A DNA stretch of 64,000 bases from positions 1 through 64,000 of the IMG/VR virus record IMGVR_UViG_3300022868_000015, one strand, 5' to 3'. This DNA comes from a virus. This document shows, piece after piece, positions 1-64,000 of the stretch. The notes under the pieces are model-generated. The model ran no database searches. It saw nothing but the letters and a program-made list of their open reading frames with translations, and was not told the DNA's origin. Position 1 is the first letter of the stretch. The number at the start of each line of letters is the position of its first letter. Position numbers and translations under genes: made by a program.

Positions 1-1
1 T

Positions 2-121
2 ATAAATGCTGCAATAAATATAAGAAATTTTGGGTTGAGGAACCAACCCAGCGTCACCCAAAGTGAATGGTTACATTGTGCTTGTGGCGTAGAAACACAT
101 CAGTCTTTAGCTGATGTGTAG
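2..121 (+). CDS. tnpB: TnpB (IS200/IS605 OrfB) C-terminal end, cut by window edge
   Basis: Frame 2 reads INAAINIRNFG near the edge, then ACGVETHQSLADV and a TAG stop. N-A-A-x-N-I is the block that follows the last RuvC Asp in TnpB proteins, and a Cys-Gly near the C terminus is common in this family. Only about 39 residues are inside the window, so catalytic integrity cannot be judged. The family is an RNA-guided endonuclease carried by IS200/IS605 elements. The tail differs from that of the complete TnpB at 45006-46202, so the two are not recent copies of each other. Confidence 0.8.
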   Translation: MNAAINIRNFGLRNQPSVTQSEWLHCACGVETHQSLADV

Positions 122-130
122 TTCATAGTC
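30..130 (+). other. possible IS200/IS605 right end and TnpB guide-RNA scaffold
   Basis: Three potential stems lie in a row. TGGGTTG pairs with CAACCCA at 31-50. GCGTCAC at 51-57 pairs, with G-U pairs, to GTGGCGT at 84-90. A perfect 9-bp stem, ACACATCAG with CTGATGTGT at 95-119, has the loop TCTTTAG. Hairpins with a CTTTAG loop overlapping the end of tnpB are typical of IS605-family right ends, where the reRNA is made. The exact element end is not resolved. Confidence 0.5.
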
Positions 131-202
131 TAGAATGGTCAAAAATATTTTAATATTTTGAAAAATTTCCTTATATTAATATTAATTAACTTAAAACTAA
201 AA

Positions 203-523
203 ATGAAAAGTTTAGTAATAAATATAAAAAATGAAAAACATTGGATAAAAATCCAAAATGAATTAAAAAAACATTTTAAATGGGATGTATCATACCGTAT
301 TATGATTAAAAAAGATAATTACGAATATTTAAATGAATATAATATTGGTATATCATTAACCACATTTAGTACAATAAAAGAAAAATATAAAATACATCTT
401 TGGATAAAAGATGAATATCTTCACACTATTGATGGTGATGATACTAATATTAATGAACACTATTGTAAAGATATAGATGAATTGTTAGAAATGTACACCT
501 CACATAAATTAGGATTAATATAA
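203..523 (+). CDS. small tail-bearing protein, KHW-type paralogue 1
   Basis: About 106 residues, function unknown. The start at 203 (MKSLVINIKNEKHW) is preferred over an upstream ATG at 158 because it aligns with the neighbours at 864 and 1160. The N-terminal block has the pattern VIxIxNxKHWxxVxxELxxxFxW, predicted beta-alpha-beta. The C terminus is SHKLGLI, the shared tail of this window. First gene of an operon running to 3148. The family is not recognised. Confidence 0.75.
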   Translation: MKSLVINIKNEKHWIKIQNELKKHFKWDVSYRIMIKKDNYEYLNEYNIGISLTTFSTIKEKYKIHLWIKDEYLHTIDGDDTNINEHYCKDIDELLEMYTSHKLGLI

Positions 524-524
524 T

Positions 525-863
525 ATGAATAAAAAAGCAATATTAGCAATAAAAGTCACAAATAAACAAGAATGGTCTGATGTTGAAGATTATTTCTTAA
601 ATAAAGGTATAACTTGGGCATGTCTATCAAATGATAATAAATATGATCCAGACAAAGATTATCTAGGACAATCTTTTCTAACATATATTTCATATATAAT
701 TGATGATTTATCAGAATATATAATCAGTGCAGAAAAAGATCATTTATATACTATTGATGGAAAACTAATAGAAAGAGTTAAATCTTTTACTTTATTTATT
801 GATAAATGGGACAAACCAATATTTGATGAATATATAGAAGGAAATAAAATGGGACTATTATAA
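525..863 (+). CDS. small tail-bearing protein, GITW-type paralogue
   Basis: 112 residues. It opens with AILAIKVTNKQEWSDVEDYF and then NKGITW. This matches a pattern common in phage and plasmid small proteins, a beta strand, a helix containing E, then a G-x-x-W turn. It ends EGNKMGLL. It starts one base after the upstream stop and abuts the next start, so it is translated within the same operon. No enzymatic motif is visible. Confidence 0.75.
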   Translation: MNKKAILAIKVTNKQEWSDVEDYFLNKGITWACLSNDNKYDPDKDYLGQSFLTYISYIIDDLSEYIISAEKDHLYTIDGKLIERVKSFTLFIDKWDKPIFDEYIEGNKMGLL

Positions 864-1163
864 ATGGATAGTTTAGTAATAAATATAGATAATAAAAAAC
901 ATTGGAAAGAAGTCCAATGTGAACTATTGGAATGTTTTGAATGGGATAGTTCATATGTTAATATTAAGTACATGTCTGATTATAATCTAGCTGTATCATT
1001 AACTCAAAGTGATTCACTAAGCGAACAACACAAAATACACCTTTGGATAAAAGATGGTATTATTGATATGAAAGGAGGAAATTACGATAGAGATATATAC
1101 TACTGCAAAGATGTAGACGAATTATTAGAAATGTACAATTGGCATAAATTAGGATTAATATGA
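864..1163 (+). CDS. small tail-bearing protein, KHW-type paralogue 2
   Basis: 99 residues. MDSLVINIDNKKHWKEVQ aligns with the proteins at 203 and 1160. The middle shares HKIHLWIKDG and YYCKDVDELLEMY with the 203 product, so these two are close duplicates. It ends WHKLGLI. TAA-ATG abutment with the gene before and a short overlap with the gene after. Confidence 0.78.
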   Translation: MDSLVINIDNKKHWKEVQCELLECFEWDSSYVNIKYMSDYNLAVSLTQSDSLSEQHKIHLWIKDGIIDMKGGNYDRDIYYCKDVDELLEMYNWHKLGLI

Positions 1164-1444
1164 TATGTTTAATAATAGAAATAGAAAATAAAAAACACTG
1201 GGAAATTGTTAACAATGAACTAAAGGAACATTTTTCTTGGGCTAATTATTATTATCAAACACAGTATACAGTTGGTTTTAATCTTGTAGTTTCTTTACCT
1301 ATAGTAGATACTACGTTCCGTGAAAAATATAAAATATATCATTATTCACATGAAGCATCAATGCATTTATTAGAAAATTGTTTTTGTAAAGATGTAAACG
1401 AACTATTAATAAAATTAACAGCAAACAAATTAGGATTAATATAA
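1160..1444 (+). CDS. small tail-bearing protein, KHW-type paralogue 3
   Basis: 94 residues, MICLIIEIENKKHWEIV then ELKEHFSW. It also carries the FCKDVNELL block seen in the other two paralogues, and it ends ANKLGLI. It overlaps the preceding stop as ATGATATG. It is the most diverged of the three. Function unknown. Confidence 0.75.
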   Translation: MICLIIEIENKKHWEIVNNELKEHFSWANYYYQTQYTVGFNLVVSLPIVDTTFREKYKIYHYSHEASMHLLENCFCKDVNELLIKLTANKLGLI

Positions 1445-1450
1445 ATAACT

Positions 1451-2341
1451 ATGAACTTAGAAAAAGCATTAAAACTCTATGATAAACTGAAAAAAATTAG
1501 TGATAATTTTATCCTAGCCGGATCAGCTCGCAGAAAGAAACAAGGCGACCTTCATGATTTAGATATAATCTATCATGGAAAAAATATATCTATTATAGAA
1601 GGAGAATCTATTATAGTCAATGGTGATGATATGAAAAGAATTAAGTTAGATGGTGAACAAATTGATATACATACATGTTCTACTGAAAAATTAGGTTCTA
1701 TGTTACTTTATTTCACTGGTTCTAAAACTTATGGTATAAAACTCAGATATAAAGCTAAGAAAATGGGCTATAAACTTAATAGATGGGGTTTATTTGAAGG
1801 TGAAATTTGTTTAGCATCTAAAACAGAGAAAGATATTCTTGATATATTAGGTGAAGAATGGATTACACCAGAAGAAAGAAACTTAGGTGATAACATACTT
1901 CTAGACGAAAACAAAAGCGTTGTTAAAGCATTTAGATATTTAGCTCTTTACTGTACTATGAAAAATGATTATTTCAGATCAAGAGCATATAGTGCAGCGG
2001 CAGACATTTTGGGTGGTTTAGAAAATATTAGAGAATTAGTATCAACAGATGAATTAATGGAAATTGAAGGCATTGGTAAATCTATTAATAAAAAAGTAGA
2101 AGAATTCTTAGATACAGGTTCTATTGTGAAACTTAAAGAATATATGGAAGAAATACCAGAAGAGATTTTATCTTTGACTGAACTTGATGGTGTTGGTCCT
2201 AAAAAAGCATATACTATTTGGAAAGAATTAGGTATAATGTCAAGAGAAAAATTAAAAGAGGCTTGTGAAAAAAGAATGATTTCTCAAATCAAAGGTTTCG
2301 GAGTAAAAACAGAAGATAGTATATTAAATCAATTAAAATGA
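1451..2341 (+). CDS. family X (Pol beta-like) DNA polymerase with permuted domain order
   Basis: 296 residues. The palm comes first: LAGSARRKKQGDLHDLDI (GSxRR at 24-28, Asp36 and Asp38), the third Asp in QIDIH (Asp72), then YFTGSK at 87-92 and the conserved thumb block through KLNRWGLF. The 8-kDa and fingers region follows: FRSRAYSAAADIL, MEIEGIGKSINKK, LTELDGVGPKKA and IKGFGVKTED, that is, helix-hairpin-helix motifs. In cellular PolX the HhH region precedes the palm, so the order here is reversed. No PHP exonuclease domain follows. Expected role is gap-filling repair synthesis. The catalytic residues look intact. Confidence 0.85.
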   Translation: MNLEKALKLYDKLKKISDNFILAGSARRKKQGDLHDLDIIYHGKNISIIEGESIIVNGDDMKRIKLDGEQIDIHTCSTEKLGSMLLYFTGSKTYGIKLRYKAKKMGYKLNRWGLFEGEICLASKTEKDILDILGEEWITPEERNLGDNILLDENKSVVKAFRYLALYCTMKNDYFRSRAYSAAADILGGLENIRELVSTDELMEIEGIGKSINKKVEEFLDTGSIVKLKEYMEEIPEEILSLTELDGVGPKKAYTIWKELGIMSREKLKEACEKRMISQIKGFGVKTEDSILNQLK

Positions 2342-2526
2342 GAACAAATAGAATTAATAGAGAATTATTAAAAAAATTACGCAAATCTAAAAGATCTGGT
2401 AAAGGTTATGATTTAAACGATATAGTAGAAGTTGAATTAAATGTTATTGAAAATTATTATAAAAAAATTGAAATACTGAAAGAATTGCAGGAATTATATC
2501 CGAATTTAGAAAACGATGAAGAGTAA
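2338..2526 (+). CDS. small basic/acidic protein coupled to PolX
   Basis: 62 residues. The basic N terminus (RTNRINRELLKKLRKSKRS) is followed by a predicted helix with an acidic end (PNLENDEE). The start overlaps the polymerase stop as ATGA and the end overlaps the next gene, so translational coupling is likely. Unrecognised. Confidence 0.6.
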   Translation: MRTNRINRELLKKLRKSKRSGKGYDLNDIVEVELNVIENYYKKIEILKELQELYPNLENDEE

Positions 2527-3148
2527 AGAGTTTATATTAAATACAATTGAAGCTATTAAGTCTAATAACTATGATGATCTATCTTCTGATTTAGGATATC
2601 TTTGGTCTGTTGAAAAAAATCTATATCAAGAATATGAAGATTATGATAATGTATTTATTACAGATGGAATAATGGATGTTTGGTTAAGATTAAATGATAT
2701 TAAAACAGAAAATTATACATTTAATACATTAACTAAAAATAAACAAACCGCAAGTTTATTTGAAAAGATGAATTTAAGAAATAAACATAAAGTATATTAT
2801 TGGAAATATATGAATATGAATTCAGAAGATTGGAAATTTACTAATAAAGGAATTGAATTTAGAGGTTATACACGTGGTAGTAAACATGATTTTGAACAGG
2901 GAAAATCTATTGAAGCACATAGTAACATTGGTTTAAATTATTTTAAAAATGTCTATCCAAAGAAAATCTATTTAAAGAAGACAACAGGTAAATTTCTATG
3001 GAAGAAAACAACATTAGAACCAATAATGATTGTACAAAAAGTACTATTCGGTTATTTAGTCTTAGAAATAAACAAAACAAAAAGTTTCAAAAAGAAACTA
3101 CAAGAATATAAAGAGTCTATTAAAGAATTAGACTTATCCACTCAATAA
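2516..3148 (+). CDS. unknown 210-residue protein, last gene of PolX operon
   Basis: No recognised domain. Soluble, with a basic C-terminal half (KSFKKKLQEYKES) and several Trp and Tyr residues around FTNKGIEFRGYTRG. It overlaps the 62-residue gene by 11 bases and is followed at once by a terminator, so it closes the operon. It lacks the shared C-terminal tail. Confidence 0.65.
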   Translation: MKSKEFILNTIEAIKSNNYDDLSSDLGYLWSVEKNLYQEYEDYDNVFITDGIMDVWLRLNDIKTENYTFNTLTKNKQTASLFEKMNLRNKHKVYYWKYMNMNSEDWKFTNKGIEFRGYTRGSKHDFEQGKSIEAHSNIGLNYFKNVYPKKIYLKKTTGKFLWKKTTLEPIMIVQKVLFGYLVLEINKTKSFKKKLQEYKESIKELDLSTQ

Positions 3149-3170
3149 AGGCTTATTCAAGCCTTTTTTC
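3147..3170 (+). terminator. Rho-independent terminator
   Basis: AAAGGCTT, loop ATTC, AAGCCTTT, then a T tract. It begins inside the stop of the 2516 gene and ends the first operon. Confidence 0.85.
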
Positions 3171-3185
3171 ATTTCAAATATTTTA

Positions 3186-3199
3186 TTTTAATATATAGG
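3186..3199 (+). promoter_or_regulatory. AATATATA promoter-like element
   Basis: TTTTAATATATAGG lies five bases before the ATG at 3203 and directly after the terminator, where a new transcript must start. The same element recurs upstream of other operons here. Confidence 0.55.
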
Positions 3200-3202
3200 T
3201 TC

Positions 3203-3577
3203 ATGAAATATCTAAATAGATATAATGAGTCTAAACCGAATGAAGAAAATCTTTTTAAGTATTTTAAAAATGTTTTGTCTAAATATGAGAATTTTAAAGA
3301 GATTGTGTTTGAAAAATTTCTTGTAACAAATATCAATAATAAATATGATTCTTTTCAATATGCTGCAGAATTTAACACTCTTTATAAACCTGGTTTAGAA
3401 ATAGAAATTGAAGATTTATATAAAGTCTCAATATTAGGACTTGAAATTAAAAAAGAATTAAACTTAAAAGAAGTAAGGTTTGAACAACACACACACTCAA
3501 GTTATTTTATATTAATTACAAAAGATATATCAGAATATAAAGAAATGATTGAAGGAAATAAAATGGGTTTAATATAA
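3203..3577 (+). CDS. tail-bearing protein with MKYLNRYNE leader
   Basis: 124 residues. MKYLNRYNES is a capsid-targeting-like leader ending in Y-N-E. The middle is a mixed alpha/beta region with no known motif, and it ends EGNKMGLI. The stop abuts the ATG of the LRR gene. First gene after the promoter element. Function unknown. Confidence 0.7.
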   Translation: MKYLNRYNESKPNEENLFKYFKNVLSKYENFKEIVFEKFLVTNINNKYDSFQYAAEFNTLYKPGLEIEIEDLYKVSILGLEIKKELNLKEVRFEQHTHSSYFILITKDISEYKEMIEGNKMGLI

Positions 3578-4024
3578 ATGAAATATTTAAAAACATATAA
3601 TCGAATGATAAATGAGATTTCAGTTAACGAAAATCAATTAATTAAACAACATTTAAGTAGTGATGGTAAATCATTAAATATAGGTAATTTAAATTTAACT
3701 GAATTACCTGAATTACCTGAAGGTTTAGAAAGATTATATTGTACTAATAACCAATTAACTAAATTACCTAAATTACCAAAAGGATTAGAAAGATTATATT
3801 GTGATAATAACCAATTAACTGAATTACCTGAATTACCTAAAGGATTAAAATATTTATATTGTGGTAATAACAAATTAACTAAATTACCTGAAATACCTAA
3901 AGGATTAAGAGAATTATATTGTCATGATAACCAATTACCTTATGATAATTTAGAAAAATATTGGGAATGGTTTTGGAAAGAAAATCCAGACCTTCACAAT
4001 GCAAAAAAAATGGGATTATATTAA
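3578..4024 (+). CDS. LPX-type leucine-rich repeat protein, 4 repeats
   Basis: 148 residues. Leader MKYLKTYNRMINEISVNE, a capping segment (LIKQHLSSDGKSL), then four 20-residue repeats of the form LTxLPxLPxGLxxLYCxNNQ. The C-terminal cap is NLEKYWEWFWKENPDL and the tail is AKKMGLY. The LPxLP spacing is like that of YopM and IpaH effector LRRs, which bind proteins. No ubiquitin-ligase domain is attached. Cys recurs at a fixed place in each repeat. Confidence 0.88.
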   Translation: MKYLKTYNRMINEISVNENQLIKQHLSSDGKSLNIGNLNLTELPELPEGLERLYCTNNQLTKLPKLPKGLERLYCDNNQLTELPELPKGLKYLYCGNNKLTKLPEIPKGLRELYCHDNQLPYDNLEKYWEWFWKENPDLHNAKKMGLY

Positions 4025-4629
4025 TGAAGTATTTAAAGACATATGAATCTAAATTATGGGATAAAATTAGTAAAATGAAAAATAAAATCATAAGAAAGAT
4101 AATTACTAAGATGAAAAACCTTAGGATAGATACGTATGTTCCTGAAAATATAAAAATTAATGGTAATTATATTTATTATATATATCAACATAATTACAAT
4201 ATTGAAATAATGTCATATGATAAAAATGGTAATGAAATATATCTATCATCAAATAGTGATGATATTGGTATAGAAAGTTTATATGAAATATGGCAAGAAA
4301 TGAAATATATAACATTAAAAAGTATTATTGAATATTCAATTGAAAGGGATGAATCTTGGATTAATGAAATAGTTGATAAAAATAAAGATAGAATAAATTT
4401 TGGTAATTTTTATGATGGTGATGATATTATAGACACACATTTAAATCATAAGTATGTCTTAGATGATATATTAAACACATATGAATCTCAAAAATATTTA
4501 TTTACTGAAAGAGAAGATATGATTGTTTGGTTTTTAGATGAATGTGAATCAAATCACATAAAAATGCACGTTGATATAAAAGAAGAATTTAAAAATATAA
4601 TAGAAGCAAGAAAAATGGGATTAGTATAA
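4024..4629 (+). CDS. tail-bearing protein with MKYLKTYE leader
   Basis: 201 residues, starting at the MKYLKTYESKLW ATG that overlaps the LRR stop. A longer frame reaches back to 3961 but only over the LRR gene. A basic helix (KMKNKIIRKIITKMK) precedes a mixed acidic region rich in Asp. It ends ARKMGLV. No known domain. Confidence 0.7.
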   Translation: MKYLKTYESKLWDKISKMKNKIIRKIITKMKNLRIDTYVPENIKINGNYIYYIYQHNYNIEIMSYDKNGNEIYLSSNSDDIGIESLYEIWQEMKYITLKSIIEYSIERDESWINEIVDKNKDRINFGNFYDGDDIIDTHLNHKYVLDDILNTYESQKYLFTEREDMIVWFLDECESNHIKMHVDIKEEFKNIIEARKMGLV

Positions 4630-4630
4630 A

Positions 4631-5479
4631 ATGAAATATTTAAAAACATATTCAGAAAATAAATTAATTAAAGACCATTTAAGTGATGACGGTAAAAAAT
4701 TAAATTTTGATTATTTAGATTTAACTGAAATATGCTGATATTTCTGATTACTACGACAATATAATTCTTCTAAATCTTTAGGCAATTCAGGTAATTCAGT
4801 TAATTGGTTATCATAACAATACAACGTTTCTAACCCTTTAGGTAATTTAGGTAATTCGGTTAATTTGTTATTATCACATTTTAATGTTTTTAATCCTTCA
4901 GGTAATTCAGGTAATTCGGTTAATTTGTTATTATCACATTTTAATGTTTTTAATCCTTCAGGTAATTCAGGTAATTCGGTTAATTTGTTATCATAAACAA
5001 ATTAACTAAATTACCCGAAATACCTAAAGGGTTAGAATATTTATATTGTCGTGGCAACGGTAAATCATTAAGTTTAGGCCAGTTAAATCTAACTAAATTA
5101 CCTGAATTACCTGAAGGATTAGAAAGATTATATTGTTAATGAAAACCAATTAATTAAAGACCATTTAAGTGACAGTATTTTAAAAAAATGTTTAACCCAA
5201 CAAATATAGAAAATGAACTTAAATAACAACGAAGATTTTATCTTATTATGGCATAATAATGGAACTGAAATCTCATTTATCATTCGATTATATGTCTTTA
5301 AATATTTCATTAATATAGTCCCATTTTATTTGCATTATGAAGGTCTGGGTTTTCTTTCCAAAACCATTTCCAATAACCTTCTAAATTATTATAAGGTAAT
5401 TGGTTACCACCAACTGCCTGAATTACCTGAAGGATTAGAAAGATTATATTGTAATAATTACTATTATAATGATATATGA
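4631..5479. pseudogene. scrambled LRR gene remnants with two inverted blocks
   Basis: A plus-strand LRR gene starts at 4631 (MKYLKTYSENKLIKDHL) but stops at 4738 after 35 codons. From about 4739 to 4995 the LRR repeats run on the minus strand. Plus-strand repeats resume to about 5140, then comes a leaderless start fragment. From about 5258 to 5420 an inverted junction encodes, on the minus strand, an LRR C-terminal cap ending NKMGLY and the start MKYLKTYNRMINEIS. A last plus-strand repeat fragment ends at 5479. No intact LRR protein can be made. Confidence 0.8.
4861..4980 (-). repeat. exact 60-bp tandem duplication of one LRR unit
   Basis: Bases 4861-4920 and 4921-4980 are identical. Each is one 20-codon LRR unit in minus orientation inside the inverted block. 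Confidence 0.95.
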
Positions 5480-5955
5480 GTCTTAATAGTAAATATCCTG
5501 AACAATTTAGATATTTTGAAAAAATGATTAATGAAAGCAAACAAATACTCGAATTAATAAAGAAAAGATTATATGAATTAGATCCTGATATGGTATTGGC
5601 AAATCAACTAGGATTATTTGAAGGGTTAATTACAACATTTTCTAAAGATGATAGAATAGTTTTTGAAGATATTAAAAGAAAAGATGTTATAAGAGCTGGT
5701 GAATTACTACTTAAAGAACTAAATATACAAACAAGGTGGGATGACGGATTTTTAGGGTTCTGTCACAATATTGTAGAATGTGGACCAGATGAATTCTATT
5801 ATATAATGAAAAGTGAATGGGATTCAGCTAGTCTTTATGTTAAAGAAATGCCTTACAAATCACAAGTAAAAGCAACACATTATAACTTCTATGACTGGCT
5901 TAAAGAAAATGATTTAGAATACTATTTCGACGCAGATCAAATGGGTTTAATTTAA
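5476..5955 (+). CDS. tail-bearing protein, unknown
   Basis: 159 residues, MSLNSKYPEQFRYFEKM then a helix and a mixed domain with WDDGFLGFCHN and EFYYIMKSEWD. It ends ADQMGLI. An internal ANQLGLFEG resembles the shared tail, which might mark an older fusion point, but this is speculative. The start overlaps the end of the LRR debris. Confidence 0.65.
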   Translation: MSLNSKYPEQFRYFEKMINESKQILELIKKRLYELDPDMVLANQLGLFEGLITTFSKDDRIVFEDIKRKDVIRAGELLLKELNIQTRWDDGFLGFCHNIVECGPDEFYYIMKSEWDSASLYVKEMPYKSQVKATHYNFYDWLKENDLEYYFDADQMGLI

Positions 5956-6143
5956 GGAAGTTTAATCGAATCAAAATCTATAATTTTCCAAGAATAAGGA
6001 TTTTCACCAATTTTATGATGTTCTTTATACATTATAGTCCTATAAACAACACAACCCTTTCTTGTACATTGTTGTTTATAATTACCATTGTCCCATATAT
6101 GTCCAAACCACTTACACTTTTTTCTTATAAACCATTTCTTCAT
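5952..6143 (-). CDS. small zinc-ribbon-like protein (DUF1660-like)
   Basis: 63 residues. CKWFGHIWDNGNYKQQC followed by RKGC gives a C-x4-H, C-x3-C arrangement. The CxxFGHxW start is like DUF1660 prophage proteins, which are short and of unknown role. It converges with the plus-strand gene ending at 5955. Confidence 0.6.
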   Translation of the reverse strand: MKKWFIRKKCKWFGHIWDNGNYKQQCTRKGCVVYRTIMYKEHHKIGENPYSWKIIDFDSIKLP

Positions 6144-6176
6144 TAAATTTATATTTATTTTTTGATAAATAGTTTA

Positions 6177-7418
6177 TTAAAAACTAACCCATCTCGAAAG
6201 CGTTAATCTCTCTTTAAATGCCCATTTATTAATTATATTTAACTCATATTTAGAAGGTAATCTATTATTCTTGCCACGAATCTGAGTCACTACTCTATCA
6301 CTATTAACCTCAATAGTTAAGAGTTTACTGTCTAATTTTGTTTTGCTATTTACATTCAAAGACCAAATAGAAGTTCTACCACCAGAACATGAATTAATAT
6401 AAGAACTTACACAATGTTTCATATATCTACCCTCATCTAAAATATCACCACTCGTAGTTAATTGATTAATCAAATAAGTCATTTTATTTTCATCTTTACC
6501 AACTAACCAAACATAATTATTAATTGGTAATGGTTGCCATAATTTAGGAACACCTTTTCTAGATACTCTATTAGTTTGGTTATGCCATTTATCAACCAAT
6601 TGTAATAAAGCATCTGGGTTTCTATCTTTCATGTTGAAATTAGGTTTATCAGGTGCTAAAGTAACAAATACATTATTTTGAAAAACTCTTCTTGTTTCAT
6701 ATTTAATATGATTTATATAATCAACAATAGGGTTATATTTTTCAGGATCTAACATAGGATTATTAATAAAAAATCTTAGAACACTATTCCAAAACTCATT
6801 ATTGCCAAAATCAGAAGCAATTTTAGTAGACATAACACCTTTAACAGATCTCATGTCACCACCCATATCAACAATTTGTCCATATCTTATAGCTTCCATA
6901 GGAAGAAAATCATCTGGTGATTGCATAAAAGCATGAGCCATCTTCTTAGTTAATGGAATCGGTGTTTTAGATTTTCTAATATTTTTACCAACTCCAATAT
7001 CAATAAACCATCTAATAGGATTACCTTCAAATTTAATACCACCATTCCAAAACCATGCATTATACATGAATTTAGGCATATCATACTTAACAAATAAATG
7101 GTCAGCAAGTTCTCTAAATTGTCTATCTCTTGATCTTGATTTCTTTTTCCAAGAACTAATATCACGAATCCAATCTTTTTTGTATTCACAAAATTTATGA
7201 AGTGATATAACATAATTATAATCACAAAGCAATTCAGCTTTTTGATTAGCAACACAATTTAATAAATTTCTAAAATCTTTATTTTTACCATCTTTTATTT
7301 CACTGTAAATATACTGGTAAGGACAATTATTACCTGTGTAATATTGTGTCTTAGCCAATTCATCAATTAATTTAGACGATGGTCTCTTTAAAAGTTTATG
7401 TAATTTATTATTTCCCAT
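6177..7418 (-). CDS. PcfJ-like protein
   Basis: 413 residues. The C-terminal third carries the PcfJ-domain signature: ILDEGRYMKHCVSSY, then SGGRTSIWSL, LLTIEV and VVTQIRGKNNR. PcfJ proteins are widespread on plasmids and phages, and their biochemical role is not established. The N-terminal 280 residues are basic and Trp-rich without a recognised domain. Its ATG overlaps the stop of the 7418-7720 gene (TAATG), so the two are co-translated. Confidence 0.82.
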   Translation of the reverse strand: MGNNKLHKLLKRPSSKLIDELAKTQYYTGNNCPYQYIYSEIKDGKNKDFRNLLNCVANQKAELLCDYNYVISLHKFCEYKKDWIRDISSWKKKSRSRDRQFRELADHLFVKYDMPKFMYNAWFWNGGIKFEGNPIRWFIDIGVGKNIRKSKTPIPLTKKMAHAFMQSPDDFLPMEAIRYGQIVDMGGDMRSVKGVMSTKIASDFGNNEFWNSVLRFFINNPMLDPEKYNPIVDYINHIKYETRRVFQNNVFVTLAPDKPNFNMKDRNPDALLQLVDKWHNQTNRVSRKGVPKLWQPLPINNYVWLVGKDENKMTYLINQLTTSGDILDEGRYMKHCVSSYINSCSGGRTSIWSLNVNSKTKLDSKLLTIEVNSDRVVTQIRGKNNRLPSKYELNIINKWAFKERLTLSRWVSF

Positions 7419-7720
7419 TATAATAATCCTAATTTATAAGCTGTGTTATACTTTTCAATGTTATCATATATTTCAAATAGTTCATCTGCATTACTACACA
7501 TAATTGGATTATATTCACGATCATAATTTATTGTAACATGAGCAATATTGTTTTTTTCAATACCTCCAGTAATATTAACAAGAGCTATAAATAAATTATA
7601 ATTTTCATCATATTCAAAATCATTATAAAGACCACTTAGATCAAATCTTTCTTTAAGTTTAAAAAAATTTTCTTCCCAACATTTCTTATCCGTTGTATCT
7701 ATTACTATTAATTCAATCAT
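7418..7720 (-). CDS. small tail-bearing protein, KKCW-type
   Basis: About 100 residues from MIELIVIDTTDKKCWEENFF. This start is preferred over 7747 because it aligns with the KHW family at 203-1444. It ends TAYKLGLL. It sits upstream of and overlaps the PcfJ-like gene. Confidence 0.7.
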   Translation of the reverse strand: MIELIVIDTTDKKCWEENFFKLKERFDLSGLYNDFEYDENYNLFIALVNITGGIEKNNIAHVTINYDREYNPIMCSNADELFEIYDNIEKYNTAYKLGLL

Positions 7721-7757
7721 AACATAAAAATACAATTTTTTTCTCACAAATAAAAAT

Positions 7758-7768
7758 AAATATATAAT
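7758..7768 (+). promoter_or_regulatory. AATATATA promoter-like element
   Basis: AAATATATAAT in the divergent gap, with its ATATATA ending six bases before the ATG at 7773. Confidence 0.5.
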
Positions 7769-7772
7769 TTTA

Positions 7773-8234
7773 ATGATGTATTTAAAAACATATGAAAATT
7801 TTACTCCTACAGATATCCTTATTAGAAAGATAGATGGTAAAGATATAAAAATAAGTTTGCAATTTATAAAAAATGATAAAGAACTTGCTATTAGAATACA
7901 AGATCTATTAGATCAACACGGTAAATTAGATTTAGATGGTGATCTTGAATTATTAATACCAATAACGGGTTCTGAAATTGTTGATAAAGAAACTAATATT
8001 ACTGCACATAGTGATTTAATTGTTAAACCTAATGATAATTGTTTTTTGGAGTTAATTAGATATGAAGATACATATTTTGGTTATACAACAGATTTCTTTT
8101 TTGTTAACGAAAGGGAAAGTTCATGGTGTAGATATAAAGAACTATTAGATCAATATGTAGAAATATGTAGAGAAATAATAATGAATAAAAATGTAAAAAT
8201 TAGAATAGAAGCAAATAAAATGGGATTATATTAA
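7773..8234 (+). CDS. tail-bearing protein with MMYLKTYENF leader
   Basis: 153 residues. Leader MMYLKTYENFTPTD, then a mixed domain with a helix IRIQDLLDQHG and repeated beta strands. It ends EANKMGLY. Overlaps the LRR start by ATG sharing. No known fold is visible. Confidence 0.7.
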   Translation: MMYLKTYENFTPTDILIRKIDGKDIKISLQFIKNDKELAIRIQDLLDQHGKLDLDGDLELLIPITGSEIVDKETNITAHSDLIVKPNDNCFLELIRYEDTYFGYTTDFFFVNERESSWCRYKELLDQYVEICREIIMNKNVKIRIEANKMGLY

Positions 8235-8713
8235 TGAAATATTTAAAGACATATAGTGAAAATCAATTAATTAAACAATATTTAAGTAATGATGGTAAAA
8301 CATTGGATTTAGGTAATTTCAAATTAACAGAATTGCCTGAATTACCTGAAGGATTAAAAGTATTATATTGTTATAATAATCAATTACCTGAATTACCTGA
8401 ATTACCTAAAGGATTAGAATATTTATATTGTTATACTAATAAATTAACTGAGTTACCTGAATTACCTAAAGGGTTAGAAGGATTATATTGTGGTAATAAC
8501 CAATTAACTAAATTACCTGAATTACCTAAAGGATTAAAAAGATTATATTGTTATTATAACCAATTAACTAAATTACCTGAATTACCTAAAAGATTAAAAG
8601 AATTATATTGTTATTATAACCAATTACCTTATGATAATTTAGAAGGTTATTGGAAATGGTTTTGGAAAGAAAACCCAGACCTACATAATGCAAATAAAAT
8701 GGGACTGTATTAA
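8234..8713 (+). CDS. LPX-type LRR protein, 5 repeats
   Basis: 159 residues. Leader MKYLKTYSENQLIKQYL, five 20-residue repeats LTxLPELPKGLxxLYCYxN, cap NLEGYWKWFWKENPDLH, tail NKMGLY. The first repeat lacks the usual T (LPELPELPKG). At the DNA level the repeat unit is 60 bp and nearly identical between copies. Confidence 0.88.
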   Translation: MKYLKTYSENQLIKQYLSNDGKTLDLGNFKLTELPELPEGLKVLYCYNNQLPELPELPKGLEYLYCYTNKLTELPELPKGLEGLYCGNNQLTKLPELPKGLKRLYCYYNQLTKLPELPKRLKELYCYYNQLPYDNLEGYWKWFWKENPDLHNANKMGLY

Positions 8714-9273
8714 TGAAATATTTAAAGACATATAATCGAATGATAAATGAGATTTCAGTTAATGAAAATCTGATTAACCGTTTAAGTGATGATGGTAAAA
8801 ATTTAAATCTAAATAGTTTAAATTTAACCAAATTGCCTGAATTACCTAAAGGGTTAGAAAAATTAATGTGTTATAATAATCAATTAACTGAATTACCTGA
8901 ATTACCAAAAGGATTAGAAATGTTATATTGTGACAACAACAAATTAATTGAATTACCTGAACTACCAAAAGGGTTAGAAATATTAGATTGTGATTATAAC
9001 AAACTAACTGAATTACCTGAATTACCTAAAGGGTTAGAAAGATTATATTGTGGTAATAATAAATTAACAGAATTACCTGAAATACCTAAAGGGTTAGAAA
9101 GATTATATTGTGGTAATAACCAATTAACTGAATTACCTGAATTATCTAAAAGATTAGAATATTTAAATTGTTATAATAACCAATTACCTTATAATAATTT
9201 AGAAGAATATTGGGAATGGTTTTGGAAAGAAAACCCAGACCTACATAATGCAAATAAAATGGGATTGTATTAA
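8713..9273 (+). CDS. LPX-type LRR protein, 6 repeats
   Basis: 186 residues. Leader MKYLKTYNRMINEISVNE, the same as the gene at 3578, six LRR units, the same WEWFWKENPDL cap and tail NKMGLY. It shares its start codon region with the previous LRR stop. Tandem LRR genes with different unit numbers suggest expansion by slippage or recombination. Confidence 0.88.
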   Translation: MKYLKTYNRMINEISVNENLINRLSDDGKNLNLNSLNLTKLPELPKGLEKLMCYNNQLTELPELPKGLEMLYCDNNKLIELPELPKGLEILDCDYNKLTELPELPKGLERLYCGNNKLTELPEIPKGLERLYCGNNQLTELPELSKRLEYLNCYNNQLPYNNLEEYWEWFWKENPDLHNANKMGLY

Positions 9274-9288
9274 AACTTAGAGAAAAAA

Positions 9289-9299
9289 TTAATATATAA
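9289..9299 (+). promoter_or_regulatory. AATATATA promoter-like element
   Basis: TTAATATATAA followed six bases later by the ATGATG at 9305. Context nearly identical to the element at 7758. Confidence 0.5.
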
Positions 9300-9304
9300 T
9301 TTTA

Positions 9305-9794
9305 ATGATGTATTTAAAGACATATGAAAATTTTAATGATATTGAAAATTATTTCAAATTGCATAATAAAATCAAAAAATCTAAGAAAAGACTTAAAAAA
9401 TATAAGAAAGAAAAGAAACTATCCAAAAAAAATGGTTTATAAATTAATAATCAAAAAAGCTAGAGAAATACTTGATAAATACGGTACACCTTATTTATAT
9501 GATAGGGAATATGAAAATACCGTGAAAATACCTATAACACCAGTTAAAATTGAAGGTGCAAAATATGATAGAATATTAATTTGGTTTGAAACTAAAAAAG
9601 AAATTATTGGATCAAATTCATTTGATTTTGATGATGAAAATATTGGTTTTGATAATGGTTATGAATATTATGAAGAATGGTGTTCATTAGATTCATTTAG
9701 AAATTCAATTAAAGCATTAACAATAATGTATGAAAATTTATTTGATGAAGATTTACCAATTAAATTAGAAGCAAATAAATTTGGATTGTTATAA
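9305..9794 (+). CDS. tail-bearing protein, apparent frameshift at an A8 tract
   Basis: The 9305 ATG opens MMYLKTYENFNDIENYF and a lysine-rich coil, then stops. A second frame, open from 9324 and containing an ATG at the end of the A8 tract (9425-9432), continues as KLIIKKAREILDKYGTPY to the tail EANKFGLL. Joining the two at the A8 tract gives the usual leader-coil-domain-tail layout. It is either a sequencing indel, decay, or slippage. No function is recognised. Confidence 0.6.
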
Positions 9795-10196
9795 TATACC
9801 AAGGTTTTTACCCTCTTCGTAAGCTCTTACAATTTTAGAATATTTAGGATCATTTTTTAGATTTTTATTAAAACCAACCCTACTATCAATTAATTCATCA
9901 AAACCATTATCAATTAATATCTTTTGAATATTAAAATCAGTCATTGTAGCATCACTCATTATTTTAGGATCTGAACCTTTCTTAATTAAATATTCAAAAA
10001 CCTCATCATCATAATAAGCAAGATCTAAAACATTATTATAAGTACTTTCATAACTTACATCAGCACCTTTATTAATAAACATTTTAATTAATTCAAAATC
10101 TTCTGTTTTTAAAGCCAATAAAAACAAATCATTTAAATCTTCTTGATCAATGTTATTGCTCTCTAAAAATAATTTATATGTTTGTAGTTTTACCAT
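9789..10196 (-). CDS. ankyrin-repeat protein with leader
   Basis: 135 residues. Leader MVKLQTYKLFLES is capsid-targeting-like. Ankyrin-type units follow: LFLLALKTEDFELIKMF, NKGADVSYEST, then EVFEYLIKKGSDPK and IQKILIDNGFDE. Ends GKNLGIL. Ankyrin repeats bind proteins, so a host-directed role is possible but unproven. Its start overlaps the end of the 10190 gene. Confidence 0.72.
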   Translation of the reverse strand: MVKLQTYKLFLESNNIDQEDLNDLFLLALKTEDFELIKMFINKGADVSYESTYNNVLDLAYYDDEVFEYLIKKGSDPKIMSDATMTDFNIQKILIDNGFDELIDSRVGFNKNLKNDPKYSKIVRAYEEGKNLGIL

Positions 10197-11062
10197 GACA
10201 GTCTTTCTCTTGTTATTTCATTAAGATATTTATCTTCAATTGTACCATAAATATAATCGTAATTTGGTGCACTAAATTTATTTAAGTCATGTTCTTTCAT
10301 AATATACAACCAATCACCATAGTATTCTTCAATAAAATCAATTTCACCTCTATAAAAATAATCATCAATTAATTCACTTTTAATATCGTCCCAATCTACA
10401 TTCAATTTAACCTTTATAGTTTCGTTTTTCAACCATTCAAATTTACCAAAAGCATCTTCAAAAGCATCTTTAATCTTATCATAAACTTCATTATAATCAG
10501 CATTTTCTTGTGTTTCAAGAATAGCATGATTCAAAATGGTTTTTAATTCATCTGTTTCACTTAACTGTTCACTTAACTTTATAGAATCTTCAATAATTAT
10601 ATCATTATCTACTATTTTAGTATTATTCTTTGTGATTTTAATTTCATCAATCATTTCACCTTTTTTATTACAATATTCTATAATAGCTTTCAAGGTTTCA
10701 TTATCATAAGAACTCCACCAATCACTAATATTTGCATCATAATCATAAACAGGGTCCCAATCATAATCATGACCTAATATTTCACTCTCATATTTCTCTA
10801 AACCAAAATCATCAAAATTACCAATATAATAAAAATCTCCATTTTCATAATCTAAGTCCATTCTCTTAGCAAACTCTTCAGATGTTATATAATCTTCTTC
10901 CCATAAAAGAATATCTCCTAACTCATTACAATCTCTTGTATCTATTTCATGTTCTTTTACTAATTTGGTGATTTCTTCCTTAGTAAAGGGTATATTGGAT
11001 GATTTAGATTTCCAAATTATAGAAAATATGAGATTTGCATATTGATTTTCATATTCGTTCAT
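10190..11062 (-). CDS. large acidic protein of unknown function
   Basis: 290 residues, strongly acidic, with many Tyr, Trp and Asp (DYDWDPVYDYD, ISDWWSSYDN). No motif is recognised. High negative charge would fit a DNA-mimic or chaperone, but nothing else supports this. A promoter element ends six bases upstream of its ATG. Confidence 0.6.
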   Translation of the reverse strand: MNEYENQYANLIFSIIWKSKSSNIPFTKEEITKLVKEHEIDTRDCNELGDILLWEEDYITSEEFAKRMDLDYENGDFYYIGNFDDFGLEKYESEILGHDYDWDPVYDYDANISDWWSSYDNETLKAIIEYCNKKGEMIDEIKITKNNTKIVDNDIIIEDSIKLSEQLSETDELKTILNHAILETQENADYNEVYDKIKDAFEDAFGKFEWLKNETIKVKLNVDWDDIKSELIDDYFYRGEIDFIEEYYGDWLYIMKEHDLNKFSAPNYDYIYGTIEDKYLNEITRERLSW

Positions 11063-11068
11063 AAATAA

Positions 11069-11080
11069 TATATATTAAAA
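11069..11080 (-). promoter_or_regulatory. AATATATA promoter-like element (minus)
   Basis: Read on the minus strand the sequence is TTTTAATATATA, ending six bases before the ATG at 11062. Confidence 0.5.
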
Positions 11081-11082
11081 AT

Positions 11083-11478
11083 TTAAAATAGATTCATCTT
11101 CTTAGCCTCTAAATATGAATTAACTTCTTTTAACATTTCATCTTCTTTATAAATAATAGTTAAAGAATCTAATTCAAAATTTTCCAGATCCACAACCGGA
11201 AAAGTTTCATTAATTTGAATTAATAATTCACTTAAATCAACTTCATATGTCATTAACATATCACTCCACACATTTAAAAAAATTGGTTTATTAATATCTT
11301 GTTCTATCTTAGTTCTATAAGTTGCACCAGCAGTTCTATAAGTAATAGGATGAGTATCTCTATTAAATGTCAAAAAACCCTTTTCAATTAATAGTTTTTG
11401 TTTATACATAAAATCAGACTCATTGTCACATTTAATAGTAAATAAGTAATCATATGAATGTCCTTTAATTATTATCAT
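11083..11478 (-). CDS. small tail-bearing protein
   Basis: 131 residues, with the block YDYLFTIKCDNESDFMYKQ and LLIEKGFLTF like the small beta-alpha-beta family, and a C terminus LEAKKMNLF, a variant of the shared tail. Overlaps the gene upstream. Function unknown. Confidence 0.65.
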   Translation of the reverse strand: MIIIKGHSYDYLFTIKCDNESDFMYKQKLLIEKGFLTFNRDTHPITYRTAGATYRTKIEQDINKPIFLNVWSDMLMTYEVDLSELLIQINETFPVVDLENFELDSLTIIYKEDEMLKEVNSYLEAKKMNLF

Positions 11479-11836
11479 TTCTAATTCTATTTAATTTTAA
11501 TTTTCTATAAAGTTTTGTAAATATTGGATTATTTATAGATAATACGTCTAATATCTTTATTAAGACATCATCAAAATCTATATCTGTAAAATGTACTTCT
11601 CCCCCTATTATATCAACAATAACGAAGAAAGATATAGAAGCAGATAATGTTAAAATATGTTTATTATCATCATAAACATATAATATTTGACTATATGGAT
11701 AACCTTCGTTAAATGAAACTTTTAATTTTTTAGAATGAATTTTTTGTGTCAAATAATCATAACAATCAAATAGAAGTTTTTGATGTGTAATTAAAGATTC
11801 TGAAACTATTTCGTTTATTTGTTTATTAGTCTCCAT
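11465..11836 (-). CDS. small protein with RKLKLNR basic tail
   Basis: 123 residues. Beta-rich middle (ILTLSASISFFVIVD) and a basic C terminus YRKLKLNRIRNDNN, one of several proteins here ending in an RKxKLxRIK-type tail. Overlaps the start of the 11083 gene by 14 bases. Unknown role. Confidence 0.6.
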   Translation of the reverse strand: METNKQINEIVSESLITHQKLLFDCYDYLTQKIHSKKLKVSFNEGYPYSQILYVYDDNKHILTLSASISFFVIVDIIGGEVHFTDIDFDDVLIKILDVLSINNPIFTKLYRKLKLNRIRNDNN

Positions 11837-11843
11837 TTTTCAA

Positions 11844-12128
11844 TTATAATAACCCTAATTTTGAAGCAGTTGATAATTCAATTAAACCTAGTTCTTCAAT
11901 ATCATCAAAAGTTAATAATGGGACTTTAAATTCACGATTATTTGCATCACATTGACCACCTGTTATTATTTTATCATTTAATGAAACACCAACAGCACCA
12001 GGAAATCCACAAAATGTCCAATATTTTTCAATACGTCCACTTAATCGTGTATATCCGTCAGCATATAATGATTTTAATAGAGTTTTTTGTTCTTCTGCAT
12101 TTTCACACAATATGTATATTTTATCCAT
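11844..12128 (-). CDS. small tail-bearing protein, GGQCDANN subtype
   Basis: 94 residues. IYILCENAEEQKTLLKSLYA then DGYTRLSG gives the beta-helix-GY pattern. GGQCDANN and the tail TASKLGLL are shared with the protein at 12492, so the two are duplicates. Overlaps the end of the 12121 gene. Confidence 0.7.
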   Translation of the reverse strand: MDKIYILCENAEEQKTLLKSLYADGYTRLSGRIEKYWTFCGFPGAVGVSLNDKIITGGQCDANNREFKVPLLTFDDIEELGLIELSTASKLGLL

Positions 12129-12495
12129 TTTTCACTCTTTCCAATTTTTGTTTTCTATTCATCCTTTCATATTCTTTATCTTTACAAAAAATATTTACAC
12201 ATTCTTCTAAAACCTGTTCTTTATTAATACAAGATATAATAAAAGATTTCCAAGATATATTATATCTACCAAATTCACAACCATCTTCTAATAAAATGAC
12301 TTTTTTAATTTCTAAATCAGTCCAAAATATTGAAAATGGTTCCATATTAAAATATTTTTTTGGTAGTTCTTTTGATAAATCAATATCAAGTTTCATTGTT
12401 CGACCAATACATATCTTATCATTTTTGAAATTCATTTTATAATCTTTAGGTAAAATAATATTATCCTTTAAATAGTCATATACTTTATTTATCAT
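12121..12495 (-). CDS. small protein with RKQKLERVK basic tail
   Basis: About 124 residues from MINKVYDYLKDNI. This start overlaps the upstream stop as ATGA and is preferred over 12528. The C terminus NRKQKLERVKNG belongs to the basic-tail group. It lies between the two GGQCDANN paralogues, suggesting a duplicated pair with an insertion or an alternating arrangement. Confidence 0.65.
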   Translation of the reverse strand: MINKVYDYLKDNIILPKDYKMNFKNDKICIGRTMKLDIDLSKELPKKYFNMEPFSIFWTDLEIKKVILLEDGCEFGRYNISWKSFIISCINKEQVLEECVNIFCKDKEYERMNRKQKLERVKNG

Positions 12496-12773
12496 AATAA
12501 TCCAAGTTTTGAAGCTGTATATAAACAATTAATACCTATTTCATTTAACTCTTCAGTATTTAAAAGTTCATTTTTAAAATTGTGATTATTTGCATCACAT
12601 TGACCTCCTAATATAATTTTTTCATCTAATCTAATATGAATAGCACCTGGGAAAATACTAAATTTCCAATAAGTCATAGTTTTGTCACTTCTTCGATAAC
12701 CATTTGCAAATAGAGATTTTAAAACCATCTTTTGTTCTTTTTCATTCTCAACTAAAATCCATCTTTCAATCAT
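12492..12773 (-). CDS. small tail-bearing protein, GGQCDANN subtype, copy 2
   Basis: 93 residues, WILVENEKEQKMVLKSLFA then NGYRRSD, GGQCDANN and the tail TASKLGLL. Clear paralogue of the 11844 gene. It heads the minus-strand operon running to 9789. No promoter element of the AATATATA type was found just upstream. Confidence 0.7.
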   Translation of the reverse strand: MIERWILVENEKEQKMVLKSLFANGYRRSDKTMTYWKFSIFPGAIHIRLDEKIILGGQCDANNHNFKNELLNTEELNEIGINCLYTASKLGLL

Positions 12774-12836
12774 TTTTTATTCTATTTTATCTGTTTTATA
12801 ATAAATTTATAATTAAAATTTAAAAATGTTTTAATT

Positions 12837-12850
12837 TTTTAATATATAAT
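12837..12850 (+). promoter_or_regulatory. AATATATA promoter-like element
   Basis: TTTTAATATATAAT, ending six to seven bases before the ATG at 12856, in a divergent gap. Confidence 0.5.
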
Positions 12851-12855
12851 AGGTA

Positions 12856-13016
12856 ATGAAATATTTAAAATATTATGAAAGTTCAAAATCTTTTGTAAAT
12901 CCATTTGGTGAAAATAGATTTTTGTATTGTTATAAAGGTACTAAAAGTGATGTGAAATCTCATATTAATATAGATGAAGGTAATATTTATAATCAAAAAA
13001 GATGGGACTATTATGA
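12856..13016 (+). pseudogene. short leader gene, frameshifted before its tail
   Basis: MKYLKYYESSKSFVNPFG and about 50 further codons are open in one frame. At a run of six A near 12995 the +1 frame gives SKKMGLL and a TGA that overlaps the next ATG, which is the expected end. In the actual frame translation runs on to 13029. This fits a one-base indel in a short tail-bearing gene. Confidence 0.5.
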
Positions 13017-13450
13017 TAAAAGATTTTAAAAAGTTTTCAGAATGGTATAATAAATCAAATGATGAAATAGATCAAATGAAACATAAAGCTAATAAATTAG
13101 AAATAGAAGTAACTAAAAATAAACAATATTTTGACAATATAATTTATAACAAATTAAAAGAAATGCGAAAATATGCTATAAGAGAGAATAAAAATGACAT
13201 ATTAACAATAAATTTACCAATTGAAATAGATGGAGAAAAATATGAATGTTTAAATATAACTTATGATATTAATTATAACGAAATAGATATATCAGCTGGT
13301 GAAAAATATGCATGGGTATGTTTTATTGAAAATAATGATAATGAAATAAATATTGATAGTATATATGAAGATTATAGAAAATTATATAATTATTTGATAA
13401 GTGATAACTTAAATGAATTTTTAGAAGCAAAAAGAATGGGACTATTATGA
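13013..13450 (+). CDS. coiled-coil tail-bearing protein, IPIxxxG family
   Basis: About 145 residues from MIKDFKKFSEWYNKS. This start shares ATGA with the preceding tail and is preferred over 12974. A coil (MKHKANKLEIEVTKNK) is followed by KLKEMRKYA, then INLPIEIDGEKYECLNI, a layout shared with the next three genes and those at 51473 and 57792. Ends EAKRMGLL. Unknown function. Confidence 0.7.
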   Translation: MIKDFKKFSEWYNKSNDEIDQMKHKANKLEIEVTKNKQYFDNIIYNKLKEMRKYAIRENKNDILTINLPIEIDGEKYECLNITYDINYNEIDISAGEKYAWVCFIENNDNEINIDSIYEDYRKLYNYLISDNLNEFLEAKRMGLL

Positions 13451-13807
13451 TAGAAGATTTTGATAAATATATTATATAAGAAAAAAATGGATAAAATCAA
13501 ATTGAAATTAGAACAATCCTTTGTTGATAAAATTCTAAGTTTGAAAAAATATGCTAAAAAAGACGATAATGATGAATTAATGTTAATTATAGATAAAGAA
13601 ATATATGAATCTAAAAAATTATATATTTGTTATGGTTTCGTTACTATGGTTTATTGTGATGTTGGTGGTTTAATTACACTAAATCATTATAATAAAATAG
13701 AATATGATAGAGATAACAAATATGAAACATTATCAACATTATATAAATATTTTATGGATGATGATATTGTAAAACAGTTAGAAGCAAAAAAAATGGGATT
13801 AATGTAA
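13447..13807 (+). CDS. tail-bearing protein, IPIxxxG family, apparent 5' frameshift
   Basis: The ATG at 13447 opens MIEDFDKYI, matching the next gene's MSKIDKYID, but meets a stop. The main frame is open from MDKIKLKLEQS at 13487 through ILSLKKYAKK to the tail EAKKMGLM. A one-base shift near the A7 tract at 13481-13487 would join them. Compared with its neighbours it has a shorter coil. Confidence 0.6.
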
Positions 13808-14301
13808 TGAGTAAAATTGATAAATATATTGATTTTGTTAAGAATATGAAAAATCTTGAATCTGATTGCGAAAAAGCAAAATTAAAATACGATGAAATGC
13901 ATAAGCAATATATTGATAAAATAGCTGAATTAAATAAAAAAGGATTCAAAATGAAAGATTATTATAGCGATATATTAGAAAGAATATATTCACTTAAAAA
14001 ATATTTAAAACCTAATAAAAAATATAATGATTATGAAATAACATTTCCAATTGATATTAAATATGAAGGAAAAAATTATATAAATTGCACAATATCTTTT
14101 GAACGTAAAGATTCAGACTATTTTTCAGGTTGTTACTTAGGTACAAGTAATAAAACAATTGATAATGATCTATTTAATTATATTTCCGAAAAAGAAATAA
14201 GATGGAATGAAGATGAAATATTATTTATAAAGTTTTATAAAGCTCTAATGAGTCCTGACGTAGAAAAGTATTTAGAAGCAAAAAGAATGGGATTATTATA
14301 A
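13807..14301 (+). CDS. coiled-coil tail-bearing protein, IPIxxxG family
   Basis: 164 residues. An N-terminal coil (NLESDCEKAKLKYDEMHKQ) is followed by RIYSLKKYLKP, then ITFPIDIKYEGKNYINC, and the tail EAKRMGLL. ATG shared with the preceding stop. Same layout as the 13013 and 14303 products, so a tandem duplicated series. Confidence 0.72.
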   Translation: MSKIDKYIDFVKNMKNLESDCEKAKLKYDEMHKQYIDKIAELNKKGFKMKDYYSDILERIYSLKKYLKPNKKYNDYEITFPIDIKYEGKNYINCTISFERKDSDYFSGCYLGTSNKTIDNDLFNYISEKEIRWNEDEILFIKFYKALMSPDVEKYLEAKRMGLL

Positions 14302-14302
14302 T

Positions 14303-14779
14303 ATGGAAAACTACACAGAATATATTAAAAAACTTGAAAAAGAAAAAAGGATTCTTAATAAAGAATTTGATAAGATTTCAAAAAAGATAAATAATGCTAA
14401 ACAAGAAATGGCTGTTACAATAATTGATAAAGTGAAAAGTTTTAAAATTATAGCAAAAAAAATAGATTTTGAATATAGTAGTTATAATTGTTTCAATATA
14501 CCAAAACAAATAAATGGTTTAAAGAGTGATTATATTAAAAAACATGATGGTTTAGTAATATTTTTTGATGAATATCCTAACATAGAAGTCTATACTTATT
14601 ATATTAATGATGAAAAACCTTACTATGATTGTGAATTATTTAGTTTTATTGATAATAAAACAAAATTGAGATTTACCGATATTAAAAATACACCAGAAAA
14701 TATAGAAATAATATATAACTATTTCATGAGCAAAGATCTAGATTTTTATTTAAATTCAGGAAAAATGGGCTTATTATAA
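14303..14779 (+). CDS. coiled-coil tail-bearing protein, IPIxxxG family
   Basis: 158 residues. MENYTEYIKKLEKEKRIL opens a long coil, followed by KVKSFKIIAKK and a FNIPKQINGLKSDY block. Ends NSGKMGLL. The most diverged member of the tandem series. Stop overlaps the next ATG. Confidence 0.7.
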   Translation: MENYTEYIKKLEKEKRILNKEFDKISKKINNAKQEMAVTIIDKVKSFKIIAKKIDFEYSSYNCFNIPKQINGLKSDYIKKHDGLVIFFDEYPNIEVYTYYINDEKPYYDCELFSFIDNKTKLRFTDIKNTPENIEIIYNYFMSKDLDFYLNSGKMGLL

Positions 14780-15123
14780 TGAAATACCTTAAAACATATA
14801 ATGAAAATTCAGTAGATACAAATCGAGTGATATTTGGTATATTTATTGATAATAAAGGAGACTTTGCAAAAGTACAAAAAACTTTGATTAATTTAGGTTA
14901 TGAAATAAGTTCATGGTATAAAAGTAAACATTGGTTTCCTGATTTAAAATTTGAAGATGATATACTTGACTATAATTCACTACCAATAAAACCAGTTTAT
15001 ATTACAATATGGAGAGATGATAAAAGATGGACTATGATAAATGAAATAAATGAAAAAATCATAATCGTTGATGTTGAAGATGTTCATAAATATATCGAAG
15101 CTCTAAAACTAAACATTTTATAA
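14779..15123 (+). CDS. leader plus GYxxxSW small domain
   Basis: 114 residues. The leader MKYLKTYNENSVDTN is fused to the beta-helix-G-Y domain (VIFGIFIDNKGDFAKVQ, INLGYEISSW) that elsewhere in the window occurs without a leader. Ends EALKLNIL, a variant tail. This fusion links the two protein groups. Confidence 0.7.
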   Translation: MKYLKTYNENSVDTNRVIFGIFIDNKGDFAKVQKTLINLGYEISSWYKSKHWFPDLKFEDDILDYNSLPIKPVYITIWRDDKRWTMINEINEKIIIVDVEDVHKYIEALKLNIL

Positions 15124-15130
15124 TTTCTAT

Positions 15131-15143
15131 ATTTAATATATAA
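15131..15143 (+). promoter_or_regulatory. AATATATA promoter-like element
   Basis: ATTTAATATATAA, immediately followed by an ATG that opens an eight-codon frame before the gene at 15163. Confidence 0.5.
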
Positions 15144-15166
15144 TGGAAATAATCATACAAGAATGA
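15143..15166 (+). other. possible seven-residue upstream ORF
   Basis: ATG to TGA encodes MEIIIQE. The TGA overlaps the ATG of the exported protein at 15163 as ATGA. It would fit translational coupling if the transcript starts close to the promoter element, but it may be chance. Confidence 0.3.
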
Positions 15167-15657
15167 AAAAATTAATATACATACTATTCTTAATACTACT
15201 ACCAATTTTCTCTTTAGCACAAAAAGAGAACTATTACCAACATAATACAGAAAAACAAATAAGATTTTATAAACATAAAGATTGGACATTAGAAAATGAA
15301 GGAGAATGGGGTTCTTTTTATTGGAAGATTATTAGATCATCTAAAGATTCAGATGATTATTACTGGTATTATGTATATTTATATTCAAACTCATATTTTA
15401 ACACAAAAACAAATAATGAATATGACAAAGCTATTACATATATTAAAAATATGGTTATAACTATGTATATTTATAAAAACAAAAAAGATAAATTAATCTA
15501 CATTAATAATATACCGATTAAATTACCTTATGTTGTATGTGATTATAAACTAGATGAAAGTCTATATGTTGCTTATTTTTATTCAACATCAAAATACAAT
15601 TCGTTTAATCTTAAGTTTGAAGGAGCAACCGCTTTTGATTATTCTGAAACAAAATAA
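15163..15657 (+). CDS. exported protein of unknown function
   Basis: 164 residues. A clear Sec signal peptide (MKKLIYILFLILLPIF then SLAQ, cleavage likely after the Ala or Gln) precedes a Tyr- and Lys-rich domain. No lipobox Cys. Export suggests an envelope role in the host, such as exclusion or lysis control, but no domain is recognised. No shared tail. Confidence 0.7.
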   Translation: MKKLIYILFLILLPIFSLAQKENYYQHNTEKQIRFYKHKDWTLENEGEWGSFYWKIIRSSKDSDDYYWYYVYLYSNSYFNTKTNNEYDKAITYIKNMVITMYIYKNKKDKLIYINNIPIKLPYVVCDYKLDESLYVAYFYSTSKYNSFNLKFEGATAFDYSETK

Positions 15658-15665
15658 AAAATATC

Positions 15666-16046
15666 ATGAAACATTTATATGAATGGAATGTATTTAAAAA
15701 TAAAAATAAATATGAAGAAGGTGATAAACTTATGAATAGACTTATTGATATTATTAAAAATGAAGATATATCTATCAAACATAGTGGTGGATATAATATA
15801 GAATTGGATAATAAAATATATAGTTTTGCAAGAAGTGGTCGTAGTTGTTGGGTGACTAAGTATGATAATAATCAAAATAATGGAAAATTTTGGCAAGGTG
15901 AACCGGAATCTAAATATGATTTTTCTGTTAAAATATGGAAAGAATTAGACAATTTACACAAAGAACAAAATAAACCAGATTTATCAAATGATTTGGATAA
16001 TTTAACTGATGAAAATAGAACAGCAAAAAAGATGGGATTATTATGA
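15666..16046 (+). CDS. tail-bearing protein with MKHLYEW leader
   Basis: 126 residues, MKHLYEWNVFKNKNKYEE then LMNRLIDIIKNED and a small domain around YSFARSGRSCWVTKYD. Ends TAKKMGLL. Overlaps the next start. Unknown. Confidence 0.68.
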   Translation: MKHLYEWNVFKNKNKYEEGDKLMNRLIDIIKNEDISIKHSGGYNIELDNKIYSFARSGRSCWVTKYDNNQNNGKFWQGEPESKYDFSVKIWKELDNLHKEQNKPDLSNDLDNLTDENRTAKKMGLL

Positions 16047-16480
16047 GAAAAATTAGAAAAATAAACGAAGCGTACTGGCAAAGTGACATGAGCCCAGAAA
16101 AAAGAAGAAAATTAGCTGAAGAACTAATTAAATATTTAAGAGAAGAAGTTAAAGAAAAAGACGACAAAGAAAAGCTAGGATTATTATTTATGCATTTCTG
16201 TGGTGATAGAGGATTGTCATTTACTGAAGCAAGAGATCTTGATAAAGAAGTGGGTGACATGAGTGCAGAAATGTTAATGTTAGGAGATTTATCAGAATAT
16301 ATTGAAAAAATAATTAAAGAATTATTTATAAAATATGGTAATGGTAAAGATGATATTTATGATAAAACAAATTTCTTAAAATATTTAAATAAAAAAATTG
16401 ATTGGTTGTCTAATATTTATGATTCACCATCTGAAATAGAAAATCTTGAAAAAGTAAGAAATCGTTTTGAAAATTATTAA
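16043..16480 (+). CDS. helical protein with MRKIRKINE leader
   Basis: 145 residues. Leader MRKIRKINEAYWQ ends in I-N-E-A, a good match to the T4 prohead protease site (I/L)xE|(A/G). The rest is predicted helical and highly charged (KRRKLAEELIKYLREEVKE). It lacks the shared tail. Unknown function. Confidence 0.65.
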   Translation: MRKIRKINEAYWQSDMSPEKRRKLAEELIKYLREEVKEKDDKEKLGLLFMHFCGDRGLSFTEARDLDKEVGDMSAEMLMLGDLSEYIEKIIKELFIKYGNGKDDIYDKTNFLKYLNKKIDWLSNIYDSPSEIENLEKVRNRFENY

Positions 16481-16780
16481 ATGAAACATTTAAAGACATA
16501 TAATGAAAATCAATTTATTAAAGACCATTTAAGTGGTGATGGTAAATCATTAGATTTAGATAAGTTAAATCTAACTGAATTACCTAAATTACCTGAAGGA
16601 TTAGAAAGATTAGATTGTGATAATAACCTATTAACAGAATTACCTGAATTACCAAAAGGCTTAGAAAGATTATATTGTTATGATAACAAATTACCTTATA
16701 ATGATTTAAAAGGATATTGGAAATGGTTCTGGGAACAAAATCCAGACCTTTATAATGCAAATAAAATGGGATTATATTAA
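16481..16780 (+). CDS. LPX-type LRR protein, 2 repeats
   Basis: 99 residues, the shortest intact LRR gene here. Leader MKHLKTYNENQFIKDHL, only two repeats, cap YWKWFWEQNPDLY, tail NKMGLY. Possibly a contraction product of a longer array. Confidence 0.85.
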   Translation: MKHLKTYNENQFIKDHLSGDGKSLDLDKLNLTELPKLPEGLERLDCDNNLLTELPELPKGLERLYCYDNKLPYNDLKGYWKWFWEQNPDLYNANKMGLY

Positions 16781-17199
16781 TGAAATATTTAAAAACATAT
16801 TCAGAAAATAAATTAATTAAAGACAATTTAAGTAATAATGGTAAAACATTAGATTTAAGTGATTTAAATTTAAAAGAATTACCTGAATTACCTGAAGGAT
16901 TAGAAAGATTAGATTGTGATAATAACAGATTAACTGAATTACCTGAATTACCTGAAGGATTAAGATATTTAGATTGTGATAATAATCAATTAACTGAATT
17001 ACCTGAATTACCAAAAGGATTAGAATCAATATGGTGCTATAATAATAAATTAACTGAATTACCTGAATTACCTAAAGGGTTAAAAATATTAGATTGTGAT
17101 TATAACAAATTACCTTATAATGATTTAGAAGAATATTGGGAATGGTTTTGGAAGGAAAATCCAGATTTAAATCAAGCAAACAAATTAGGATTATATTAA
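16780..17199 (+). CDS. LPX-type LRR protein, 4 repeats
   Basis: 139 residues. Leader MKYLKTYSENKLIKDNL, four repeats (one with ESIWCYNN instead of LYC), cap WEWFWKENPDL, tail NKLGLY. Overlaps the previous LRR stop. Confidence 0.87.
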   Translation: MKYLKTYSENKLIKDNLSNNGKTLDLSDLNLKELPELPEGLERLDCDNNRLTELPELPEGLRYLDCDNNQLTELPELPKGLESIWCYNNKLTELPELPKGLKILDCDYNKLPYNDLEEYWEWFWKENPDLNQANKLGLY

Positions 17200-17214
17200 A
17201 AATAATAAAAAATC

Positions 17215-17631
17215 ATGGCAAAGAAATCATTACAAGATAAAGCAAACTTTATAGATAATGTAATAACAGATAAAGGAACATTTACATTAAGTACAAAAAC
17301 AGTTAAATGGATAATTGGTTTACTAATAGTAGGAACATTAACTATTCTTGGTATGTCTTGGAAATATAAAATATCATTAGATACTAAAATAGAAAATATG
17401 GGGATTAAAATTAATAAAGAACTTATAGTAGTGAAGAATAATTTAACTAAAATAATAGAAGTGCTTGAAAAAGAAGATGTAAAACCAAATACCAAAAAAA
17501 ATTATGAACAAGATGGAACAATTGGTATATTATTAGATAGAACTAACTCTAAAGACAGAAATGTAAATAACAATAGAGAAAGGCCTGATGATATTAATAA
17601 TCGACCACCTCCACCAATATTGAACAATTAA
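17215..17631 (+). CDS. single-pass membrane protein with coil and Pro-rich end
   Basis: 138 residues. One membrane span (WIIGLLIVGTLTILGM, about 31-46) is followed by a coil (KINKELIVVKNNLTKIIEVL) and a Pro/Asn-rich end (RPPPPILNN). Short soluble N terminus. The layout is spanin- or holin-like only in a loose sense. No family assigned. Confidence 0.65.
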   Translation: MAKKSLQDKANFIDNVITDKGTFTLSTKTVKWIIGLLIVGTLTILGMSWKYKISLDTKIENMGIKINKELIVVKNNLTKIIEVLEKEDVKPNTKKNYEQDGTIGILLDRTNSKDRNVNNNRERPDDINNRPPPPILNN

Positions 17632-17633
17632 CT

Positions 17634-17947
17634 ATGAAAATTAAAAGATTTAACGAAAATTATAAACATAAATCAGTAGTGTACGGTACTAAAAATAAAG
17701 AAATACCTGAATTTTTAGGCAAGTTTGCTGACTATATAATAGAAAATATTGATATATTACATGAATGGTATATTGATAGTGAAAATTATGTTAATGAAAA
17801 TTATATTGTTTTTGAATTAGTAGAACAATACGATGTTGATTTATGTATTAAAAATTTCACAAAATTACAAGAATATACTCTTATGATCCTGATAAATTTA
17901 AAAAAGATATGTATTTATTAGAGGGTGGTAAATTAGGGTTACTTTAA
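17634..17947 (+). CDS. leader-and-tail protein, apparent late frameshift
   Basis: Leader MKIKRFNENYKHK opens a frame that runs to about 17878 and then diverges. Another frame continues as YDPDKFKKDMYLLEGG to KLGLL and a stop at 17947. The expected tail is found only after a one-base shift, so the gene is probably frameshifted. Converges with the minus gene at 17944. Confidence 0.55.
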
Positions 17948-18399
17948 CCTATTATTTTAAGTAATTTTTGAAACAATTCTTCTTTATCAACAATCTTACT
18001 TTGGTGTTTATCACCAATCAATCTTAAATCTTCAAGAGAATCTATATTTATTATATGAGTATTTTCAAACTCAATCGTATCATAATTACCTTCACTGGTG
18101 GTAAGTATAATAAGGTGATCATCATCAAAAAACCCTTTTACCATTTCTTTTAAATCAGAAATTTTTTGTATAGTATTACTTGATTTACCTGTTGTTGACG
18201 CAATAAAAATATAATAATTTTTAAGGTTTTTATTATGAGTTACTGTATAATCAACTGGTTGTAAATAAGACGATTTTTTTATTGTAATTTCATCAAATCC
18301 AAAACTTCCAAATAAAAGTTCTAAAAATACCATATTTATTTCATATCTGGTTATTAATTCTTTATTTTTCTGTATCTTCTTTATCTTTGACTTCTTCAT
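17944..18399 (-). CDS. unknown 151-residue protein
   Basis: Basic N terminus (MKKSKIKKIQKNKEL), then an alpha/beta domain with NYYIFIASTTGKSSNTIQ and HLIILTTSEGNYD. STTGKS looks like part of a P-loop but the full GxxxxGK[ST] pattern is absent, so nucleotide binding is not claimed. No shared tail. Confidence 0.6.
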   Translation of the reverse strand: MKKSKIKKIQKNKELITRYEINMVFLELLFGSFGFDEITIKKSSYLQPVDYTVTHNKNLKNYYIFIASTTGKSSNTIQKISDLKEMVKGFFDDDHLIILTTSEGNYDTIEFENTHIINIDSLEDLRLIGDKHQSKIVDKEELFQKLLKIIG

Positions 18400-18400
18400 T

Positions 18401-18724
18401 TTAAATTAAGTTTAATTTTATGCTTTCAGTTAATTCATTTTCAGTTAATCCGAGAAATGAATCTATATCTATTTTTACTATATTCATATTAAATGTAACA
18501 TAAGTAGTATATCCTTCAGTTGTATAAAAAGATTTATCTGATATAAAAGCTCTTTTTCTATTATTTATAATTTCAGTAACAACAAACATTTTAGAATAAT
18601 TTTTAATATCATTTATTCTTATTCCAGTTGTGTCATAGTTATCTTTCTCTAATTTATTAAGAACTTTTAACGTTTCTCTTTCATTAATTACTTTTATTGC
18701 TGTTAAATTAAACATAGTTTTCAT
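18401..18724 (-). CDS. small tail-bearing protein
   Basis: 107 residues (or 104 from the internal MFNLTAIKV). FNLTAIKVINERETLKVLNKL matches the beta-helix family. Ends SIKLNLI, a variant tail. Abuts the 17944 gene. Confidence 0.65.
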   Translation of the reverse strand: MKTMFNLTAIKVINERETLKVLNKLEKDNYDTTGIRINDIKNYSKMFVVTEIINNRKRAFISDKSFYTTEGYTTYVTFNMNIVKIDIDSFLGLTENELTESIKLNLI

Positions 18725-18781
18725 AGATTTTCTTTATTATTTAATACAATATACGAAATTCGTCCAAAAATAAAAAATAAC

Positions 18782-18940
18782 TTATAACAAACCAAACTTC
18801 TTAGATTCAACAAGAGACTTCAACATATTAAAATCATCATCAAGAATCAAAGAAAATTCATTATCAGGAAAACCAAATTGATCTAATGAATTTATTGTTT
18901 TTTGATAAGTTTCTTTGTGTAATTTATAATAAATTATCAT
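18782..18940 (-). CDS. small tail-bearing protein, 52 residues
   Basis: The start at 18940 (MIIYYKLHKETYQ) overlaps the preceding stop as ATGA and is preferred over 19006. SLDQFGFPDNEFSL and the tail ESKKFGLL are visible. It resembles the second half of the beta-helix family. Confidence 0.55.
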   Translation of the reverse strand: MIIYYKLHKETYQKTINSLDQFGFPDNEFSLILDDDFNMLKSLVESKKFGLL

Positions 18941-19329
18941 GATATTTCCTGTATATTTAAAAAGTTTTTTATCTTTTCTATTTCCTCTGTCGTTAAAGAA
19001 TTCCAAATAACATTATCTCCATTAACATTAAATATTAAACAAAAATTATCAACAGGCACAAACTCAAGTTCTGATCTATGAACAGACCATTCAAGATTAT
19101 TCTCAAATTTTACTCTTAATTTATTTCCTTCTTCTGATATAATTTCACCTTTTGTACCAACTGGTAAATCAAATTCATCACCACCATAATAACAATATTT
19201 GACTGGACTATACGATCTTTTTTTAATGACAAATGATTTACCATTAGTAATACTCAATCTATGAATACTTGACACTTTAATTATTTCTCTATCACCTAAT
19301 TTGATAAATTCAATATTATTAATTCCCAT
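18937..19329 (-). CDS. unknown protein with SH3/KOW-like segment
   Basis: 130 residues. The middle reads LPVGTKGEIISEEGNKLRV then EWSVHRSELE, a pattern typical of SH3-like or KOW barrels. The rest is unrecognised. No shared tail, and it is coupled to the 18782 gene. Confidence 0.6.
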   Translation of the reverse strand: MGINNIEFIKLGDREIIKVSSIHRLSITNGKSFVIKKRSYSPVKYCYYGGDEFDLPVGTKGEIISEEGNKLRVKFENNLEWSVHRSELEFVPVDNFCLIFNVNGDNVIWNSLTTEEIEKIKNFLNIQEIS

Positions 19330-19457
19330 TTATTGTAATTATTTTTAATTTTTTCTAAATATTTTACAAAATTCCTCAACACTAACCCTATTTTATATAC
19401 TAACCATCCACCTTCTGATAATATTACTCCAATTATAATTCCTAATAATATCCACAT
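19296..19457 (-). CDS. small membrane protein, 53 residues
   Basis: MWILLGIIIGVILSEGGWLV is one membrane span, followed by a basic tail LEKIKNNYNKWEL. It overlaps the start of the 18937 gene by 34 bases. The upstream stretch to 19476 holds nothing else. Confidence 0.5.
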   Translation of the reverse strand: MWILLGIIIGVILSEGGWLVYKIGLVLRNFVKYLEKIKNNYNKWELIILNLSN

Positions 19458-19476
19458 AATTTATTCTCTTATTTAT

Positions 19477-19767
19477 TTATAATAATTGTAATTTTTTTGC
19501 CTCTATCAACATTGATAATTCATCAAAATCGAACTCCCATGCCATAGTTTTAATTATTTCCCATTTATGAACCTGTTTCTGATAATGTATAAAAGCATCT
19601 TCAGAAGTATATGATGGTAAACTTTTTAATAAAGTATCATCTATAATATAAAATAATGTATTAGTACTATTATTTACATCTAGCTTAACTCCCTTATTTT
19701 TAAAATAATTCAATATTTGAGTTTTGTCATTAAACTTATATGTACGTATAATTATAATTTTTTTCAT
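19477..19767 (-). CDS. small tail-bearing protein
   Basis: 96 residues. KKIIIIRTYKFNDKTQILN then FKNKGVKLDV: beta, helix, NKG turn. Ends EAKKLQLL. Last of four tandem overlapping paralogues. Confidence 0.68.
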   Translation of the reverse strand: MKKIIIIRTYKFNDKTQILNYFKNKGVKLDVNNSTNTLFYIIDDTLLKSLPSYTSEDAFIHYQKQVHKWEIIKTMAWEFDFDELSMLIEAKKLQLL

Positions 19768-20060
19768 AATAAGTTCATTTTTGTAGCGTCAATAACCATA
19801 TCTATTTCATAAATATTATGTAATTCAATATCAAAATTACATTTTCCAACTATCCAATTTAATTTGTTTGTTCCAATTTCATGTTTTAAATATACATCTA
19901 TAGTATTATTAAATATTAATGACTTAAACACTTCCATACTTAATGCAGATATTCTTTCACAGGTAGGTAAGTCTGGAAAGAAGAATACACCTTTATTAAA
20001 GAATTTTTCACAATATTCATGAAATATTTTTTCTGTTTCACATTTTATAACACACATCAT
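19764..20060 (-). CDS. small tail-bearing protein
   Basis: 98 residues. MMCVIKCETEKIFHEYCEKFF then NKGVFFFPD, the same beta-helix-NKG layout. Ends DATKMNLL. Overlaps both neighbours by four bases. Confidence 0.68.
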   Translation of the reverse strand: MMCVIKCETEKIFHEYCEKFFNKGVFFFPDLPTCERISALSMEVFKSLIFNNTIDVYLKHEIGTNKLNWIVGKCNFDIELHNIYEIDMVIDATKMNLL

Positions 20061-20380
20061 AATAATCCTAATTTTTGTGCTATTACAGCAGATTGTAAAT
20101 CTAAATTTTCATCATATACAAAATAGTTATAATTTCTAAGTGTTTTGTAATATTCTCTATTAACATAGAAAGTTTCATTATAAAACATCTTTTTAATTTC
20201 TTTCTCTTTATGTTCATCTTTATATAATACTAAACAAGTTTTAACAAATTTAAAATCCATTTCTATTATAGCAGCACTTCCGGTATTCCAAATATATCCT
20301 AATGATATAAGATACTTCTGGGCTTGTATGTGGTTTAATTCAGATACCTCAATTAATATGTAATCTCTATTATTTACCAT
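20057..20380 (-). CDS. small tail-bearing protein, GYIW type
   Basis: 107 residues. YILIEVSELNHIQAQKYL then SLGYIWNTG is the clearest example of the G-Y-x-W pattern. Ends AQKLGLL. Confidence 0.7.
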   Translation of the reverse strand: MVNNRDYILIEVSELNHIQAQKYLISLGYIWNTGSAAIIEMDFKFVKTCLVLYKDEHKEKEIKKMFYNETFYVNREYYKTLRNYNYFVYDENLDLQSAVIAQKLGLL

Positions 20381-20715
20381 AATTTCATTTTTAATGCATT
20401 AATACATACTTCTACATTTTCTATATCTTTAAATTCAAAAATATCAACAACTTCGAGATGTCTCTCTTCATTAAAAATATTATCAACTTCTGTATAATAT
20501 TTCTTCATCCATTTAGATTCATCATTACCCCAAAATATATGTTTTGTGCTGTCTTCTATACAATATTCTAAAAATAAATTACATCTACCTTCAATATATA
20601 CTATTTCATAACTATCTTCACTCCAGTAAAAATCAAGTTTAAATGCATATTTTTGAGCATCTATGAACTCTTCTTCAGATTTCGTTTTAATTGATATTAT
20701 TTGATGTTTTTTCAT
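20374..20715 (-). CDS. small tail-bearing protein, first of four
   Basis: 113 residues. QIISIKTKSEEEFIDAQKYA then FKLDFYWSED. Ends NALKMKLW, a diverged tail. It heads the four-gene run and faces the plus operon at 20784. Confidence 0.68.
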   Translation of the reverse strand: MKKHQIISIKTKSEEEFIDAQKYAFKLDFYWSEDSYEIVYIEGRCNLFLEYCIEDSTKHIFWGNDESKWMKKYYTEVDNIFNEERHLEVVDIFEFKDIENVEVCINALKMKLW

Positions 20716-20767
20716 TATAAAATTTAGTTAATTATTCTAATATAATAAATTTATTCAAGAAATAAAA

Positions 20768-20779
20768 AAAATATATAGG
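20768..20779 (+). promoter_or_regulatory. AATATATA promoter-like element
   Basis: AAAATATATAGG, with AATATATA ending six bases before the ATG at 20784, in a divergent gap. Confidence 0.5.
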
Positions 20780-20783
20780 AATA

Positions 20784-21158
20784 ATGAAATACATAAAATC
20801 ATATAACGAAAATAACTTAGAAAAAATCATTTCATTTATTGAAAACAATATTTTCATCAATTCAAAATATCACATTGTAAAAAGTGATAATTACATTGAA
20901 TTAAGAGACTCAGATATGAATGATTATCATGGATCTAATATGATATTATCTACAATAATTAATGAAAAAGATCCATCAATTTTATATATTATAAATATAC
21001 TTAAAGACGAAATTAAAAAAGCAATCTCTGAATTAAAAATTAGGTATACTCTACGTTTCTGGTTCATTGAAGACTATTCAAAAATTGAAAAATTAATTGA
21101 TGATTTTGTTACAAAAAATCAAGATTTATTACAAGCAAACCAATTAGGACTATTATAA
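20784..21158 (+). CDS. tail-bearing protein with MKYIKSYNE leader
   Basis: 124 residues. Leader MKYIKSYNENNLEK, two helix-strand units, ends QANQLGLL. ATG-stop sharing with the next gene. Unknown. Confidence 0.7.
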   Translation: MKYIKSYNENNLEKIISFIENNIFINSKYHIVKSDNYIELRDSDMNDYHGSNMILSTIINEKDPSILYIINILKDEIKKAISELKIRYTLRFWFIEDYSKIEKLIDDFVTKNQDLLQANQLGLL

Positions 21159-21616
21159 TGAAATATTTAGAAACATATATGCACAAGTTTTATATTGATA
21201 ATTTTAAATTAGAGGATGATAAAGAATTATATCTTGAATTTAATAAATTAATAGAAAAGATTAAAAAAGAATGGCCCTCAGAAAAATTATGGTTAGCACA
21301 TGAACTAGGTTTACACCCTACATCTAAAACTATTGATAAATTATTATATGAAAGATGCGTGGAACTAATTAATAAATATGGTAATTTAAATTATTTTAAT
21401 GGAGTTGCTGAAATGGTTAAAATACCTACTTATATTGACATGTATATATTTAAAAATAGATATGATAATATAGGCATTGGTCATGCTTATGAACCTGGGA
21501 CCGATTGGTATTTTTATGATAAAATGAAAAATACTGAAAAAACAAAAATCAGAAATTTTATAATGAGCGATGAATTAGAACCAATGTTAGAAGCTGAAAA
21601 AATGGGAATATTATGA
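21158..21616 (+). CDS. tail-bearing protein with MKYLETY leader
   Basis: 152 residues. MKYLETYMHKFYIDN, a helical middle, then KIPTYIDMYIF. An internal AHELGLHPT resembles the shared tail, as does the internal ANQLGLFEG at 5476. The block after it aligns loosely with the IPIxxxG family. Ends EAEKMGIL. Overlaps the LRR start. Confidence 0.7.
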   Translation: MKYLETYMHKFYIDNFKLEDDKELYLEFNKLIEKIKKEWPSEKLWLAHELGLHPTSKTIDKLLYERCVELINKYGNLNYFNGVAEMVKIPTYIDMYIFKNRYDNIGIGHAYEPGTDWYFYDKMKNTEKTKIRNFIMSDELEPMLEAEKMGIL

Positions 21617-22332
21617 AATATTTAAAGACATATAATGAAAATCAATTAATTAAAGACCATTTAAAAGATAATGGTAAAACATTAGATTTAATTGATTTAA
21701 ATTTAACTGAATTACCTGAATTACCTGAAGGATTAAAAGAATTATATTGTGATGATAACCAATTAACTAAATTACCTGAATTACCTAAAGGATTAAAATT
21801 TTTAAATTGTGAAAATAACCAATTAACCGAATTACCTGAATTACCTAAAGGGTTAGAAAGATTATATTGTTATAATAATCAATTAACTGAATTACCTGAA
21901 TTACCTAAAAGATTAAAATATTTAAATTGTTATAATAACCTATTAACTGAATTACCTGAATTACCTAAGGGATTAAAAAGATTAGATTGTGAAAATAATC
22001 AATTAACTGAATTGCCTGAATTACCTAAAGGTTTAGAAAAATTATATTGTTATAATAATAAATTAACTAAATTACCTGAATTACCTAAAGATTTAAAAAC
22101 ATTAGATTGTGAACATAACCAATTAACTAAATTACCTGAATTACCTAAAGGATTAGAAAGATTAGATTGTTATAATAATAAATTAACTAAATTACCTGAA
22201 TTACCTAAAGGATTAAAAAGATTATATTGTCATGATAACCAATTACCTTATAACAATTTAAAAGGATATTGGGAATGGTTTTGGAAAGAAAACCCAGACC
22301 TTTATAATGCAAAAAAGATGGGATTATATTAA
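21613..22332 (+). CDS. LPX-type LRR protein, 9 repeats
   Basis: 239 residues, the largest LRR gene in the window. Leader MKYLKTYNENQLIKDHL, nine 20-residue repeats, cap YWEWFWKENPDLY, tail AKKMGLY. The 60-bp units are nearly identical in DNA and keep exact register, so copy number could change by unequal exchange. Confidence 0.9.
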   Translation: MKYLKTYNENQLIKDHLKDNGKTLDLIDLNLTELPELPEGLKELYCDDNQLTKLPELPKGLKFLNCENNQLTELPELPKGLERLYCYNNQLTELPELPKRLKYLNCYNNLLTELPELPKGLKRLDCENNQLTELPELPKGLEKLYCYNNKLTKLPELPKDLKTLDCEHNQLTKLPELPKGLERLDCYNNKLTKLPELPKGLKRLYCHDNQLPYNNLKGYWEWFWKENPDLYNAKKMGLY

Positions 22333-22339
22333 TTTTCCT

Positions 22340-22766
22340 TTAAAACAACGATCTAATTTGATTATAAGAATCACAAAACATATCCTTTGGTAAATCATCT
22401 ATATGAACCCATTCCCAACCTTCACATTTATCAAGTTCCATATTTTTTACTTTAATTTTACTTCTATCAATGTTTTTAACAACAAAATATAATGTAGTAT
22501 ATTGTTTATCTCCAAAGAAATCTTCTGAAAATCCTACCTTTTCAAAATCTTTAGAAATTTTCCAACCATCGCCTTCCATTCCTAAATTAATACCTGTTTC
22601 TTCTAAAAGTTCTCTCACAGGCTCGTTGATATATTTCCATATACTCTAAATGCCCACCTGGGATTGAATATACACCAGTACCATGTGAACCTTTTCTTTT
22701 ACCCATTAATATTTTGTTATCTTGACTAATTAGTATAACACCAACACCTACTCTTGCTTGTTTCAT
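22340..22766 (-). CDS. Nudix hydrolase, apparent one-base frameshift
   Basis: The start at 22766 gives MKQARVGVGVILISQ and PGGHLEYMEIYQRAC. The second frame gives VRELLEETGINLG onward. Joined, the Nudix box is G-x5-E-x7-REL-x-EE-x-G-I, complete with all metal-binding Glu residues. One base is missing or extra near 22618-22625. Expected role is hydrolysis of a nucleoside diphosphate derivative; substrate unknown. Confidence 0.75.
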
Positions 22767-22771
22767 ATCTT

Positions 22772-23026
22772 TTATTTTATTATATAATTATATTTTGACA
22801 GAGATTCAAAATTTTCATCTAATAAATTTTGAACGTATTCTAACGTATTTTCATAATCTTCTGATGTAAAATCAATTGATGTTACTAATGATTTTCTCAA
22901 ATCTAACAAATAAATAAAATGTTCTAACAACACATCTAAATCTTTTGATTTTGGTTGCGATTTTCTTTTTAAAAATTTTATCATCGAATCTATTTTTTCT
23001 TGTTTTAATAATATTTCTTGTTTCAT
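22772..23026 (-). CDS. small helical protein
   Basis: 84 residues, mostly helical, with a basic segment (LKRKSQPKSKD) and acidic C half (YENTLEYVQNLLDEN). No tail. Overlaps the end of the 23023 gene. Unknown. Confidence 0.6.
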   Translation of the reverse strand: MKQEILLKQEKIDSMIKFLKRKSQPKSKDLDVLLEHFIYLLDLRKSLVTSIDFTSEDYENTLEYVQNLLDENFESLSKYNYIIK

Positions 23027-23472
23027 AATACTCCTAATTTTTTAGCTTCATTGCATATTAATATTTCTTTTAATGTTTTAAAAGCATCTTTATAATGTGT
23101 ATGTTTAAATGTACACCATGAATATGCATTACTGTCGCAATAAAATAGACCATTTTCAAATTCTCTTTTAAAATCACCAATATCTCCTATTATATAACAT
23201 TGATTTTTATTAAATAAAAATTCACCACAACATACATCAGAATTTTCACTATATAAAACAATATGTAAGTGTTTTGACCCATATGTTGAATATTCTTTTT
23301 CTAAATTAAATTCTACTAAACGTGATCCCTTCCCATCATCCCAATCTTTTGCCACCAGTTTAAAATCTTTATTTAAATAATTATTTTCAATTAGATTTTC
23401 CACCAATTGGTTGTAATCTTCAATTGATTTACATAAAATATCCATAAAAGTGAGTTTTTCCATTTCCATCAT
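23023..23472 (-). CDS. tail-bearing protein, WCTF subtype copy 1
   Basis: 149 residues. KSIEDYNQLVENLIENNYL then DFKLVAKDW and SWCTFKHTHYKDAFKTL. Shares this layout with the next two genes. Ends EAKKLGVL. Probably three tandem duplicates that have diverged. Confidence 0.7.
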   Translation of the reverse strand: MMEMEKLTFMDILCKSIEDYNQLVENLIENNYLNKDFKLVAKDWDDGKGSRLVEFNLEKEYSTYGSKHLHIVLYSENSDVCCGEFLFNKNQCYIIGDIGDFKREFENGLFYCDSNAYSWCTFKHTHYKDAFKTLKEILICNEAKKLGVL

Positions 23473-23852
23473 AATAATCCTAATTTTTTAGCTTCATGAA
23501 ATATTTTTAAATTGTTAAAAGCACCTATCCATTGTAATGAATGTGAAAATTCAAATGTACACCAATCTTTACCTGTTGGTAACCACACACCATTATTATA
23601 TGGATATTCACCATCAAATTGTATAACTCTTAATTTAGATGACTTATGTAAAATAGTATTATCTTTTTGATCAAGTAAAATACAATGATACATCTTACCA
23701 TTATTTATTTTTACATTTTCACCTTCCCAGTTACAAAATATAAAATCATTATTTAAAATATTCTTTGATTTTAATATTTCAGTAAATTGGACCAATTCTT
23801 CAATAATTCTACACATGACATCCATATATACAATATTTTTCAAATCTATCAT
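23469..23852 (-). CDS. tail-bearing protein, WCTF subtype copy 2
   Basis: 127 residues. RIIEELVQFTEILKSKNIL, DWCTFEFSHSLQWIGAF, tail EAKKLGLL. Overlaps both neighbours by four bases. Confidence 0.7.
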   Translation of the reverse strand: MIDLKNIVYMDVMCRIIEELVQFTEILKSKNILNNDFIFCNWEGENVKINNGKMYHCILLDQKDNTILHKSSKLRVIQFDGEYPYNNGVWLPTGKDWCTFEFSHSLQWIGAFNNLKIFHEAKKLGLL

Positions 23853-24271
23853 AATAATCCTAATTTTTTACATATTTTATATTCCTTTAATTTTTTATAT
23901 GTTTTAAATGCAACTTTATAATATTTTGATTTATATGAAACCCAACAATTTTCATCATATTCTACATAATGTTTATCTTTAATATAATATTCTTCATTAT
24001 ATCCAACATTTGTTATTAACAATAATTCGTCTCTTTTATAATCATATTCAGTTTGATATAATTCAACATAAATCTCTCTAATTGCTTCTTTTTTAAAATC
24101 AAATTCAACTAATGAAAATTTTTCATAACTCGATCCAGATTCCCATTTTTTGCGTAAAGACTTATAGTTTTTATCTAAAAAACCATCTTTAATTAAGTTT
24201 TTAATTAAAATATCATACTCTTCTAAAGATGCACAATCAATTCCAATATTTTTCAATTTTGCATAATTCAT
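23849..24271 (-). CDS. tail-bearing protein, WCTF subtype copy 3
   Basis: 140 residues. ASLEEYDILIKNLIKDGFL, CWVSYKSKYYKVAFKTY, tail ICKKLGLL. First gene of the minus operon 24271-22340. The S-LEEYD helix and DGFL turn are the family hallmark. Confidence 0.7.
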   Translation of the reverse strand: MNYAKLKNIGIDCASLEEYDILIKNLIKDGFLDKNYKSLRKKWESGSSYEKFSLVEFDFKKEAIREIYVELYQTEYDYKRDELLLITNVGYNEEYYIKDKHYVEYDENCWVSYKSKYYKVAFKTYKKLKEYKICKKLGLL

Positions 24272-24333
24272 ACTTTAATATACAAATTATATTCTGAAAA
24301 TAAAAAATCGTTTAAATTTTTGAAAAATTATCA

Positions 24334-24345
24334 TTAATATATATT
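24334..24345 (+). promoter_or_regulatory. AATATATA promoter-like element
   Basis: TTAATATATATT, ending eight bases before the ATG at 24352. Confidence 0.5.
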
Positions 24346-24351
24346 TATTAG

Positions 24352-24732
24352 ATGAAATTTTTAAAAACATATGAAACATATAAAGAACCAATTTGGATGC
24401 AAGAAATTTATAAATTGCAAAAGAAATGTGATGATTATTATCATTCAAATTCAAAAGAAATAGATTTAGATCCATTTGCAACAATACCTATTAACATAGA
24501 ACATAAAGGAATTAAGTATAATTATTTAACAATAACAGAATTTGGTTATTATTTAACAGATGACGATAAATTTTTATCTCTTGATAATGCTAATTCTAAT
24601 TGGTCAGATTTTTCTTTTAAAGAACATTATGTTAGAGAAAATCCAATATTAATACAAAAATTATTTGATTTAATGAATATTGATTATAATATTATCATAG
24701 ATATTGAATCTGAAAAATTAGGTGTTTTGTAA
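24352..24732 (+). CDS. tail-bearing protein with MKFLKTYE leader, IPIxxxG family
   Basis: 126 residues. Leader MKFLKTYETYKEPIW, ATIPINIEHKGIKYNYLTI in the middle as in the 13013 family, ends ESEKLGVL. Single-gene unit between promoter elements. Unknown function. Confidence 0.7.
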   Translation: MKFLKTYETYKEPIWMQEIYKLQKKCDDYYHSNSKEIDLDPFATIPINIEHKGIKYNYLTITEFGYYLTDDDKFLSLDNANSNWSDFSFKEHYVRENPILIQKLFDLMNIDYNIIIDIESEKLGVL

Positions 24733-24746
24733 AATGGAGAATTATT

Positions 24747-24758
24747 ATTAATATATAT
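24747..24758 (+). promoter_or_regulatory. AATATATA promoter-like element
   Basis: ATTAATATATAT, 25 bases before the ATG at 24783. Confidence 0.45.
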
Positions 24759-24782
24759 CTGTAAGAAAAATAATATCTTTTA

Positions 24783-26168
24783 ATGATCAAGAAATACAAT
24801 GATTTTATTCAACCTATAAATGAATCAAGAGTTAAAACTTTTGGTTTTCCAAATGAAGTTAATAATGAATTAAGTAAGAATGATATTAAATCTTTGAAAG
24901 AAGTAAAATATGGTGGTAAAGGTAAAAAATTATTATCTCAGAAAATTATTAATATTGTTAATAATAAAGAATCTATTGTAATTGAAAATAAAAAGAATAA
25001 TGAATATCTAATTCTTATACCTAAAAGTCAAGGGTTTACAATTTATTATTATAATGGTATTAGAATTCTACCACCACAAACATTAAAAACAAGTCCAGTA
25101 AATCAAGATATAACATTATTATTTAGTAGAATGTATGAAAAAGAAATCGTACAAATTCCTACACATACAAGCTTTATTAATCAATTCAATCCTAAATATG
25201 ATCAGTTAAATGTTTATGCTACAAAGGATGTAAAGAACATTGAAACATTTGATTATGTTCAAGTAAAGATAGATAAAAATGTTGCAGACAAAGTTAATAG
25301 ATTGACCAAGGGTATGGGTTTTGATATAAGAAGCAATCTAAGAGCAAAAATTTCATTCTTAGCTGATCCATTAAAATGGAAAAATAATCCATTAGATCCA
25401 AATACATTACTAACGGTTCAGAATAAAGTTTCATCTATAATATTATTAGATTATTTAGCTGAAATAAAAGATAATTTTGTTCCATCATCAAGTGGATTTT
25501 TATTCGAATCATTCATAGCAGGCCTTATTGGAGGACACGTAGTTGAAGACAATACCCAAGTTGATATTTACCTACCAGGTAAAGGACCTTATAAATCTAA
25601 AAATTATCAATTAAAATTATATGATAGGGGTTCAATGTCTAATCTCAATGTTATAAAGAATAACACTACAAGTTTACAAAAAGTAATTAATGGTATGCCT
25701 ATAAGCCAACAAAATTTCATATTGATAGGGTTAAAAATAGATGAAAATATAGAAATGTATTTAGTACCTTTTAATGAAGAATTTGAACAATTAATGGAAG
25801 ATGAAGGATTTTTACCAAACCAACCTAAATTAACACCTACATTTTTAAGATCATTTAAAACAAAAAAAGCTTTTTCATCAAATATAACTGACAATTTTCA
25901 AGAAAGGGGTATTGAATATCTTGGTACTTTAAGATTTGGTAATTTTACCAATAAAATAAATAGTGTTAAAAAAGATCTTGGGGATTCTCTTAAAGATGTC
26001 TGGGAATCAGTAAAGGCACTACATGATGAAATTGACACTTTAGTAACTGGTATAAGTGCTAAGAAAAGAAAAATATCAGATAAAACAAGGGTGTTAAAAC
26101 AATCAAAAAAAGTTGATTCTAAAGTTAAAAAATTGTATAAAACAATTATTACAACAGAAGAAGAATAG
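24783..26168 (+). CDS. large leader protein with possible PD-(D/E)XK nuclease core
   Basis: 461 residues, the largest plus-strand gene. Leader MIKKYNDFIQPINES ends in I-N-E-S. The middle has FLFESFIAGLIGG, then QVDIYLPG and NYQLKLYD, which fits E...D...(Q/E)xK of the PD-(D/E)XK fold at about residues 240-285. The C terminus is basic and helical. It could also be a structural protein with a chance match. It has its own promoter element and no shared tail. Confidence 0.6.
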   Translation: MIKKYNDFIQPINESRVKTFGFPNEVNNELSKNDIKSLKEVKYGGKGKKLLSQKIINIVNNKESIVIENKKNNEYLILIPKSQGFTIYYYNGIRILPPQTLKTSPVNQDITLLFSRMYEKEIVQIPTHTSFINQFNPKYDQLNVYATKDVKNIETFDYVQVKIDKNVADKVNRLTKGMGFDIRSNLRAKISFLADPLKWKNNPLDPNTLLTVQNKVSSIILLDYLAEIKDNFVPSSSGFLFESFIAGLIGGHVVEDNTQVDIYLPGKGPYKSKNYQLKLYDRGSMSNLNVIKNNTTSLQKVINGMPISQQNFILIGLKIDENIEMYLVPFNEEFEQLMEDEGFLPNQPKLTPTFLRSFKTKKAFSSNITDNFQERGIEYLGTLRFGNFTNKINSVKKDLGDSLKDVWESVKALHDEIDTLVTGISAKKRKISDKTRVLKQSKKVDSKVKKLYKTIITTEEE

Positions 26169-26176
26169 GTTCAATT

Positions 26177-26494
26177 TTATATAAACAACCCATAAACTTC
26201 TTCATAACATATAACATCATACTCTTTTATATATTGTCTAGTCTTTGCAACTAAACCAATACTCTTAATTATAAAAGTGTGCACATAATAATCTAAATTA
26301 TCAATCTCCTCTTTTTTAGGATCACCGCCATTATAACCAACCGCATGTTTTACTAAATCAACTAATTCCTCTTCCCACTCTTCCCATGTCAGATCATCTT
26401 CTTCATCTTTATCTATTCCAAAATACTCAAATACATTATCAGGTACTTCATCAAGATTATTTATTCTTTTTAACTTCTTTTTAAATATATTCAT
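26177..26494 (-). CDS. acidic small protein
   Basis: 105 residues. KKKLKRINNLDEVPDN start, then a very acidic stretch (DKDEEDDLTWEEWEEEL). Converges with the 24783 gene. Unrecognised. Confidence 0.6.
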   Translation of the reverse strand: MNIFKKKLKRINNLDEVPDNVFEYFGIDKDEEDDLTWEEWEEELVDLVKHAVGYNGGDPKKEEIDNLDYYVHTFIIKSIGLVAKTRQYIKEYDVICYEEVYGLFI

Positions 26495-26506
26495 AATTTT
26501 CTTTAT

Positions 26507-26866
26507 TTACAACCAAAAGTCATCTAATTCTTCTTTTTCTACAATATATTCTTCTGGAACTTTTGTTATTACTTCTATATTTTTAATATCTACTTGAAGG
26601 TTTTCTGAATCTTTTAATTTCATGAACTCAGTTAGAAACTCATCTATTGTCAAGGTGGTAAAATCAAAATCAGAATTATGGGGTATGACAACAAACTCAA
26701 ATATATCACATCTTTCATCTGAATGATCTTGATTCCATTCCCAAAGTAAATAATTGAGGGATTCGACGTGTATATTGATAGATTCTTGGGGTTTAGAATT
26801 TATTTCAAGTATTCTAAACTCTTTATTCTTTATCTTTTTATATATTTGATTGAAATAGTTTTTCAT
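26507..26866 (-). CDS. unknown 119-residue protein
   Basis: Starts MKNYFNQIYKKIKNKEF, a leader-like opening, then alternating strands and ends acidic (VEKEELDDFWL). Overlaps the stop of the 26863 gene by four bases. No known domain. Confidence 0.6.
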   Translation of the reverse strand: MKNYFNQIYKKIKNKEFRILEINSKPQESINIHVESLNYLLWEWNQDHSDERCDIFEFVVIPHNSDFDFTTLTIDEFLTEFMKLKDSENLQVDIKNIEVITKVPEEYIVEKEELDDFWL

Positions 26867-27195
26867 TGTTTTATTCTATCTAATTTTAATTTTCTTTGTT
26901 TTCTAATATATTCTTTATTAAAACCTTCTTTTGAAATACAATTATATACCCACTCATCCAACTTCTCAATAACATTTTCATCAACATCTTGTCCCTGTAC
27001 ATCTAAATCTGTTAATTCAATAATACTATCACCAATATTTTTTATTAATTGTGAATAGTTATAATGGAAATGAAATGTTATTCCTTTTTTCATAAACCAC
27101 AAATGAACATAATTCGTAACTTCTGGATGATCATTTAATTCAACTTTTATACAATATTCTTCTGAATATTTTTTACTTAATTCATTTACATTCAT
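26863..27195 (-). CDS. small protein with RKQRKLKLDR basic tail
   Basis: 110 residues. C terminus IRKQRKLKLDRIKQ, basic-tail group. The middle contains DLDVQGQDVDENVIEKLDEW. Its start abuts the stop of the membrane protein at 27195. Confidence 0.65.
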   Translation of the reverse strand: MNVNELSKKYSEEYCIKVELNDHPEVTNYVHLWFMKKGITFHFHYNYSQLIKNIGDSIIELTDLDVQGQDVDENVIEKLDEWVYNCISKEGFNKEYIRKQRKLKLDRIKQ

Positions 27196-28010
27196 TATTC
27201 AAATCTTCTTTCTTTTTCCATTCTCCTTAAACATTCTAATGGGGTTTCATTATTTTTAATATTATAACCACATCCTAAAGTACCACCTTTCCATGAGCCT
27301 GTTCTTTCTCCTACTTCACTACTAAATTCTATACTTATATCCTTACTAACCTTAGCAAATAACTTAGTCCATTTAAACCATCTTGGTCTCCATTCTCTTT
27401 CTTCAACTGTAATTGTAGCATTAACTTTTTGCACTGTTGTATTACTTTTAATTATAATAGAATCACCTATTTTTTGTTCTGATTTTCTTTTCATAACATA
27501 TTCATATGGATATGTTTCTATAAACACTAATTTAGGATCTTTCCATTTATTATCATAAAAAGATTTTCTATCTTTTTTTGTTTCGTGTTCCCATGTGTCA
27601 TCTCTTAATAATAAAGATGTTCTAATCCAATCATATTGCCAAGGCATATCAATTGTTTTCCATTTAGTACCCCCTTCAAAATTCCCTGCACCTCCAATAT
27701 AAAACCATAAAGTATTACCATGATAGTTTATTCCCCATGAGGCACTATCACAATCTTGTATTCCTGTCTTAATAGGTAAATTGATATACATTTTACCATA
27801 ACCATAAAAAATTAAAGGCAATAAAAATAATGCATTTAATGTGAATATCAATAATATAGGTATTAACAACATAAAAAATAATTGTGTTGCACTAATTATA
27901 ATATTAGGTCTTTCATCAAAATAACCTGCCTTGTCTAACTGAAAACCAAAATTGAATAACTTGTATATTCTTACCCAGCCTTTATTTTCTGTTAAGTATT
28001 TTCTTTTCAT
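27195..28010 (-). CDS. membrane-anchored protein of unknown function
   Basis: 271 residues. One or two membrane spans at about 40-70 (LFFMLLIPILLIFTLNALFL), then a large soluble Trp-rich region with WGINYHGNTLWFYIGG and GSWKGGTLGCGYNI, which look like conserved Gly/Trp motifs. Seems full length. The family is not named here. Confidence 0.65.
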   Translation of the reverse strand: MKRKYLTENKGWVRIYKLFNFGFQLDKAGYFDERPNIIISATQLFFMLLIPILLIFTLNALFLLPLIFYGYGKMYINLPIKTGIQDCDSASWGINYHGNTLWFYIGGAGNFEGGTKWKTIDMPWQYDWIRTSLLLRDDTWEHETKKDRKSFYDNKWKDPKLVFIETYPYEYVMKRKSEQKIGDSIIIKSNTTVQKVNATITVEEREWRPRWFKWTKLFAKVSKDISIEFSSEVGERTGSWKGGTLGCGYNIKNNETPLECLRRMEKERRFE

Positions 28011-28036
28011 ATATTTTCTTTTAATATTTTTATCAT

Positions 28037-28726
28037 TTAATATTTCATTTCTTCTATTGCATATGATGGTATAAAATCATATGTGTAAAATGCATCAACA
28101 CCTGGATATTTTGGATCAGTATATAATCTGAGTTGGTTTAATTTTTTCACATTTATTTTCAATATTAACGGTTTAAACGTATAATCTAAATCAATTTTTT
28201 CTTCAATGAAATTATCAATATATTCTAAAGTATCAAAAAAATAAATCCTTTCTGGTTGATTTTCTAATGTATTTTTAGATTTTATAGTTAATCCACTTTT
28301 CAATATTTTGTCTTTATGTTTTTGATCTGAAACATGATATAATACGGTTTTTATCCCTTTATCTTCAAAATCAAAATTCTTATTGATAATAATAGAAAGT
28401 TTATTATTATTAAAATAATCTTTTATAGTTAGATTTCCTTTAATGAATTTGTTATCATCTCCTTTATATTTTGATATATAATAACCAGATATATTTAATA
28501 ATGAATGTAAATCATCAAAAAATTCTTTTGTTTTAATATTTGTAAAATTTACAATAACACCATTATTGATTGATATATCATATAATATATGATATTTTTT
28601 AAACAAATTTTCAATTTTCTGTTTTAATTTATCATAAGTAAAAGAATATATTAAACCCTCTACTATTAAAGTGTTTGGTATACCTTTTATATGATCATAA
28701 TTACGATACTCATTATAAGTTTTCAT
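28037..28726 (-). CDS. ADP-ribosyltransferase-like protein with leader, copy 1
   Basis: 229 residues. Leader MKTYNEYRNYDHIKGI and a possible I-V-E|G-L site. The C-terminal half has LYHVSDQKHKDKILKSGL, PERIYFF and DAFYTYDFIP, matching the H-x-S / KxGLxxKSK / RIYxF pattern shared with the genes at 28790 and 55141. That layout resembles KptA/ART-fold proteins. T4 Alt is a packaged ADP-ribosyltransferase, so an injected host modifier is a reasonable guess. Confidence 0.6.
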   Translation of the reverse strand: MKTYNEYRNYDHIKGIPNTLIVEGLIYSFTYDKLKQKIENLFKKYHILYDISINNGVIVNFTNIKTKEFFDDLHSLLNISGYYISKYKGDDNKFIKGNLTIKDYFNNNKLSIIINKNFDFEDKGIKTVLYHVSDQKHKDKILKSGLTIKSKNTLENQPERIYFFDTLEYIDNFIEEKIDLDYTFKPLILKINVKKLNQLRLYTDPKYPGVDAFYTYDFIPSYAIEEMKY

Positions 28727-28789
28727 TTTTTAATCTATTTTTTTATTTTTCTATTCTCAATTTCAGTGATAGTCCACTTTTTGGGCAAT

Positions 28790-29524
28790 TTAATATAATT
28801 CATAATTTCCATTTTCTTCATCAATTATTGTTATTAAATTTTTAGGTATATTATCAACACAGTAAAATCCTTTATCTTCATAATTTGGATCTTCGAAAAT
28901 ATCAATGTTACTATTAGTTAAATCAATTTCGTAAATAATCCATTTATCATTAATTTTGGATTTTGATCTTTTTTTATAATTATATTCTAATTTCATTCTT
29001 GGTATTAATGAATAACAATCATTTACATCTTTACATATATAAATTCTATCTAAATGTTTAGATAATTTTGATTTTGATTTTGGTATAAGTCCTTTATTTA
29101 TTATCTTTTCTTTATATTCTTGAATAGATATGTGATAATATATGTCATTTGCAACTTTTTTATCATATTTAGCTTCATAAGTTATAGAAACTTGTTCTAA
29201 ATATTCAGCATTTTCAATTAAATAATCTTCATTATATGACAATTCATTTTCATTTTCTGATAAATTGACTAAATACATTTTAGATGGGAACCATCCATGT
29301 CTATCTATCATCAGAGAATCTAAATATTCTAAGGTAATTGGTATATTTTTAATAAATCTAAAACCATGTAAGTTAATAGTAATTGTATTATTCTGAGATT
29401 GTATTGAAAAATCATAATTTAATAAATTAAGTTCACTTTTAACATTTTTAATGGTTGAATTTAATTCATGTGTTTTAAGTGTTTCATTTAAAATATATTC
29501 TGAATATGTGTTAATCTTTTTCAT
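28790..29524 (-). CDS. ADP-ribosyltransferase-like protein with leader, copy 2
   Basis: 244 residues. Leader MKKINTYSEYILNETLK (L-N-E|T). The C-terminal part has IYYHISIQEYKEKIINKGL, PKSKSKLSKHLDRIYI and FEDPNYEDKG, aligning with copies 1 and 3. Between leader and ART-like part is a conserved alpha/beta domain (NTITINLHGFRFI), also in the 55141 copy. Follows a small tail gene. Confidence 0.6.
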   Translation of the reverse strand: MKKINTYSEYILNETLKTHELNSTIKNVKSELNLLNYDFSIQSQNNTITINLHGFRFIKNIPITLEYLDSLMIDRHGWFPSKMYLVNLSENENELSYNEDYLIENAEYLEQVSITYEAKYDKKVANDIYYHISIQEYKEKIINKGLIPKSKSKLSKHLDRIYICKDVNDCYSLIPRMKLEYNYKKRSKSKINDKWIIYEIDLTNSNIDIFEDPNYEDKGFYCVDNIPKNLITIIDEENGNYELY

Positions 29525-29527
29525 GTT

Positions 29528-29794
29528 TTATAATAATCCTAATTTTATTGAAGATATTTTTGAATCTAAATCTTTATCTAAAAAATAATTGAATTTTTCA
29601 CTGTTATTTATACTATCATAAACACATATCCATGCTTGTTCTTCACTTAGTCCAAACGGGACAGCAATTTCATGAAAACCTACGGTAAAAGATGACCAAT
29701 CTTCATATATTGGATTAAATTCAAACCTACTTTTATTAGTATTTTTAATACAATCATACATTTGTTTTAATCTATTATAATTATTCATATTCAT
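29528..29794 (-). CDS. small tail-bearing protein
   Basis: 88 residues. MNMNNYNRLKQMYDCIKN, then YEDWSSFTVGFHEIAVPFG, ends SIKLGLL. Lies between the LT-domain gene at 29798 and the ART-like gene at 28790. Unknown. Confidence 0.65.
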   Translation of the reverse strand: MNMNNYNRLKQMYDCIKNTNKSRFEFNPIYEDWSSFTVGFHEIAVPFGLSEEQAWICVYDSINNSEKFNYFLDKDLDSKISSIKLGLL

Positions 29795-29797
29795 ATC

Positions 29798-30391
29798 TTA
29801 CCAAATGTATAATCCTTTATCGTTAATAAAACCATCGCAATAAAGCATTTCTATATTATAATCAGGAAAAACTAATAATAAAAAGTTTTTATATAATTTA
29901 ATTTTAGATTTTAAAGTTGTATCACCAATAATATAGTATTTTGGAATATCTATTCTGTTTAAAATGTCACCAATTCTTAATAAAACTTCTCTTGTTTCAT
30001 CTAATTTGGTTAATTCCTCATAAGATTCATCATATATAGAATTATCTTTTAACGTAAATGAAATACTCCAAATAAATTCAGAATCTATTTTCATATTATA
30101 ATTAATCATTGGTATCAAATCAACCCTATATTCAGTATCAGAATCAGTTTTAAAAAATATTTGATAACCGTGGCCATTATTATAATTTGAGAATTTATCT
30201 CCGAAAACATATTTACTTATACTAAATTTAGTGTTTGGATACAATTTGTCAAAAGATTCAAAAACTGATTCTCTAAATTTTTTGTAAGTGTAAATTTTCA
30301 AAAATTTGTCTAATCTCTCACTATTATTCTCTTTAATGTAATTATTATAAGTAATATGTGAAACCATTATATTATCAACTTTAATTCCCAT
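29798..30391 (-). CDS. ART-companion protein (LT-type domain), copy 1
   Basis: 197 residues, with an alternative start MVSHITYNNYIKE that looks like a leader. FFKTDSDTEYRVDLIP, WSISFTLKD, YEELTKLDETREVLLRIG then YYIIGDTTLKSKIKLYKN are shared with the gene at 55833 and, more weakly, 33228. In both the 29798 and 55833 loci this gene lies just upstream of an ART-like gene. Function unknown. Confidence 0.62.
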   Translation of the reverse strand: MGIKVDNIMVSHITYNNYIKENNSERLDKFLKIYTYKKFRESVFESFDKLYPNTKFSISKYVFGDKFSNYNNGHGYQIFFKTDSDTEYRVDLIPMINYNMKIDSEFIWSISFTLKDNSIYDESYEELTKLDETREVLLRIGDILNRIDIPKYYIIGDTTLKSKIKLYKNFLLLVFPDYNIEMLYCDGFINDKGLYIW

Positions 30392-30395
30392 AATT

Positions 30396-30602
30396 CTAAA
30401 ATTTTAAATCCAATATCCATGATGAATCATCTTTTAAGACTTCTAATGAAATTTCAATATATAACTCATTATCATTCATTTGGATTTCGTTTAAATAGTA
30501 ATCTACATATAAATCATCAAGTATTATATATTCTTTATTATTTAAACTACTAAACTCTTCAAATGGATCTAATGGTTCATAAAAAGAATTATAGGTTAAC
30601 AT
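30396..30602 (-). CDS. small acidic protein with MLTYNSFYE leader
   Basis: 68 residues. MLTYNSFYEPLDPFEEF then a beta-rich acidic domain. It starts the minus operon 30602-28037. No shared tail. Confidence 0.55.
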   Translation of the reverse strand: MLTYNSFYEPLDPFEEFSSLNNKEYIILDDLYVDYYLNEIQMNDNELYIEISLEVLKDDSSWILDLKF

Positions 30603-30701
30603 TGTTTTTTCACCTGATGTTAAATTCTATTATAACTTTCTTTATTTCATTATACTTTTTCATTTTGTTATTTGTTTTTTAATTGTTTATATTAGTAAAG
30701 T

Positions 30702-30886
30702 CCCATTTTATTTGCATTATAAAGGTCTGGATTTTCTTTTTTCCACCATTCCCAATAACCATCTAAATTATTATAAGGTAATTGGTTTGTATCACAATAT
30801 AATGCTTTTAATCCTTTAGGCAATTCTGGCAACACATTAAATTTATTGTTAATACAATTTAAATCTCGTAAATATTCTAATATCTT
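30702..30886 (-). pseudogene. LRR C-terminal fragment without start
   Basis: Reads KILEYLRDLNC, one and a half LRR units, then YNNLDGYWEWWKKENPDL and NKMGLY with a stop. A TAA precedes the open frame and no start codon is present. Debris of an LRR gene. The rest of the stretch 30603-30935 holds nothing else. Confidence 0.8.
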
Positions 30887-30935
30887 TTACTATTAATTTT
30901 TAATTTTATGTTTTTGAATAATTTACGTATACACA

Positions 30936-32900
30936 TTATATCTCTTTTATTGTTGAAGGTGTTACATCTACGATATTACCAAATTTATCTTTAATGCGAA
31001 CCTTAGTTTTAAGTTGTTTAATAATTTTAACTTCCTTAGTAGTTATCTTCTTACTACGACCAGTATATTCATATACCTCACCAATTTTGAAAAGTTTACT
31101 ATTTGTGTTGATATTTGCACCTATAGATTTTTCAATTTTAACAGGTTTTTTATTATAATATTCAGGTATAGATTCGTCTATAAACTTCCATTCTTCGTCT
31201 GTTATCTTAAAATGTTTTATTAGTTTTTCATCAGTCCACTCTTTTGTAAAATCTAACCAAGGAACAGATTCTAATTCTCCACCATGTAAAGTTTGACTAG
31301 TTTTAAATAAACTCAATGAAAATCTTGCAATTTTAGTCATTAAATAATTTCTGAAATTTTCACTCTCGATTTGAGTATCAAAACCATATTTTAATTTGTA
31401 TTTTGTGGTTTTCCCTATATGTTCAAAAGGTTTTCTAATTTGTAAAAATGTATAATAATCATCCTTGAGAAGTTTTTGATTATCTTTTTCAAAAACGTGA
31501 CCTCGAATTGGACTAAAACCAACTTCATATTTTTTATTATTTGTCGTTTTTGTCCCGTTATATATTCTTTTACATCTATCTCCCCAAAGATGACCTTTTT
31601 TACAATGTTTTAAAATCTTCAACTTAATATTATTAAATATTTCCCCGTTACCATGCATATTTATTTTTCCAATTGAATCTACAAAATATTCTTCATTTTT
31701 CATTTTATTTAATACTTTGATATTTGAAACTTTATCAGCTAAATAAGTTATTGAACATGGATAAAATAGACCAATATTAAAAATAGGATTACCATTAAAC
31801 AACGTTACTTTATTTAATCTCTCATAAACATGATCTCTAGTTTCTTTAAAAATTTTATTTTTACCTTTTTTATCAATTATCCAAATTGAAGGATGAATAT
31901 ATAAAATTTTATCAGAAATATCATAACTTTTTGTTAAAAATTTTAAATCTATATTTTGTGTATATGGGGGATTACCCACAACAATATCAAATTTCTCAAT
32001 TCCCCATTCTTTCATTTTATCATCAAATCCTTTTTCAAGAAAAGATCCGAAATGGTAATTCATGTTATATTTGTGTTCTCTATCAAATAAATTTAAATAA
32101 ATAAACATATTCTTTGTACTAATATCACAAACATAAATCATATTCTCCATTATATGTTTATATCTTTTTTCAGCATTACTTTCCCAATCTTTTAAACCTT
32201 CCATAAGCCTTTGTACTATTACAACCGGGAAATTACCAATTCCATTGCAATTGTCAAGTATCTTAAAATCAGGGTTAGACCATGTTTCCTGTGGAAGTAC
32301 GTCTAAGACCTCTGATACCAACGATCCGGGCGTAAAAACTTCACCAAATTCTTTCTTCTCAGCCACCGAAATACCAATATAACTATCAATTCTTTCAATT
32401 ATTTTATTTAGCTCCGCCACTCTTTTTTCTAAGTCATTTTTGTCAGAATCTAATATCTTATTTAGTTCTGAATCATCCAATAAATTCTTATTTAGGAAAT
32501 CATTCTTAACACAATGAATAAAAAAGTCCTCTATTGCTTTAAACTTCTCATTTATATATTGAATTTTAGAATTAGTTTTAAAAATTAAAAAACTATTTAC
32601 GAAAAGCTCTTTATCCTCTACGTTATCGAAAATATCCTCAATTCCACCTTTCATATCAATACCTAACAACGAAGAACACATAGATTTTCTCCAAGGTTTA
32701 TTTTGAATAAAATCTTCCCAATTCTCTAATAAAAATACAATAGACTCCTTATATTCATCATTGTTTCTCAATGATAAAGAATCGTTAAATTTCTCAATAA
32801 GTTTAGGGTATATTTTATCATGTGATAACTTTACCTCATATTCATCACAAACATCAAATATATTCTGTATTTTGTTTTCTATTATGTCTTTTCTAATCAT
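30936..32900 (-). CDS. N6-adenine DNA methyltransferase, Eco57I-like
   Basis: 654 residues. Motif X region KKEFGEVFTPGSLV, motif I LDNCNGIGNFP at about 225, motif IV VGNPPYTQN at about 310, then a target-recognition region and a C-terminal barrel-like module (GEVYEYTGRSKK, VRIKDKFGN). NPPY marks N6-adenine methylation. The N-terminal 170 residues are helical. With the nuclease at 35170 and helicase at 36108 it may form a restriction-type set, or protect phage DNA alone. Confidence 0.85.
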   Translation of the reverse strand: MIRKDIIENKIQNIFDVCDEYEVKLSHDKIYPKLIEKFNDSLSLRNNDEYKESIVFLLENWEDFIQNKPWRKSMCSSLLGIDMKGGIEDIFDNVEDKELFVNSFLIFKTNSKIQYINEKFKAIEDFFIHCVKNDFLNKNLLDDSELNKILDSDKNDLEKRVAELNKIIERIDSYIGISVAEKKEFGEVFTPGSLVSEVLDVLPQETWSNPDFKILDNCNGIGNFPVVIVQRLMEGLKDWESNAEKRYKHIMENMIYVCDISTKNMFIYLNLFDREHKYNMNYHFGSFLEKGFDDKMKEWGIEKFDIVVGNPPYTQNIDLKFLTKSYDISDKILYIHPSIWIIDKKGKNKIFKETRDHVYERLNKVTLFNGNPIFNIGLFYPCSITYLADKVSNIKVLNKMKNEEYFVDSIGKINMHGNGEIFNNIKLKILKHCKKGHLWGDRCKRIYNGTKTTNNKKYEVGFSPIRGHVFEKDNQKLLKDDYYTFLQIRKPFEHIGKTTKYKLKYGFDTQIESENFRNYLMTKIARFSLSLFKTSQTLHGGELESVPWLDFTKEWTDEKLIKHFKITDEEWKFIDESIPEYYNKKPVKIEKSIGANINTNSKLFKIGEVYEYTGRSKKITTKEVKIIKQLKTKVRIKDKFGNIVDVTPSTIKEI

Positions 32901-32931
32901 TTAATATGATTTTAAGGGGGGTGAGTAATTA

Positions 32932-33087
32932 TTATTTATCTGTTAGAATTGGTGTTTTCTTTTTATTTTTTTGCCTTTTAACGAATTCTTCATGTTTTTT
33001 GTCAAAAATATAACCATTTTTTTCGATCTTTTTAATGATATGTTTTTCTGCATCATCTAACATCTTTTGTTTTCTTTCTTCTATCAT
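32932..33087 (-). CDS. small charged protein, copy 1
   Basis: 51 residues: MIEERKQKMLDDAEKHIIKK then GYIFDKKHEEFVKRQKNKKK. Close paralogue of the gene at 34056 (same RKQKMLD, KHEEFVKRQKN). Helical and highly charged. Unknown role. Confidence 0.6.
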   Translation of the reverse strand: MIEERKQKMLDDAEKHIIKKIEKNGYIFDKKHEEFVKRQKNKKKTPILTDK

Positions 33088-33210
33088 AGTTTTTATTTTC
33101 TTTTTATTATGATTTCATCATAAATTTATCCAACAATCTTTTGTTTTCTTTCTTCTATCATAGTTTTTATTTTCTTTTTATTATGATTTCATCATAAATT
33201 TATCCAACAA
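33062..33210. repeat. 74-bp tandem duplication
   Basis: Two copies with period 74, starting at ATCTTTTG (33062 and 33136), each containing a minus-strand ATG context for the small charged gene. The duplicated start region means a second partial 5' end lies upstream of the gene at 32932. Confidence 0.9.
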
Positions 33211-33227
33211 TCTCGATCAACTCATTA

Positions 33228-33818
33228 TTATTTCATATTTTTAAGATGTAAAAAGCAGTTCTCATCTAACTTTATTTTTTTTATATTTTCATTTTGAATT
33301 TTTTCTTTTACTAAAAAATATGCTGTGCCTTTTTCATCATTTGAATCAGTATAAAAAGAAGAAGGTCCAGTAAGGACGGTAAATTCTTTAAAATGTTTTC
33401 TATAATTGTTATAAAAATTAATTTTCTTATCACCTAACTCACCTACAGAATAAGTTGTATAATTATGTTTATTTATATAATTAAAAATTATATATACAAC
33501 TTTACCCATAACTTCTAAGTATTCTTTTTTGTTAGTTAATTTGTCAAAGTTTTCACCAAAACCTCTCTCACTAATAGAAAAGAATATTGTTGGTATTTTA
33601 TCTAATTCTGTATATTCAGATAAATATTTACCATTAGATAATTTCTCATCATCTTCTTCAGTTATCATAAAATAAACACTATATAAATTATTGTTTTTAG
33701 AAGTAAATTGTTTTTCTTCTACTTCTATATCTCGCAATTCCTTATAATTTGTAATATATTCTGTTTCTATTAAATTAAATTCAATTTCTTTTATAAATTC
33801 ATCATATTTAGTTTTCAT
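33228..33818 (-). CDS. leader protein with LT-type domain, copy 3
   Basis: 196 residues. Leader MKTKYDEFIKEIEFN (I-K-E|I). SISERGFGENFDKLTNKKEYLEVMGKV and NYTTYSVGELGDKKINFYNN follow the pattern of the 29798 and 55833 proteins (Sxxx...LTxxxExxEVxxKV). Not next to an ART-like gene here. Unknown function. Confidence 0.6.
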   Translation of the reverse strand: MKTKYDEFIKEIEFNLIETEYITNYKELRDIEVEEKQFTSKNNNLYSVYFMITEEDDEKLSNGKYLSEYTELDKIPTIFFSISERGFGENFDKLTNKKEYLEVMGKVVYIIFNYINKHNYTTYSVGELGDKKINFYNNYRKHFKEFTVLTGPSSFYTDSNDEKGTAYFLVKEKIQNENIKKIKLDENCFLHLKNMK

Positions 33819-33821
33819 CTA

Positions 33822-33956
33822 TTATTTATTTTTAAATTCCAATTCTTTTCCTTTTAATTCTTGGCTTCGTTTTTTCAAATTTTTCAGAAAACGATTAACA
33901 CGGGGCAAGGAAAATGTTTCTCCAATAGATTCTTTACGTTTTGGTATAGTTTTCAT
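33822..33956 (-). CDS. small basic protein, 44 residues
   Basis: MKTIPKRKESIGETFSLPR then RFLKNLKKRSQELKGKE. Strongly basic. A promoter element is 21 bases upstream. No known family. Confidence 0.5.
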   Translation of the reverse strand: MKTIPKRKESIGETFSLPRVNRFLKNLKKRSQELKGKELEFKNK

Positions 33957-33976
33957 AATATTTTATTTCCTTTTCT

Positions 33977-33988
33977 TTATATATTAAT
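33977..33988 (-). promoter_or_regulatory. AATATATA promoter-like element (minus)
   Basis: Minus strand reads AATTAATATATA, 21 bases before the ATG at 33956. Confidence 0.45.
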
Positions 33989-34055
33989 TGATTCTTTAGG
34001 TATGTTTTTCATTTTCATTTATCTTCTTTTTCTTCTGTAGAATTGTTGTTTGTTT

Positions 34056-34184
34056 TTAATTTTTCTGCCTTTTAACAAATTCTTCATGCTTTTCATCAAA
34101 AATATAACCATCTTTTTTAATCTTTTCAAGAATATGTTCTTCAACATTATCTAACATTTTTTGTTTTCTTTCTTCTCTTGTCAT
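34056..34184 (-). CDS. small charged protein, copy 2
   Basis: 42 residues: MTREERKQKMLDNVEEHI then GYIFDEKHEEFVKRQKN. Paralogue of the 32932 gene. The two flank the 33228 and 33822 genes, so this stretch was probably duplicated. Confidence 0.6.
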   Translation of the reverse strand: MTREERKQKMLDNVEEHILEKIKKDGYIFDEKHEEFVKRQKN

Positions 34185-34218
34185 AATTATGATTTTCTTT
34201 TTATTATTATATTTTTCT

Positions 34219-35127
34219 TTAATCTTTTATTTTATTTCTATAATCTTCATTAAAAGGTCTGTTACCATTCAAATCTTCGATAACTTCTTTAACAATAAAT
34301 CTAAATTTCTTTATGTGTTTTTCTGATTTTTTATTAAAATAAGATGCAAAATCATCATATAATGATTTAACATCATCTAGGTTACTAACATCTTTTATAA
34401 AAGATAATAACTTAGAATGTTTATTTAAATTAAACTGTTTAAACTTTTTAACTAAATCATTTGTAATCTTGATTAATCCTTCTAAATTAATTTCACTTAT
34501 ATTATCTTCTATGAAATTATCAACATTAAAGTTATTTAACATTTCCATATATTTCCAATTTTGATGTTCTTTAAGTTTTTCAAATAAATCATCTTCATCA
34601 TTAATATTTAATTCATATAAATAGTGATACACTTGAGATATTCTCGCATTCATTTCGGTATCTAGTGATAAATATAACAAATATATAAATTTATAATAAC
34701 TTTTATCCTTATCTATTTTTAGGTTAGAATAAATATTCCTAATTTTAATATAATGTGGTTTAATATCAACTCCTGTTTTCTCAATATTTTTTTGGATTTC
34801 GAAAAACTCTTTTATGTGTGTTAATTCATGTGATAAAATACCTTTGATTTTTATTAGATCGACATTATTTTTATCAATTTCAATTGTTATTAATATATCA
34901 TGTAATTTATTTTTCTTAATAGATGAAAAACTTGGATCACACACTGAATGGTATCTATCTGTTAAAATATATTCTATTCGTAAGTCTATTAATGGAAAAT
35001 TACCATAATCTAAATCTAATTGAAATTTATCATTTTTATTTTCAAACAATGATGTAATAAAGTCTGAATATTCCTTTATTTCATCGGAAATTCCTCTACC
35101 CTCAAGAAATGATTTAAAAGTTTTCAA
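34219..35127 (-). CDS. leader protein with HEXXH metalloprotease-like motif
   Basis: 302 residues. Leader MKTFKSFLEGRGISDE (F-L-E|G). ILSHELTHIKEFFE at about residue 95-108 is an HExxH motif in a helix after a strand, as in zincin peptidases. A third ligand is unclear; the downstream TEMNARI block has a Glu that could serve. The rest is helical. May be an injected or virion-associated peptidase. Confidence 0.6.
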   Translation of the reverse strand: MKTFKSFLEGRGISDEIKEYSDFITSLFENKNDKFQLDLDYGNFPLIDLRIEYILTDRYHSVCDPSFSSIKKNKLHDILITIEIDKNNVDLIKIKGILSHELTHIKEFFEIQKNIEKTGVDIKPHYIKIRNIYSNLKIDKDKSYYKFIYLLYLSLDTEMNARISQVYHYLYELNINDEDDLFEKLKEHQNWKYMEMLNNFNVDNFIEDNISEINLEGLIKITNDLVKKFKQFNLNKHSKLLSFIKDVSNLDDVKSLYDDFASYFNKKSEKHIKKFRFIVKEVIEDLNGNRPFNEDYRNKIKD

Positions 35128-35144
35128 AAATAATTCTTTTTCTT

Positions 35145-35156
35145 TTATATATTAAA
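35145..35156 (-). promoter_or_regulatory. AATATATA promoter-like element (minus)
   Basis: Minus strand TTTAATATATAA, 18 bases before the ATG at 35127. Confidence 0.5.
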
Positions 35157-35169
35157 ATTCTTAATTGGT

Positions 35170-35781
35170 TTAATAATATTCCTCCACACTACTATCAACA
35201 TAATCTCTAACAACATTCCAAAATGGAATATTACTATCCAATAATGTTCTCATCATTTCTTTATCAATAATTCTTGATTTACCTGATAAAACCCTTTCAC
35301 CAGTAATCCAATGTAAACCAGTAGTACTGAAAATAATCAAATTTCCACTATCATTAACGTCTACACCATATTTAGCATAAGATATTCCTTGAAAATTATG
35401 TAAATCTTTGATGGTTAATTCTTTTTCTTCATCAGTTCTAAATTTAGCTTGAATAGTACAAGGTTTATCATCTATACCTTTACCAAATCCATCTACACCA
35501 TAATCATCAAAATTCTCAACTTCATAGCCATAAACACCTACCCTATTATCAGATCCAAGTATCTTGAAAAACAATTCAGCAAAGATTTCAAATAGATCAC
35601 CTATCATCTTATCCCTACCTTGTTCTTCATTATATCCAAATTTCTTCCAATTTTTAGATTCTTTTTGAATTTTATTGATAAAAGTGTTCACCAATTTACA
35701 TTTTCCAAATATTCTTTCAAATATTTCTTCATCTTTGTTATATAGTTCTATAAAACTATCATGTGTTATATAATTTTTCAT
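35170..35781 (-). CDS. PD-(D/E)XK restriction-endonuclease-like protein
   Basis: 203 residues. MIGDLFEIFAELFFKIL supplies the Glu, YGVDGFG the Asp, and CTIQAKFR the QxK, the normal order of a Mrr/restriction-type core. LIIFSTTGLHWI follows. It lies between the helicase (36108) and the methyltransferase (30936) on the same strand, which suggests it supplies cleavage for that set. Confidence 0.72.
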   Translation of the reverse strand: MKNYITHDSFIELYNKDEEIFERIFGKCKLVNTFINKIQKESKNWKKFGYNEEQGRDKMIGDLFEIFAELFFKILGSDNRVGVYGYEVENFDDYGVDGFGKGIDDKPCTIQAKFRTDEEKELTIKDLHNFQGISYAKYGVDVNDSGNLIIFSTTGLHWITGERVLSGKSRIIDKEMMRTLLDSNIPFWNVVRDYVDSSVEEYY

Positions 35782-35784
35782 AAT

Positions 35785-36108
35785 TTATAGTATATTCATT
35801 TTTAAGCTTTCTAATTTATATTCTAATTCTTTTTCTTTCAACCAATTCTTAAAATCTATACTTTTAGCCGTCATAATATTTAATCTCGTATATAACCAAA
35901 GTGCGGGACCACCATAAATAAAAATTATGGAAAGAGTAAAAGATTCAGTTTTTTTTGTTGACGATAAAAGATTCACCATATCGATATCATAACCCACCCC
36001 ATAATATTCACTCAATATATCAAGAGCAAATATACATTCATTTGGTTTCACATTACAAAAATTCTCATATTCAAAATCTCTCATTATAGTATGTTCAAAA
36101 TCTCTCAT
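35785..36108 (-). CDS. small tail-bearing protein in the restriction-like cluster
   Basis: 107 residues. The start is doubled: MRDFEHTI then MRDFEYEN, because of a 24-bp duplication, so the real start may be either ATG. Ends ESLKMNIL, a shared-tail variant. First ATG overlaps the helicase stop (TAATG). Confidence 0.65.
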   Translation of the reverse strand: MRDFEHTIMRDFEYENFCNVKPNECIFALDILSEYYGVGYDIDMVNLLSSTKKTESFTLSIIFIYGGPALWLYTRLNIMTAKSIDFKNWLKEKELEYKLESLKMNIL

Positions 36109-36118
36109 TATAGTAAGT
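36071..36118. repeat. 24-bp tandem duplication over a gene junction
   Basis: Unit TCAAAATCTCTCATTATAGT plus four bases, twice. It repeats the helicase stop/next-gene start junction. Confidence 0.9.
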
Positions 36119-37748
36119 TTATTGCATCATCAAGTGATTGACAATCATCTAATTTTTCTCTAAATTCCATCCTTTCAGATGATTCTTGTTCTAATTTATC
36201 TAATTTCTCAATTTCATTCAATATATCTTCTATATATTCTGACTTTGGTTTACGGTTCTTTTTGTTTAATCCTGGTAAACCCTCATCTTCTTTAGATTTT
36301 GATATATCTTTACCCTCTGAAACATAAAAAGCAGGATCATAACCATAATCATCCCTCATGTCTTTAATTGTCTTACTAATAACATTCTTAGTTTGAATGC
36401 TTTGTATGTCCATAACTGGAACTATAACAGCACAATATGGTTTAATCCACAAACTATAATCATCAGTATCAATTTCACCACTTCTTAATCTTAAAGAATC
36501 TAAATCATGCTTACGTGTTGACCTGCCTGTGTTTTGAACAATCTTAGATTTTGTTGGTAAAATATCATTAAGAAATAAAACTCCTGTAATGCCTGGTACG
36601 TTAATACCTTCCGATAGAATATCATAATGTAGTATAATTGCACCTTCATCAGATTCCATATCCTTCATTTTTCCTAAAAATTCACCTCTATCTTTAATAC
36701 CTTCATCATTAAAATAATGTAGTTCACCTCTATCATGTCTAGAAGCACCAGCTAAAACATTAACATCTAATAATTCAAAATAATCTAAGGCTCTCTCATG
36801 TAAATCCCATATATGATCAACAGAGGCACATTTAATTAATAATTTAGGTTCTATATTATCTGGTTCAGCTGAATTTTCTTTTAACCATGTCTTATGTGCA
36901 TCGTAAACTTCTGTAACGAATTTTAACAGGTTTTCACCTGATTTACCAAAATCTTTCCCATCTTCATAATTTGATGGAGTTGCAATATGCATGATAGGTT
37001 TTATTATATAACCTCTTTCTACACTATCTTTAAAAGTAAGTCCGTGTCTTTCTCCGAAAATATTTTCATTATTCATTAAAAATGAATCTGTTTCTTCACT
37101 GATAGCATCTCTAGGCGTTGCTGTAAAGAAATAAGATTTTTCAAAATCTAAACATTCAAAATTCCTTCTAAACTCTGAACTATTCATTTCAGATGCTAAT
37201 AAATGGGCTTCATCGCAGTATATTGTATTTAGGTGTATATTCTTCATTTTAAATAAAGAGTGATATGTACTTATAATAACAACATCTCTATTTTCTTTTA
37301 TATGTTTATCAACAATAGAATTTACTTCTTTTTCTGAAATAGTAAAATTAATAATGTCTCCATAATTTAATCCAAGTTCTTTTAATTTTTTATTATTTTG
37401 CTTAGTTCTAAATTTATCTAAACAAATCCTAGAACTACCAACAAAAACAAATCCTATATGTCCTATAATTGTTTCATATTGTTTAAATAAATCAATCGTA
37501 TGTTGTTCATTTAACATCAATCTATGAGATGCAATTGCACATATATCAATAGATGGTTCTTTAAATGTTCTAATTAAATCTGAATATATAATTAATGATT
37601 TACCTGTGCCTGTTGGTTGGAATATTGTGGCTTTATCATTTTTGGATAGAAATTCTAATGCTTCTTTTTGGTCAGGGTATAACTTATTTTGCAATCTTTT
37701 ATAATAAGACTTAAAAGTCTTTGATTCAAATATTTCTTGTTTTTTCAT
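36108..37748 (-). CDS. DEAH-box SF2 helicase, restriction-type
   Basis: 546 residues. Motif I QPTGTGKS, motif II CDEAHLL, motif III TATPR, motif V-like SEGINVPG and motif VI QNTGRSTRKHD are all intact. The layout is that of a helicase-restriction subunit or phage UvsW-like enzyme. The C-terminal 100 residues are charged and coiled. Followed on the strand by the nuclease and methyltransferase, so an ATP-dependent restriction set is plausible. Confidence 0.88.
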   Translation of the reverse strand: MKKQEIFESKTFKSYYKRLQNKLYPDQKEALEFLSKNDKATIFQPTGTGKSLIIYSDLIRTFKEPSIDICAIASHRLMLNEQHTIDLFKQYETIIGHIGFVFVGSSRICLDKFRTKQNNKKLKELGLNYGDIINFTISEKEVNSIVDKHIKENRDVVIISTYHSLFKMKNIHLNTIYCDEAHLLASEMNSSEFRRNFECLDFEKSYFFTATPRDAISEETDSFLMNNENIFGERHGLTFKDSVERGYIIKPIMHIATPSNYEDGKDFGKSGENLLKFVTEVYDAHKTWLKENSAEPDNIEPKLLIKCASVDHIWDLHERALDYFELLDVNVLAGASRHDRGELHYFNDEGIKDRGEFLGKMKDMESDEGAIILHYDILSEGINVPGITGVLFLNDILPTKSKIVQNTGRSTRKHDLDSLRLRSGEIDTDDYSLWIKPYCAVIVPVMDIQSIQTKNVISKTIKDMRDDYGYDPAFYVSEGKDISKSKEDEGLPGLNKKNRKPKSEYIEDILNEIEKLDKLEQESSERMEFREKLDDCQSLDDAINLL

Positions 37749-37750
37749 CT

Positions 37751-38158
37751 TTAAATGTAATAAATTTGTTCTAAACTAAAAAATTCACCTTTTGGAGCTA
37801 TAATAGGTGGTGGTTTACTCCCTTTAGGTAATTCAGGCAATTCAGTTAATTTGTTATTACCACAATATAATATTTTTAACCCTTTAGGTAATTCAGGTAA
37901 TTCAGTTAATTGGTTATAATCACAATCTAATATTAATAATCCTTTTGGTAATTCAGGTAATTGTGTTAATTGGTTATTAGAACAATATAATGTTTCTAAT
38001 CCTTTAGGTAATTCAGGTAATTCAGGTAATTCAGTTAATTTGTTATTACCACAATACAAATATTTTAATCCTTCAGGTAATTCAGGTAATTCAGTTAATT
38101 TGAAATTACCTAAATCCAATGTTTTACCATCATTACTTAAATGGTTTTTTATATTCAT
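37751..38158 (-). CDS. LRR protein with replaced C terminus
   Basis: 135 residues. No MKYLKTY leader (starts MNIKNHLSNDGKTLDL), about four and a half LPX repeats, one with an extra LPE. It ends SKPPPIIAPKGEF and further residues instead of the usual YWEWFWKENPDL cap and KMGLY tail. Looks truncated at both ends and fused to foreign sequence. May or may not be functional. Confidence 0.7.
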   Translation of the reverse strand: MNIKNHLSNDGKTLDLGNFKLTELPELPEGLKYLYCGNNKLTELPELPELPKGLETLYCSNNQLTQLPELPKGLLILDCDYNQLTELPELPKGLKILYCGNNKLTELPELPKGSKPPPIIAPKGEFFSLEQIYYI

Positions 38159-38214
38159 TGTTTAACCCTTTCCAATTTTCTTTTTCTTTGCAATCTTTTA
38201 TAAATCTTTCTAAC
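38155..38214 (-). pseudogene. remnant with basic RKRKLERVK tail
   Basis: One frame reads KIYKRLQRKRKLERVKQ and stops in the CAATGA that carries the LRR start. No start codon upstream. It matches the basic-tail group and is probably the end of a lost gene. Confidence 0.35.
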
Positions 38215-38239
38215 TCATTTATTGAATCGCATCAATCAT

Positions 38240-38545
38240 TTAACACATATTTTCATTCTCATCATGAAACATAAATATTTGTTCTTGGTACCACATAACA
38301 TCATCATAATGATGTCTTTCATTTTTAGTAAAATCTTCAACTAAACTATCAATTCTACTTCTCTGACCACCATCTTTATCACCAAATATGTCTTTATGCC
38401 AAAAATTCATATAACAATAAGTATATCCAATTTCACTTAACATTAATTGTCTTAATTCTTTAATATTATCTGGTAATTGTTTGTATGTTTTAGGATCATC
38501 TAAATCCACTTCATTTCCATGAAAACTACAAGTAAATTTTCTCAT
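38240..38545 (-). CDS. unknown 101-residue protein
   Basis: MRKFTCSFHGNEVDLDDPKT, then helix and NERHHYDDVMWYQEQIF. Several His and Cys residues without a clear metal site. No tail. Confidence 0.6.
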   Translation of the reverse strand: MRKFTCSFHGNEVDLDDPKTYKQLPDNIKELRQLMLSEIGYTYCYMNFWHKDIFGDKDGGQRSRIDSLVEDFTKNERHHYDDVMWYQEQIFMFHDENENMC

Positions 38546-38556
38546 ACTTCTTTTTT

Positions 38557-38994
38557 TTATTTATCAATTTTACCAATAACAGAACTCTCAATATCCTGTA
38601 TAACATTACTAGGAGAACAACAACAAACACTATTATCAACTGACTGATCAACAAATAAGTTATCATGGGTAGAATATTGTAAATCCCTTGGAGTGTATGG
38701 GACAGATACGAAATTAAAATTACCATTAGCAACTTTAAAACCTATAAAAGCCTCATCACCTTTAATATGAAACACTTCTAAATCTGTAGCATCAGCTGGT
38801 ATTGTTGTTTGACTTTTACTTAATCTTCTAATTACACCATTTTTAGCCTCATACCATATATCATTATATTGAAATTCAAAACCTGTATCTCTCATACAAA
38901 TTCCAAACTCTTCTTTATCTTTTGTTACTAATAGTATACCAGAATATATTTCTTCTAATATATGTTCGTATTTTTCACTAATGCTTATTTTCAT
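38557..38994 (-). CDS. unknown 145-residue protein
   Basis: Beta-rich (DTGFEFQYNDIWYEAKNG, DEAFIGFKVANGNF) with a Cys cluster SVCCCSP near the C terminus. No known domain. Follows the 38999 gene by five bases. Confidence 0.6.
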   Translation of the reverse strand: MKISISEKYEHILEEIYSGILLVTKDKEEFGICMRDTGFEFQYNDIWYEAKNGVIRRLSKSQTTIPADATDLEVFHIKGDEAFIGFKVANGNFNFVSVPYTPRDLQYSTHDNLFVDQSVDNSVCCCSPSNVIQDIESSVIGKIDK

Positions 38995-38998
38995 CTTT

Positions 38999-39361
38999 TT
39001 AATTTATTTTTTGTAATGGTACGTCATCAGTTGACATAGGTCCTAATTCACCGTTATGTTTGTCATCATAACCTGTTTCTAATAAATGATGCCCTGTATA
39101 TACATTTTGTATTGTACCGAAAAATCCTTTGTGATCAAAATGAATTCTATGTGTTACCTTTATTATTTGATCTCTATTAAATTTTACAGTTTCTTGTAAT
39201 GATATAGACCATACCAATGTGCCTGCTGGTACTACTCTTAATTCACCAATTTTAGCAATTGGATCTTTCATATCGGGTACATATGTCTGACATATTGGTA
39301 ATATTGGTAATGGTTTTTTATGTTGTAAATTCATTTCTTTATTTTTTATGTTCAATAACAA
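38999..39361 (-). CDS. unknown 120-residue protein
   Basis: Start at 39361 or at the internal MNLQHKK (39334). PLPILPICQTYVPDMKD, then VPAGTLVWSISLQE and a RIHFDHKGFFGTIQNVY barrel-like segment. Unknown. Confidence 0.55.
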   Translation of the reverse strand: MLLNIKNKEMNLQHKKPLPILPICQTYVPDMKDPIAKIGELRVVPAGTLVWSISLQETVKFNRDQIIKVTHRIHFDHKGFFGTIQNVYTGHHLLETGYDDKHNGELGPMSTDDVPLQKIN

Positions 39362-39367
39362 TTTATT

Positions 39368-39739
39368 TTATTCATCCTTAACCCTTTCCAATTTTAATTT
39401 TCTCTGTTTTCTTAATAAAGCCTTTTTATATTTTTCATAATCATTTCTATTAACAGTTTGATTATAAAAATTACCATATTCTTCACTTATTAAGTCTTCT
39501 TTAAAAATAACATACAAAAGCATTACATAATTATCTTCAAGTATACCAATTACTTCACCCTTTTTTGAAAGTTTATCTACATATTTTTCAAATAATTCTA
39601 CATCTATATCAATCAAAACATTGCGAATATTTTCTAAATCATCTATTAAAGGTTGATTCCAATTATCCAAAGTCATTTTGTTTTTTGAATGATTAATGAA
39701 CTTATCTAAAATTTCTTTACTGTTTACCATTTTTAACAT
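39368..39739 (-). CDS. helical protein with RKQRKLKLER basic tail
   Basis: 123 residues, with a possible start at MVNSKEIL. Mostly helical; the C terminus LLRKQRKLKLERVKDE is the fullest form of the basic tail shared with 26863, 12121, 11465 and 42020. Confidence 0.65.
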   Translation of the reverse strand: MLKMVNSKEILDKFINHSKNKMTLDNWNQPLIDDLENIRNVLIDIDVELFEKYVDKLSKKGEVIGILEDNYVMLLYVIFKEDLISEEYGNFYNQTVNRNDYEKYKKALLRKQRKLKLERVKDE

Positions 39740-39745
39740 TTACGT

Positions 39746-39862
39746 TTATTCATCAAATACACCTAATCTTTTAAGTATTTTAAATTCTATTTCATGTAAA
39801 TTAAAAAGATCTATTAGATTTTCAATCTTTTTCTTCGCATTATTTAATTTACATCCAACCAT
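39746..39862 (-). CDS. small protein, 38 residues
   Basis: MVGCKLNNAKKKIENLIDLF then LKRLGVFDE. The end resembles the shared tail followed by three extra residues. Short, so only moderately supported. Confidence 0.4.
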   Translation of the reverse strand: MVGCKLNNAKKKIENLIDLFNLHEIEFKILKRLGVFDE

Positions 39863-39863
39863 C

Positions 39864-40193
39864 TTATTCTAAAATTGTATCAACTTCTTCAATACGCCAA
39901 TCTTCAAAACGACCAAATTTAAAAGGTATGTCTTCATTTTCATATATTTTATCCCATTCGGCTTTTTCTTTATCTTTATGTTCTTTCATTGCTTTTTCGG
40001 CACCTTCTTTAGTCTTATGAATACTCATAGTTACATAACCACTTTCTTCTGTCATTGGATTATAAAGAAATTCATATAATTTAATATTATCTTTCATCCA
40101 ATTAGCACCATCAATAACAAGTTGTTTAAGTTCATTAATATCTATGTCATAGACATCATTTGCTCTTTTTTCTGCGTATTCTTCTAATTTCAT
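39864..40193 (-). CDS. unknown 109-residue protein
   Basis: MKLEEYAEKRANDVYDI, then a small alpha/beta unit with EGAEKAMKEHKDKEKAEW and acidic end. Coupled to the zinc-site protein at 40190. Unknown. Confidence 0.6.
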   Translation of the reverse strand: MKLEEYAEKRANDVYDIDINELKQLVIDGANWMKDNIKLYEFLYNPMTEESGYVTMSIHKTKEGAEKAMKEHKDKEKAEWDKIYENEDIPFKFGRFEDWRIEEVDTILE

Positions 40194-40402
40194 ATTTTTT
40201 CTAATTTTTTCATTGGATAAGATACATCAAAGTAAAATTTACCACAATCAACATCACCAAGATCTATTAAAGGTGAATAATTATCACATTTTTGATCTCT
40301 GAAATCTTGATCTAATACTTCTTTAGACCAAAAAATTCCTAATTGATAGCAAATATATTTACCATTTTCATTTCCACCATGTTCGCAATTAATACATTTC
40401 AT
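40190..40402 (-). CDS. small Cys-rich protein
   Basis: 70 residues. MKCINCEHGGNENGKYIC then QKCDNYSP: four Cys in CxxC...C...C spacing, a likely zinc or metal site. Common phage small-protein layout, role unknown. Confidence 0.6.
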   Translation of the reverse strand: MKCINCEHGGNENGKYICYQLGIFWSKEVLDQDFRDQKCDNYSPLIDLGDVDCGKFYFDVSYPMKKLEKI

Positions 40403-40854
40403 TATAATTCAGTTTGATTTTTCTTTAAATTTTTATTTTCTTCTTTCAATTTCTTATTTTCTTTTACAAGATTTTCTTGTTTTTGTTTTTCTTCTTTTTC
40501 TTTTTCTTTCTTACTCTCCAAAAAATTTTGAACACCTTTTGTATTTTGCATTTCAAATACTTTATCCAAACAATCTTCAGTATTCTCTGAAGCTTCAGAA
40601 CCATCTTTAACATCATAATAATCAAATTTATTATATGTATACCATTGATCACCATCAATACCTAAAACCCAAAAACCTTTCCCTTTTTCTGGTTTTTCCC
40701 ATCTAATAGTAGATTCTTGAATCTCACTCCTATAATATGTTGGTATTAAATACATATATACTGGTATTAATGCAGCTAAAGCTATACTAGTCAAAAATGT
40801 TGTTATTCCTCCATTCCAATACCACCATTTTCCAAATTTCGTTTTTTTACTCAT
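40402..40854 (-). CDS. single-pass membrane protein with coiled-coil end
   Basis: 150 residues. One span (GGITTFLTSIALAALIPVYM), a middle domain, then a long charged coil (KEKEKEEKQKQENLVKENKK). No family recognised; the geometry recalls spanin-like or tether proteins but is not diagnostic. Confidence 0.65.
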   Translation of the reverse strand: MSKKTKFGKWWYWNGGITTFLTSIALAALIPVYMYLIPTYYRSEIQESTIRWEKPEKGKGFWVLGIDGDQWYTYNKFDYYDVKDGSEASENTEDCLDKVFEMQNTKGVQNFLESKKEKEKEEKQKQENLVKENKKLKEENKNLKKNQTEL

Positions 40855-40873
40855 TTTTTTTATTTATTTTAAT

Positions 40874-41206
40874 TTATATTAATCCTAATTTATAACCATC
40901 AAAGAAATATTGTAAATCATGTTCTTCAATAAATTCATCAAACCACCTCAATATATGTCCTGGATGATTAATCCGAGTTAAATCTATAGCATTTGTTCTA
41001 CCAGAAGATTCAAAACAAGAAACTGTATGTTTTTCATCAACGAACAAAACAAGTGGAAAGTACTTTCTACTTAACAATGGTTTAACAAATAATGATCGCC
41101 ACAAATGTGTATGTTCATATTTCATATGATCAAACCATTTAAGAATATTTAAAAGTTCTTCATTATTTTCAATGACTACATTTAATATATGTCTTGATTC
41201 TTTCAT
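40874..41206 (-). CDS. small tail-bearing protein
   Basis: 110 residues. HILNVVIENNEELLNILKWF opening in the beta-helix style. SGRTNAIDLTRINHPGHI in the middle. Ends DGYKLGLI. Abuts the Pth2 gene. Confidence 0.68.
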   Translation of the reverse strand: MKESRHILNVVIENNEELLNILKWFDHMKYEHTHLWRSLFVKPLLSRKYFPLVLFVDEKHTVSCFESSGRTNAIDLTRINHPGHILRWFDEFIEEHDLQYFFDGYKLGLI

Positions 41207-41601
41207 TATAATAATTTTAAATGACCTGTTATTTTATCAATCTTATCTGCTCTATAAGGACCAATTGCAATACAAGTTTTAGTAGCAACACCATCAAATT
41301 CAGTTAAACCTGCATCAGTTATCAATACACAAGGCATATTATTTACTTCTGCAAGTCTATATAGTTCTAAGAGTTCTTCTTCACTATCACAAGACACACA
41401 TATCTTAGTAAAATTACCATTTAACCATTTATCCCAATATGAACCTGATTCAAACTTAAAATTATATTCATTTTCAGATTTTTGCATAGCGTTCAAAATT
41501 ACAGCCAGTGAGGCGTGACTACCTTGGGCTATTTCCTTACCCCGCCTCATTTTCAAGTCTTTGCGCATTACTATTACTTGTTTTACTTTATAATCACTCA
41601 T
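41206..41601 (-). CDS. pth2: peptidyl-tRNA hydrolase 2 family
   Basis: 131 residues. KQVIVMRKDLKMRRGKEIAQGSHA at the N terminus, ITDAGLTEFDGVATKTCIA and GPYRADKIDKITGHLKLL at the end are the conserved Pth2 blocks (Lys, His and Asp of the active site all present). Pth2 releases peptides from tRNA and is typical of archaea and eukaryotes and found in some bacteria and phages. Its native HLKLL end happens to resemble the shared tail. Full length. Confidence 0.85.
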   Translation of the reverse strand: MSDYKVKQVIVMRKDLKMRRGKEIAQGSHASLAVILNAMQKSENEYNFKFESGSYWDKWLNGNFTKICVSCDSEEELLELYRLAEVNNMPCVLITDAGLTEFDGVATKTCIAIGPYRADKIDKITGHLKLL

Positions 41602-41615
41602 CTTCTTCTAATTCT

Positions 41616-41968
41616 TTATAATACTCCTAATTTAATCGAATCAATTATTTCTCTTATTAATTTACATGCTTCAATAAGACCTGCCTCTAGTGCTTCTTCG
41701 TAGGTTTTATATTCACCTACTACATCTGTTGGATAACTAGAACCATTATCACTTTGTTCACCTATTTTATAACCATATTTAGTACAATTAAATTGAGCAT
41801 TAACATCTAATTTGTATTTTTTTCTTTAAATATATGATATTTTTCCATGATTCTTTCAACAATTAATTCTCTTAACTCATAATAACTAATTTGTAATTTT
41901 TTGTCTTCAATTGTGAGTAAATCTTCCCATGTTGTTGCTTCTCTTAAGGCTTTTTTCATATTTTCCAT
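41616..41968 (-). CDS. tail-bearing protein, frameshift at an A7 tract
   Basis: First frame from 41968: MENMKKALREATTWEDLL to IMEKYHIFKEK, then a stop. Second frame continues YKLDVNAQFNCTKYGYKI, TYEEALEAGLIEACKLI, and ends IKLGVL. The EEALEAGLxEAxKLI block is a recurrent ending of small phage and prophage proteins. The join is at seven A near 41825. Confidence 0.6.
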
Positions 41969-42019
41969 TTTTTCATTTGTTTTTATTCTTATTTAGAATC
42001 ATTCCAAATAAGATCATTT

Positions 42020-42676
42020 TTATTTTCTAATTCTTTCTATTTTATATTTTCTAAGTTTTCTTACAGTTTTCTTATTATGGGTTTCAATTTGTTCTGGAGT
42101 AAAACCAATCCATAAATCAACATCTACAGGAATTAAAATACCTTCTAATTGAGACCAATTATCACATGATAAATATTTTAAACTTTTAGGTAATTTTGGT
42201 AACCTTTTAATTGGATTATCATAACATTGTAAATCTTCTAAATCTTCTGGTAATACTGGTAATTCTTTCAATAAATTTGTATCACAATATAAATATTTAA
42301 GTGTTTTTGGTAAATCAGGTAATTCAGTTAATTCATTTTCATAACAATATAAATGTGCTAAATCTTCTTTTAATTCAGGTAACTTTTTTAAATCTTTTCT
42401 CTCAAACACATCTTTAGCTAATGAACCATATTTTTCAATCAATTCAACAGCTCCTTCAAGTTCTTTTATCAATACATTAAATTGTGTTTCATTCCTAATA
42501 CTTTTATATTTATTGTAATATACTTTAAACATATCATCATATTCTTTAAATTTAACATACAATATAAAATAATAATATACATTGATGTGTATTTTTTCAA
42601 TATATTCAATATATTCAAAAAGTTTATTAAAATTATCTGTATTATATTTATGTCTCACCCTTTCCAATTTACTCAT
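42020..42676 (-). CDS. diverged LRR protein with basic tail
   Basis: 218 residues. An N-terminal helical half (HKYNTDNFNKLFEYIEYI), then LPX repeats from about 120 (KLPELKEDLAHLYC to KSLKYLSC, with Cys at the usual place). It ends VRKLRKYKIERIRK, the basic tail, instead of KMGLY. So LRR arrays here are joined to either tail type. Confidence 0.75.
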   Translation of the reverse strand: MSKLERVRHKYNTDNFNKLFEYIEYIEKIHINVYYYFILYVKFKEYDDMFKVYYNKYKSIRNETQFNVLIKELEGAVELIEKYGSLAKDVFERKDLKKLPELKEDLAHLYCYENELTELPDLPKTLKYLYCDTNLLKELPVLPEDLEDLQCYDNPIKRLPKLPKSLKYLSCDNWSQLEGILIPVDVDLWIGFTPEQIETHNKKTVRKLRKYKIERIRK

Positions 42677-42681
42677 AAGGT

Positions 42682-43020
42682 TTAATCACTCATCTTCAGG
42701 TTTTTCTTCACTAAGAAATTTATTGCTAAATTTATTAATTTAGAATTATAATTTTTAAATTGTTCTAATACTAACTTATTTATTTCTTCAGTTTGATGTT
42801 TATCTATAACATTAATTTCAATCATTCCATATTCAAAATTATATCTAATGTAGTAATTAACAAAATAATTAATTATTACATTACCTAATTCTAAATTATA
42901 AAGATTAGCATTAGTTTCTTTAGTTACTTTATAACTTTCTTTATTAAGAGATTTTATAATCTCCTTTAATAAATCTTTTTCTAAATTTTTCATTTCCGTT
43001 TGTTTATTCATTTTATTCAT
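42682..43020 (-). CDS. unknown 112-residue protein
   Basis: MNKMNKQTEMKNLEKDLLKEI, helical, then a beta pair (NVIINYFVNYYIRY) and helical end. No tail. Overlaps the start of the LRR gene's operon. Confidence 0.58.
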   Translation of the reverse strand: MNKMNKQTEMKNLEKDLLKEIIKSLNKESYKVTKETNANLYNLELGNVIINYFVNYYIRYNFEYGMIEINVIDKHQTEEINKLVLEQFKNYNSKLINLAINFLVKKNLKMSD

Positions 43021-43174
43021 TATTTTTTAAATACTCATTTACACATTCTGATAAAGACTCAGATTCAAATTTAACAACAAATTCACCTAATTCTCTTGAA
43101 TAATGTATTTGGTTATTAATGGTTAAAGATTGATATAACACCAATATTTGACCTTCGTTTTCATTAGTACACAT
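43013..43174 (-). CDS. small protein, 53 residues
   Basis: MCTNENEGQILVLYQSLTIN then SRELGEFVVKFESES and a helix. Overlaps both neighbours by a few bases, which supports it as a real operon gene. Unknown. Confidence 0.5.
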   Translation of the reverse strand: MCTNENEGQILVLYQSLTINNQIHYSRELGEFVVKFESESLSECVNEYLKNNE

Positions 43175-43430
43175 ATTTTATATCTATTGGTTCAAAGACA
43201 CTAAATTGCCAACAATATTGACCTTCTGGTGGATTAAAACCATAATTATCATGAGGTTTTCCTCTTGGTTCGTATTCTACTTCTAATAATACATTACCAT
43301 AACTATCTCCAAAATCATCTGGTGATAAATAAGTGTGTCTATAGTTAAAAGTTACTCCCCATAATACTCCTTCTTGTTGTATTTTATCCCAATTTTCTTG
43401 TGTTGTTCTGTGATAAAATTTATAACTCAT
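43164..43430 (-). CDS. small ART/KptA-like protein
   Basis: About 88 residues from MSYKFYHRTTQENW, preferred over 43454. FYHRTTQENWDKIQQEGVL and YLSPDDFGDSYG resemble the N-terminal H-T/S and YLS of ADP-ribosyltransferase-fold (RNA 2'-phosphotransferase-like) proteins. Small, so at best a minimal domain. No leader or tail. Confidence 0.5.
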   Translation of the reverse strand: MSYKFYHRTTQENWDKIQQEGVLWGVTFNYRHTYLSPDDFGDSYGNVLLEVEYEPRGKPHDNYGFNPPEGQYCWQFSVFEPIDIKYVY

Positions 43431-43460
43431 TATAATATAACTTTTAAAGTTCAAAATTAT

Positions 43461-43685
43461 TTAAACTTCTTCTTCATTTGCTTCTCGAAAATTATTTGTA
43501 TGATACATACCAATAATTTTACCGGTTTTTAAATCTCCTAATATACAATGACCTGGCGCTTGTGGAACTTCTCCAAAAAATATAAATAATTTCTCACCAA
43601 ATAAATCTTTGTAATATTTTTCGTATGTTTCATCTGTGCAAGTAGTTCTATCAAAAACTACAAACGCGTTTTGTCTAATCTTCAT
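43461..43685 (-). CDS. unknown 74-residue protein
   Basis: MKIRQNAFVVFDRTTCTDE, then FIFFGEVPQAPGHCILGD and KIIGMYHTNNFREA. Compact beta-rich domain with VPxxPGH..L pattern. Start overlaps the 43675 gene end. Function unknown. Confidence 0.6.
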   Translation of the reverse strand: MKIRQNAFVVFDRTTCTDETYEKYYKDLFGEKLFIFFGEVPQAPGHCILGDLKTGKIIGMYHTNNFREANEEEV

Positions 43686-44089
43686 TTTCTTCTTCTCTTT
43701 TTATTAATGTATAACCTACCGTATATCCTTTATGATATACGTTTCTTTCTCTTTCATTTGAAACAATTACAAAAGCATTTGAATCCATATCTGGTTCAAA
43801 TTCTTGGTTGAAACCAGTCTTCAAAAAAGTATCATCTCGATCTATTAAATTTATATTGATAATATCTGTTCTTCTTTTAGGATATATAGGCACATTAAAT
43901 TCATATTCTGAATTACCTTTATATATGATCAATGTATCTTGGTCTTTAAATTTACTAATTATAGAATCTCTACATTTCTCAATATATTCTCCATATGCGT
44001 CACGTCCCAAACATGCACAATTTACTAATTATTTTAAGATCATTATATATTTCATTTGCAATTTTCTCTCTTAATTCTTTTTCATCCAT
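43675..44089 (-). CDS. unknown protein, apparent early frameshift
   Basis: From 44089: MDEKELREKIANEIYNDLKI to SKLC, then a stop. The second frame starts with a TTG codon (LGRDAYGEYIEKCRDSI) and runs to EEENED. The two pieces make one helical domain if joined near 44005. The N-terminal REKIANEIYxD block is common in phage small proteins. Confidence 0.55.
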
Positions 44090-44105
44090 ATTATTCTTAG
44101 TTTTA

Positions 44106-44225
44106 TTATTTATACCAAAAAGCTGTTACATCCTGATAACTTGTAATGATAAAATCATCCTCAGGATTTTCAATCATTCCTTTTATTTTTGATTCAGTTA
44201 TACAAAAAGTAAATTTCATATTCAT
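44106..44225 (-). CDS. small protein, 39 residues
   Basis: MNMKFTFCITESKIKGMI then DDFIITSYQDVTAFWYK. Short but in the same strand and close spacing as its neighbours. Unknown. Confidence 0.4.
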   Translation of the reverse strand: MNMKFTFCITESKIKGMIENPEDDFIITSYQDVTAFWYK

Positions 44226-44252
44226 CGTGGCAATATTTTCTCATATTTTGGT

Positions 44253-44396
44253 TCATAATACTATCCAACTTAATAGTAAATAAATAATTGCTGATGCACC
44301 AAACGAAAAGAATGTTAAAAATATAAATATAAATCTATATATCCAAGCATCTACATTTGTCTCACTTCCTAAGTGTTCACATAATCCTGTAATCAT
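44253..44396 (-). CDS. single PspC-domain membrane miniprotein
   Basis: 47 residues. MITGLCEHLGSETNVDAWIY then RFIFIFLTFF and IIYLLLSWIVL match the PspC domain (GLCxxLGxxTNVDxWxxR, one span). In bacteria PspC is part of the phage shock membrane-stress response. A stand-alone copy in a phage-like region could adjust that response or belong to the mobile locus. Length is nearly exactly one domain. Confidence 0.7.
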   Translation of the reverse strand: MITGLCEHLGSETNVDAWIYRFIFIFLTFFSFGASAIIYLLLSWIVL

Positions 44397-44398
44397 AA

Positions 44399-44929
44399 TT
44401 AATCTCCTTTTTTAAAATGTTTTTTTATTTTATTAATTGTATATTCAGACAAAATCCATGGAAATGTATATCCACTTTCTTTTTCTAATTTATCTGATTT
44501 TTCGTTTAAAAATCTTTCATTGCCTGGTATTTCTACAAAATATTTAATATCTTCATAATTAAAGTTTGAAACTACACCTGAACAAACATCCCATTTTGAA
44601 TATTGTGTCCTGAGTTTTATTTCTCCAAGAACGGGATTCAACTCAACCAATTTTTCATAATGAAAATCAGCAACTCTAACATCATTTAAATGATATGGTG
44701 ATATATTAAATAATTCTGGAAAAGTTTTCCAATCTCCGCATATGTTTATATCTAAATATTCTGAATAGTCTTGAGCGGGTTTTTGCTCTATATTCTCAAT
44801 TCCAAAACAAACCCACACATCACCATTATGGTATTCAGTTATTTTTTCTAATATTGATGTACCAATTTCTATTCTATCTTCTACTGATTTTGTATAACCA
44901 AAATCACAGGCACCTGATTTTTTATTCAA
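44399..44929 (-). CDS. unknown 176-residue protein
   Basis: MNKKSGACDFGYTKSVEDRI, a soluble domain with DVWVCFGIENIEQKP and KWDVCSGVVSNFNYED, basic end. No known motif. Starts 76 bases after the TnpB stop. Confidence 0.58.
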   Translation of the reverse strand: MNKKSGACDFGYTKSVEDRIEIGTSILEKITEYHNGDVWVCFGIENIEQKPAQDYSEYLDINICGDWKTFPELFNISPYHLNDVRVADFHYEKLVELNPVLGEIKLRTQYSKWDVCSGVVSNFNYEDIKYFVEIPGNERFLNEKSDKLEKESGYTFPWILSEYTINKIKKHFKKGD

Positions 44930-44972
44930 TTTTTATAATATTCTTTTTTGTGGTTATGTCTTTTTCAACTAT

Positions 44973-44988
44973 AAACAGTAAACTGTTT
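44973..44988 (-). other. hairpin downstream of tnpB, possible element end
   Basis: AAACAGT, AA, ACTGTTT, a perfect 7-bp stem 18 bases past the tnpB stop. May be a terminator or the subterminal hairpin of the IS200/IS605 right end. Confidence 0.45.
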
Positions 44989-45005
44989 TAAAAAATATAC
45001 ATTTT

Positions 45006-46202
45006 TTAATTTGAACCAATAGTTATTAATTCTGGATGAACAGCACACCCTCTATCCCATTTAAATTCTGGGACTACTTTTTTTAATATATTATATGATG
45101 CGTTTAAATCAGCATTTATTAATATGTTTTCTTTACTTTTAAACATACCCCTTGAAACCCTTTTACCACAATATTCTTTATGTTTTTTTAATTCTTCACC
45201 ATCAATAAAAGAACATTTACTTGTGAAACTTTCTTCATTTAATTTAACATTCAAACCTTCTTTTAATGCTTTATATTCAATCATTTGAATTAATTTATAA
45301 AAAGGTATTTGAACAAAATTTTGATTATTCTTCTTACCCATATTTACATTTTGTTTCCAACTTTTATTATAACCAATAATTATTGTATTTAAATCATTTT
45401 TTAAACAAAAATCAACCAAATATTTAGATGCATTATGTAAGTAATTATTTATTTTATTATTTCTTTTTTCAGTTAATAAATATAACCTTTTACTTATAAA
45501 AGTTTTCTTTGGTAATTTTGATTGTAATTTAGACAACTTTTTATTATAATATTGATTAATTGATTTTAATGGTCTACCGTTAATGATTATAGGTTTTACA
45601 ACCTTTTCATTTGAAGTTATAGCCATTAAATTATTTACACCTAAATCAACACTACAATATTTACTATTGTCTAACTTTAAAGGTTTTTCATCATATTTAT
45701 ATACTATATTTATTTTATATTTTTTTGTTTTAAGTGGTTTTACCTGAACCTCAATTATTTTTTTACTTTTATTTTGAAATGGTAATTTAATACCTGTTTT
45801 ATATAATTCTATATAACCTTCCTTTTCAAGATTTTTAGTTTTTACAGCATTATCCACCAAAATGGCTGTAAATTTACTATTTTTAGGTAAATATTTAGGT
45901 AAATTTGGTTTACCAGTAAATCTATTTGGATTCTTTTTCCATTCTTTCATAGCGTTAAAAAAACTTTTCCAATTTGCATTAAGTATTCTTAGTGTTGGTC
46001 TAGCAATTCTAGATAATAAATCTTTATATTCTACGTGATCTTTCATAATGGTATACATATCATATACTGTAATATAATTACCATGATTAATAAATTCCTG
46101 TCTGATAATGTAGTTAGCTTTATTGTAAAGATTTTTGGTTTTAACACAAATATCGTTTAAATTATTGTTATTTTTAATTATATGTGATTCAATTAAATAC
46201 AA
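45006..46202 (-). CDS. tnpB: TnpB RNA-guided endonuclease, intact, no TnpA
   Basis: 398 residues. RuvC-I CSVDLGVNNLMAIT (Asp at about 188), RuvC-II LNEESFTSKC (Glu), and RuvC-III INADLNASYNIL (Asp) are all present. The zinc-finger region has only C-x4-GEEL...YCGKRV, as in the subgroup of TnpB with a reduced finger. No tnpA is seen on either side, so the element is TnpB-only or uses TnpA in trans. A promoter-like element lies 29 bases upstream. Confidence 0.9.
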   Translation of the reverse strand: MYLIESHIIKNNNNLNDICVKTKNLYNKANYIIRQEFINHGNYITVYDMYTIMKDHVEYKDLLSRIARPTLRILNANWKSFFNAMKEWKKNPNRFTGKPNLPKYLPKNSKFTAILVDNAVKTKNLEKEGYIELYKTGIKLPFQNKSKKIIEVQVKPLKTKKYKINIVYKYDEKPLKLDNSKYCSVDLGVNNLMAITSNEKVVKPIIINGRPLKSINQYYNKKLSKLQSKLPKKTFISKRLYLLTEKRNNKINNYLHNASKYLVDFCLKNDLNTIIIGYNKSWKQNVNMGKKNNQNFVQIPFYKLIQMIEYKALKEGLNVKLNEESFTSKCSFIDGEELKKHKEYCGKRVSRGMFKSKENILINADLNASYNILKKVVPEFKWDRGCAVHPELITIGSN

Positions 46203-46230
46203 TTTGTGTAGAAATAATTTTTCTTTACAC

Positions 46231-46242
46231 CTATATATTAAA
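46231..46242 (-). promoter_or_regulatory. AATATATA promoter-like element (minus)
   Basis: Minus strand TTTAATATATAG, 29 bases before the tnpB ATG. Confidence 0.4.
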
Positions 46243-46280
46243 AATAAAAAGTCAAGATAATATTTTTTATGGTTTTAATA

Positions 46281-46565
46281 TCATTTATTACATAAATGTA
46301 CCAAACGTACTATGGTTTTAATATCATTTTTATTAAATCCGTTAATTTTAATTCTACCTCCTGTTGTTTTAAATAATAATCCGTCTCCAAATAAACCACC
46401 TTCAACTGTTATTTCAACAATATTTTTTATTAGAATAACTGTTTCGTTTATTGATATTAAATTACCATCTCTTTTTTTATAAATCACTTCTGAATCAGTG
46501 ATAGTTATGTGGTCAGGTCTTAATAAATTGCCTCCGCACCAAAATTGTGATTTGAATTTTTTCAT
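46281..46565 (-). CDS. small PH-like domain protein
   Basis: 94 residues. ITDSEVIYKKRDGNLI, IKNIVEITVEGGLFGDGLLF and a closing helix (NDIKTIVRLVHLC) fit the strand pattern of bacterial PH-like domains. A 15-20 bp stretch including ATGGTTTTAATATCATTT is repeated at its 3' end (46269 and 46311). Confidence 0.55.
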   Translation of the reverse strand: MKKFKSQFWCGGNLLRPDHITITDSEVIYKKRDGNLISINETVILIKNIVEITVEGGLFGDGLLFKTTGGRIKINGFNKNDIKTIVRLVHLCNK

Positions 46566-46573
46566 ACTTAATT

Positions 46574-47158
46574 TTAATTTAATTTTATTATATTATTTTT
46601 ATTTTTCTTTTTTTCTTTTCCAATATAAATTGTGGTATCTTCACCCGCAATTTCATTAATAACTTTTGTTTCTGAAATTATTAATTTAACACCATCTGAC
46701 TTTTCTGGATTCTTATATTCTTTTGTAATTATTTCATCAGGTTTTGTCTCAACTTCAGGATTAGTATAACTTATACCACCATTGTCTCCAATTCCAAAAT
46801 GGTCAAAAGTTTCATAATGATTCCATGTTGTATTTTTAGTAAATATACTATCAAACTCATGTATATTTACTTCAGTATATTCTTGTATGTGATTTTCACC
46901 ATCATACTTATAATTTACAATAACAATCTCTTTTGTCTTATTATATTCAATTACTGGATATATTTGAGATGTTTCTGTTTTCCAATCAATCAAAAGACCT
47001 ACAACTGATGAAGCAAAAATAACACAAAGAAAAGCAAACATAAATCCAGCTCCAACCGAAAAATCATTGTAATAATTTTTCTTCTTCCACGTTGTAAAAA
47101 TTGAACATATTAATAATATAAAGGCAATACTACTTGCAACAATCAACAGTGTACTCAT
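46574..47158 (-). CDS. two-span membrane protein, paralogue 1
   Basis: 194 residues. Two membrane spans in the first 65 residues, then IYPVIEYN, a strand-rich domain (YKYDGENHIQEYTEV), and a basic end KNNIIKLN. Same layout as the next three genes. Family not recognised. Confidence 0.65.
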   Translation of the reverse strand: MSTLLIVASSIAFILLICSIFTTWKKKNYYNDFSVGAGFMFAFLCVIFASSVVGLLIDWKTETSQIYPVIEYNKTKEIVIVNYKYDGENHIQEYTEVNIHEFDSIFTKNTTWNHYETFDHFGIGDNGGISYTNPEVETKPDEIITKEYKNPEKSDGVKLIISETKVINEIAGEDTTIYIGKEKKKNKNNIIKLN

Positions 47159-47160
47159 AA

Positions 47161-47692
47161 TTAATTTAATTTTATAATGTTAAACTTCTTTTTCTCTTTT
47201 TTTGTTTCTTCCTTCTTTTTCTCTTTAGGTTTTTCCTTAGGTTCTTCTTTTTTATATGATATCTCTCTGATTTTTGTTGAATCAACTATTTCAGGTGTCT
47301 CAAATTTTAAATTATGTTCTATAATTTTACCAAAATGATTTATTTCTTCTTTCACATAAAATACAGTATTCTCATTAAAATTAGTTTCAAACTCTTTATT
47401 TGTATATTTCTTTGCAAATGTTGTTGTCCAATTACTTAATTTATAATCATAAGTTGCTTTAACAACAAGAGTTTCTTCATTGTAAATAATATCAGGATAA
47501 GCATCAATATCATTTCTTTTCCATCCAGTAAAATAACCAATTAAAAATGTTGCAATAATAACAACTATAAACCACACACAAACAAGTACCAGTACTCCAC
47601 TCATGATAACCACCATCATCCCATGGTGTAAAAATCATAAATATTAAAAGTATTAAGGCTATACTTCCACCAATCCATATTAATAAACTCAT
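47161..47692 (-). CDS. two-span membrane protein, paralogue 2, apparent frameshift
   Basis: From 47692 the first frame gives MSLLIWIGGSIALILLIFMI (first span). From about 47610 the other frame gives the second span (CVWFIVVIIATFLIGYF), DAYPDIIYN, and ends NIIKLN. Compared with paralogue 1, the two make one protein if a base is added or lost near 47600. Confidence 0.6.
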
Positions 47693-47694
47693 AT

Positions 47695-48195
47695 CTAATT
47701 TATTTTTATAATATTTTTTTTATCTGTAATTTTTACAGTATCTTTCTCTTCTTTTATATTGTTAATTGAACGCAATAAATCTTTTTCTTCTTTTATATTT
47801 GAATAATTTTTATATTCGTAATCACTTTTCTGTTGAAATGTAACTTTTATATCCTTTTTATGTCCAAATAAATTTTTATCAAAAACAATATACCATTGTA
47901 TATCATTTGTTAATTTATCATATTTAATATTAACACCATCTTCATAATCTTTACCATCATATTGATAAATGGCAGTTACTTGATAATTCGTTTTATTGTG
48001 TCTTATTTTAGGATATATCTGGTGTGTTTCATTGCTATAACTTATAGAAGCGTAAAACCAAAATATAATTGAACAAATTAAAGTACAAATCAATGCACCA
48101 TACCAATGTTCAGTTGCTTTACCAATCCATCCAAATATTAAACCTAATATACAAGCCGAACATATACATATCATAACTATTACACTTACACTCAT
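47695..48195 (-). CDS. two-span membrane protein, paralogue 3
   Basis: 166 residues. Spans at about 5-25 and 34-52, then IYPKIRHN, TAIYQYDGKDYEDGV, WYIVFDKNLFGHK, end KKNIIKIN. Directly upstream of the frameshifted copy. Confidence 0.65.
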   Translation of the reverse strand: MSVSVIVMICICSACILGLIFGWIGKATEHWYGALICTLICSIIFWFYASISYSNETHQIYPKIRHNKTNYQVTAIYQYDGKDYEDGVNIKYDKLTNDIQWYIVFDKNLFGHKKDIKVTFQQKSDYEYKNYSNIKEEKDLLRSINNIKEEKDTVKITDKKNIIKIN

Positions 48196-48196
48196 A

Positions 48197-48682
48197 TTAC
48201 AATTCTATTAAATTACTTTTTATTTTTTCTTTTATTTCAGGGTCTTTTTTCTTTTCTTCTGTTTTTTCTTCTGTTTTCTTAGAATAATCAACGCTTTTAA
48301 CTATATTTTTAGGTTTTTTAAATACTATTGTAGATTTATTAAGTTTATAACCATAAAAATTCATATTATATTCAACATACCACTCTAAACCAGGTTTAAG
48401 ATCATTGAAATTAACATTAATCTTTTCTGTTTTTTCTTCACCTTTATATTCATAAATAGCATAAACAATTTGATTATTTTCATCATAATCTATTCTAGGA
48501 TAGATTCTTTCAGATACTTTATCAAACACATTACCCATAAATATAAATATGATAACAAATGAAATAACACCAATAATAAGACTCGGTACTCCAAGACCGA
48601 CCAAATCTTTTTTTATCGAATAAATAAATCCCAATAAACATAATGGGAATATAAATAAATTTATTAAAGCAATTATACTCAT
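48197..48682 (-). CDS. two-span membrane protein, paralogue 4
   Basis: 161 residues. Two spans, IYPRIDYD, YAIYEYKGEEKTEKI, WYVEYNMNFYGYK and a Lys/Glu-rich end (EEKTEEKKKDPEIKEK). First of the four copies in transcription order after coaB. Confidence 0.65.
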   Translation of the reverse strand: MSIIALINLFIFPLCLLGFIYSIKKDLVGLGVPSLIIGVISFVIIFIFMGNVFDKVSERIYPRIDYDENNQIVYAIYEYKGEEKTEKINVNFNDLKPGLEWYVEYNMNFYGYKLNKSTIVFKKPKNIVKSVDYSKKTEEKTEEKKKDPEIKEKIKSNLIEL

Positions 48683-48683
48683 T

Positions 48684-49334
48684 TTAGTTAAATATTTTAT
48701 TAATTAATTTTTTGGCAATATCATCTTTGCCATTACATTTCACATAATTTTTCTCTGTATCAATAATATAAGCAATATGTTCTTTTGCTATTTGCATTTC
48801 TAATTTATCATTAGCAATAACAAAATCACTATTGTTTCTAGTCATTGATTCATAAGCAATGTCAATCAAATTATTCAAAGATTGACCAACTTCAAACTTA
48901 AAACTAACAAGTTTAATTTCTGGATTCCACTTCTTAATATAAGAAATAACTTTGGGATTCTTTTTAATTCTTGATCTTAAAGAATCAATAAAGGCTTGTG
49001 GACTATCGCTTTTTAATTTTTCATTTAAAGATTCAAAACCAAAATCACTAATAGCCATTGAATGAATCACCACATCCATTTTTGGTATTAATTTTTCCAT
49101 TTCTTCCATAACTTCTTCAACAGAGTCAGCATATATTATATTGCCTTTGTAGAATATTTCAGGAATTACTGAATATTTAGAGCATAAATAATAACAATCT
49201 TGAATTTTGACTGATTTACTCATGAGCAAATTGTCAGCAATCTTTGCTCCTAATTTACCTGTACTAATATTAGTTAATACTCTTACATCATCTAAATATT
49301 CTCTAGTTCCACCCGCTGTAATTAAAATCTTCAT
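48684..49334 (-). CDS. stand-alone phosphopantothenate-cysteine ligase-like CoaB
   Basis: 216 residues. LITAGGTREYLDDVRVLTNI then STGKLG (nucleotide site), VIHSMAISDFG, KSDSPQAF, LVSFKFEV and SDFVIAND are the CoaB blocks. Most bacteria fuse CoaB to CoaC as Dfp; monofunctional CoaB is known from streptococci and relatives. The companion decarboxylase is at 50024. Together they would convert 4'-phosphopantothenate and cysteine to 4'-phosphopantetheine, the CoA precursor. Confidence 0.82.
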   Translation of the reverse strand: MKILITAGGTREYLDDVRVLTNISTGKLGAKIADNLLMSKSVKIQDCYYLCSKYSVIPEIFYKGNIIYADSVEEVMEEMEKLIPKMDVVIHSMAISDFGFESLNEKLKSDSPQAFIDSLRSRIKKNPKVISYIKKWNPEIKLVSFKFEVGQSLNNLIDIAYESMTRNNSDFVIANDKLEMQIAKEHIAYIIDTEKNYVKCNGKDDIAKKLINKIFN

Positions 49335-49345
49335 ATTTTTATATT

Positions 49346-49546
49346 TTATATTTTGTCATAAATTATTATATCTACACTATTAACATAACTACTTTCTTTC
49401 TTTGAAGCAAACACTTTAATGTCTATCAATCTTCTTTCTTTACACCATATATCTAACCATTCATTGACTTGATTTTTTATATCCCATCTTCCAATAGATA
49501 GTAAAGTGTCTATTCTTTTAGTTTCTTCTATACTATTTAAACTCAT
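49346..49546 (-). CDS. small protein, MSLNxxEET family copy 1
   Basis: 66 residues. MSLNSIEETKRIDTLL, VNEWLDIWCKERRLIDIKV, then VDIIIYDKI. One of three tandem paralogues with overlapping ends. Helix then strand; function unknown. Confidence 0.65.
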   Translation of the reverse strand: MSLNSIEETKRIDTLLSIGRWDIKNQVNEWLDIWCKERRLIDIKVFASKKESSYVNSVDIIIYDKI

Positions 49547-49737
49547 ATTATATCATATATTATTAGTATATCTTTATCCCATTCACTACCTTTAGATAAT
49601 GTAATTTTTATATCAATAATTTTATATTTTTCTTTATTCTCATTGATCCACTCATTAATTCTTGTTTGAACTTGAGTTTGTCTAATATCATATAAAAACT
49701 TAACCTGTAATGTTTCTTCTGTTTTATTTAAACTCAT
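49543..49737 (-). CDS. small protein, MSLNxxEET family copy 2
   Basis: 64 residues. MSLNKTEETLQVKFLYDI, INEWINENKEKYKIIDIKI, DILIIYDII. Close to copy 3. Confidence 0.68.
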   Translation of the reverse strand: MSLNKTEETLQVKFLYDIRQTQVQTRINEWINENKEKYKIIDIKITLSKGSEWDKDILIIYDII

Positions 49738-49937
49738 ATTATATCATATATTATTAGTATATCTTTTCTAAACTCATATTCTTCATCAGAAGACGATGCA
49801 ATTATATTTATATCTATAATTTTATAATTAGATTTATTTTTCTCAATCCAATTGTTTATTTTCTTTGATACCTTTTTTTGTTTAATATCATATAAATAAT
49901 GGACTCTCTTTGTTTCGTCTATTTTATTTAGGTTCAT
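49734..49937 (-). CDS. small protein, MSLNxxEET family copy 3
   Basis: 67 residues. MNLNKIDETKRVHYLYDI, INNWIEKNKSNYKIIDINI, DILIIYDII. Stop and start overlap within the tandem run. Confidence 0.68.
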   Translation of the reverse strand: MNLNKIDETKRVHYLYDIKQKKVSKKINNWIEKNKSNYKIIDINIIASSSDEEYEFRKDILIIYDII

Positions 49938-50040
49938 AAATTATCAGTATTGATTTGTAAGAACTAGAATAACTACCACCAGTAGAATTTGATATTATTT
50001 TAATATTTATTAATTCAATATCCTCATTTTCCTTTAACCA
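49924..50040 (-). pseudogene. N-terminally truncated copy of the MSLNxxEET family
   Basis: Reads WLKENEDIELINIKIIS, then SYKSILIIYEP and a stop, matching the C-terminal half of copies 1-3. Its start is missing, replaced by the coaC gene whose last codons (LMVKGK) overlap it. The coaC gene probably arrived by recombination into a fourth copy. Confidence 0.55.
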
Positions 50041-50494
50041 TTAAACCTTTAACAGGTGATATAATATGTGTATTATCCATAGATGCGACCAATCCTTCAT
50101 TGAATTGATATTGAACACTTTCATACATTTTAGTATTCATTGCAGGACATATAATTCTAGGAGTTTCTTTTGGAAGAGCGATAAATGTACTAGTCACGAA
50201 ATCATCAGCGATTCCATGTGCAAATTTAGCCATAATATTAGCAGTTGCTGGTACACAGATAAAAGCATCACAATTTTGTGCTTCCACAATATGTGATACT
50301 ATATTTGGATCATCATTCGTAATATAATTACCTGATATAGTTCCTATAACTGTGGGAGTTATAAAATTTAGAGCATTTTTAGTTGTCATAACTCTAACAA
50401 TATAACCAGAGGCTTTTAAACCTGAAATAACATCAGCAACTTTATAGGCTGATATACCACCACTAATGGCTATTAATATTGTTTTTGTGTTCAT
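50024..50494 (-). CDS. phosphopantothenoylcysteine decarboxylase-like flavoprotein CoaC
   Basis: 156 residues. ILIAISGGISAYKVADVI (FMN-binding start), VSHIVEAQ (active-site His), VPATANIMAKFAHGIADD (the PASANT-type loop, here PATAN) and CPAMNTKMYE (PxMNxxMW-type clamp) fit CoaC/HFCD flavoproteins. It is shorter at the C terminus than usual, ending KGLMVKGK. Related peptide-cysteine decarboxylases such as EpiD are an alternative, but the nearby CoaB favours CoaC. Confidence 0.82.
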   Translation of the reverse strand: MNTKTILIAISGGISAYKVADVISGLKASGYIVRVMTTKNALNFITPTVIGTISGNYITNDDPNIVSHIVEAQNCDAFICVPATANIMAKFAHGIADDFVTSTFIALPKETPRIICPAMNTKMYESVQYQFNEGLVASMDNTHIISPVKGLMVKGK

Positions 50495-50665
50495 TTATAA
50501 GTTCTTTATGCGATTTAATTTCAAAATAATCATCGAGAAATTTAATCAATTCTTTATATTATATTTTTCATCACCACTACTACTATATACTGTGAAAGAT
50601 TTAACCGTAGATAAATTAAGTCTTTTGTTCTTTACTTTTATCCAAAGATCTTGTTTATTATTCAT
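50463..50665 (-). CDS. small protein, apparent frameshift, paralogue of 50658 gene
   Basis: From 50665: MNNKQDLWIKVKNKRLNL to SSGDEKYNIKN then a stop. Another frame gives ELIKFLDDYFEIKSHKEL, aligning with KKFVDFLNKYFDVRTVEE of the next gene. A one-base shift near 50555 would restore it. Confidence 0.5.
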
Positions 50666-50912
50666 ATTCTTCTATTGCCTCCTCAACTGTTCTTACATCA
50701 AAATATTTATTTAGGAAATCAACGAATTTCTTTCTATCATCTTCATTTCCAAACCAACAATCATGACATTCTTTTTCATAATCATAGAGTTCAATACAAA
50801 ATGGCCCACTACCATATTTTTTAAAGTATCTAATATTCTTTAAATTTATAGTATGCCCATTTTCCCCCTTCTCATTTAATTTAATCCAATAATCTTGTTC
50901 ATTTAACGACAT
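50658..50912 (-). CDS. small PH-like protein
   Basis: 84 residues. MSLNEQDYWIKLNEKGENG, INLKNIRYFKKYGSG, CIELYDYEKECHDCWFGN and a closing helix. Strand-turn-strand then helix recalls PH-like small domains. MSLN start as in nearby small genes. Confidence 0.6.
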   Translation of the reverse strand: MSLNEQDYWIKLNEKGENGHTINLKNIRYFKKYGSGPFCIELYDYEKECHDCWFGNEDDRKKFVDFLNKYFDVRTVEEAIEEYE

Positions 50913-50915
50913 ATC

Positions 50916-51161
50916 TTACATTTTAGGGTAAATAAATTCTTTTCTAACTTTAGTCTCTATAGTTACATAATTATCAGACAATTCAACAATTCTACCATCC
51001 ATTCCATCTGAAAGTTGATTAAATTTAACATCATCACCTTTTCTCATACATTTTCTATATTTTCGAGCAATTCTCTCTTTTTTAACTGATTTTATAATTC
51101 TATAAAATATATAACCTATAATACAAATTATACCTATTGCAAATAATATTTTTATTGTCAT
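50916..51161 (-). CDS. YajC-like small membrane protein
   Basis: 81 residues. One N-terminal span (ILFAIGIICIIGYIFY), a basic stretch, then GDDVKFNQLSDGMDGRIVEL and NYVTIETKVRKEFIYP, which follows the YajC pattern (GDxV...GxxGxI...VxIE). YajC is a Sec accessory protein. The match is by pattern only. Confidence 0.55.
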   Translation of the reverse strand: MTIKILFAIGIICIIGYIFYRIIKSVKKERIARKYRKCMRKGDDVKFNQLSDGMDGRIVELSDNYVTIETKVRKEFIYPKM

Positions 51162-51316
51162 AATAATCCTAAATCTTTTCCATTAAGATAATCAGCTAAT
51201 CTTTCTTTTAATATATCGGCCAATTCATCTTCTGTTAATATTTCTCTTAATTTACTCATGATAATATCGTAATTTAATGGTTCATCAATACTACAAAAAT
51301 CTTCATCATTACTCAT
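51158..51316 (-). CDS. small tail-bearing protein, 52 residues
   Basis: MSNDEDFCSIDEPLNYDI, a helix (SKLREILTEDELADIL), ends NGKDLGLL. Its TGA overlaps the next ATG. First gene of the long minus-strand run. Confidence 0.6.
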   Translation of the reverse strand: MSNDEDFCSIDEPLNYDIIMSKLREILTEDELADILKERLADYLNGKDLGLL

Positions 51317-51398
51317 TTATTCATTTATTTTTTAATCAACTGTAATATACAAAAAAATTTTAAATAAAAAAACGTGTTATAAAAATTAAGAAGTTTAT

Positions 51399-51411
51399 TT
51401 TAATATATATT
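51399..51411 (+). promoter_or_regulatory. AATATATA promoter-like element
   Basis: TTTTAATATATAT-type element, 23 bases before the ATG at 51433, in a divergent gap. Confidence 0.5.
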
Positions 51412-51432
51412 TCAAAAGATCTTAATAGTTTA

Positions 51433-51468
51433 ATGAAAAATTACGAACAATTTATTAAAGAAATATAA
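51433..51468 (+). CDS. 11-residue leader-only peptide
   Basis: ATG to TAA encodes MKNYEQFIKEI. It matches the T4 internal-protein leader pattern MKTYQEFIAE almost position by position and then stops. It may be a real peptide, a coupling ORF for the gene at 51473, or a leader left by a deleted gene. Confidence 0.4.
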   Translation: MKNYEQFIKEI

Positions 51469-51472
51469 AATA

Positions 51473-51874
51473 ATGAAACATTTAAAAACATATGAAAATA
51501 TAAAAGATTTTGACAAAAATAAAGAAGATCTAATAAAAATGACAGTTAAATATCGAAATGAAATTGCTGATAAAATTTATAGTCTTGAAAAATATACCAA
51601 ATCTAGAATAATAGAAATACCATTTAATTCTCATCCTAAATATGATTTAATAAGAATTGAATGGTGTGATGTTGAAAAGATGACAAGTTTTGATATTGAT
51701 ATTGATATTTGTGCTGTTGGTGAAGGTTTAAACCACCTTGTTTTTTGGTTAAACCAAGGAAAAATTACTAAATCTCGTAATTTTAATAAGAAAGTTTACG
51801 ATGAAATTATAAAAACTATAATGGACGATAATTTAGAACAATATTTAATATCAAATAGAATGGGATTATTATGA
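51473..51874 (+). CDS. tail-bearing protein with MKHLKTYE leader, IPIxxxG family
   Basis: 133 residues. Leader MKHLKTYENIKDFDKN, helix, KIYSLEKYTKSRIIEIPFN as in the 13013 family, ends SNRMGLL. Converges with the gene at 51876. Confidence 0.7.
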   Translation: MKHLKTYENIKDFDKNKEDLIKMTVKYRNEIADKIYSLEKYTKSRIIEIPFNSHPKYDLIRIEWCDVEKMTSFDIDIDICAVGEGLNHLVFWLNQGKITKSRNFNKKVYDEIIKTIMDDNLEQYLISNRMGLL

Positions 51875-51875
51875 T

Positions 51876-52358
51876 TTATAATAAACCCATTTTTCTAGCT
51901 TCAAGTTTTTCTTCAATATCAAAATCAGGATCGAATAAAATATCATATATTTTCAATATTAGATACTTCTGAATTTTATGTCCAAAATCATCTATATTAT
52001 ACTCATCATCACCTATTTCATTCACAATTGATATGTGCCATAATTCTTTGATTTCAAAATCATCTTGTTTTTGTCCCATATAATGTTCATTTTTCCAAAA
52101 TAAAATATATTTTATATCCTTATTAAATCCTTCTTCTTCTAATTTAAATGGTTTTATTGGAATAAATACTTCGTAATCATTACCTTTTTTAATATGATAT
52201 TTTGTGAATATTTTAGTAGCTTTATTGTAAAGTTTTTCTAATCAATCTTCAACAAGATCAATCATCTCTTTTTCACTTTTTTTCAATTTCTCCTTAGCAT
52301 CTGCAACAATACTAATATATTCATCATATTTCTTTAATTTATTTCTTAATTCACTCAT
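51876..52358 (-). pseudogene. coiled-coil tail-bearing protein with in-frame TGA
   Basis: From 52358: MSELRNKLKKYDEYIS and a coil to IDLVED, then TGA at 52242-52244. The same frame continues LEKLYNKATKIFTKYHIKKG, EVFIPIKPFK and reaches the tail EARKMGLL. The total is 161 codons in one frame, so only the stop breaks it. Family IPIxxxG. TGA is used as a normal stop elsewhere here, so recoding is unlikely. Confidence 0.65.
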
Positions 52359-52371
52359 ATTATTATTTATT

Positions 52372-52400
52372 AAAAAAGGTTACTATTAATAGTAACCTTT
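52372..52400 (-). terminator. strong palindromic terminator
   Basis: A 26-base perfect palindrome (52375-52400) centred on ATTAAT, followed on the minus strand by T residues. It ends the 52439 gene. Confidence 0.8.
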
Positions 52401-52438
52401 GAAGTAAAGTCTTTATGACTTGGCTTTAATCACCACGA

Positions 52439-52828
52439 TTAAAGGGTGTCTTTTTCCCAAGGAAGAACAGGATCTACCTTAATTGAATCTGGGATAATAT
52501 CAAATGCTTTTACTATATTTTTCATAACTGAAGTAGATTCTTTATCATCATATGCTCTAAAATTAAAAGCATAAAATGTAGCTTGTCCTTCTTTTACTGT
52601 ATCATTTACTTCACTAAGGTCTTGCCAATCAAAATTATCATTTTTAATATCATAATAATTTAATAATTTTTTAAGATTCTTAGTATTTTCCTCTTGTGAA
52701 GTAGTAATATTATTCACCACAAAATTTACTTTATATAAATCACCACCGTCACCATCATTTTGACGAAATCCTATTTTACTACCGGGACCTTTATATTCAT
52801 TTATAAAATCATTAAATGTTGTTTTCAT
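52439..52828 (-). CDS. leader protein MKTTFNDFINE, copy A
   Basis: 129 residues. Leader MKTTFNDFINE (I-N-E|Y) then a ferredoxin-like alternating domain (KVNFVVNNITTSQEENTKN, FYAFNFRAYDDKESTSV). The leader DNA is identical to that of the 52846 gene while the bodies differ. Ends PWEKDTL. Confidence 0.68.
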   Translation of the reverse strand: MKTTFNDFINEYKGPGSKIGFRQNDGDGGDLYKVNFVVNNITTSQEENTKNLKKLLNYYDIKNDNFDWQDLSEVNDTVKEGQATFYAFNFRAYDDKESTSVMKNIVKAFDIIPDSIKVDPVLPWEKDTL

Positions 52829-52845
52829 TTTAATTGTTTAATTTT

Positions 52846-53070
52846 TTATGATTCAAATTTACATTTTACACCAAAAGGTTTAGCAATTTTTTTATATTTG
52901 TTTATTGTTTCTTCATCACCAGAAATCATAAATATAACTTTTGAACTATCATCTTTTTCTAGGTTTTTATTATTATATTTTTTTTGTATTTCTTTTTTAA
53001 ATCCAGATAAATCACCATCTGTACAAACAAGGAAATCTTCATTTATAAAATCATTAAATGTTGTTTTCAT
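52846..53070 (-). CDS. leader protein MKTTFNDFINE, copy B
   Basis: 74 residues. Same leader as 52439, then FLVCTDGDLSGFKKEIQ and VIFMISGDEETINKYKKIA. Small alpha/beta domain. A promoter element is 20 bases upstream. Function unknown. Confidence 0.65.
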   Translation of the reverse strand: MKTTFNDFINEDFLVCTDGDLSGFKKEIQKKYNNKNLEKDDSSKVIFMISGDEETINKYKKIAKPFGVKCKFES

Positions 53071-53089
53071 TTTAAATTGTATATTTTAT

Positions 53090-53101
53090 CTATATATTGA
53101 A
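53090..53101 (-). promoter_or_regulatory. AATATATA promoter-like element (minus)
   Basis: Minus strand TTCAATATATAG, 20 bases before the ATG at 53070. Confidence 0.45.
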
Positions 53102-53104
53102 TTT

Positions 53105-53878
53105 TTAAATTAGAAATTCTTTATAAGATTTTATTTCATGAGTTGGAATAGTTGGACTTAATGTAGGTCTCTTTCTCTCTTTATTTTCTTTAGGTTCAAC
53201 AGAATTATAAAAAAATACACTTAATCTATGTCTAATAAAATCTTTAGCATTTGATAATTTATCTGTTTCTCTATAATCACTAAAATCATCTTCAAGAGAA
53301 TCAACATCAGATTTTTTCTTATATGTCATATCTGAATAATCATATAAATAATCATATTCAGGTAAAAATTTTATTTCAATATCTTTAGTAAATTCACCAT
53401 TAATTTTGAAAACATTCATTTTATCATTCAAATCCATCAACTTTTCATAATCTTCCTTCTTTTTATTCCTATTAGTATAATATAAAACTAATGTACCATC
53501 AGTCATTGTAGATTTTTTACTATCATATTGCAATTTAATACCTTTATCTTTTAACCAAGCTTCTATAACTTCTGTTTCTAAAGGTTCAATAGCAACATCA
53601 TAAAACAAATCATCAATATTTTTTGATGTAACTTCACTATATGTCATTAATATTTCATCCTTTAAATCATTAATGAAATTCTTATATTTATCTTTTTGTT
53701 CTTTACTCCAATTTATTAAAGGTTTTTCTTTCATAGGGTTAAATTTTTTATGTAATTTATACATTAAATTATTCCATTTACCATAAAGATTCTTAGAACC
53801 TAAAACTCTTAGGTCACCATTCTTATAAAATTTTCTAAAATCTGTTTTCTCTGAATAATTTTCAAATCTGTAAATCAT
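53105..53878 (-). CDS. leader protein MIYRFENYSE of unknown function
   Basis: 257 residues. MIYRFENYSEKTDFRKF, basic middle, then acidic YLYDYSDMTYKKKSDVDSL. Ends EIKSYKEFLI, itself similar to the leader pattern. Promoter element five bases upstream. No known domain. Confidence 0.62.
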   Translation of the reverse strand: MIYRFENYSEKTDFRKFYKNGDLRVLGSKNLYGKWNNLMYKLHKKFNPMKEKPLINWSKEQKDKYKNFINDLKDEILMTYSEVTSKNIDDLFYDVAIEPLETEVIEAWLKDKGIKLQYDSKKSTMTDGTLVLYYTNRNKKKEDYEKLMDLNDKMNVFKINGEFTKDIEIKFLPEYDYLYDYSDMTYKKKSDVDSLEDDFSDYRETDKLSNAKDFIRHRLSVFFYNSVEPKENKERKRPTLSPTIPTHEIKSYKEFLI

Positions 53879-53883
53879 GAAGC

Positions 53884-53895
53884 TATATATTAAAT
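53884..53895 (-). promoter_or_regulatory. AATATATA promoter-like element (minus)
   Basis: Minus strand TTTAATATATAG, ending five bases before the ATG at 53878. Confidence 0.5.
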
Positions 53896-53926
53896 TTTTA
53901 AAGCAAATTCATTTAATATATTAAAA

Positions 53927-53938
53927 TTTAATATATAA
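53927..53938 (+). promoter_or_regulatory. AATATATA promoter-like element
   Basis: TTTAATATATAA, 44 bases before the HNH gene start at 53982. Confidence 0.4.
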
Positions 53939-53981
53939 AATAATCTAAACCTTTTTCTTAATTAAAATTAGTAAGTAAATA

Positions 53982-54692
53982 ATGAAAATTTGTAGTAAAT
54001 GTAAAGAAGAGAAACCAAAAGAAAATTTCTATAAATGTCTGAGTTCAAAAGATGGATATACATATAACTGCAAAGATTGCAAAAGATTGTTAGGTATCGA
54101 ATATAGGGAGAAGAATAAGGAAAAATTGAAAGAGTATAAGAAAGAGTATAATAAAAAAGCTAGAAAAAATTACCCAGAAAAGCACCAAGAATGGTTAAGA
54201 AATTATAGAAAGAATAACAAAGAAAAAGTCAATTTAAATCAAAGAGAATATAGAAAGGATAATTCAGAATTGAAGGAGAAAAGAAATATCTATATGAAAG
54301 AAAAGAAAAAGAATGATCCTGTTTTTAAATTAAAACACAGAATTAGGATAAATATTGTAACATCAATTAAAAATGGTGGTTATGTGAAGAAAAATAAAAC
54401 AGAAGAAATACTAGGATGTTCTTTTGAAGAATTTAAAAATCATATAGAATCACAATTCAAAGAATGGATGACTTTTGAAAATCATGGTAAATATAACGGT
54501 GAATTTGAAAATGGCTGGGATTTAGATCATATAATACCACTATGTATAGCTAAAACTGAAGAAGAAACCATAAAATTAAATCATTTTACAAATTTTCAAC
54601 CATTGTGTAGTAAAATCAACAGAGATGTTAAAAAAGGTAAAATTTTAAATCTCCCTACTCATCTCATCACACTCACAAAATTTTACCAATAA
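53982..54692 (+). CDS. HNH endonuclease
   Basis: 236 residues. An N-terminal zinc ribbon (CSKCKEEKPKENFYKC, NCKDCKR), a long basic linker, and a C-terminal HNH core WDLDHIIPLC with LNHFTNFQPLCSKINRD. Free-standing HNH enzymes of this shape are common phage homing endonucleases. Its last 48 bases overlap the convergent HD gene. Confidence 0.85.
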   Translation: MKICSKCKEEKPKENFYKCLSSKDGYTYNCKDCKRLLGIEYREKNKEKLKEYKKEYNKKARKNYPEKHQEWLRNYRKNNKEKVNLNQREYRKDNSELKEKRNIYMKEKKKNDPVFKLKHRIRINIVTSIKNGGYVKKNKTEEILGCSFEEFKNHIESQFKEWMTFENHGKYNGEFENGWDLDHIIPLCIAKTEEETIKLNHFTNFQPLCSKINRDVKKGKILNLPTHLITLTKFYQ

Positions 54693-55136
54693 ATCAAAAT
54701 ATGGTTTATCTTCTAAAGCTTTTCTTTTAAATGGTCTTGACATCTTCTTAGAGTTATATAAGTGAATTCTCATGTGATCTTGGCAAACACCATAAACTGT
54801 TTCTTTATCAGTAGTTATATCAGAAAACAAATCAAAATATTTATCAATATACTTTAATCCTGCTCTTTCATGCCCATAATTAGTTATCTTTCTCTTACCA
54901 TTATCTAATTCAGTTATTCTTTGAGTCTCTGGTTTACCTAAATCATGTAATATCGCACATACTAATAACTCAGGATGTTCAGGAAAATATTTTTTAGCGT
55001 GTTCAAACACTAACCTGTTATGTATATCAACCGGTCCTTCGGGGTGCCATTTTGGGTCTTGCTCACAATTAGCACACGCATCCCTTAATAATTTTGGGAT
55101 TCTTTCCCATAATTCTTCAAACGTATAGTTTTTCAT
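54645..55136 (-). CDS. HD-domain phosphohydrolase
   Basis: 163 residues. VDIHNRLVFEHAKKYF (first His), then CAILHDLGKPET (the HD pair) and a second His block VCQDHMRIHLY give the HD pattern H...HD...D. Substrate (nucleotide or cyclic nucleotide) unknown. Confidence 0.8.
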   Translation of the reverse strand: MKNYTFEELWERIPKLLRDACANCEQDPKWHPEGPVDIHNRLVFEHAKKYFPEHPELLVCAILHDLGKPETQRITELDNGKRKITNYGHERAGLKYIDKYFDLFSDITTDKETVYGVCQDHMRIHLYNSKKMSRPFKRKALEDKPYFDLLVKFCECDEMSREI

Positions 55137-55140
55137 AGTT

Positions 55141-55821
55141 TTATAAGTTTTCTTTTAAAATTTCAATTTTATCTGGGCTTATATTATCATAAGTAAAATA
55201 ACCTAATCTATAATTTGGATCAGTATGTAATATTAACCTATCTTTATTGCAATCAATTTTTAATAAAAGGTAATTTTTATCATTTAAATCAGTATTTTTA
55301 AGTTTTTTCAAAAGATTTTGATATTCATCAACTTCATCAAATAAATATAATCTTTCTGGATGTGCGGATAATCTCTTTTTAGATTTTGGATACAAACCTT
55401 TAGATAAAATACTCTTTTTATTTTTTTGTGGTGACAAGTGATATAATATATCTGGACAAATTATTGTATTTTTATATAACCCATCATCATATTTAGATTC
55501 ATATTTAATTATAACCTCTTTAGTATTTGATGGTAATTTATCAATTTCCTTAAAACTATTCTTTTTATTATCTTTAAGTATAACCCAATAATATGAAGGA
55601 AAATATCCAAGAACATAACATTGATGATTTGCTAATTCAACAATCTCAAAATCGTTAATATGTAAAGTTAAATTAAAATCTAATTTATCTATTATTTCTA
55701 ATTCATATTTAACACCTATTTGATCTAAATAAGTAGTTAAAGTTGACTTATATATGTTTATATTATGAGTTGTTATTAACCCTTCTTTTATTTTTTCTAT
55801 AAAATTCTCATACGTTTTCAT
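55141..55821 (-). CDS. ADP-ribosyltransferase-like protein with leader, copy 3
   Basis: 226 residues. Leader MKTYENFIEKIKEGLITTH with an I-K-E|G site that fits the T4 prohead protease rule. C-terminal LYHLSPQKNKKSILSKGL, PKSKKRLSAHPERLYLF and HTDPNYRLGYFTYDN, the best-preserved copy of the motif shared with 28037 and 28790. Preceded by an LT-type companion gene. Confidence 0.62.
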   Translation of the reverse strand: MKTYENFIEKIKEGLITTHNINIYKSTLTTYLDQIGVKYELEIIDKLDFNLTLHINDFEIVELANHQCYVLGYFPSYYWVILKDNKKNSFKEIDKLPSNTKEVIIKYESKYDDGLYKNTIICPDILYHLSPQKNKKSILSKGLYPKSKKRLSAHPERLYLFDEVDEYQNLLKKLKNTDLNDKNYLLLKIDCNKDRLILHTDPNYRLGYFTYDNISPDKIEILKENL

Positions 55822-55832
55822 AATATTAATTT

Positions 55833-56369
55833 TTAAATTTTAAAATATAACGCCCAACCTAATTCATAAATATCTGTGTCTCTTTTATCCCAACTATCAA
55901 CATATTTCATCATATATTGATATATCTTATCTTTTTTCTCAATTCCAGTAGCACCTATACAATATTCATCAACATCTAATATTGTATCTAGGTCTTGTAA
56001 TATATATGACAACTTACCAAAAACTTCCAAAGATTCATTAAGATGTGTTAGATATTCATAATTATCTTTATTAGAATCTTTTAAAGAAAATGATAGATGA
56101 TATATTTTAGTATTTAGTTCTTTAAATAAATCAAACCTGTATTCTGTATTAGAATCCGTTATAAAGAAAATTTCATATTTATTATCTTTATTTTCTAATG
56201 TATATTTTGTTTTAATACCATCAAACATTTCATTAACTTTAACAAAATTGTTTAACAGTGTAGATTTACTATTAGAATGTATTGAATATTTATTTTTCTT
56301 ATCAAGATAATAAGTATCATATTTTTCTTGATAAGACATAAAATGTTCAAATTTAACTAATATATTCAT
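55833..56369 (-). CDS. ART-companion protein (LT-type domain), copy 2
   Basis: 178 residues. FFITDSNTEYRFDLF, HLSFSLKDSNKDNYEYLTHL, SLEVFGKLSYIL and CIGATGIEKKDKIYQY align with the 29798 protein. Immediately upstream of the ART-like gene at 55141, repeating the arrangement at 28790-30391. Confidence 0.62.
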   Translation of the reverse strand: MNILVKFEHFMSYQEKYDTYYLDKKNKYSIHSNSKSTLLNNFVKVNEMFDGIKTKYTLENKDNKYEIFFITDSNTEYRFDLFKELNTKIYHLSFSLKDSNKDNYEYLTHLNESLEVFGKLSYILQDLDTILDVDEYCIGATGIEKKDKIYQYMMKYVDSWDKRDTDIYELGWALYFKI

Positions 56370-56372
56370 ATT

Positions 56373-56852
56373 CTATTTAATCTGTTTTTCTTCTTTTGGG
56401 TCATCTTCAATCCTAATTGGTACAAACAAATCATAACCATTATCATCTTCAAAATGGTTAATTTTGTCTTGTCTCCAACCAAATTTATATCTCATATATT
56501 GAAATTCTTGACCATCCCACATAGCAACATCACTGTTTCTACATTTACCATAATAATAAACACCAATCTGTAATTCATCTTTTGGTATTGATCCACATTC
56601 AATTAATTTATCAACTTGATATTGTTCAATAGGATTAGGAAGATTTGGTATATCTTCTTCAACTTTAAAAGGTTTAAGATTATCCCAATATTCTTTTAAT
56701 ATTCTTTTATTTTCTATTTTTTGCCCTTCTTTAGTTTTTTGTAATACAATTGCTCTTATTTCAGGTTCAGCATCTTTTAATGATGTCATTCGATCTCCAT
56801 ATGACATATTCATATATTTATCAACTTGTTCCATAGTTTTAATTTTATTCAT
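56373..56852 (-). CDS. unknown 159-residue protein
   Basis: MNKIKTMEQVDKYMNMS start, helical, then a small domain with ELQIGVYYYGKCRNSDVAMW and FVPIRIEDDPKEEKQ. GxYYYGxCRNS looks like a conserved site but is not assigned. Confidence 0.6.
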   Translation of the reverse strand: MNKIKTMEQVDKYMNMSYGDRMTSLKDAEPEIRAIVLQKTKEGQKIENKRILKEYWDNLKPFKVEEDIPNLPNPIEQYQVDKLIECGSIPKDELQIGVYYYGKCRNSDVAMWDGQEFQYMRYKFGWRQDKINHFEDDNGYDLFVPIRIEDDPKEEKQIK

Positions 56853-56870
56853 TTTCGGTCATTTTTATTT

Positions 56871-56883
56871 TTATATATTAAAA
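56871..56883 (-). promoter_or_regulatory. AATATATA promoter-like element (minus)
   Basis: Minus strand TTTTTAATATATA, 19 bases before the ATG at 56852 and directly after a terminator. Confidence 0.5.
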
Positions 56884-56914
56884 ATTTAAAATGGTGTAAA
56901 AATTACACCATTTT
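56884..56914 (-). terminator. Rho-independent terminator
   Basis: AAAATGGTGTAA, three-base loop, TTACACCATTTT, just past the 56918 stop on the minus strand. Confidence 0.8.
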
Positions 56915-56917
56915 ATA

Positions 56918-57256
56918 TTATTCCGTTACTTCATCATATATATCTTCCACGTATTCTTTAGTTGGTTTAATTACATTTTCTTTCGTGTAATCTACACCTT
57001 TCCTAATTTTACTTCCAACTGTATCAGCGTTTAACGTGTTTCCCACATCTTCTTTAATTTTATTAATGTTTGAATCATTATCCCATGCATCTTTAAAAGC
57101 AGGAACAACTTCAGTTTTAAACTTGTTAACAGCTTCATTTAATTCTCTTTTCGTTTCTTTTGACATTATTTTCTTTTCTTCAGGATTTCCCAAATCAACG
57201 TACCAAAAAAGTAATACAACAAGTATAAGTCCAGCGATTCCTAATATTTTTTTCAT
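56918..57256 (-). CDS. single-span membrane protein with helical tail
   Basis: 112 residues. An N-terminal span (ILGIAGLILVVLLFWYV) then a long helical acidic region. Looks like a phage envelope or apolipophorin-like helical protein. Own terminator downstream. Unknown. Confidence 0.6.
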   Translation of the reverse strand: MKKILGIAGLILVVLLFWYVDLGNPEEKKIMSKETKRELNEAVNKFKTEVVPAFKDAWDNDSNINKIKEDVGNTLNADTVGSKIRKGVDYTKENVIKPTKEYVEDIYDEVTE

Positions 57257-57317
57257 AGTTTTTAGTTTTTGTAGTTTATATTATCATAATATAAGAAATT
57301 TGTTCTTAAATAAAAAA

Positions 57318-57329
57318 TTTAATATATAG
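57318..57329 (+). promoter_or_regulatory. AATATATA promoter-like element
   Basis: TTTAATATATAG, ending five to six bases before the GTG start at 57334. Confidence 0.5.
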
Positions 57330-57333
57330 AACC

Positions 57334-57792
57334 GTGAAATATCTAAAAAAATATGAACTACTCTCTAAAGATGAAAAAATCAAAGAGTGGGAAAAAATGC
57401 AGAATAATGTAGATTTAGTAAAAAAATTATTAAATCATGAAAAATTTCATTATCACATAAAAGATTTAATATTAAAAGATTTAAATACACAAATAAAAGA
57501 CAGATTAGTTATAGTTGTGGCTGGTATATCACCAGGTATAGATGGTTGTGATATTCAAGTATCATTCCAGACAAATCCTTCAATAGGCGCATTTTATGGT
57601 AGACCTATTAACATGAATGATGTTAAAAGTATATTAAAAAATATTGATAATGTTTCAGATGATGTGTTTCATTCACAACCATCATTTTTTATGAGTGAAG
57701 AAGATCTTATTTTTGTATATAAATTTAGATTTGATGAATTTATTAAAAATAATAAGTGGATAACAGAAGGAGAGAATCTAGGATTAATGTAA
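57334..57792 (+). CDS. tail-bearing protein with (GTG) MKYLKKYE leader
   Basis: 152 residues from a GTG start, which gives the expected MKYLKKYELLSKDEK. IKDRLVIVVAGISPGIDGCD and an alpha/beta domain follow. Ends EGENLGLM. Stop overlaps the next ATG. Confidence 0.68.
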   Translation: MKYLKKYELLSKDEKIKEWEKMQNNVDLVKKLLNHEKFHYHIKDLILKDLNTQIKDRLVIVVAGISPGIDGCDIQVSFQTNPSIGAFYGRPINMNDVKSILKNIDNVSDDVFHSQPSFFMSEEDLIFVYKFRFDEFIKNNKWITEGENLGLM

Positions 57793-58196
57793 TGAAATAT
57801 CTAAAGAAATATGAATCATGGTATGATGAAAAACCTATACCAGAAATATACGACAAATGTATGTTACTTAAAAAATATGCAAAAGTTGACCACGAAGGTT
57901 TACATATTATAAAAATACCAATACCTATTCATATAGAAGATCAATCTTTTAATAATGTTTATTTAATTTATGATAATAGAAAAATTCATATATTTGCATC
58001 AGATGATTGGTGGAGAGATAAAGATAGTAAAGAATTAATCTGCTTAGGTTTAACTGTTGATGATAAATATCAAAAACCAAGAATACACCATTGGTCAACA
58101 ATAGATTTGAAAAAAGTATTACCAGCCTTAGAAGAATATATGAAAAATAATGATATAATAAAATATGCAGAAGCAAACAATTTAGGACTATTATGA
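57792..58196 (+). CDS. tail-bearing protein with MKYLKKYE leader, IPIxxxG family
   Basis: 134 residues from the ATG overlapping the previous TAA, preferred over 57756. CMLLKKYAKVDHEGLHI then KIPIPIHIEDQSFNNVYLIY, the family hallmark. Ends EANNLGLL. Confidence 0.7.
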   Translation: MKYLKKYESWYDEKPIPEIYDKCMLLKKYAKVDHEGLHIIKIPIPIHIEDQSFNNVYLIYDNRKIHIFASDDWWRDKDSKELICLGLTVDDKYQKPRIHHWSTIDLKKVLPALEEYMKNNDIIKYAEANNLGLL

Positions 58197-58603
58197 AAAA
58201 TTACATAACATTTTTAAATGAGGGTTATTCTAATATTGAACAGAAAGTTTTAAATATATTGCAAAAATTAGAAAAGTATGCAATAGTTTTAAGCGAAGAA
58301 AAATATGAATTATCAGAAATATTAATAAAAAAACCATATACAGTAGATAATAGTAAACAACATGAATTTAAATATTTATCAATACAATATAAATACAATA
58401 AATTTAATGGTACAAATTATATAATTGTATATGGTATACAAAAATGTGATGTTAATGATATAATATTAGCATTTAAATTGGGTACTCATGATATTAGAAC
58501 AGAAGTTTTAGAACAAGAAAAAGAATTATACCCTTTATACGATTACCTTTCATCAGACGATATTGTTCCACTAATACAATCAAGTAGACTTGGATTAATG
58601 TAA
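58193..58603 (+). CDS. tail-bearing protein with MKNYITFLNE leader
   Basis: 136 residues. Leader MKNYITFLNEGYSNIEQ (L-N-E|G). NILQKLEKYAIVLSEEKYEL and a strand-rich domain follow. Ends SSRLGLM. Closed by a terminator. Confidence 0.68.
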   Translation: MKNYITFLNEGYSNIEQKVLNILQKLEKYAIVLSEEKYELSEILIKKPYTVDNSKQHEFKYLSIQYKYNKFNGTNYIIVYGIQKCDVNDIILAFKLGTHDIRTEVLEQEKELYPLYDYLSSDDIVPLIQSSRLGLM

Positions 58604-58627
58604 AAATCCCAATTAAAATTGGGATTT
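58604..58627 (+). terminator. terminator hairpin
   Basis: AAATCCCAAT, short loop, ATTGGGATTT right after the 58603 stop. Confidence 0.75.
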
Positions 58628-58643
58628 AATTATAGAAAATATT

Positions 58644-58748
58644 TTATTTTCCTTTGTTTGTTTTTTTAGGTGTTTTACAACCACCACGTCCTGCATTTTG
58701 ACCAGTTCCTTTACCTGAACCATCTTGTTTTGGTACTCCTTTTGCCAT
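58644..58748 (-). CDS. Gly-rich peptide, DUF5320-like
   Basis: 34 residues. MAKGVPKQDGSGKGTGQNAG then RGGC matches the start of DUF5320-type peptides (DGTGPxGxGxxTGxGxGxC), common in bacteria and phages, function unknown. Confidence 0.55.
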   Translation of the reverse strand: MAKGVPKQDGSGKGTGQNAGRGGCKTPKKTNKGK

Positions 58749-58771
58749 AATTTTTGTTTTTTATTTATAAC

Positions 58772-58783
58772 TATATATAAAAA
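58772..58783 (-). promoter_or_regulatory. variant ATATATA promoter-like element (minus)
   Basis: Minus strand TTTTTATATATA, with TATATATA in place of AATATATA, 23 bases before the ATG at 58748. Confidence 0.35.
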
Positions 58784-58800
58784 AATCCCATGGGATTTTT
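58781..58800 (-). terminator. terminator palindrome
   Basis: AAAAATCCCATGGGATTTTT, 14 bases after the stop of the 58814 gene. Confidence 0.7.
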
Positions 58801-58813
58801 ATAATTTTTGTTT

Positions 58814-59203
58814 TTATTTTTTCTTTTTTCGACTATCATACTTAAATTCATCACCACCTGGTTGAACTTGTTCAATACCGAATTCTTTTAATTTTTTATA
58901 TGCGTCTATTATAGCATCAGGATCATCAGACATTTGATCTGCAATCTTTTGTAAAACGTCAGGATCTATCTCATTAACAATTTCAACAGATTTTAACAAG
59001 GCTTGAACACCATCATAATCTTCTTCTGTTAATACAACTTCACCGCATTTAGGACATTTTTTATTTACCCATTGTTCATAATCTTCCACAGGAATAGTCA
59101 TATCTTCCCAATCACAATCTGGATTATCACACATTAAACCACCACTGCTTGATATTTGAACATTTTCTTCATTCAATTCATTAAACTTTTTAATTCTTTT
59201 CAT
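58814..59203 (-). CDS. leader protein with zinc ribbon
   Basis: 129 residues. Leader MKRIKKFNELNEENVQ, then CDNPDCDWEDM and CPKCGEVVLTEEDY, a two-CxxC-type zinc ribbon, then a helical part and a basic end. Possibly DNA- or RNA-binding. No shared tail. Confidence 0.68.
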   Translation of the reverse strand: MKRIKKFNELNEENVQISSSGGLMCDNPDCDWEDMTIPVEDYEQWVNKKCPKCGEVVLTEEDYDGVQALLKSVEIVNEIDPDVLQKIADQMSDDPDAIIDAYKKLKEFGIEQVQPGGDEFKYDSRKKKK

Positions 59204-59210
59204 ATCTTTA

Positions 59211-59963
59211 TCATATTTTAAAAGATTTAAAATCCAGTATTCTAGATTCTGTTCTCATTAAAAGATCAATATGTTCTTTGTCTTTTATATCTTGTTTTGA
59301 TTGTTTTTGTTTCCTAACACGATCACGATTACCAACCATTTTTATTTTTTCTAATTGATCTTCTGTAATGTAAAAATTATGACCATGTATTTGTAATAAA
59401 GTTTTATCTTCTTCTAAACTAATATCAATAAGTAAATACATCTTGAATATTGAATCAATAAAAGCTATAGAATAAAAATATATATATTTGAAAGAAGCAT
59501 ACGAGGTATCATGTTTCCCTTTACAATACTCTACAGCAAAATCGAATGTTCCATCTCTTTTCCAGTAAGTTAATATTCCATTCAAAGTGTCATTTATATA
59601 TGTTTCTTTTAAAAAAATATTTCCATTTTTTCGAAAACTCATAAATGAACCATTTGCCATATTATTTATATAATGCCCAACTGATAAAACTTTTCCATTT
59701 TTTTTATACCAAGTAAATTCTCCATCTTTTATTTCTGGGTTAATAGAAATATACGAACCAACCATTTGTAATTGTTCATTAATATAATAATCTCTAACTA
59801 TAAAATGTGTGTTAAGTTTTTCAATAATCCTGTAATATTTCGCATTATTATGACAAACTTTATCCCAATCTTTATTAAAATATATAGTATCCTGACTTAC
59901 TTGTCCTTTAGAATGCTTGTTAATAAAAATAAAACTCAATATGATTAATATGTATATCTTCAT
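59211..59963 (-). CDS. exported MORN-repeat (YwqK-like) protein
   Basis: 250 residues. Signal peptide-like start (MKIYILIILSFIFINK), then MORN-2-type repeats: KDGEFTWYKKNGKVLSVGHYINN, NGSFMSFRKNGNIFLKE, NGILTYWKRDGTFDF. Common in Bacteroidota and often annotated as antitoxin-like. More host-like than its phage-like neighbours. Confidence 0.7.
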   Translation of the reverse strand: MKIYILIILSFIFINKHSKGQVSQDTIYFNKDWDKVCHNNAKYYRIIEKLNTHFIVRDYYINEQLQMVGSYISINPEIKDGEFTWYKKNGKVLSVGHYINNMANGSFMSFRKNGNIFLKETYINDTLNGILTYWKRDGTFDFAVEYCKGKHDTSYASFKYIYFYSIAFIDSIFKMYLLIDISLEEDKTLLQIHGHNFYITEDQLEKIKMVGNRDRVRKQKQSKQDIKDKEHIDLLMRTESRILDFKSFKI

Positions 59964-60203
59964 TTAATAATAACTAATATCAGTTTCTATTATTTTCTTA
60001 ACTTTTACTTATTTTTCACCACTGCCGAATCCTTTCGTGTGGTATATTTAATATCTTTTTGTTTTTATTTTTATTTCTTTTTTCATTCAATATTTATTTT
60101 TAAAACATAAATCATTCCTCCTCTTTCCTCACCACACGAAAGGATTCGTGCGGTAGCGGGGTCAACTCCAAAACATTTAGTAATTGTATCAGTTTAAATG
60201 CCT
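59964..60203. other. spacer with 18-bp inverted repeat
   Basis: CGAATCCTTTCGTGTGGT at 60026-60043 is the exact reverse complement of ACCACACGAAAGGATTCG at 60131-60148. The right copy also folds alone (CACGAA/TTCGTG). Both are less AT-rich than the surroundings, and beyond them lies the less AT-rich surface-protein gene. No gene is seen. Confidence 0.6.
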
Positions 60204-63200
60204 CTAATTTTTAATTATTTTTTTTGTAAATATGTTATCTCCTGAAGTTAATACAATCATATACATTGCAGGAGGCAATTTTGATAAATCTATTGATGAT
60301 ATTTCTGCATTTTGATACTCATATTCCATTATTATTTGTCCATAATGATTGAATAGTTCTACATTTATTTTGTCTGTTTTATCAAAGTTTTCAAGATATA
60401 TATAAATAATATCTCTAAATGGGTTAGGATAAATCACAACAGATTGATTTGCCGTTGTTTGATTACAAGAAGCCTGAATAAAATTGTAAGTTTTCGAAGT
60501 TCCGTCATAATCAACTTGAGTGAGTCTGTAATAGTTAATCCCGTCTGAGAAATTTGGATCTTTGAAGATGTAGTTTAATAAATTATTAGAATTTCCATTA
60601 CCATCAATTTTTCCAATCTGATCAAAATCCTTTGCGTTTGACGATCTTTCGATAGTGAAATAATCGTTATTTATTTCGCTAGCAGTTGTCCACTGAATAT
60701 CTATGTTTCCATTATTGCAATCGGCTTCAAATTTCACAAGATTAACAGGCAAAGGATTTTCGTTACTCTTTGATCCGAAAGTAATTATTTTATTTGACTT
60801 TGCTCCAAAAGTAACAGGAAAACGAGATCTTATAAAGCCTGCATCGTGTGTAAAGCTTGTCAATAGAGGATCACTGTTGAAATCAATATTTGCCCACATA
60901 GAACCATTCCAATAGGCTACAAGTAAATCACTGGCAACAAAATCACCTGAAATCCCATCGTCAAAACCATGAACACAGATGGCGTCGTCAACATGAGTAT
61001 TGTCGAACCAATATAGAGTTACAGGCATATCTTGGTCAGAATTAACTACCCAATTTTCTCTATTGCTGACATGATGCAAATTAAGGTCCATATTTCCGCC
61101 ATGTTCCCACCAATCTGGCATGTAGGTATTTGAGAAATTATACTGAGCAGTAACAGTAACAGTTGATGCTCCTGTTGGATGTATTCCTAATGCTCCTGCA
61201 ATGGCATATTCTACAGATCCGTTGCCATCAAAATCTTGGATGCTAACATCACCTGTTGGGAAAATAAATTCATTTATCCCAGTTTTAGTAATCATTCCAT
61301 CAACAAAACTATTGTTTGAAGAAACATTTGCTGTTGCTGAATTTATAAATGTAAGTGAACCTCCACCAGAATAATAAACAATACCATGGGTAAATGTTGC
61401 AGTTCCTTCTATTGTCATAGGTGAAGTTATTTCAATATCAGCATGATTACCAAACGAGTTATCAAATAATATATTATTAAAATTACCTACACCTGCATTA
61501 ATAGTCTGTAATCCACTACCGTTAAATGCAACTGTTCCATTTCCGGCATTAAATGTTCCAGAGTTATTCCAATCACCTGTTACTTCTAATGATGACAATC
61601 CGCCCAAAGTCAATCCTGTGCCGATATTCATATCTTCGCAATAAACTGTGGAACTTGCTGTAGTTACAGCATTTGTAGTTGCACAAGTTCCAGCGTCGTA
61701 AGATTGAATAAATACATTGCTGGTTGCAGAAGGTAATAGAGTTGCAACAGAGTATAGTGTGCCGTTATAATATAACCAGTTTGTAACATCGTCCCAACTA
61801 TTACCGTTTGCTCCAGTCCAAAAGTAGTCGCCAGTGCCAATACCACCAGGTGTAGGTGCTGTTGTAACTGTTACTACCCAGCTTCCACCTGCCACTTCGA
61901 AACCTGTGTTACAAGTTCCATCATGTGCCCAACGTCTATAAGTTGTAGTTACTGTTAATCCTCCAGGAGGGTTGTAACTTGCAGAAGTCGCACCAGAAAT
62001 ATCTACTCCGTTAGCTTGCCATTTATATGTGATAGTATTATCACCACCGCTTGCTACAGCAGTAGAGCTAATATTTGCAGGATCTGTTCCCTGACAGATT
62101 GTTTCGCCTGTAGATAGAATTGTTCCAGCTGTGAAATCTGGTCGAACTGTAACAGTCCATGTTCCTGTTGCAGTTTCACCAGAACAGTTGTTGTTACTGT
62201 TAACCGTCATGGTGAGGGTAACTGTGTTTCCGGCATCACCTGCTGCTGGAGTGTAAGTTGGTGTTAATGTTGTTGCTCCGGATGTGATTGAACCTGCACC
62301 GTCTTCTGTCCAAGCAATCGTACCGTTAGAAGCACTTGCTCCACTGACTGTCGCAGTTTCATTAACACAAATGTCCTGCGATCCGCCAGCCGAAGCTGTT
62401 GGTAATGGATCAACATTCACGGTGTATGTTGCTGTTGCTATTTGAGGTGTACAAGCATTATCACTTGTTACAGTCATTGTAAGAGTAATTGTTCCACTGG
62501 CATCACCAGCAGCTGGAGTGTAAGTTGGTGTTAATGTTGTTGCTCCCGATGTGATAGAACCTGCACCGTTTTCTGTCCAAGCAATCGTACCGTTAGAAGC
62601 ACTTGCTCCACTGACTGTCGCAGTTTCATTAACACAAATGTCCTGCGATCCGCCAGCCGAAGCTGTTGGTAATGGATCGACATTCACGGCTACATTATCA
62701 CTTACTCCGCAACCACTGGCTGTGGCTGTCATGGTGTAAGTTGTTGTTGATGATGGAGTTGCTACTGGATTTAAAATATTTGGATTACTTAAACCAGTAG
62801 TAGGAGACCAAGAGCAGGTTGGTTGTGCTTGTACGTTATAATGAACGATTCCATTAAACGCTCTAGGTGAACATACACTTGAAAATTGACCACATAATCC
62901 AATACCAGCTGTTAATGTTAAATAAGAATCTGAATATGTTGTGTTTGCTGTAAGGGTAGTATATTTAGCATTGAAGTTAACATATATACCATAAGTCTGA
63001 TTTGCCGGTATTATAAGATTGGCAATATCAAGATAATATTGAGTGCTTGTAACACCATTAATAGAATATGTCCCTAAAAGAATCCAAGAACCACTTGTTG
63101 TTTCACTACCTACATAGCTTCCCGATTTATAATATACATTAACGGTTTGGGTAGCAGTACTACCAGGTAAAATTGTAAATGCATCAATTTCAATAGGATT

Positions 63201-64000
63201 TGCACCAGTTGTTAAATCAAACATATTTCCTCCACCACATCCATTACCTGCTGCAAAAGTAGTTGTTAAACTACAACTAACAGTACTAAGATTAGCACTT
63301 CCACTCAATTGCGAACTCGACCCATTACAAATTGTCACATCACTTCCGGCCGAAACTCCTGTTGGTAAAGGATTTACTGTAACTGCCACACTTGCAGCAG
63401 CACTCCATGCTCCATCGCCGGTTCGGTACGATCTAATGTAATACGTTCCTGATGTTGTTACATTATATGTTGAGCCACTGCTTGTCGTAGATGTTCCACT
63501 GGCAGAGGTTTGCCAATACCATGTTTCTCCAGAAGGAGGTGTGCCGTTTGCGGTGATTGTTACACTGCCGCAACCTGGAGAGTTTGAAGTTGGTGTGTTT
63601 GGGGTAATAGGTAGAATAACGGCAACGGCAACAATACAAGTATAATCTTCCGTTTCACCATAAGTAAGTGCAGCACATGGATCGGTAGGCGTAGTAGTTC
63701 CATAATAATCTGAACGTATACGCATTTTGTGTGAACCCAGTGTAGCACCAACCGGAATTGTAAAACTTGTGTTTACGGCCGTAGTATTAGAAGGATTAAC
63801 ATAAGTAAGAACCTTCTCACCTGCGGAAAATGTCAGATCATCATTAAAATCAATCCACACAACATGATCCATACCATAACTCTGAGTGGTGAGACTCAAA
63901 TTAACAACACCTCCTTGTACCTGCGATACAGAATAGGTGCCACTATAATCGGTATAAGAGGTTGATGAACAACCTGAGGTACTATTAAAGTTGGTCAGCC
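60204..64000 (-). CDS. GEVED/Ig-like/T9SS surface protein, 5' end beyond the window
   Basis: The frame is open to the right edge, so more than 1260 residues and no start seen. In order: GEVED-type domain (VVWIDFNDDLTFSAGEKVL to GETEDYTCIV), Ig/PKD-like repeats including two nearly identical 89-residue units, a beta-helix or hemagglutinin-like stretch (DYFWTGANGNSWDDVTNW), a fibronectin-like segment, and a C-terminal T9SS sorting domain (VIYPNPFRDIIYIYL to MYMIVLTSGDNIFTKKIIKN). Exported and cell-surface anchored in Bacteroidota. Codon use is visibly richer in G and C. Confidence 0.88.
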   Translation of the reverse strand, partial: LTNFNSTSGCSSTSYTDYSGTYSVSQVQGGVVNLSLTTQSYGMDHVVWIDFNDDLTFSAGEKVLTYVNPSNTTAVNTSFTIPVGATLGSHKMRIRSDYYGTTTPTDPCAALTYGETEDYTCIVAVAVILPITPNTPTSNSPGCGSVTITANGTPPSGETWYWQTSASGTSTTSSGSTYNVTTSGTYYIRSYRTGDGAWSAAASVAVTVNPLPTGVSAGSDVTICNGSSSQLSGSANLSTVSCSLTTTFAAGNGCGGGNMFDLTTGANPIEIDAFTILPGSTATQTVNVYYKSGSYVGSETTSGSWILLGTYSINGVTSTQYYLDIANLIIPANQTYGIYVNFNAKYTTLTANTTYSDSYLTLTAGIGLCGQFSSVCSPRAFNGIVHYNVQAQPTCSWSPTTGLSNPNILNPVATPSSTTTYTMTATASGCGVSDNVAVNVDPLPTASAGGSQDICVNETATVSGASASNGTIAWTENGAGSITSGATTLTPTYTPAAGDASGTITLTMTVTSDNACTPQIATATYTVNVDPLPTASAGGSQDICVNETATVSGASASNGTIAWTEDGAGSITSGATTLTPTYTPAAGDAGNTVTLTMTVNSNNNCSGETATGTWTVTVRPDFTAGTILSTGETICQGTDPANISSTAVASGGDNTITYKWQANGVDISGATSASYNPPGGLTVTTTYRRWAHDGTCNTGFEVAGGSWVVTVTTAPTPGGIGTGDYFWTGANGNSWDDVTNWLYYNGTLYSVATLLPSATSNVFIQSYDAGTCATTNAVTTASSTVYCEDMNIGTGLTLGGLSSLEVTGDWNNSGTFNAGNGTVAFNGSGLQTINAGVGNFNNILFDNSFGNHADIEITSPMTIEGTATFTHGIVYYSGGGSLTFINSATANVSSNNSFVDGMITKTGINEFIFPTGDVSIQDFDGNGSVEYAIAGALGIHPTGASTVTVTAQYNFSNTYMPDWWEHGGNMDLNLHHVSNRENWVVNSDQDMPVTLYWFDNTHVDDAICVHGFDDGISGDFVASDLLVAYWNGSMWANIDFNSDPLLTSFTHDAGFIRSRFPVTFGAKSNKIITFGSKSNENPLPVNLVKFEADCNNGNIDIQWTTASEINNDYFTIERSSNAKDFDQIGKIDGNGNSNNLLNYIFKDPNFSDGINYYRLTQVDYDGTSKTYNFIQASCNQTTANQSVVIYPNPFRDIIYIYLENFDKTDKINVELFNHYGQIIMEYEYQNAEISSIDLSKLPPAMYMIVLTSGDNIFTKKIIKN
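62165..62698 (-). repeat. two 267-bp (89-residue) Ig-like repeats
   Basis: The block CAAGCAATCGTACCGTTAGA and its surroundings recurs at a spacing of 267 bp (62311 and 62578), encoding PLPTASAGGSQDICVNETAT units. Nearly identical DNA implies recent duplication or gene conversion. Confidence 0.85.

Follow-up and report, generated by a model that had tools for sequence, protein, structure and literature searches.

The gene at positions 1451 to 2341 of the window, by which we mean the whole 64,000-nucleotide stretch analysed here (IMG/VR virus record IMGVR_UViG_3300022868_000015), raises the question of whether a family X DNA polymerase (PolX) can keep a complete core while carrying the two halves of that core in exchanged order. 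PolX enzymes are usually described as having a conserved linear layout, in which the 8-kDa domain sets the enzyme on the gap and leads into the palm, and in canonical members the second HhH runs straight into the palm helix. A first-pass annotation of this locus had proposed a circularly permuted arrangement and stated that the HhH region is N-terminal in known PolX. The latter statement agrees with the literature, since characterised enzymes have their 8-kDa domain at the N-terminus (PMC5537341, PMC9226535), this position is general with the sole exception of African swine fever virus (ASFV) PolX, which is without this domain (PMC5537341), and a large survey of prokaryotic PolX found the domain order conserved, beginning with the 8-kDa domain (PMC9226535).

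The gene is a single intact ORF of 296 codons with an ATG start and no internal stops, closely flanked by co-directional ORFs whose inspection gave no hint of function. Its stop-to-stop frame opens just 2 codons before the ATG, which rules out an overlooked N-terminal HhH upstream. Pfam placed DNA_pol_B_thumb (PF14791) at residues 85-144 (8e-20), HHH_8 at 153-224 (1.7e-13) and HHH_5 at 241-296 (3e-13) of the 296-aa protein, each above its curated cut-off, and no match to a PHP domain was found there. As authors differ and the names fingers and thumb are reversed between them, thumb is used here in the Pfam sense, that is, for the nascent-base-pair-binding subdomain. The features of the gene are as follows:

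1451..2341, + strand: permuted family X DNA polymerase, 296 aa (ORF list, Pfam, phmmer, AlphaFold2)
1451..1882, + strand: palm and nascent-base-pair-binding subdomain (Pfam DNA_pol_B_thumb), residues 1-144, holding GSARR, DLD, QID, YFTGSK and LNRWGLF (Pfam, phmmer, Foldseek)
1556..1564, + strand: D36-L37-D38, catalytic Asp 1 and 2 (alignment, phmmer)
1664..1666, + strand: D72, catalytic Asp 3 (alignment, phmmer)
1883..1906, + strand: linker from the polymerase half to the 8-kDa half, residues 145-152, pLDDT ~68 (AlphaFold2)
1907..2122, + strand: 8-kDa domain with the first HhH (Pfam HHH_8), residues 153-224 (Pfam, fragment fold, phmmer)
2093..2095, + strand: K215, counterpart of the Pol beta lyase nucleophile K72 (alignment; role of K72, PMC5537341)
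2171..2338, + strand: second HhH or D-subdomain (Pfam HHH_5), residues 241-296 (Pfam, phmmer)

The motifs named in the first-pass annotation were all recovered in the expected halves, with GSARR (24-28), DLD (36-38), QID (70-72), YFTGSK (87-92) and LNRWGLF (109-115) on the palm side and FRSRAYSAA (175-183), GIGKS (207-211), DGVGPKKA (246-253) and GFGVKTED (282-289) on the HhH side. The top PDB match of the whole protein by phmmer was Thermus PolX (3AU2, E 1.5e-34), and it consisted of two stretches in swapped order: residues 154-291 corresponded to 3-144 of the chain and residues 22-143 to 185-314. When queried alone against the PDB, the HhH half (2.5e-19) and the palm half (2.3e-13) again retrieved the 3AU2 chain, and, as sequence matches, these separate hits of both halves to one chain are far beyond chance. 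Along the polypeptide, the first palm helix, the palm and the nascent-base-pair-binding subdomain up to residue 144 are followed by an 8-residue linker, the 8-kDa domain and the second HhH, which ends at the last residue, 296, at the point where the palm helix starts in canonical PolX. The Pfam order and the swapped phmmer stretches thus bear out the proposal that palm and thumb come first and the 8-kDa/HhH region last. As judged from the sequence, the PolX core is whole, its halves are exchanged and the PHP domain is absent, the core being cut at one boundary and rejoined at the other.

The AlphaFold2 model of the whole protein (24 sequences) reached a mean pLDDT of 93.6 and a pTM of 0.78, its least confident part being the linker; because of this pTM and the low-confidence linker, the mutual placement of the two halves is tentative. 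A Foldseek search of the whole model against the PDB aligned a single half, best with Thermus PolX (2.2 Å, ~160 columns), which is expected of a permuted chain since Foldseek is sequential. The N-terminal half matched Thermus PolX at 2.2 Å and ASFV PolX at 3-4 Å, and in BFVD all Foldseek matches at E<=0.001 covered <=178 columns, with no viral structure of the same order found there. The comparison with Thermus PolX or Pol beta suggested in the first-pass annotation was informative for the C-terminal 146 residues, which, folded alone (pLDDT 96.7), matched 3AU2 over all 146 residues/columns with a TM of 0.85, an rmsd of 2.2 Å and 36% identity (Foldseek), the next structural matches being Deinococcus PolX and Pol beta. 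An unrelated extra HhH domain at the C-terminus was ruled out, as the lone fragment matches the N-terminal region of 3AU2 along its full length. According to the model, the C-terminal part is the displaced 8-kDa/HhH region.

To evaluate residue conservation, 73 palm halves and 77 HhH halves were aligned. S25, R28, D36, D38, D72, G90, S91 and R99 in the palm half, as well as Y180, K215, T222 and G223 in the HhH half, are found in both permuted proteins known to us (see below) and agree with the family. R28 is invariant among the 73 palm halves, and the three catalytic Asp residues, whose presence had been noted before, are conserved in 67 (D36), 69 (D38) and 61 (D72) of them; K215 is kept in 45/77 HhH halves. 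On the standard motif alignment, S25, R28, D36, D38 and D72 are the counterparts of Pol beta S180, R183, D190, D192 and D256, and K215 occupies the position of the lyase residue K72. In Pol beta, K72 is the lyase nucleophile (PMC5537341). The position of Pol beta K35 holds an Arg, such that the K72 equivalent is the only clearly kept lyase Lys. Judging by these residues, the permuted PolX most likely works as an active polymerase that fills short gaps, and it is possibly a dRP lyase acting through K215.

A homologue with the same order of halves, as called for by the first-pass annotation, was found in LR756500.1, an uncultured and distantly related huge phage of 462 kb. It encodes a PolX of 312 aa in an intact ORF, with the same permuted order and 38.8% identity over the full length, and this gene is also present in IMGVR_3300025030_000039 (429 kb). 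The window itself is 100% identical to a 348-kb record from position 260,207 onward, and the two are probably one assembly. Between the 348-kb record and LR756500.1, both with a GC content near 25%, 99/444 ORFs are in common at E<=1e-5, including ribonucleotide reductase, a DnaB-like helicase, a UvsW-like helicase and NAD-synthesis genes. Because of these common ORFs, the permuted gene was probably inherited from a common ancestor of both phages, and the conservation of its order in phages related to this extent suggests selection for function. In LR756500.1, a second, palm-only PolX lies near 427.5 kb, 16 kb from the permuted one, and its second catalytic position reads DLN, not DLD; given the presence of this palm-only enzyme, the permuted PolX may have another or an accessory role. 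LR756500.1 also encodes an NAD-dependent ligase. The DNA ligase families PF01068 and PF01653 had no match in the 348-kb record, a point against the mechanism proposed below; this record encodes an AP_endonuc_2 barrel.

Several other features of these genomes were recorded. A C-terminal tag, [YL][IL]E[ASG]NK[ML]GL[LIY], is carried by 89/444 predicted ORFs of the 348-kb record (in the window, for example, those ending at 523, 863, 1163, 1444, 3577, 4024, 4629 and 5955) and by 1/524 ORFs of LR756500.1, the PolX (1451..2341) being without it. The tag 5-mer occurs inside proteins at 17 per 92,145 positions, with 0.08 expected in 444 C-termini. Since the tagged proteins minus their last 15 residues still form 59 blastp clusters, the tag is carried by apparently unrelated small proteins, and it is possibly a targeting or processing signal. 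ORFs with leucine-rich repeats (LPELPKGLERLYCNNNQLT) are dispersed over the window (3578-4024, 8234-9273, 16780-17199, 21613-22332 and 37751-38158); many begin with MKYLKTY and end with KMGLY, and copies lie on both strands with DNA ~82-98% alike. CoaBC is encoded as two separate genes for the DFP and flavoprotein domains (48684-49334 and 50024-50494, - strand), NAD synthase and NAPRTase genes lie elsewhere in the phage of the window, and a PTH2-type peptidyl-tRNA hydrolase is encoded at 41206-41601 (- strand, E 9e-36). The gyrase B and gyrase A regions are fused in one 1087-aa ORF (348-kb record, 180646-183906); in LR756500.1 it is matched best by a 596-aa ORF. Paralogous ORFs with the motif YH[LIV]S...KI..KGL.PKSK (28037-28726, 28790-29524 and 55141-55821, - strand) may recall ADP-ribosyltransferase-like folds. 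The end of a large repeat protein (60204-63998, - strand) presumably resembles a Bacteroidota type IX secretion sorting domain, a hint of a Bacteroidota host.

How widespread the exchanged order is was evaluated in several collections. A classified panel comprised 72 canonical, 10 palm-only, 6 HhH-only and 2 permuted proteins. In a survey of 396 Bacteroidota and 399 Bacillota genomes (795), 389 had matches at E<=1e-15, and among the matches listed each lay on one half and none spanned both in permuted order. The PolX of the plasmid matches and cultured phages examined were canonical, none being permuted. IMG/VR scans with a pattern that catches motif-keeping proteins only found the permuted order in two lineages only, and a scan of genome contigs returned four PolX, all canonical. 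The survey covered Bacteroidota and Bacillota genomes, plasmids, cultured phages, IMG/VR records and genome contigs. A full-text search of open-access papers found no permuted PolX. Taken together, these proteins are real, complete and probably active family X polymerases with exchanged halves, present in two related huge-phage lineages.

Compared with known enzymes, the phage protein has all parts of the family X core, namely a palm with GSxRR and three Asp, the nascent-base-pair-binding subdomain and the 8-kDa domain with two HhH, and has neither the 8-kDa domain before the palm nor the C-terminal PHP domain of prokaryotic PolX1. Both halves are homologous to those of the PolX1 enzyme of Thermus thermophilus (3AU2/3AUO; ~36% identity in the HhH and ~30% in the palm half) with the same catalytic residues, whereas that enzyme has its 8-kDa/HhH region N-terminally and a PHP domain at the C-terminus. 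ASFV PolX is likewise a small viral enzyme, whose palm and thumb align to phage residues 14-143, but it is without any 8-kDa/HhH region. The canonical PolX of Escherichia phage IME392, Vibrio phage 2.275.O, Yersinia phage GN1 and Rhizobium phage RHph_TM2_3B are also PHP-less (250-320 aa), yet their polymerase half is C-terminal and the 8-kDa/HhH half, where recognised, comes first. Phaeocystis globosa virus PolX shares the 8-kDa lyase domain with a K72-type lysine and differs by its canonical order and a fused DNA ligase (PMC5537341).

Three readings would deprive the exchanged order of its novelty, its reality or its catalytic meaning. The protein could belong to the PolX2 group (Timinskas et al. 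2026, PMC12926913), the one candidate precedent and the chief doubt as to novelty, so that the same order may already exist, unrecognised, in cells. In the available part of its description, PolX2 resembles the phage protein in outline, with the N-terminal 8-kDa and PHP domains absent and a helical C-terminal domain, and has been reported in viruses; in that same part, the C-terminal helices are not described as HhH/8-kDa or as permuted. With no permuted protein among the matches listed from the 795 genomes, nor in the plasmids and cultured phages, we consider this reading unlikely. Matches in Streptomyces and Nonomuraea were ruled out as PolX2 precedents, being canonical PolX1. A misjoining of parts of a canonical gene by misassembly or frameshift might be suspected, as the window does not differ from the 348-kb record and both probably come from a single assembly. 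The ORF is, however, close-set between co-directional neighbours without an internal stop, and the intact, equally ordered gene of the independent huge phage LR756500.1 rules out such an artefact, leaving it a negligible probability. It is also rather improbable that the protein is a degenerate, non-polymerising DNA-end-binding derivative of PolX: noncanonical prokaryotic PolX without polymerase activity do exist (PMC9226535), but these have altered Asp triads and often shortened palms, whereas both phages retain an intact triad and intact dNTP-site residues.

The route by which the order arose is less settled. As a description of domain order, the term circularly permuted stands; as for the evolutionary route, a palm-only phage PolX to which an HhH module was fused is also possible. 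Such a fusion, in which an ASFV-like palm-only enzyme gained a C-terminal 8-kDa/HhH module from another PolX gene, has in our estimate somewhat less than an even chance. Palm-only PolX are common in viruses (7 loci), and LR756500.1 has one alongside its permuted enzyme. The two permuted proteins form a clade in the palm tree (SH-aLRT 99), placed among viral PolX, and a constraint grouping them with cellular PolX was rejected (p 0.007), in contrast to one grouping them with palm-only viral PolX (p 0.65). The HhH tree, however, gives no cellular-over-viral placement of the HhH half (a grouping of viral with permuted sequences was not rejected, p 0.84), and the junctions yield a full core with nothing lost or doubled, as expected from permutation by duplication and deletion. 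True permutation and fusion are thus both possible origins. That the Pol beta core was here circularly permuted in nature, with function kept, in a lineage of AT-rich huge phages, the lyase/HhH half being tethered to the nascent-base-pair-binding subdomain in place of the palm and the canonical DNA-encircling ring restored, and the first family X enzyme of this kind, we regard as an evenly balanced proposition.

With good confidence, we propose a PHP-less phage PolX whose complete Pol beta-like core, cut and rejoined, refolds to a ring and fills gaps in phage genome repair. The break in the core would lie where the second HhH meets the palm, and the short linker would lead from the end of the polymerase half into the first residues of the 8-kDa domain. 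When PolX has closed on DNA, as seen in Pol beta structures, the 8-kDa domain adjoins the nascent-base-pair-binding subdomain; the old termini are for this reason close, and the halves could refold to the ring. Both halves would reassemble the customary PolX ring that encloses gapped DNA, the HhH half returning to its usual place by docking via the 8-residue linker. Canonical PolX have the HhH half fixed to the palm; since it is here tethered to the far end of the polymerase half, it would have to touch the palm non-covalently. The 8-kDa half would recognise the 5'-phosphate side of the gap, short gaps with a 5'-phosphate would be filled through two-metal catalysis, with D36/D38/D72 as the catalytic residues, and the removal of 5'-dRP groups may fall to K215. 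The enzyme probably acts in repairing the phage genome, by base excision or at breaks, alongside a ligase of host or phage origin.

Overall, this locus illustrates that machine annotation by domain matches can mask an altered domain order. A permuted PolX would provide a ready scaffold for engineering and a direct test of whether gap recognition, processivity and fidelity depend on HhH and palm being covalently linked.
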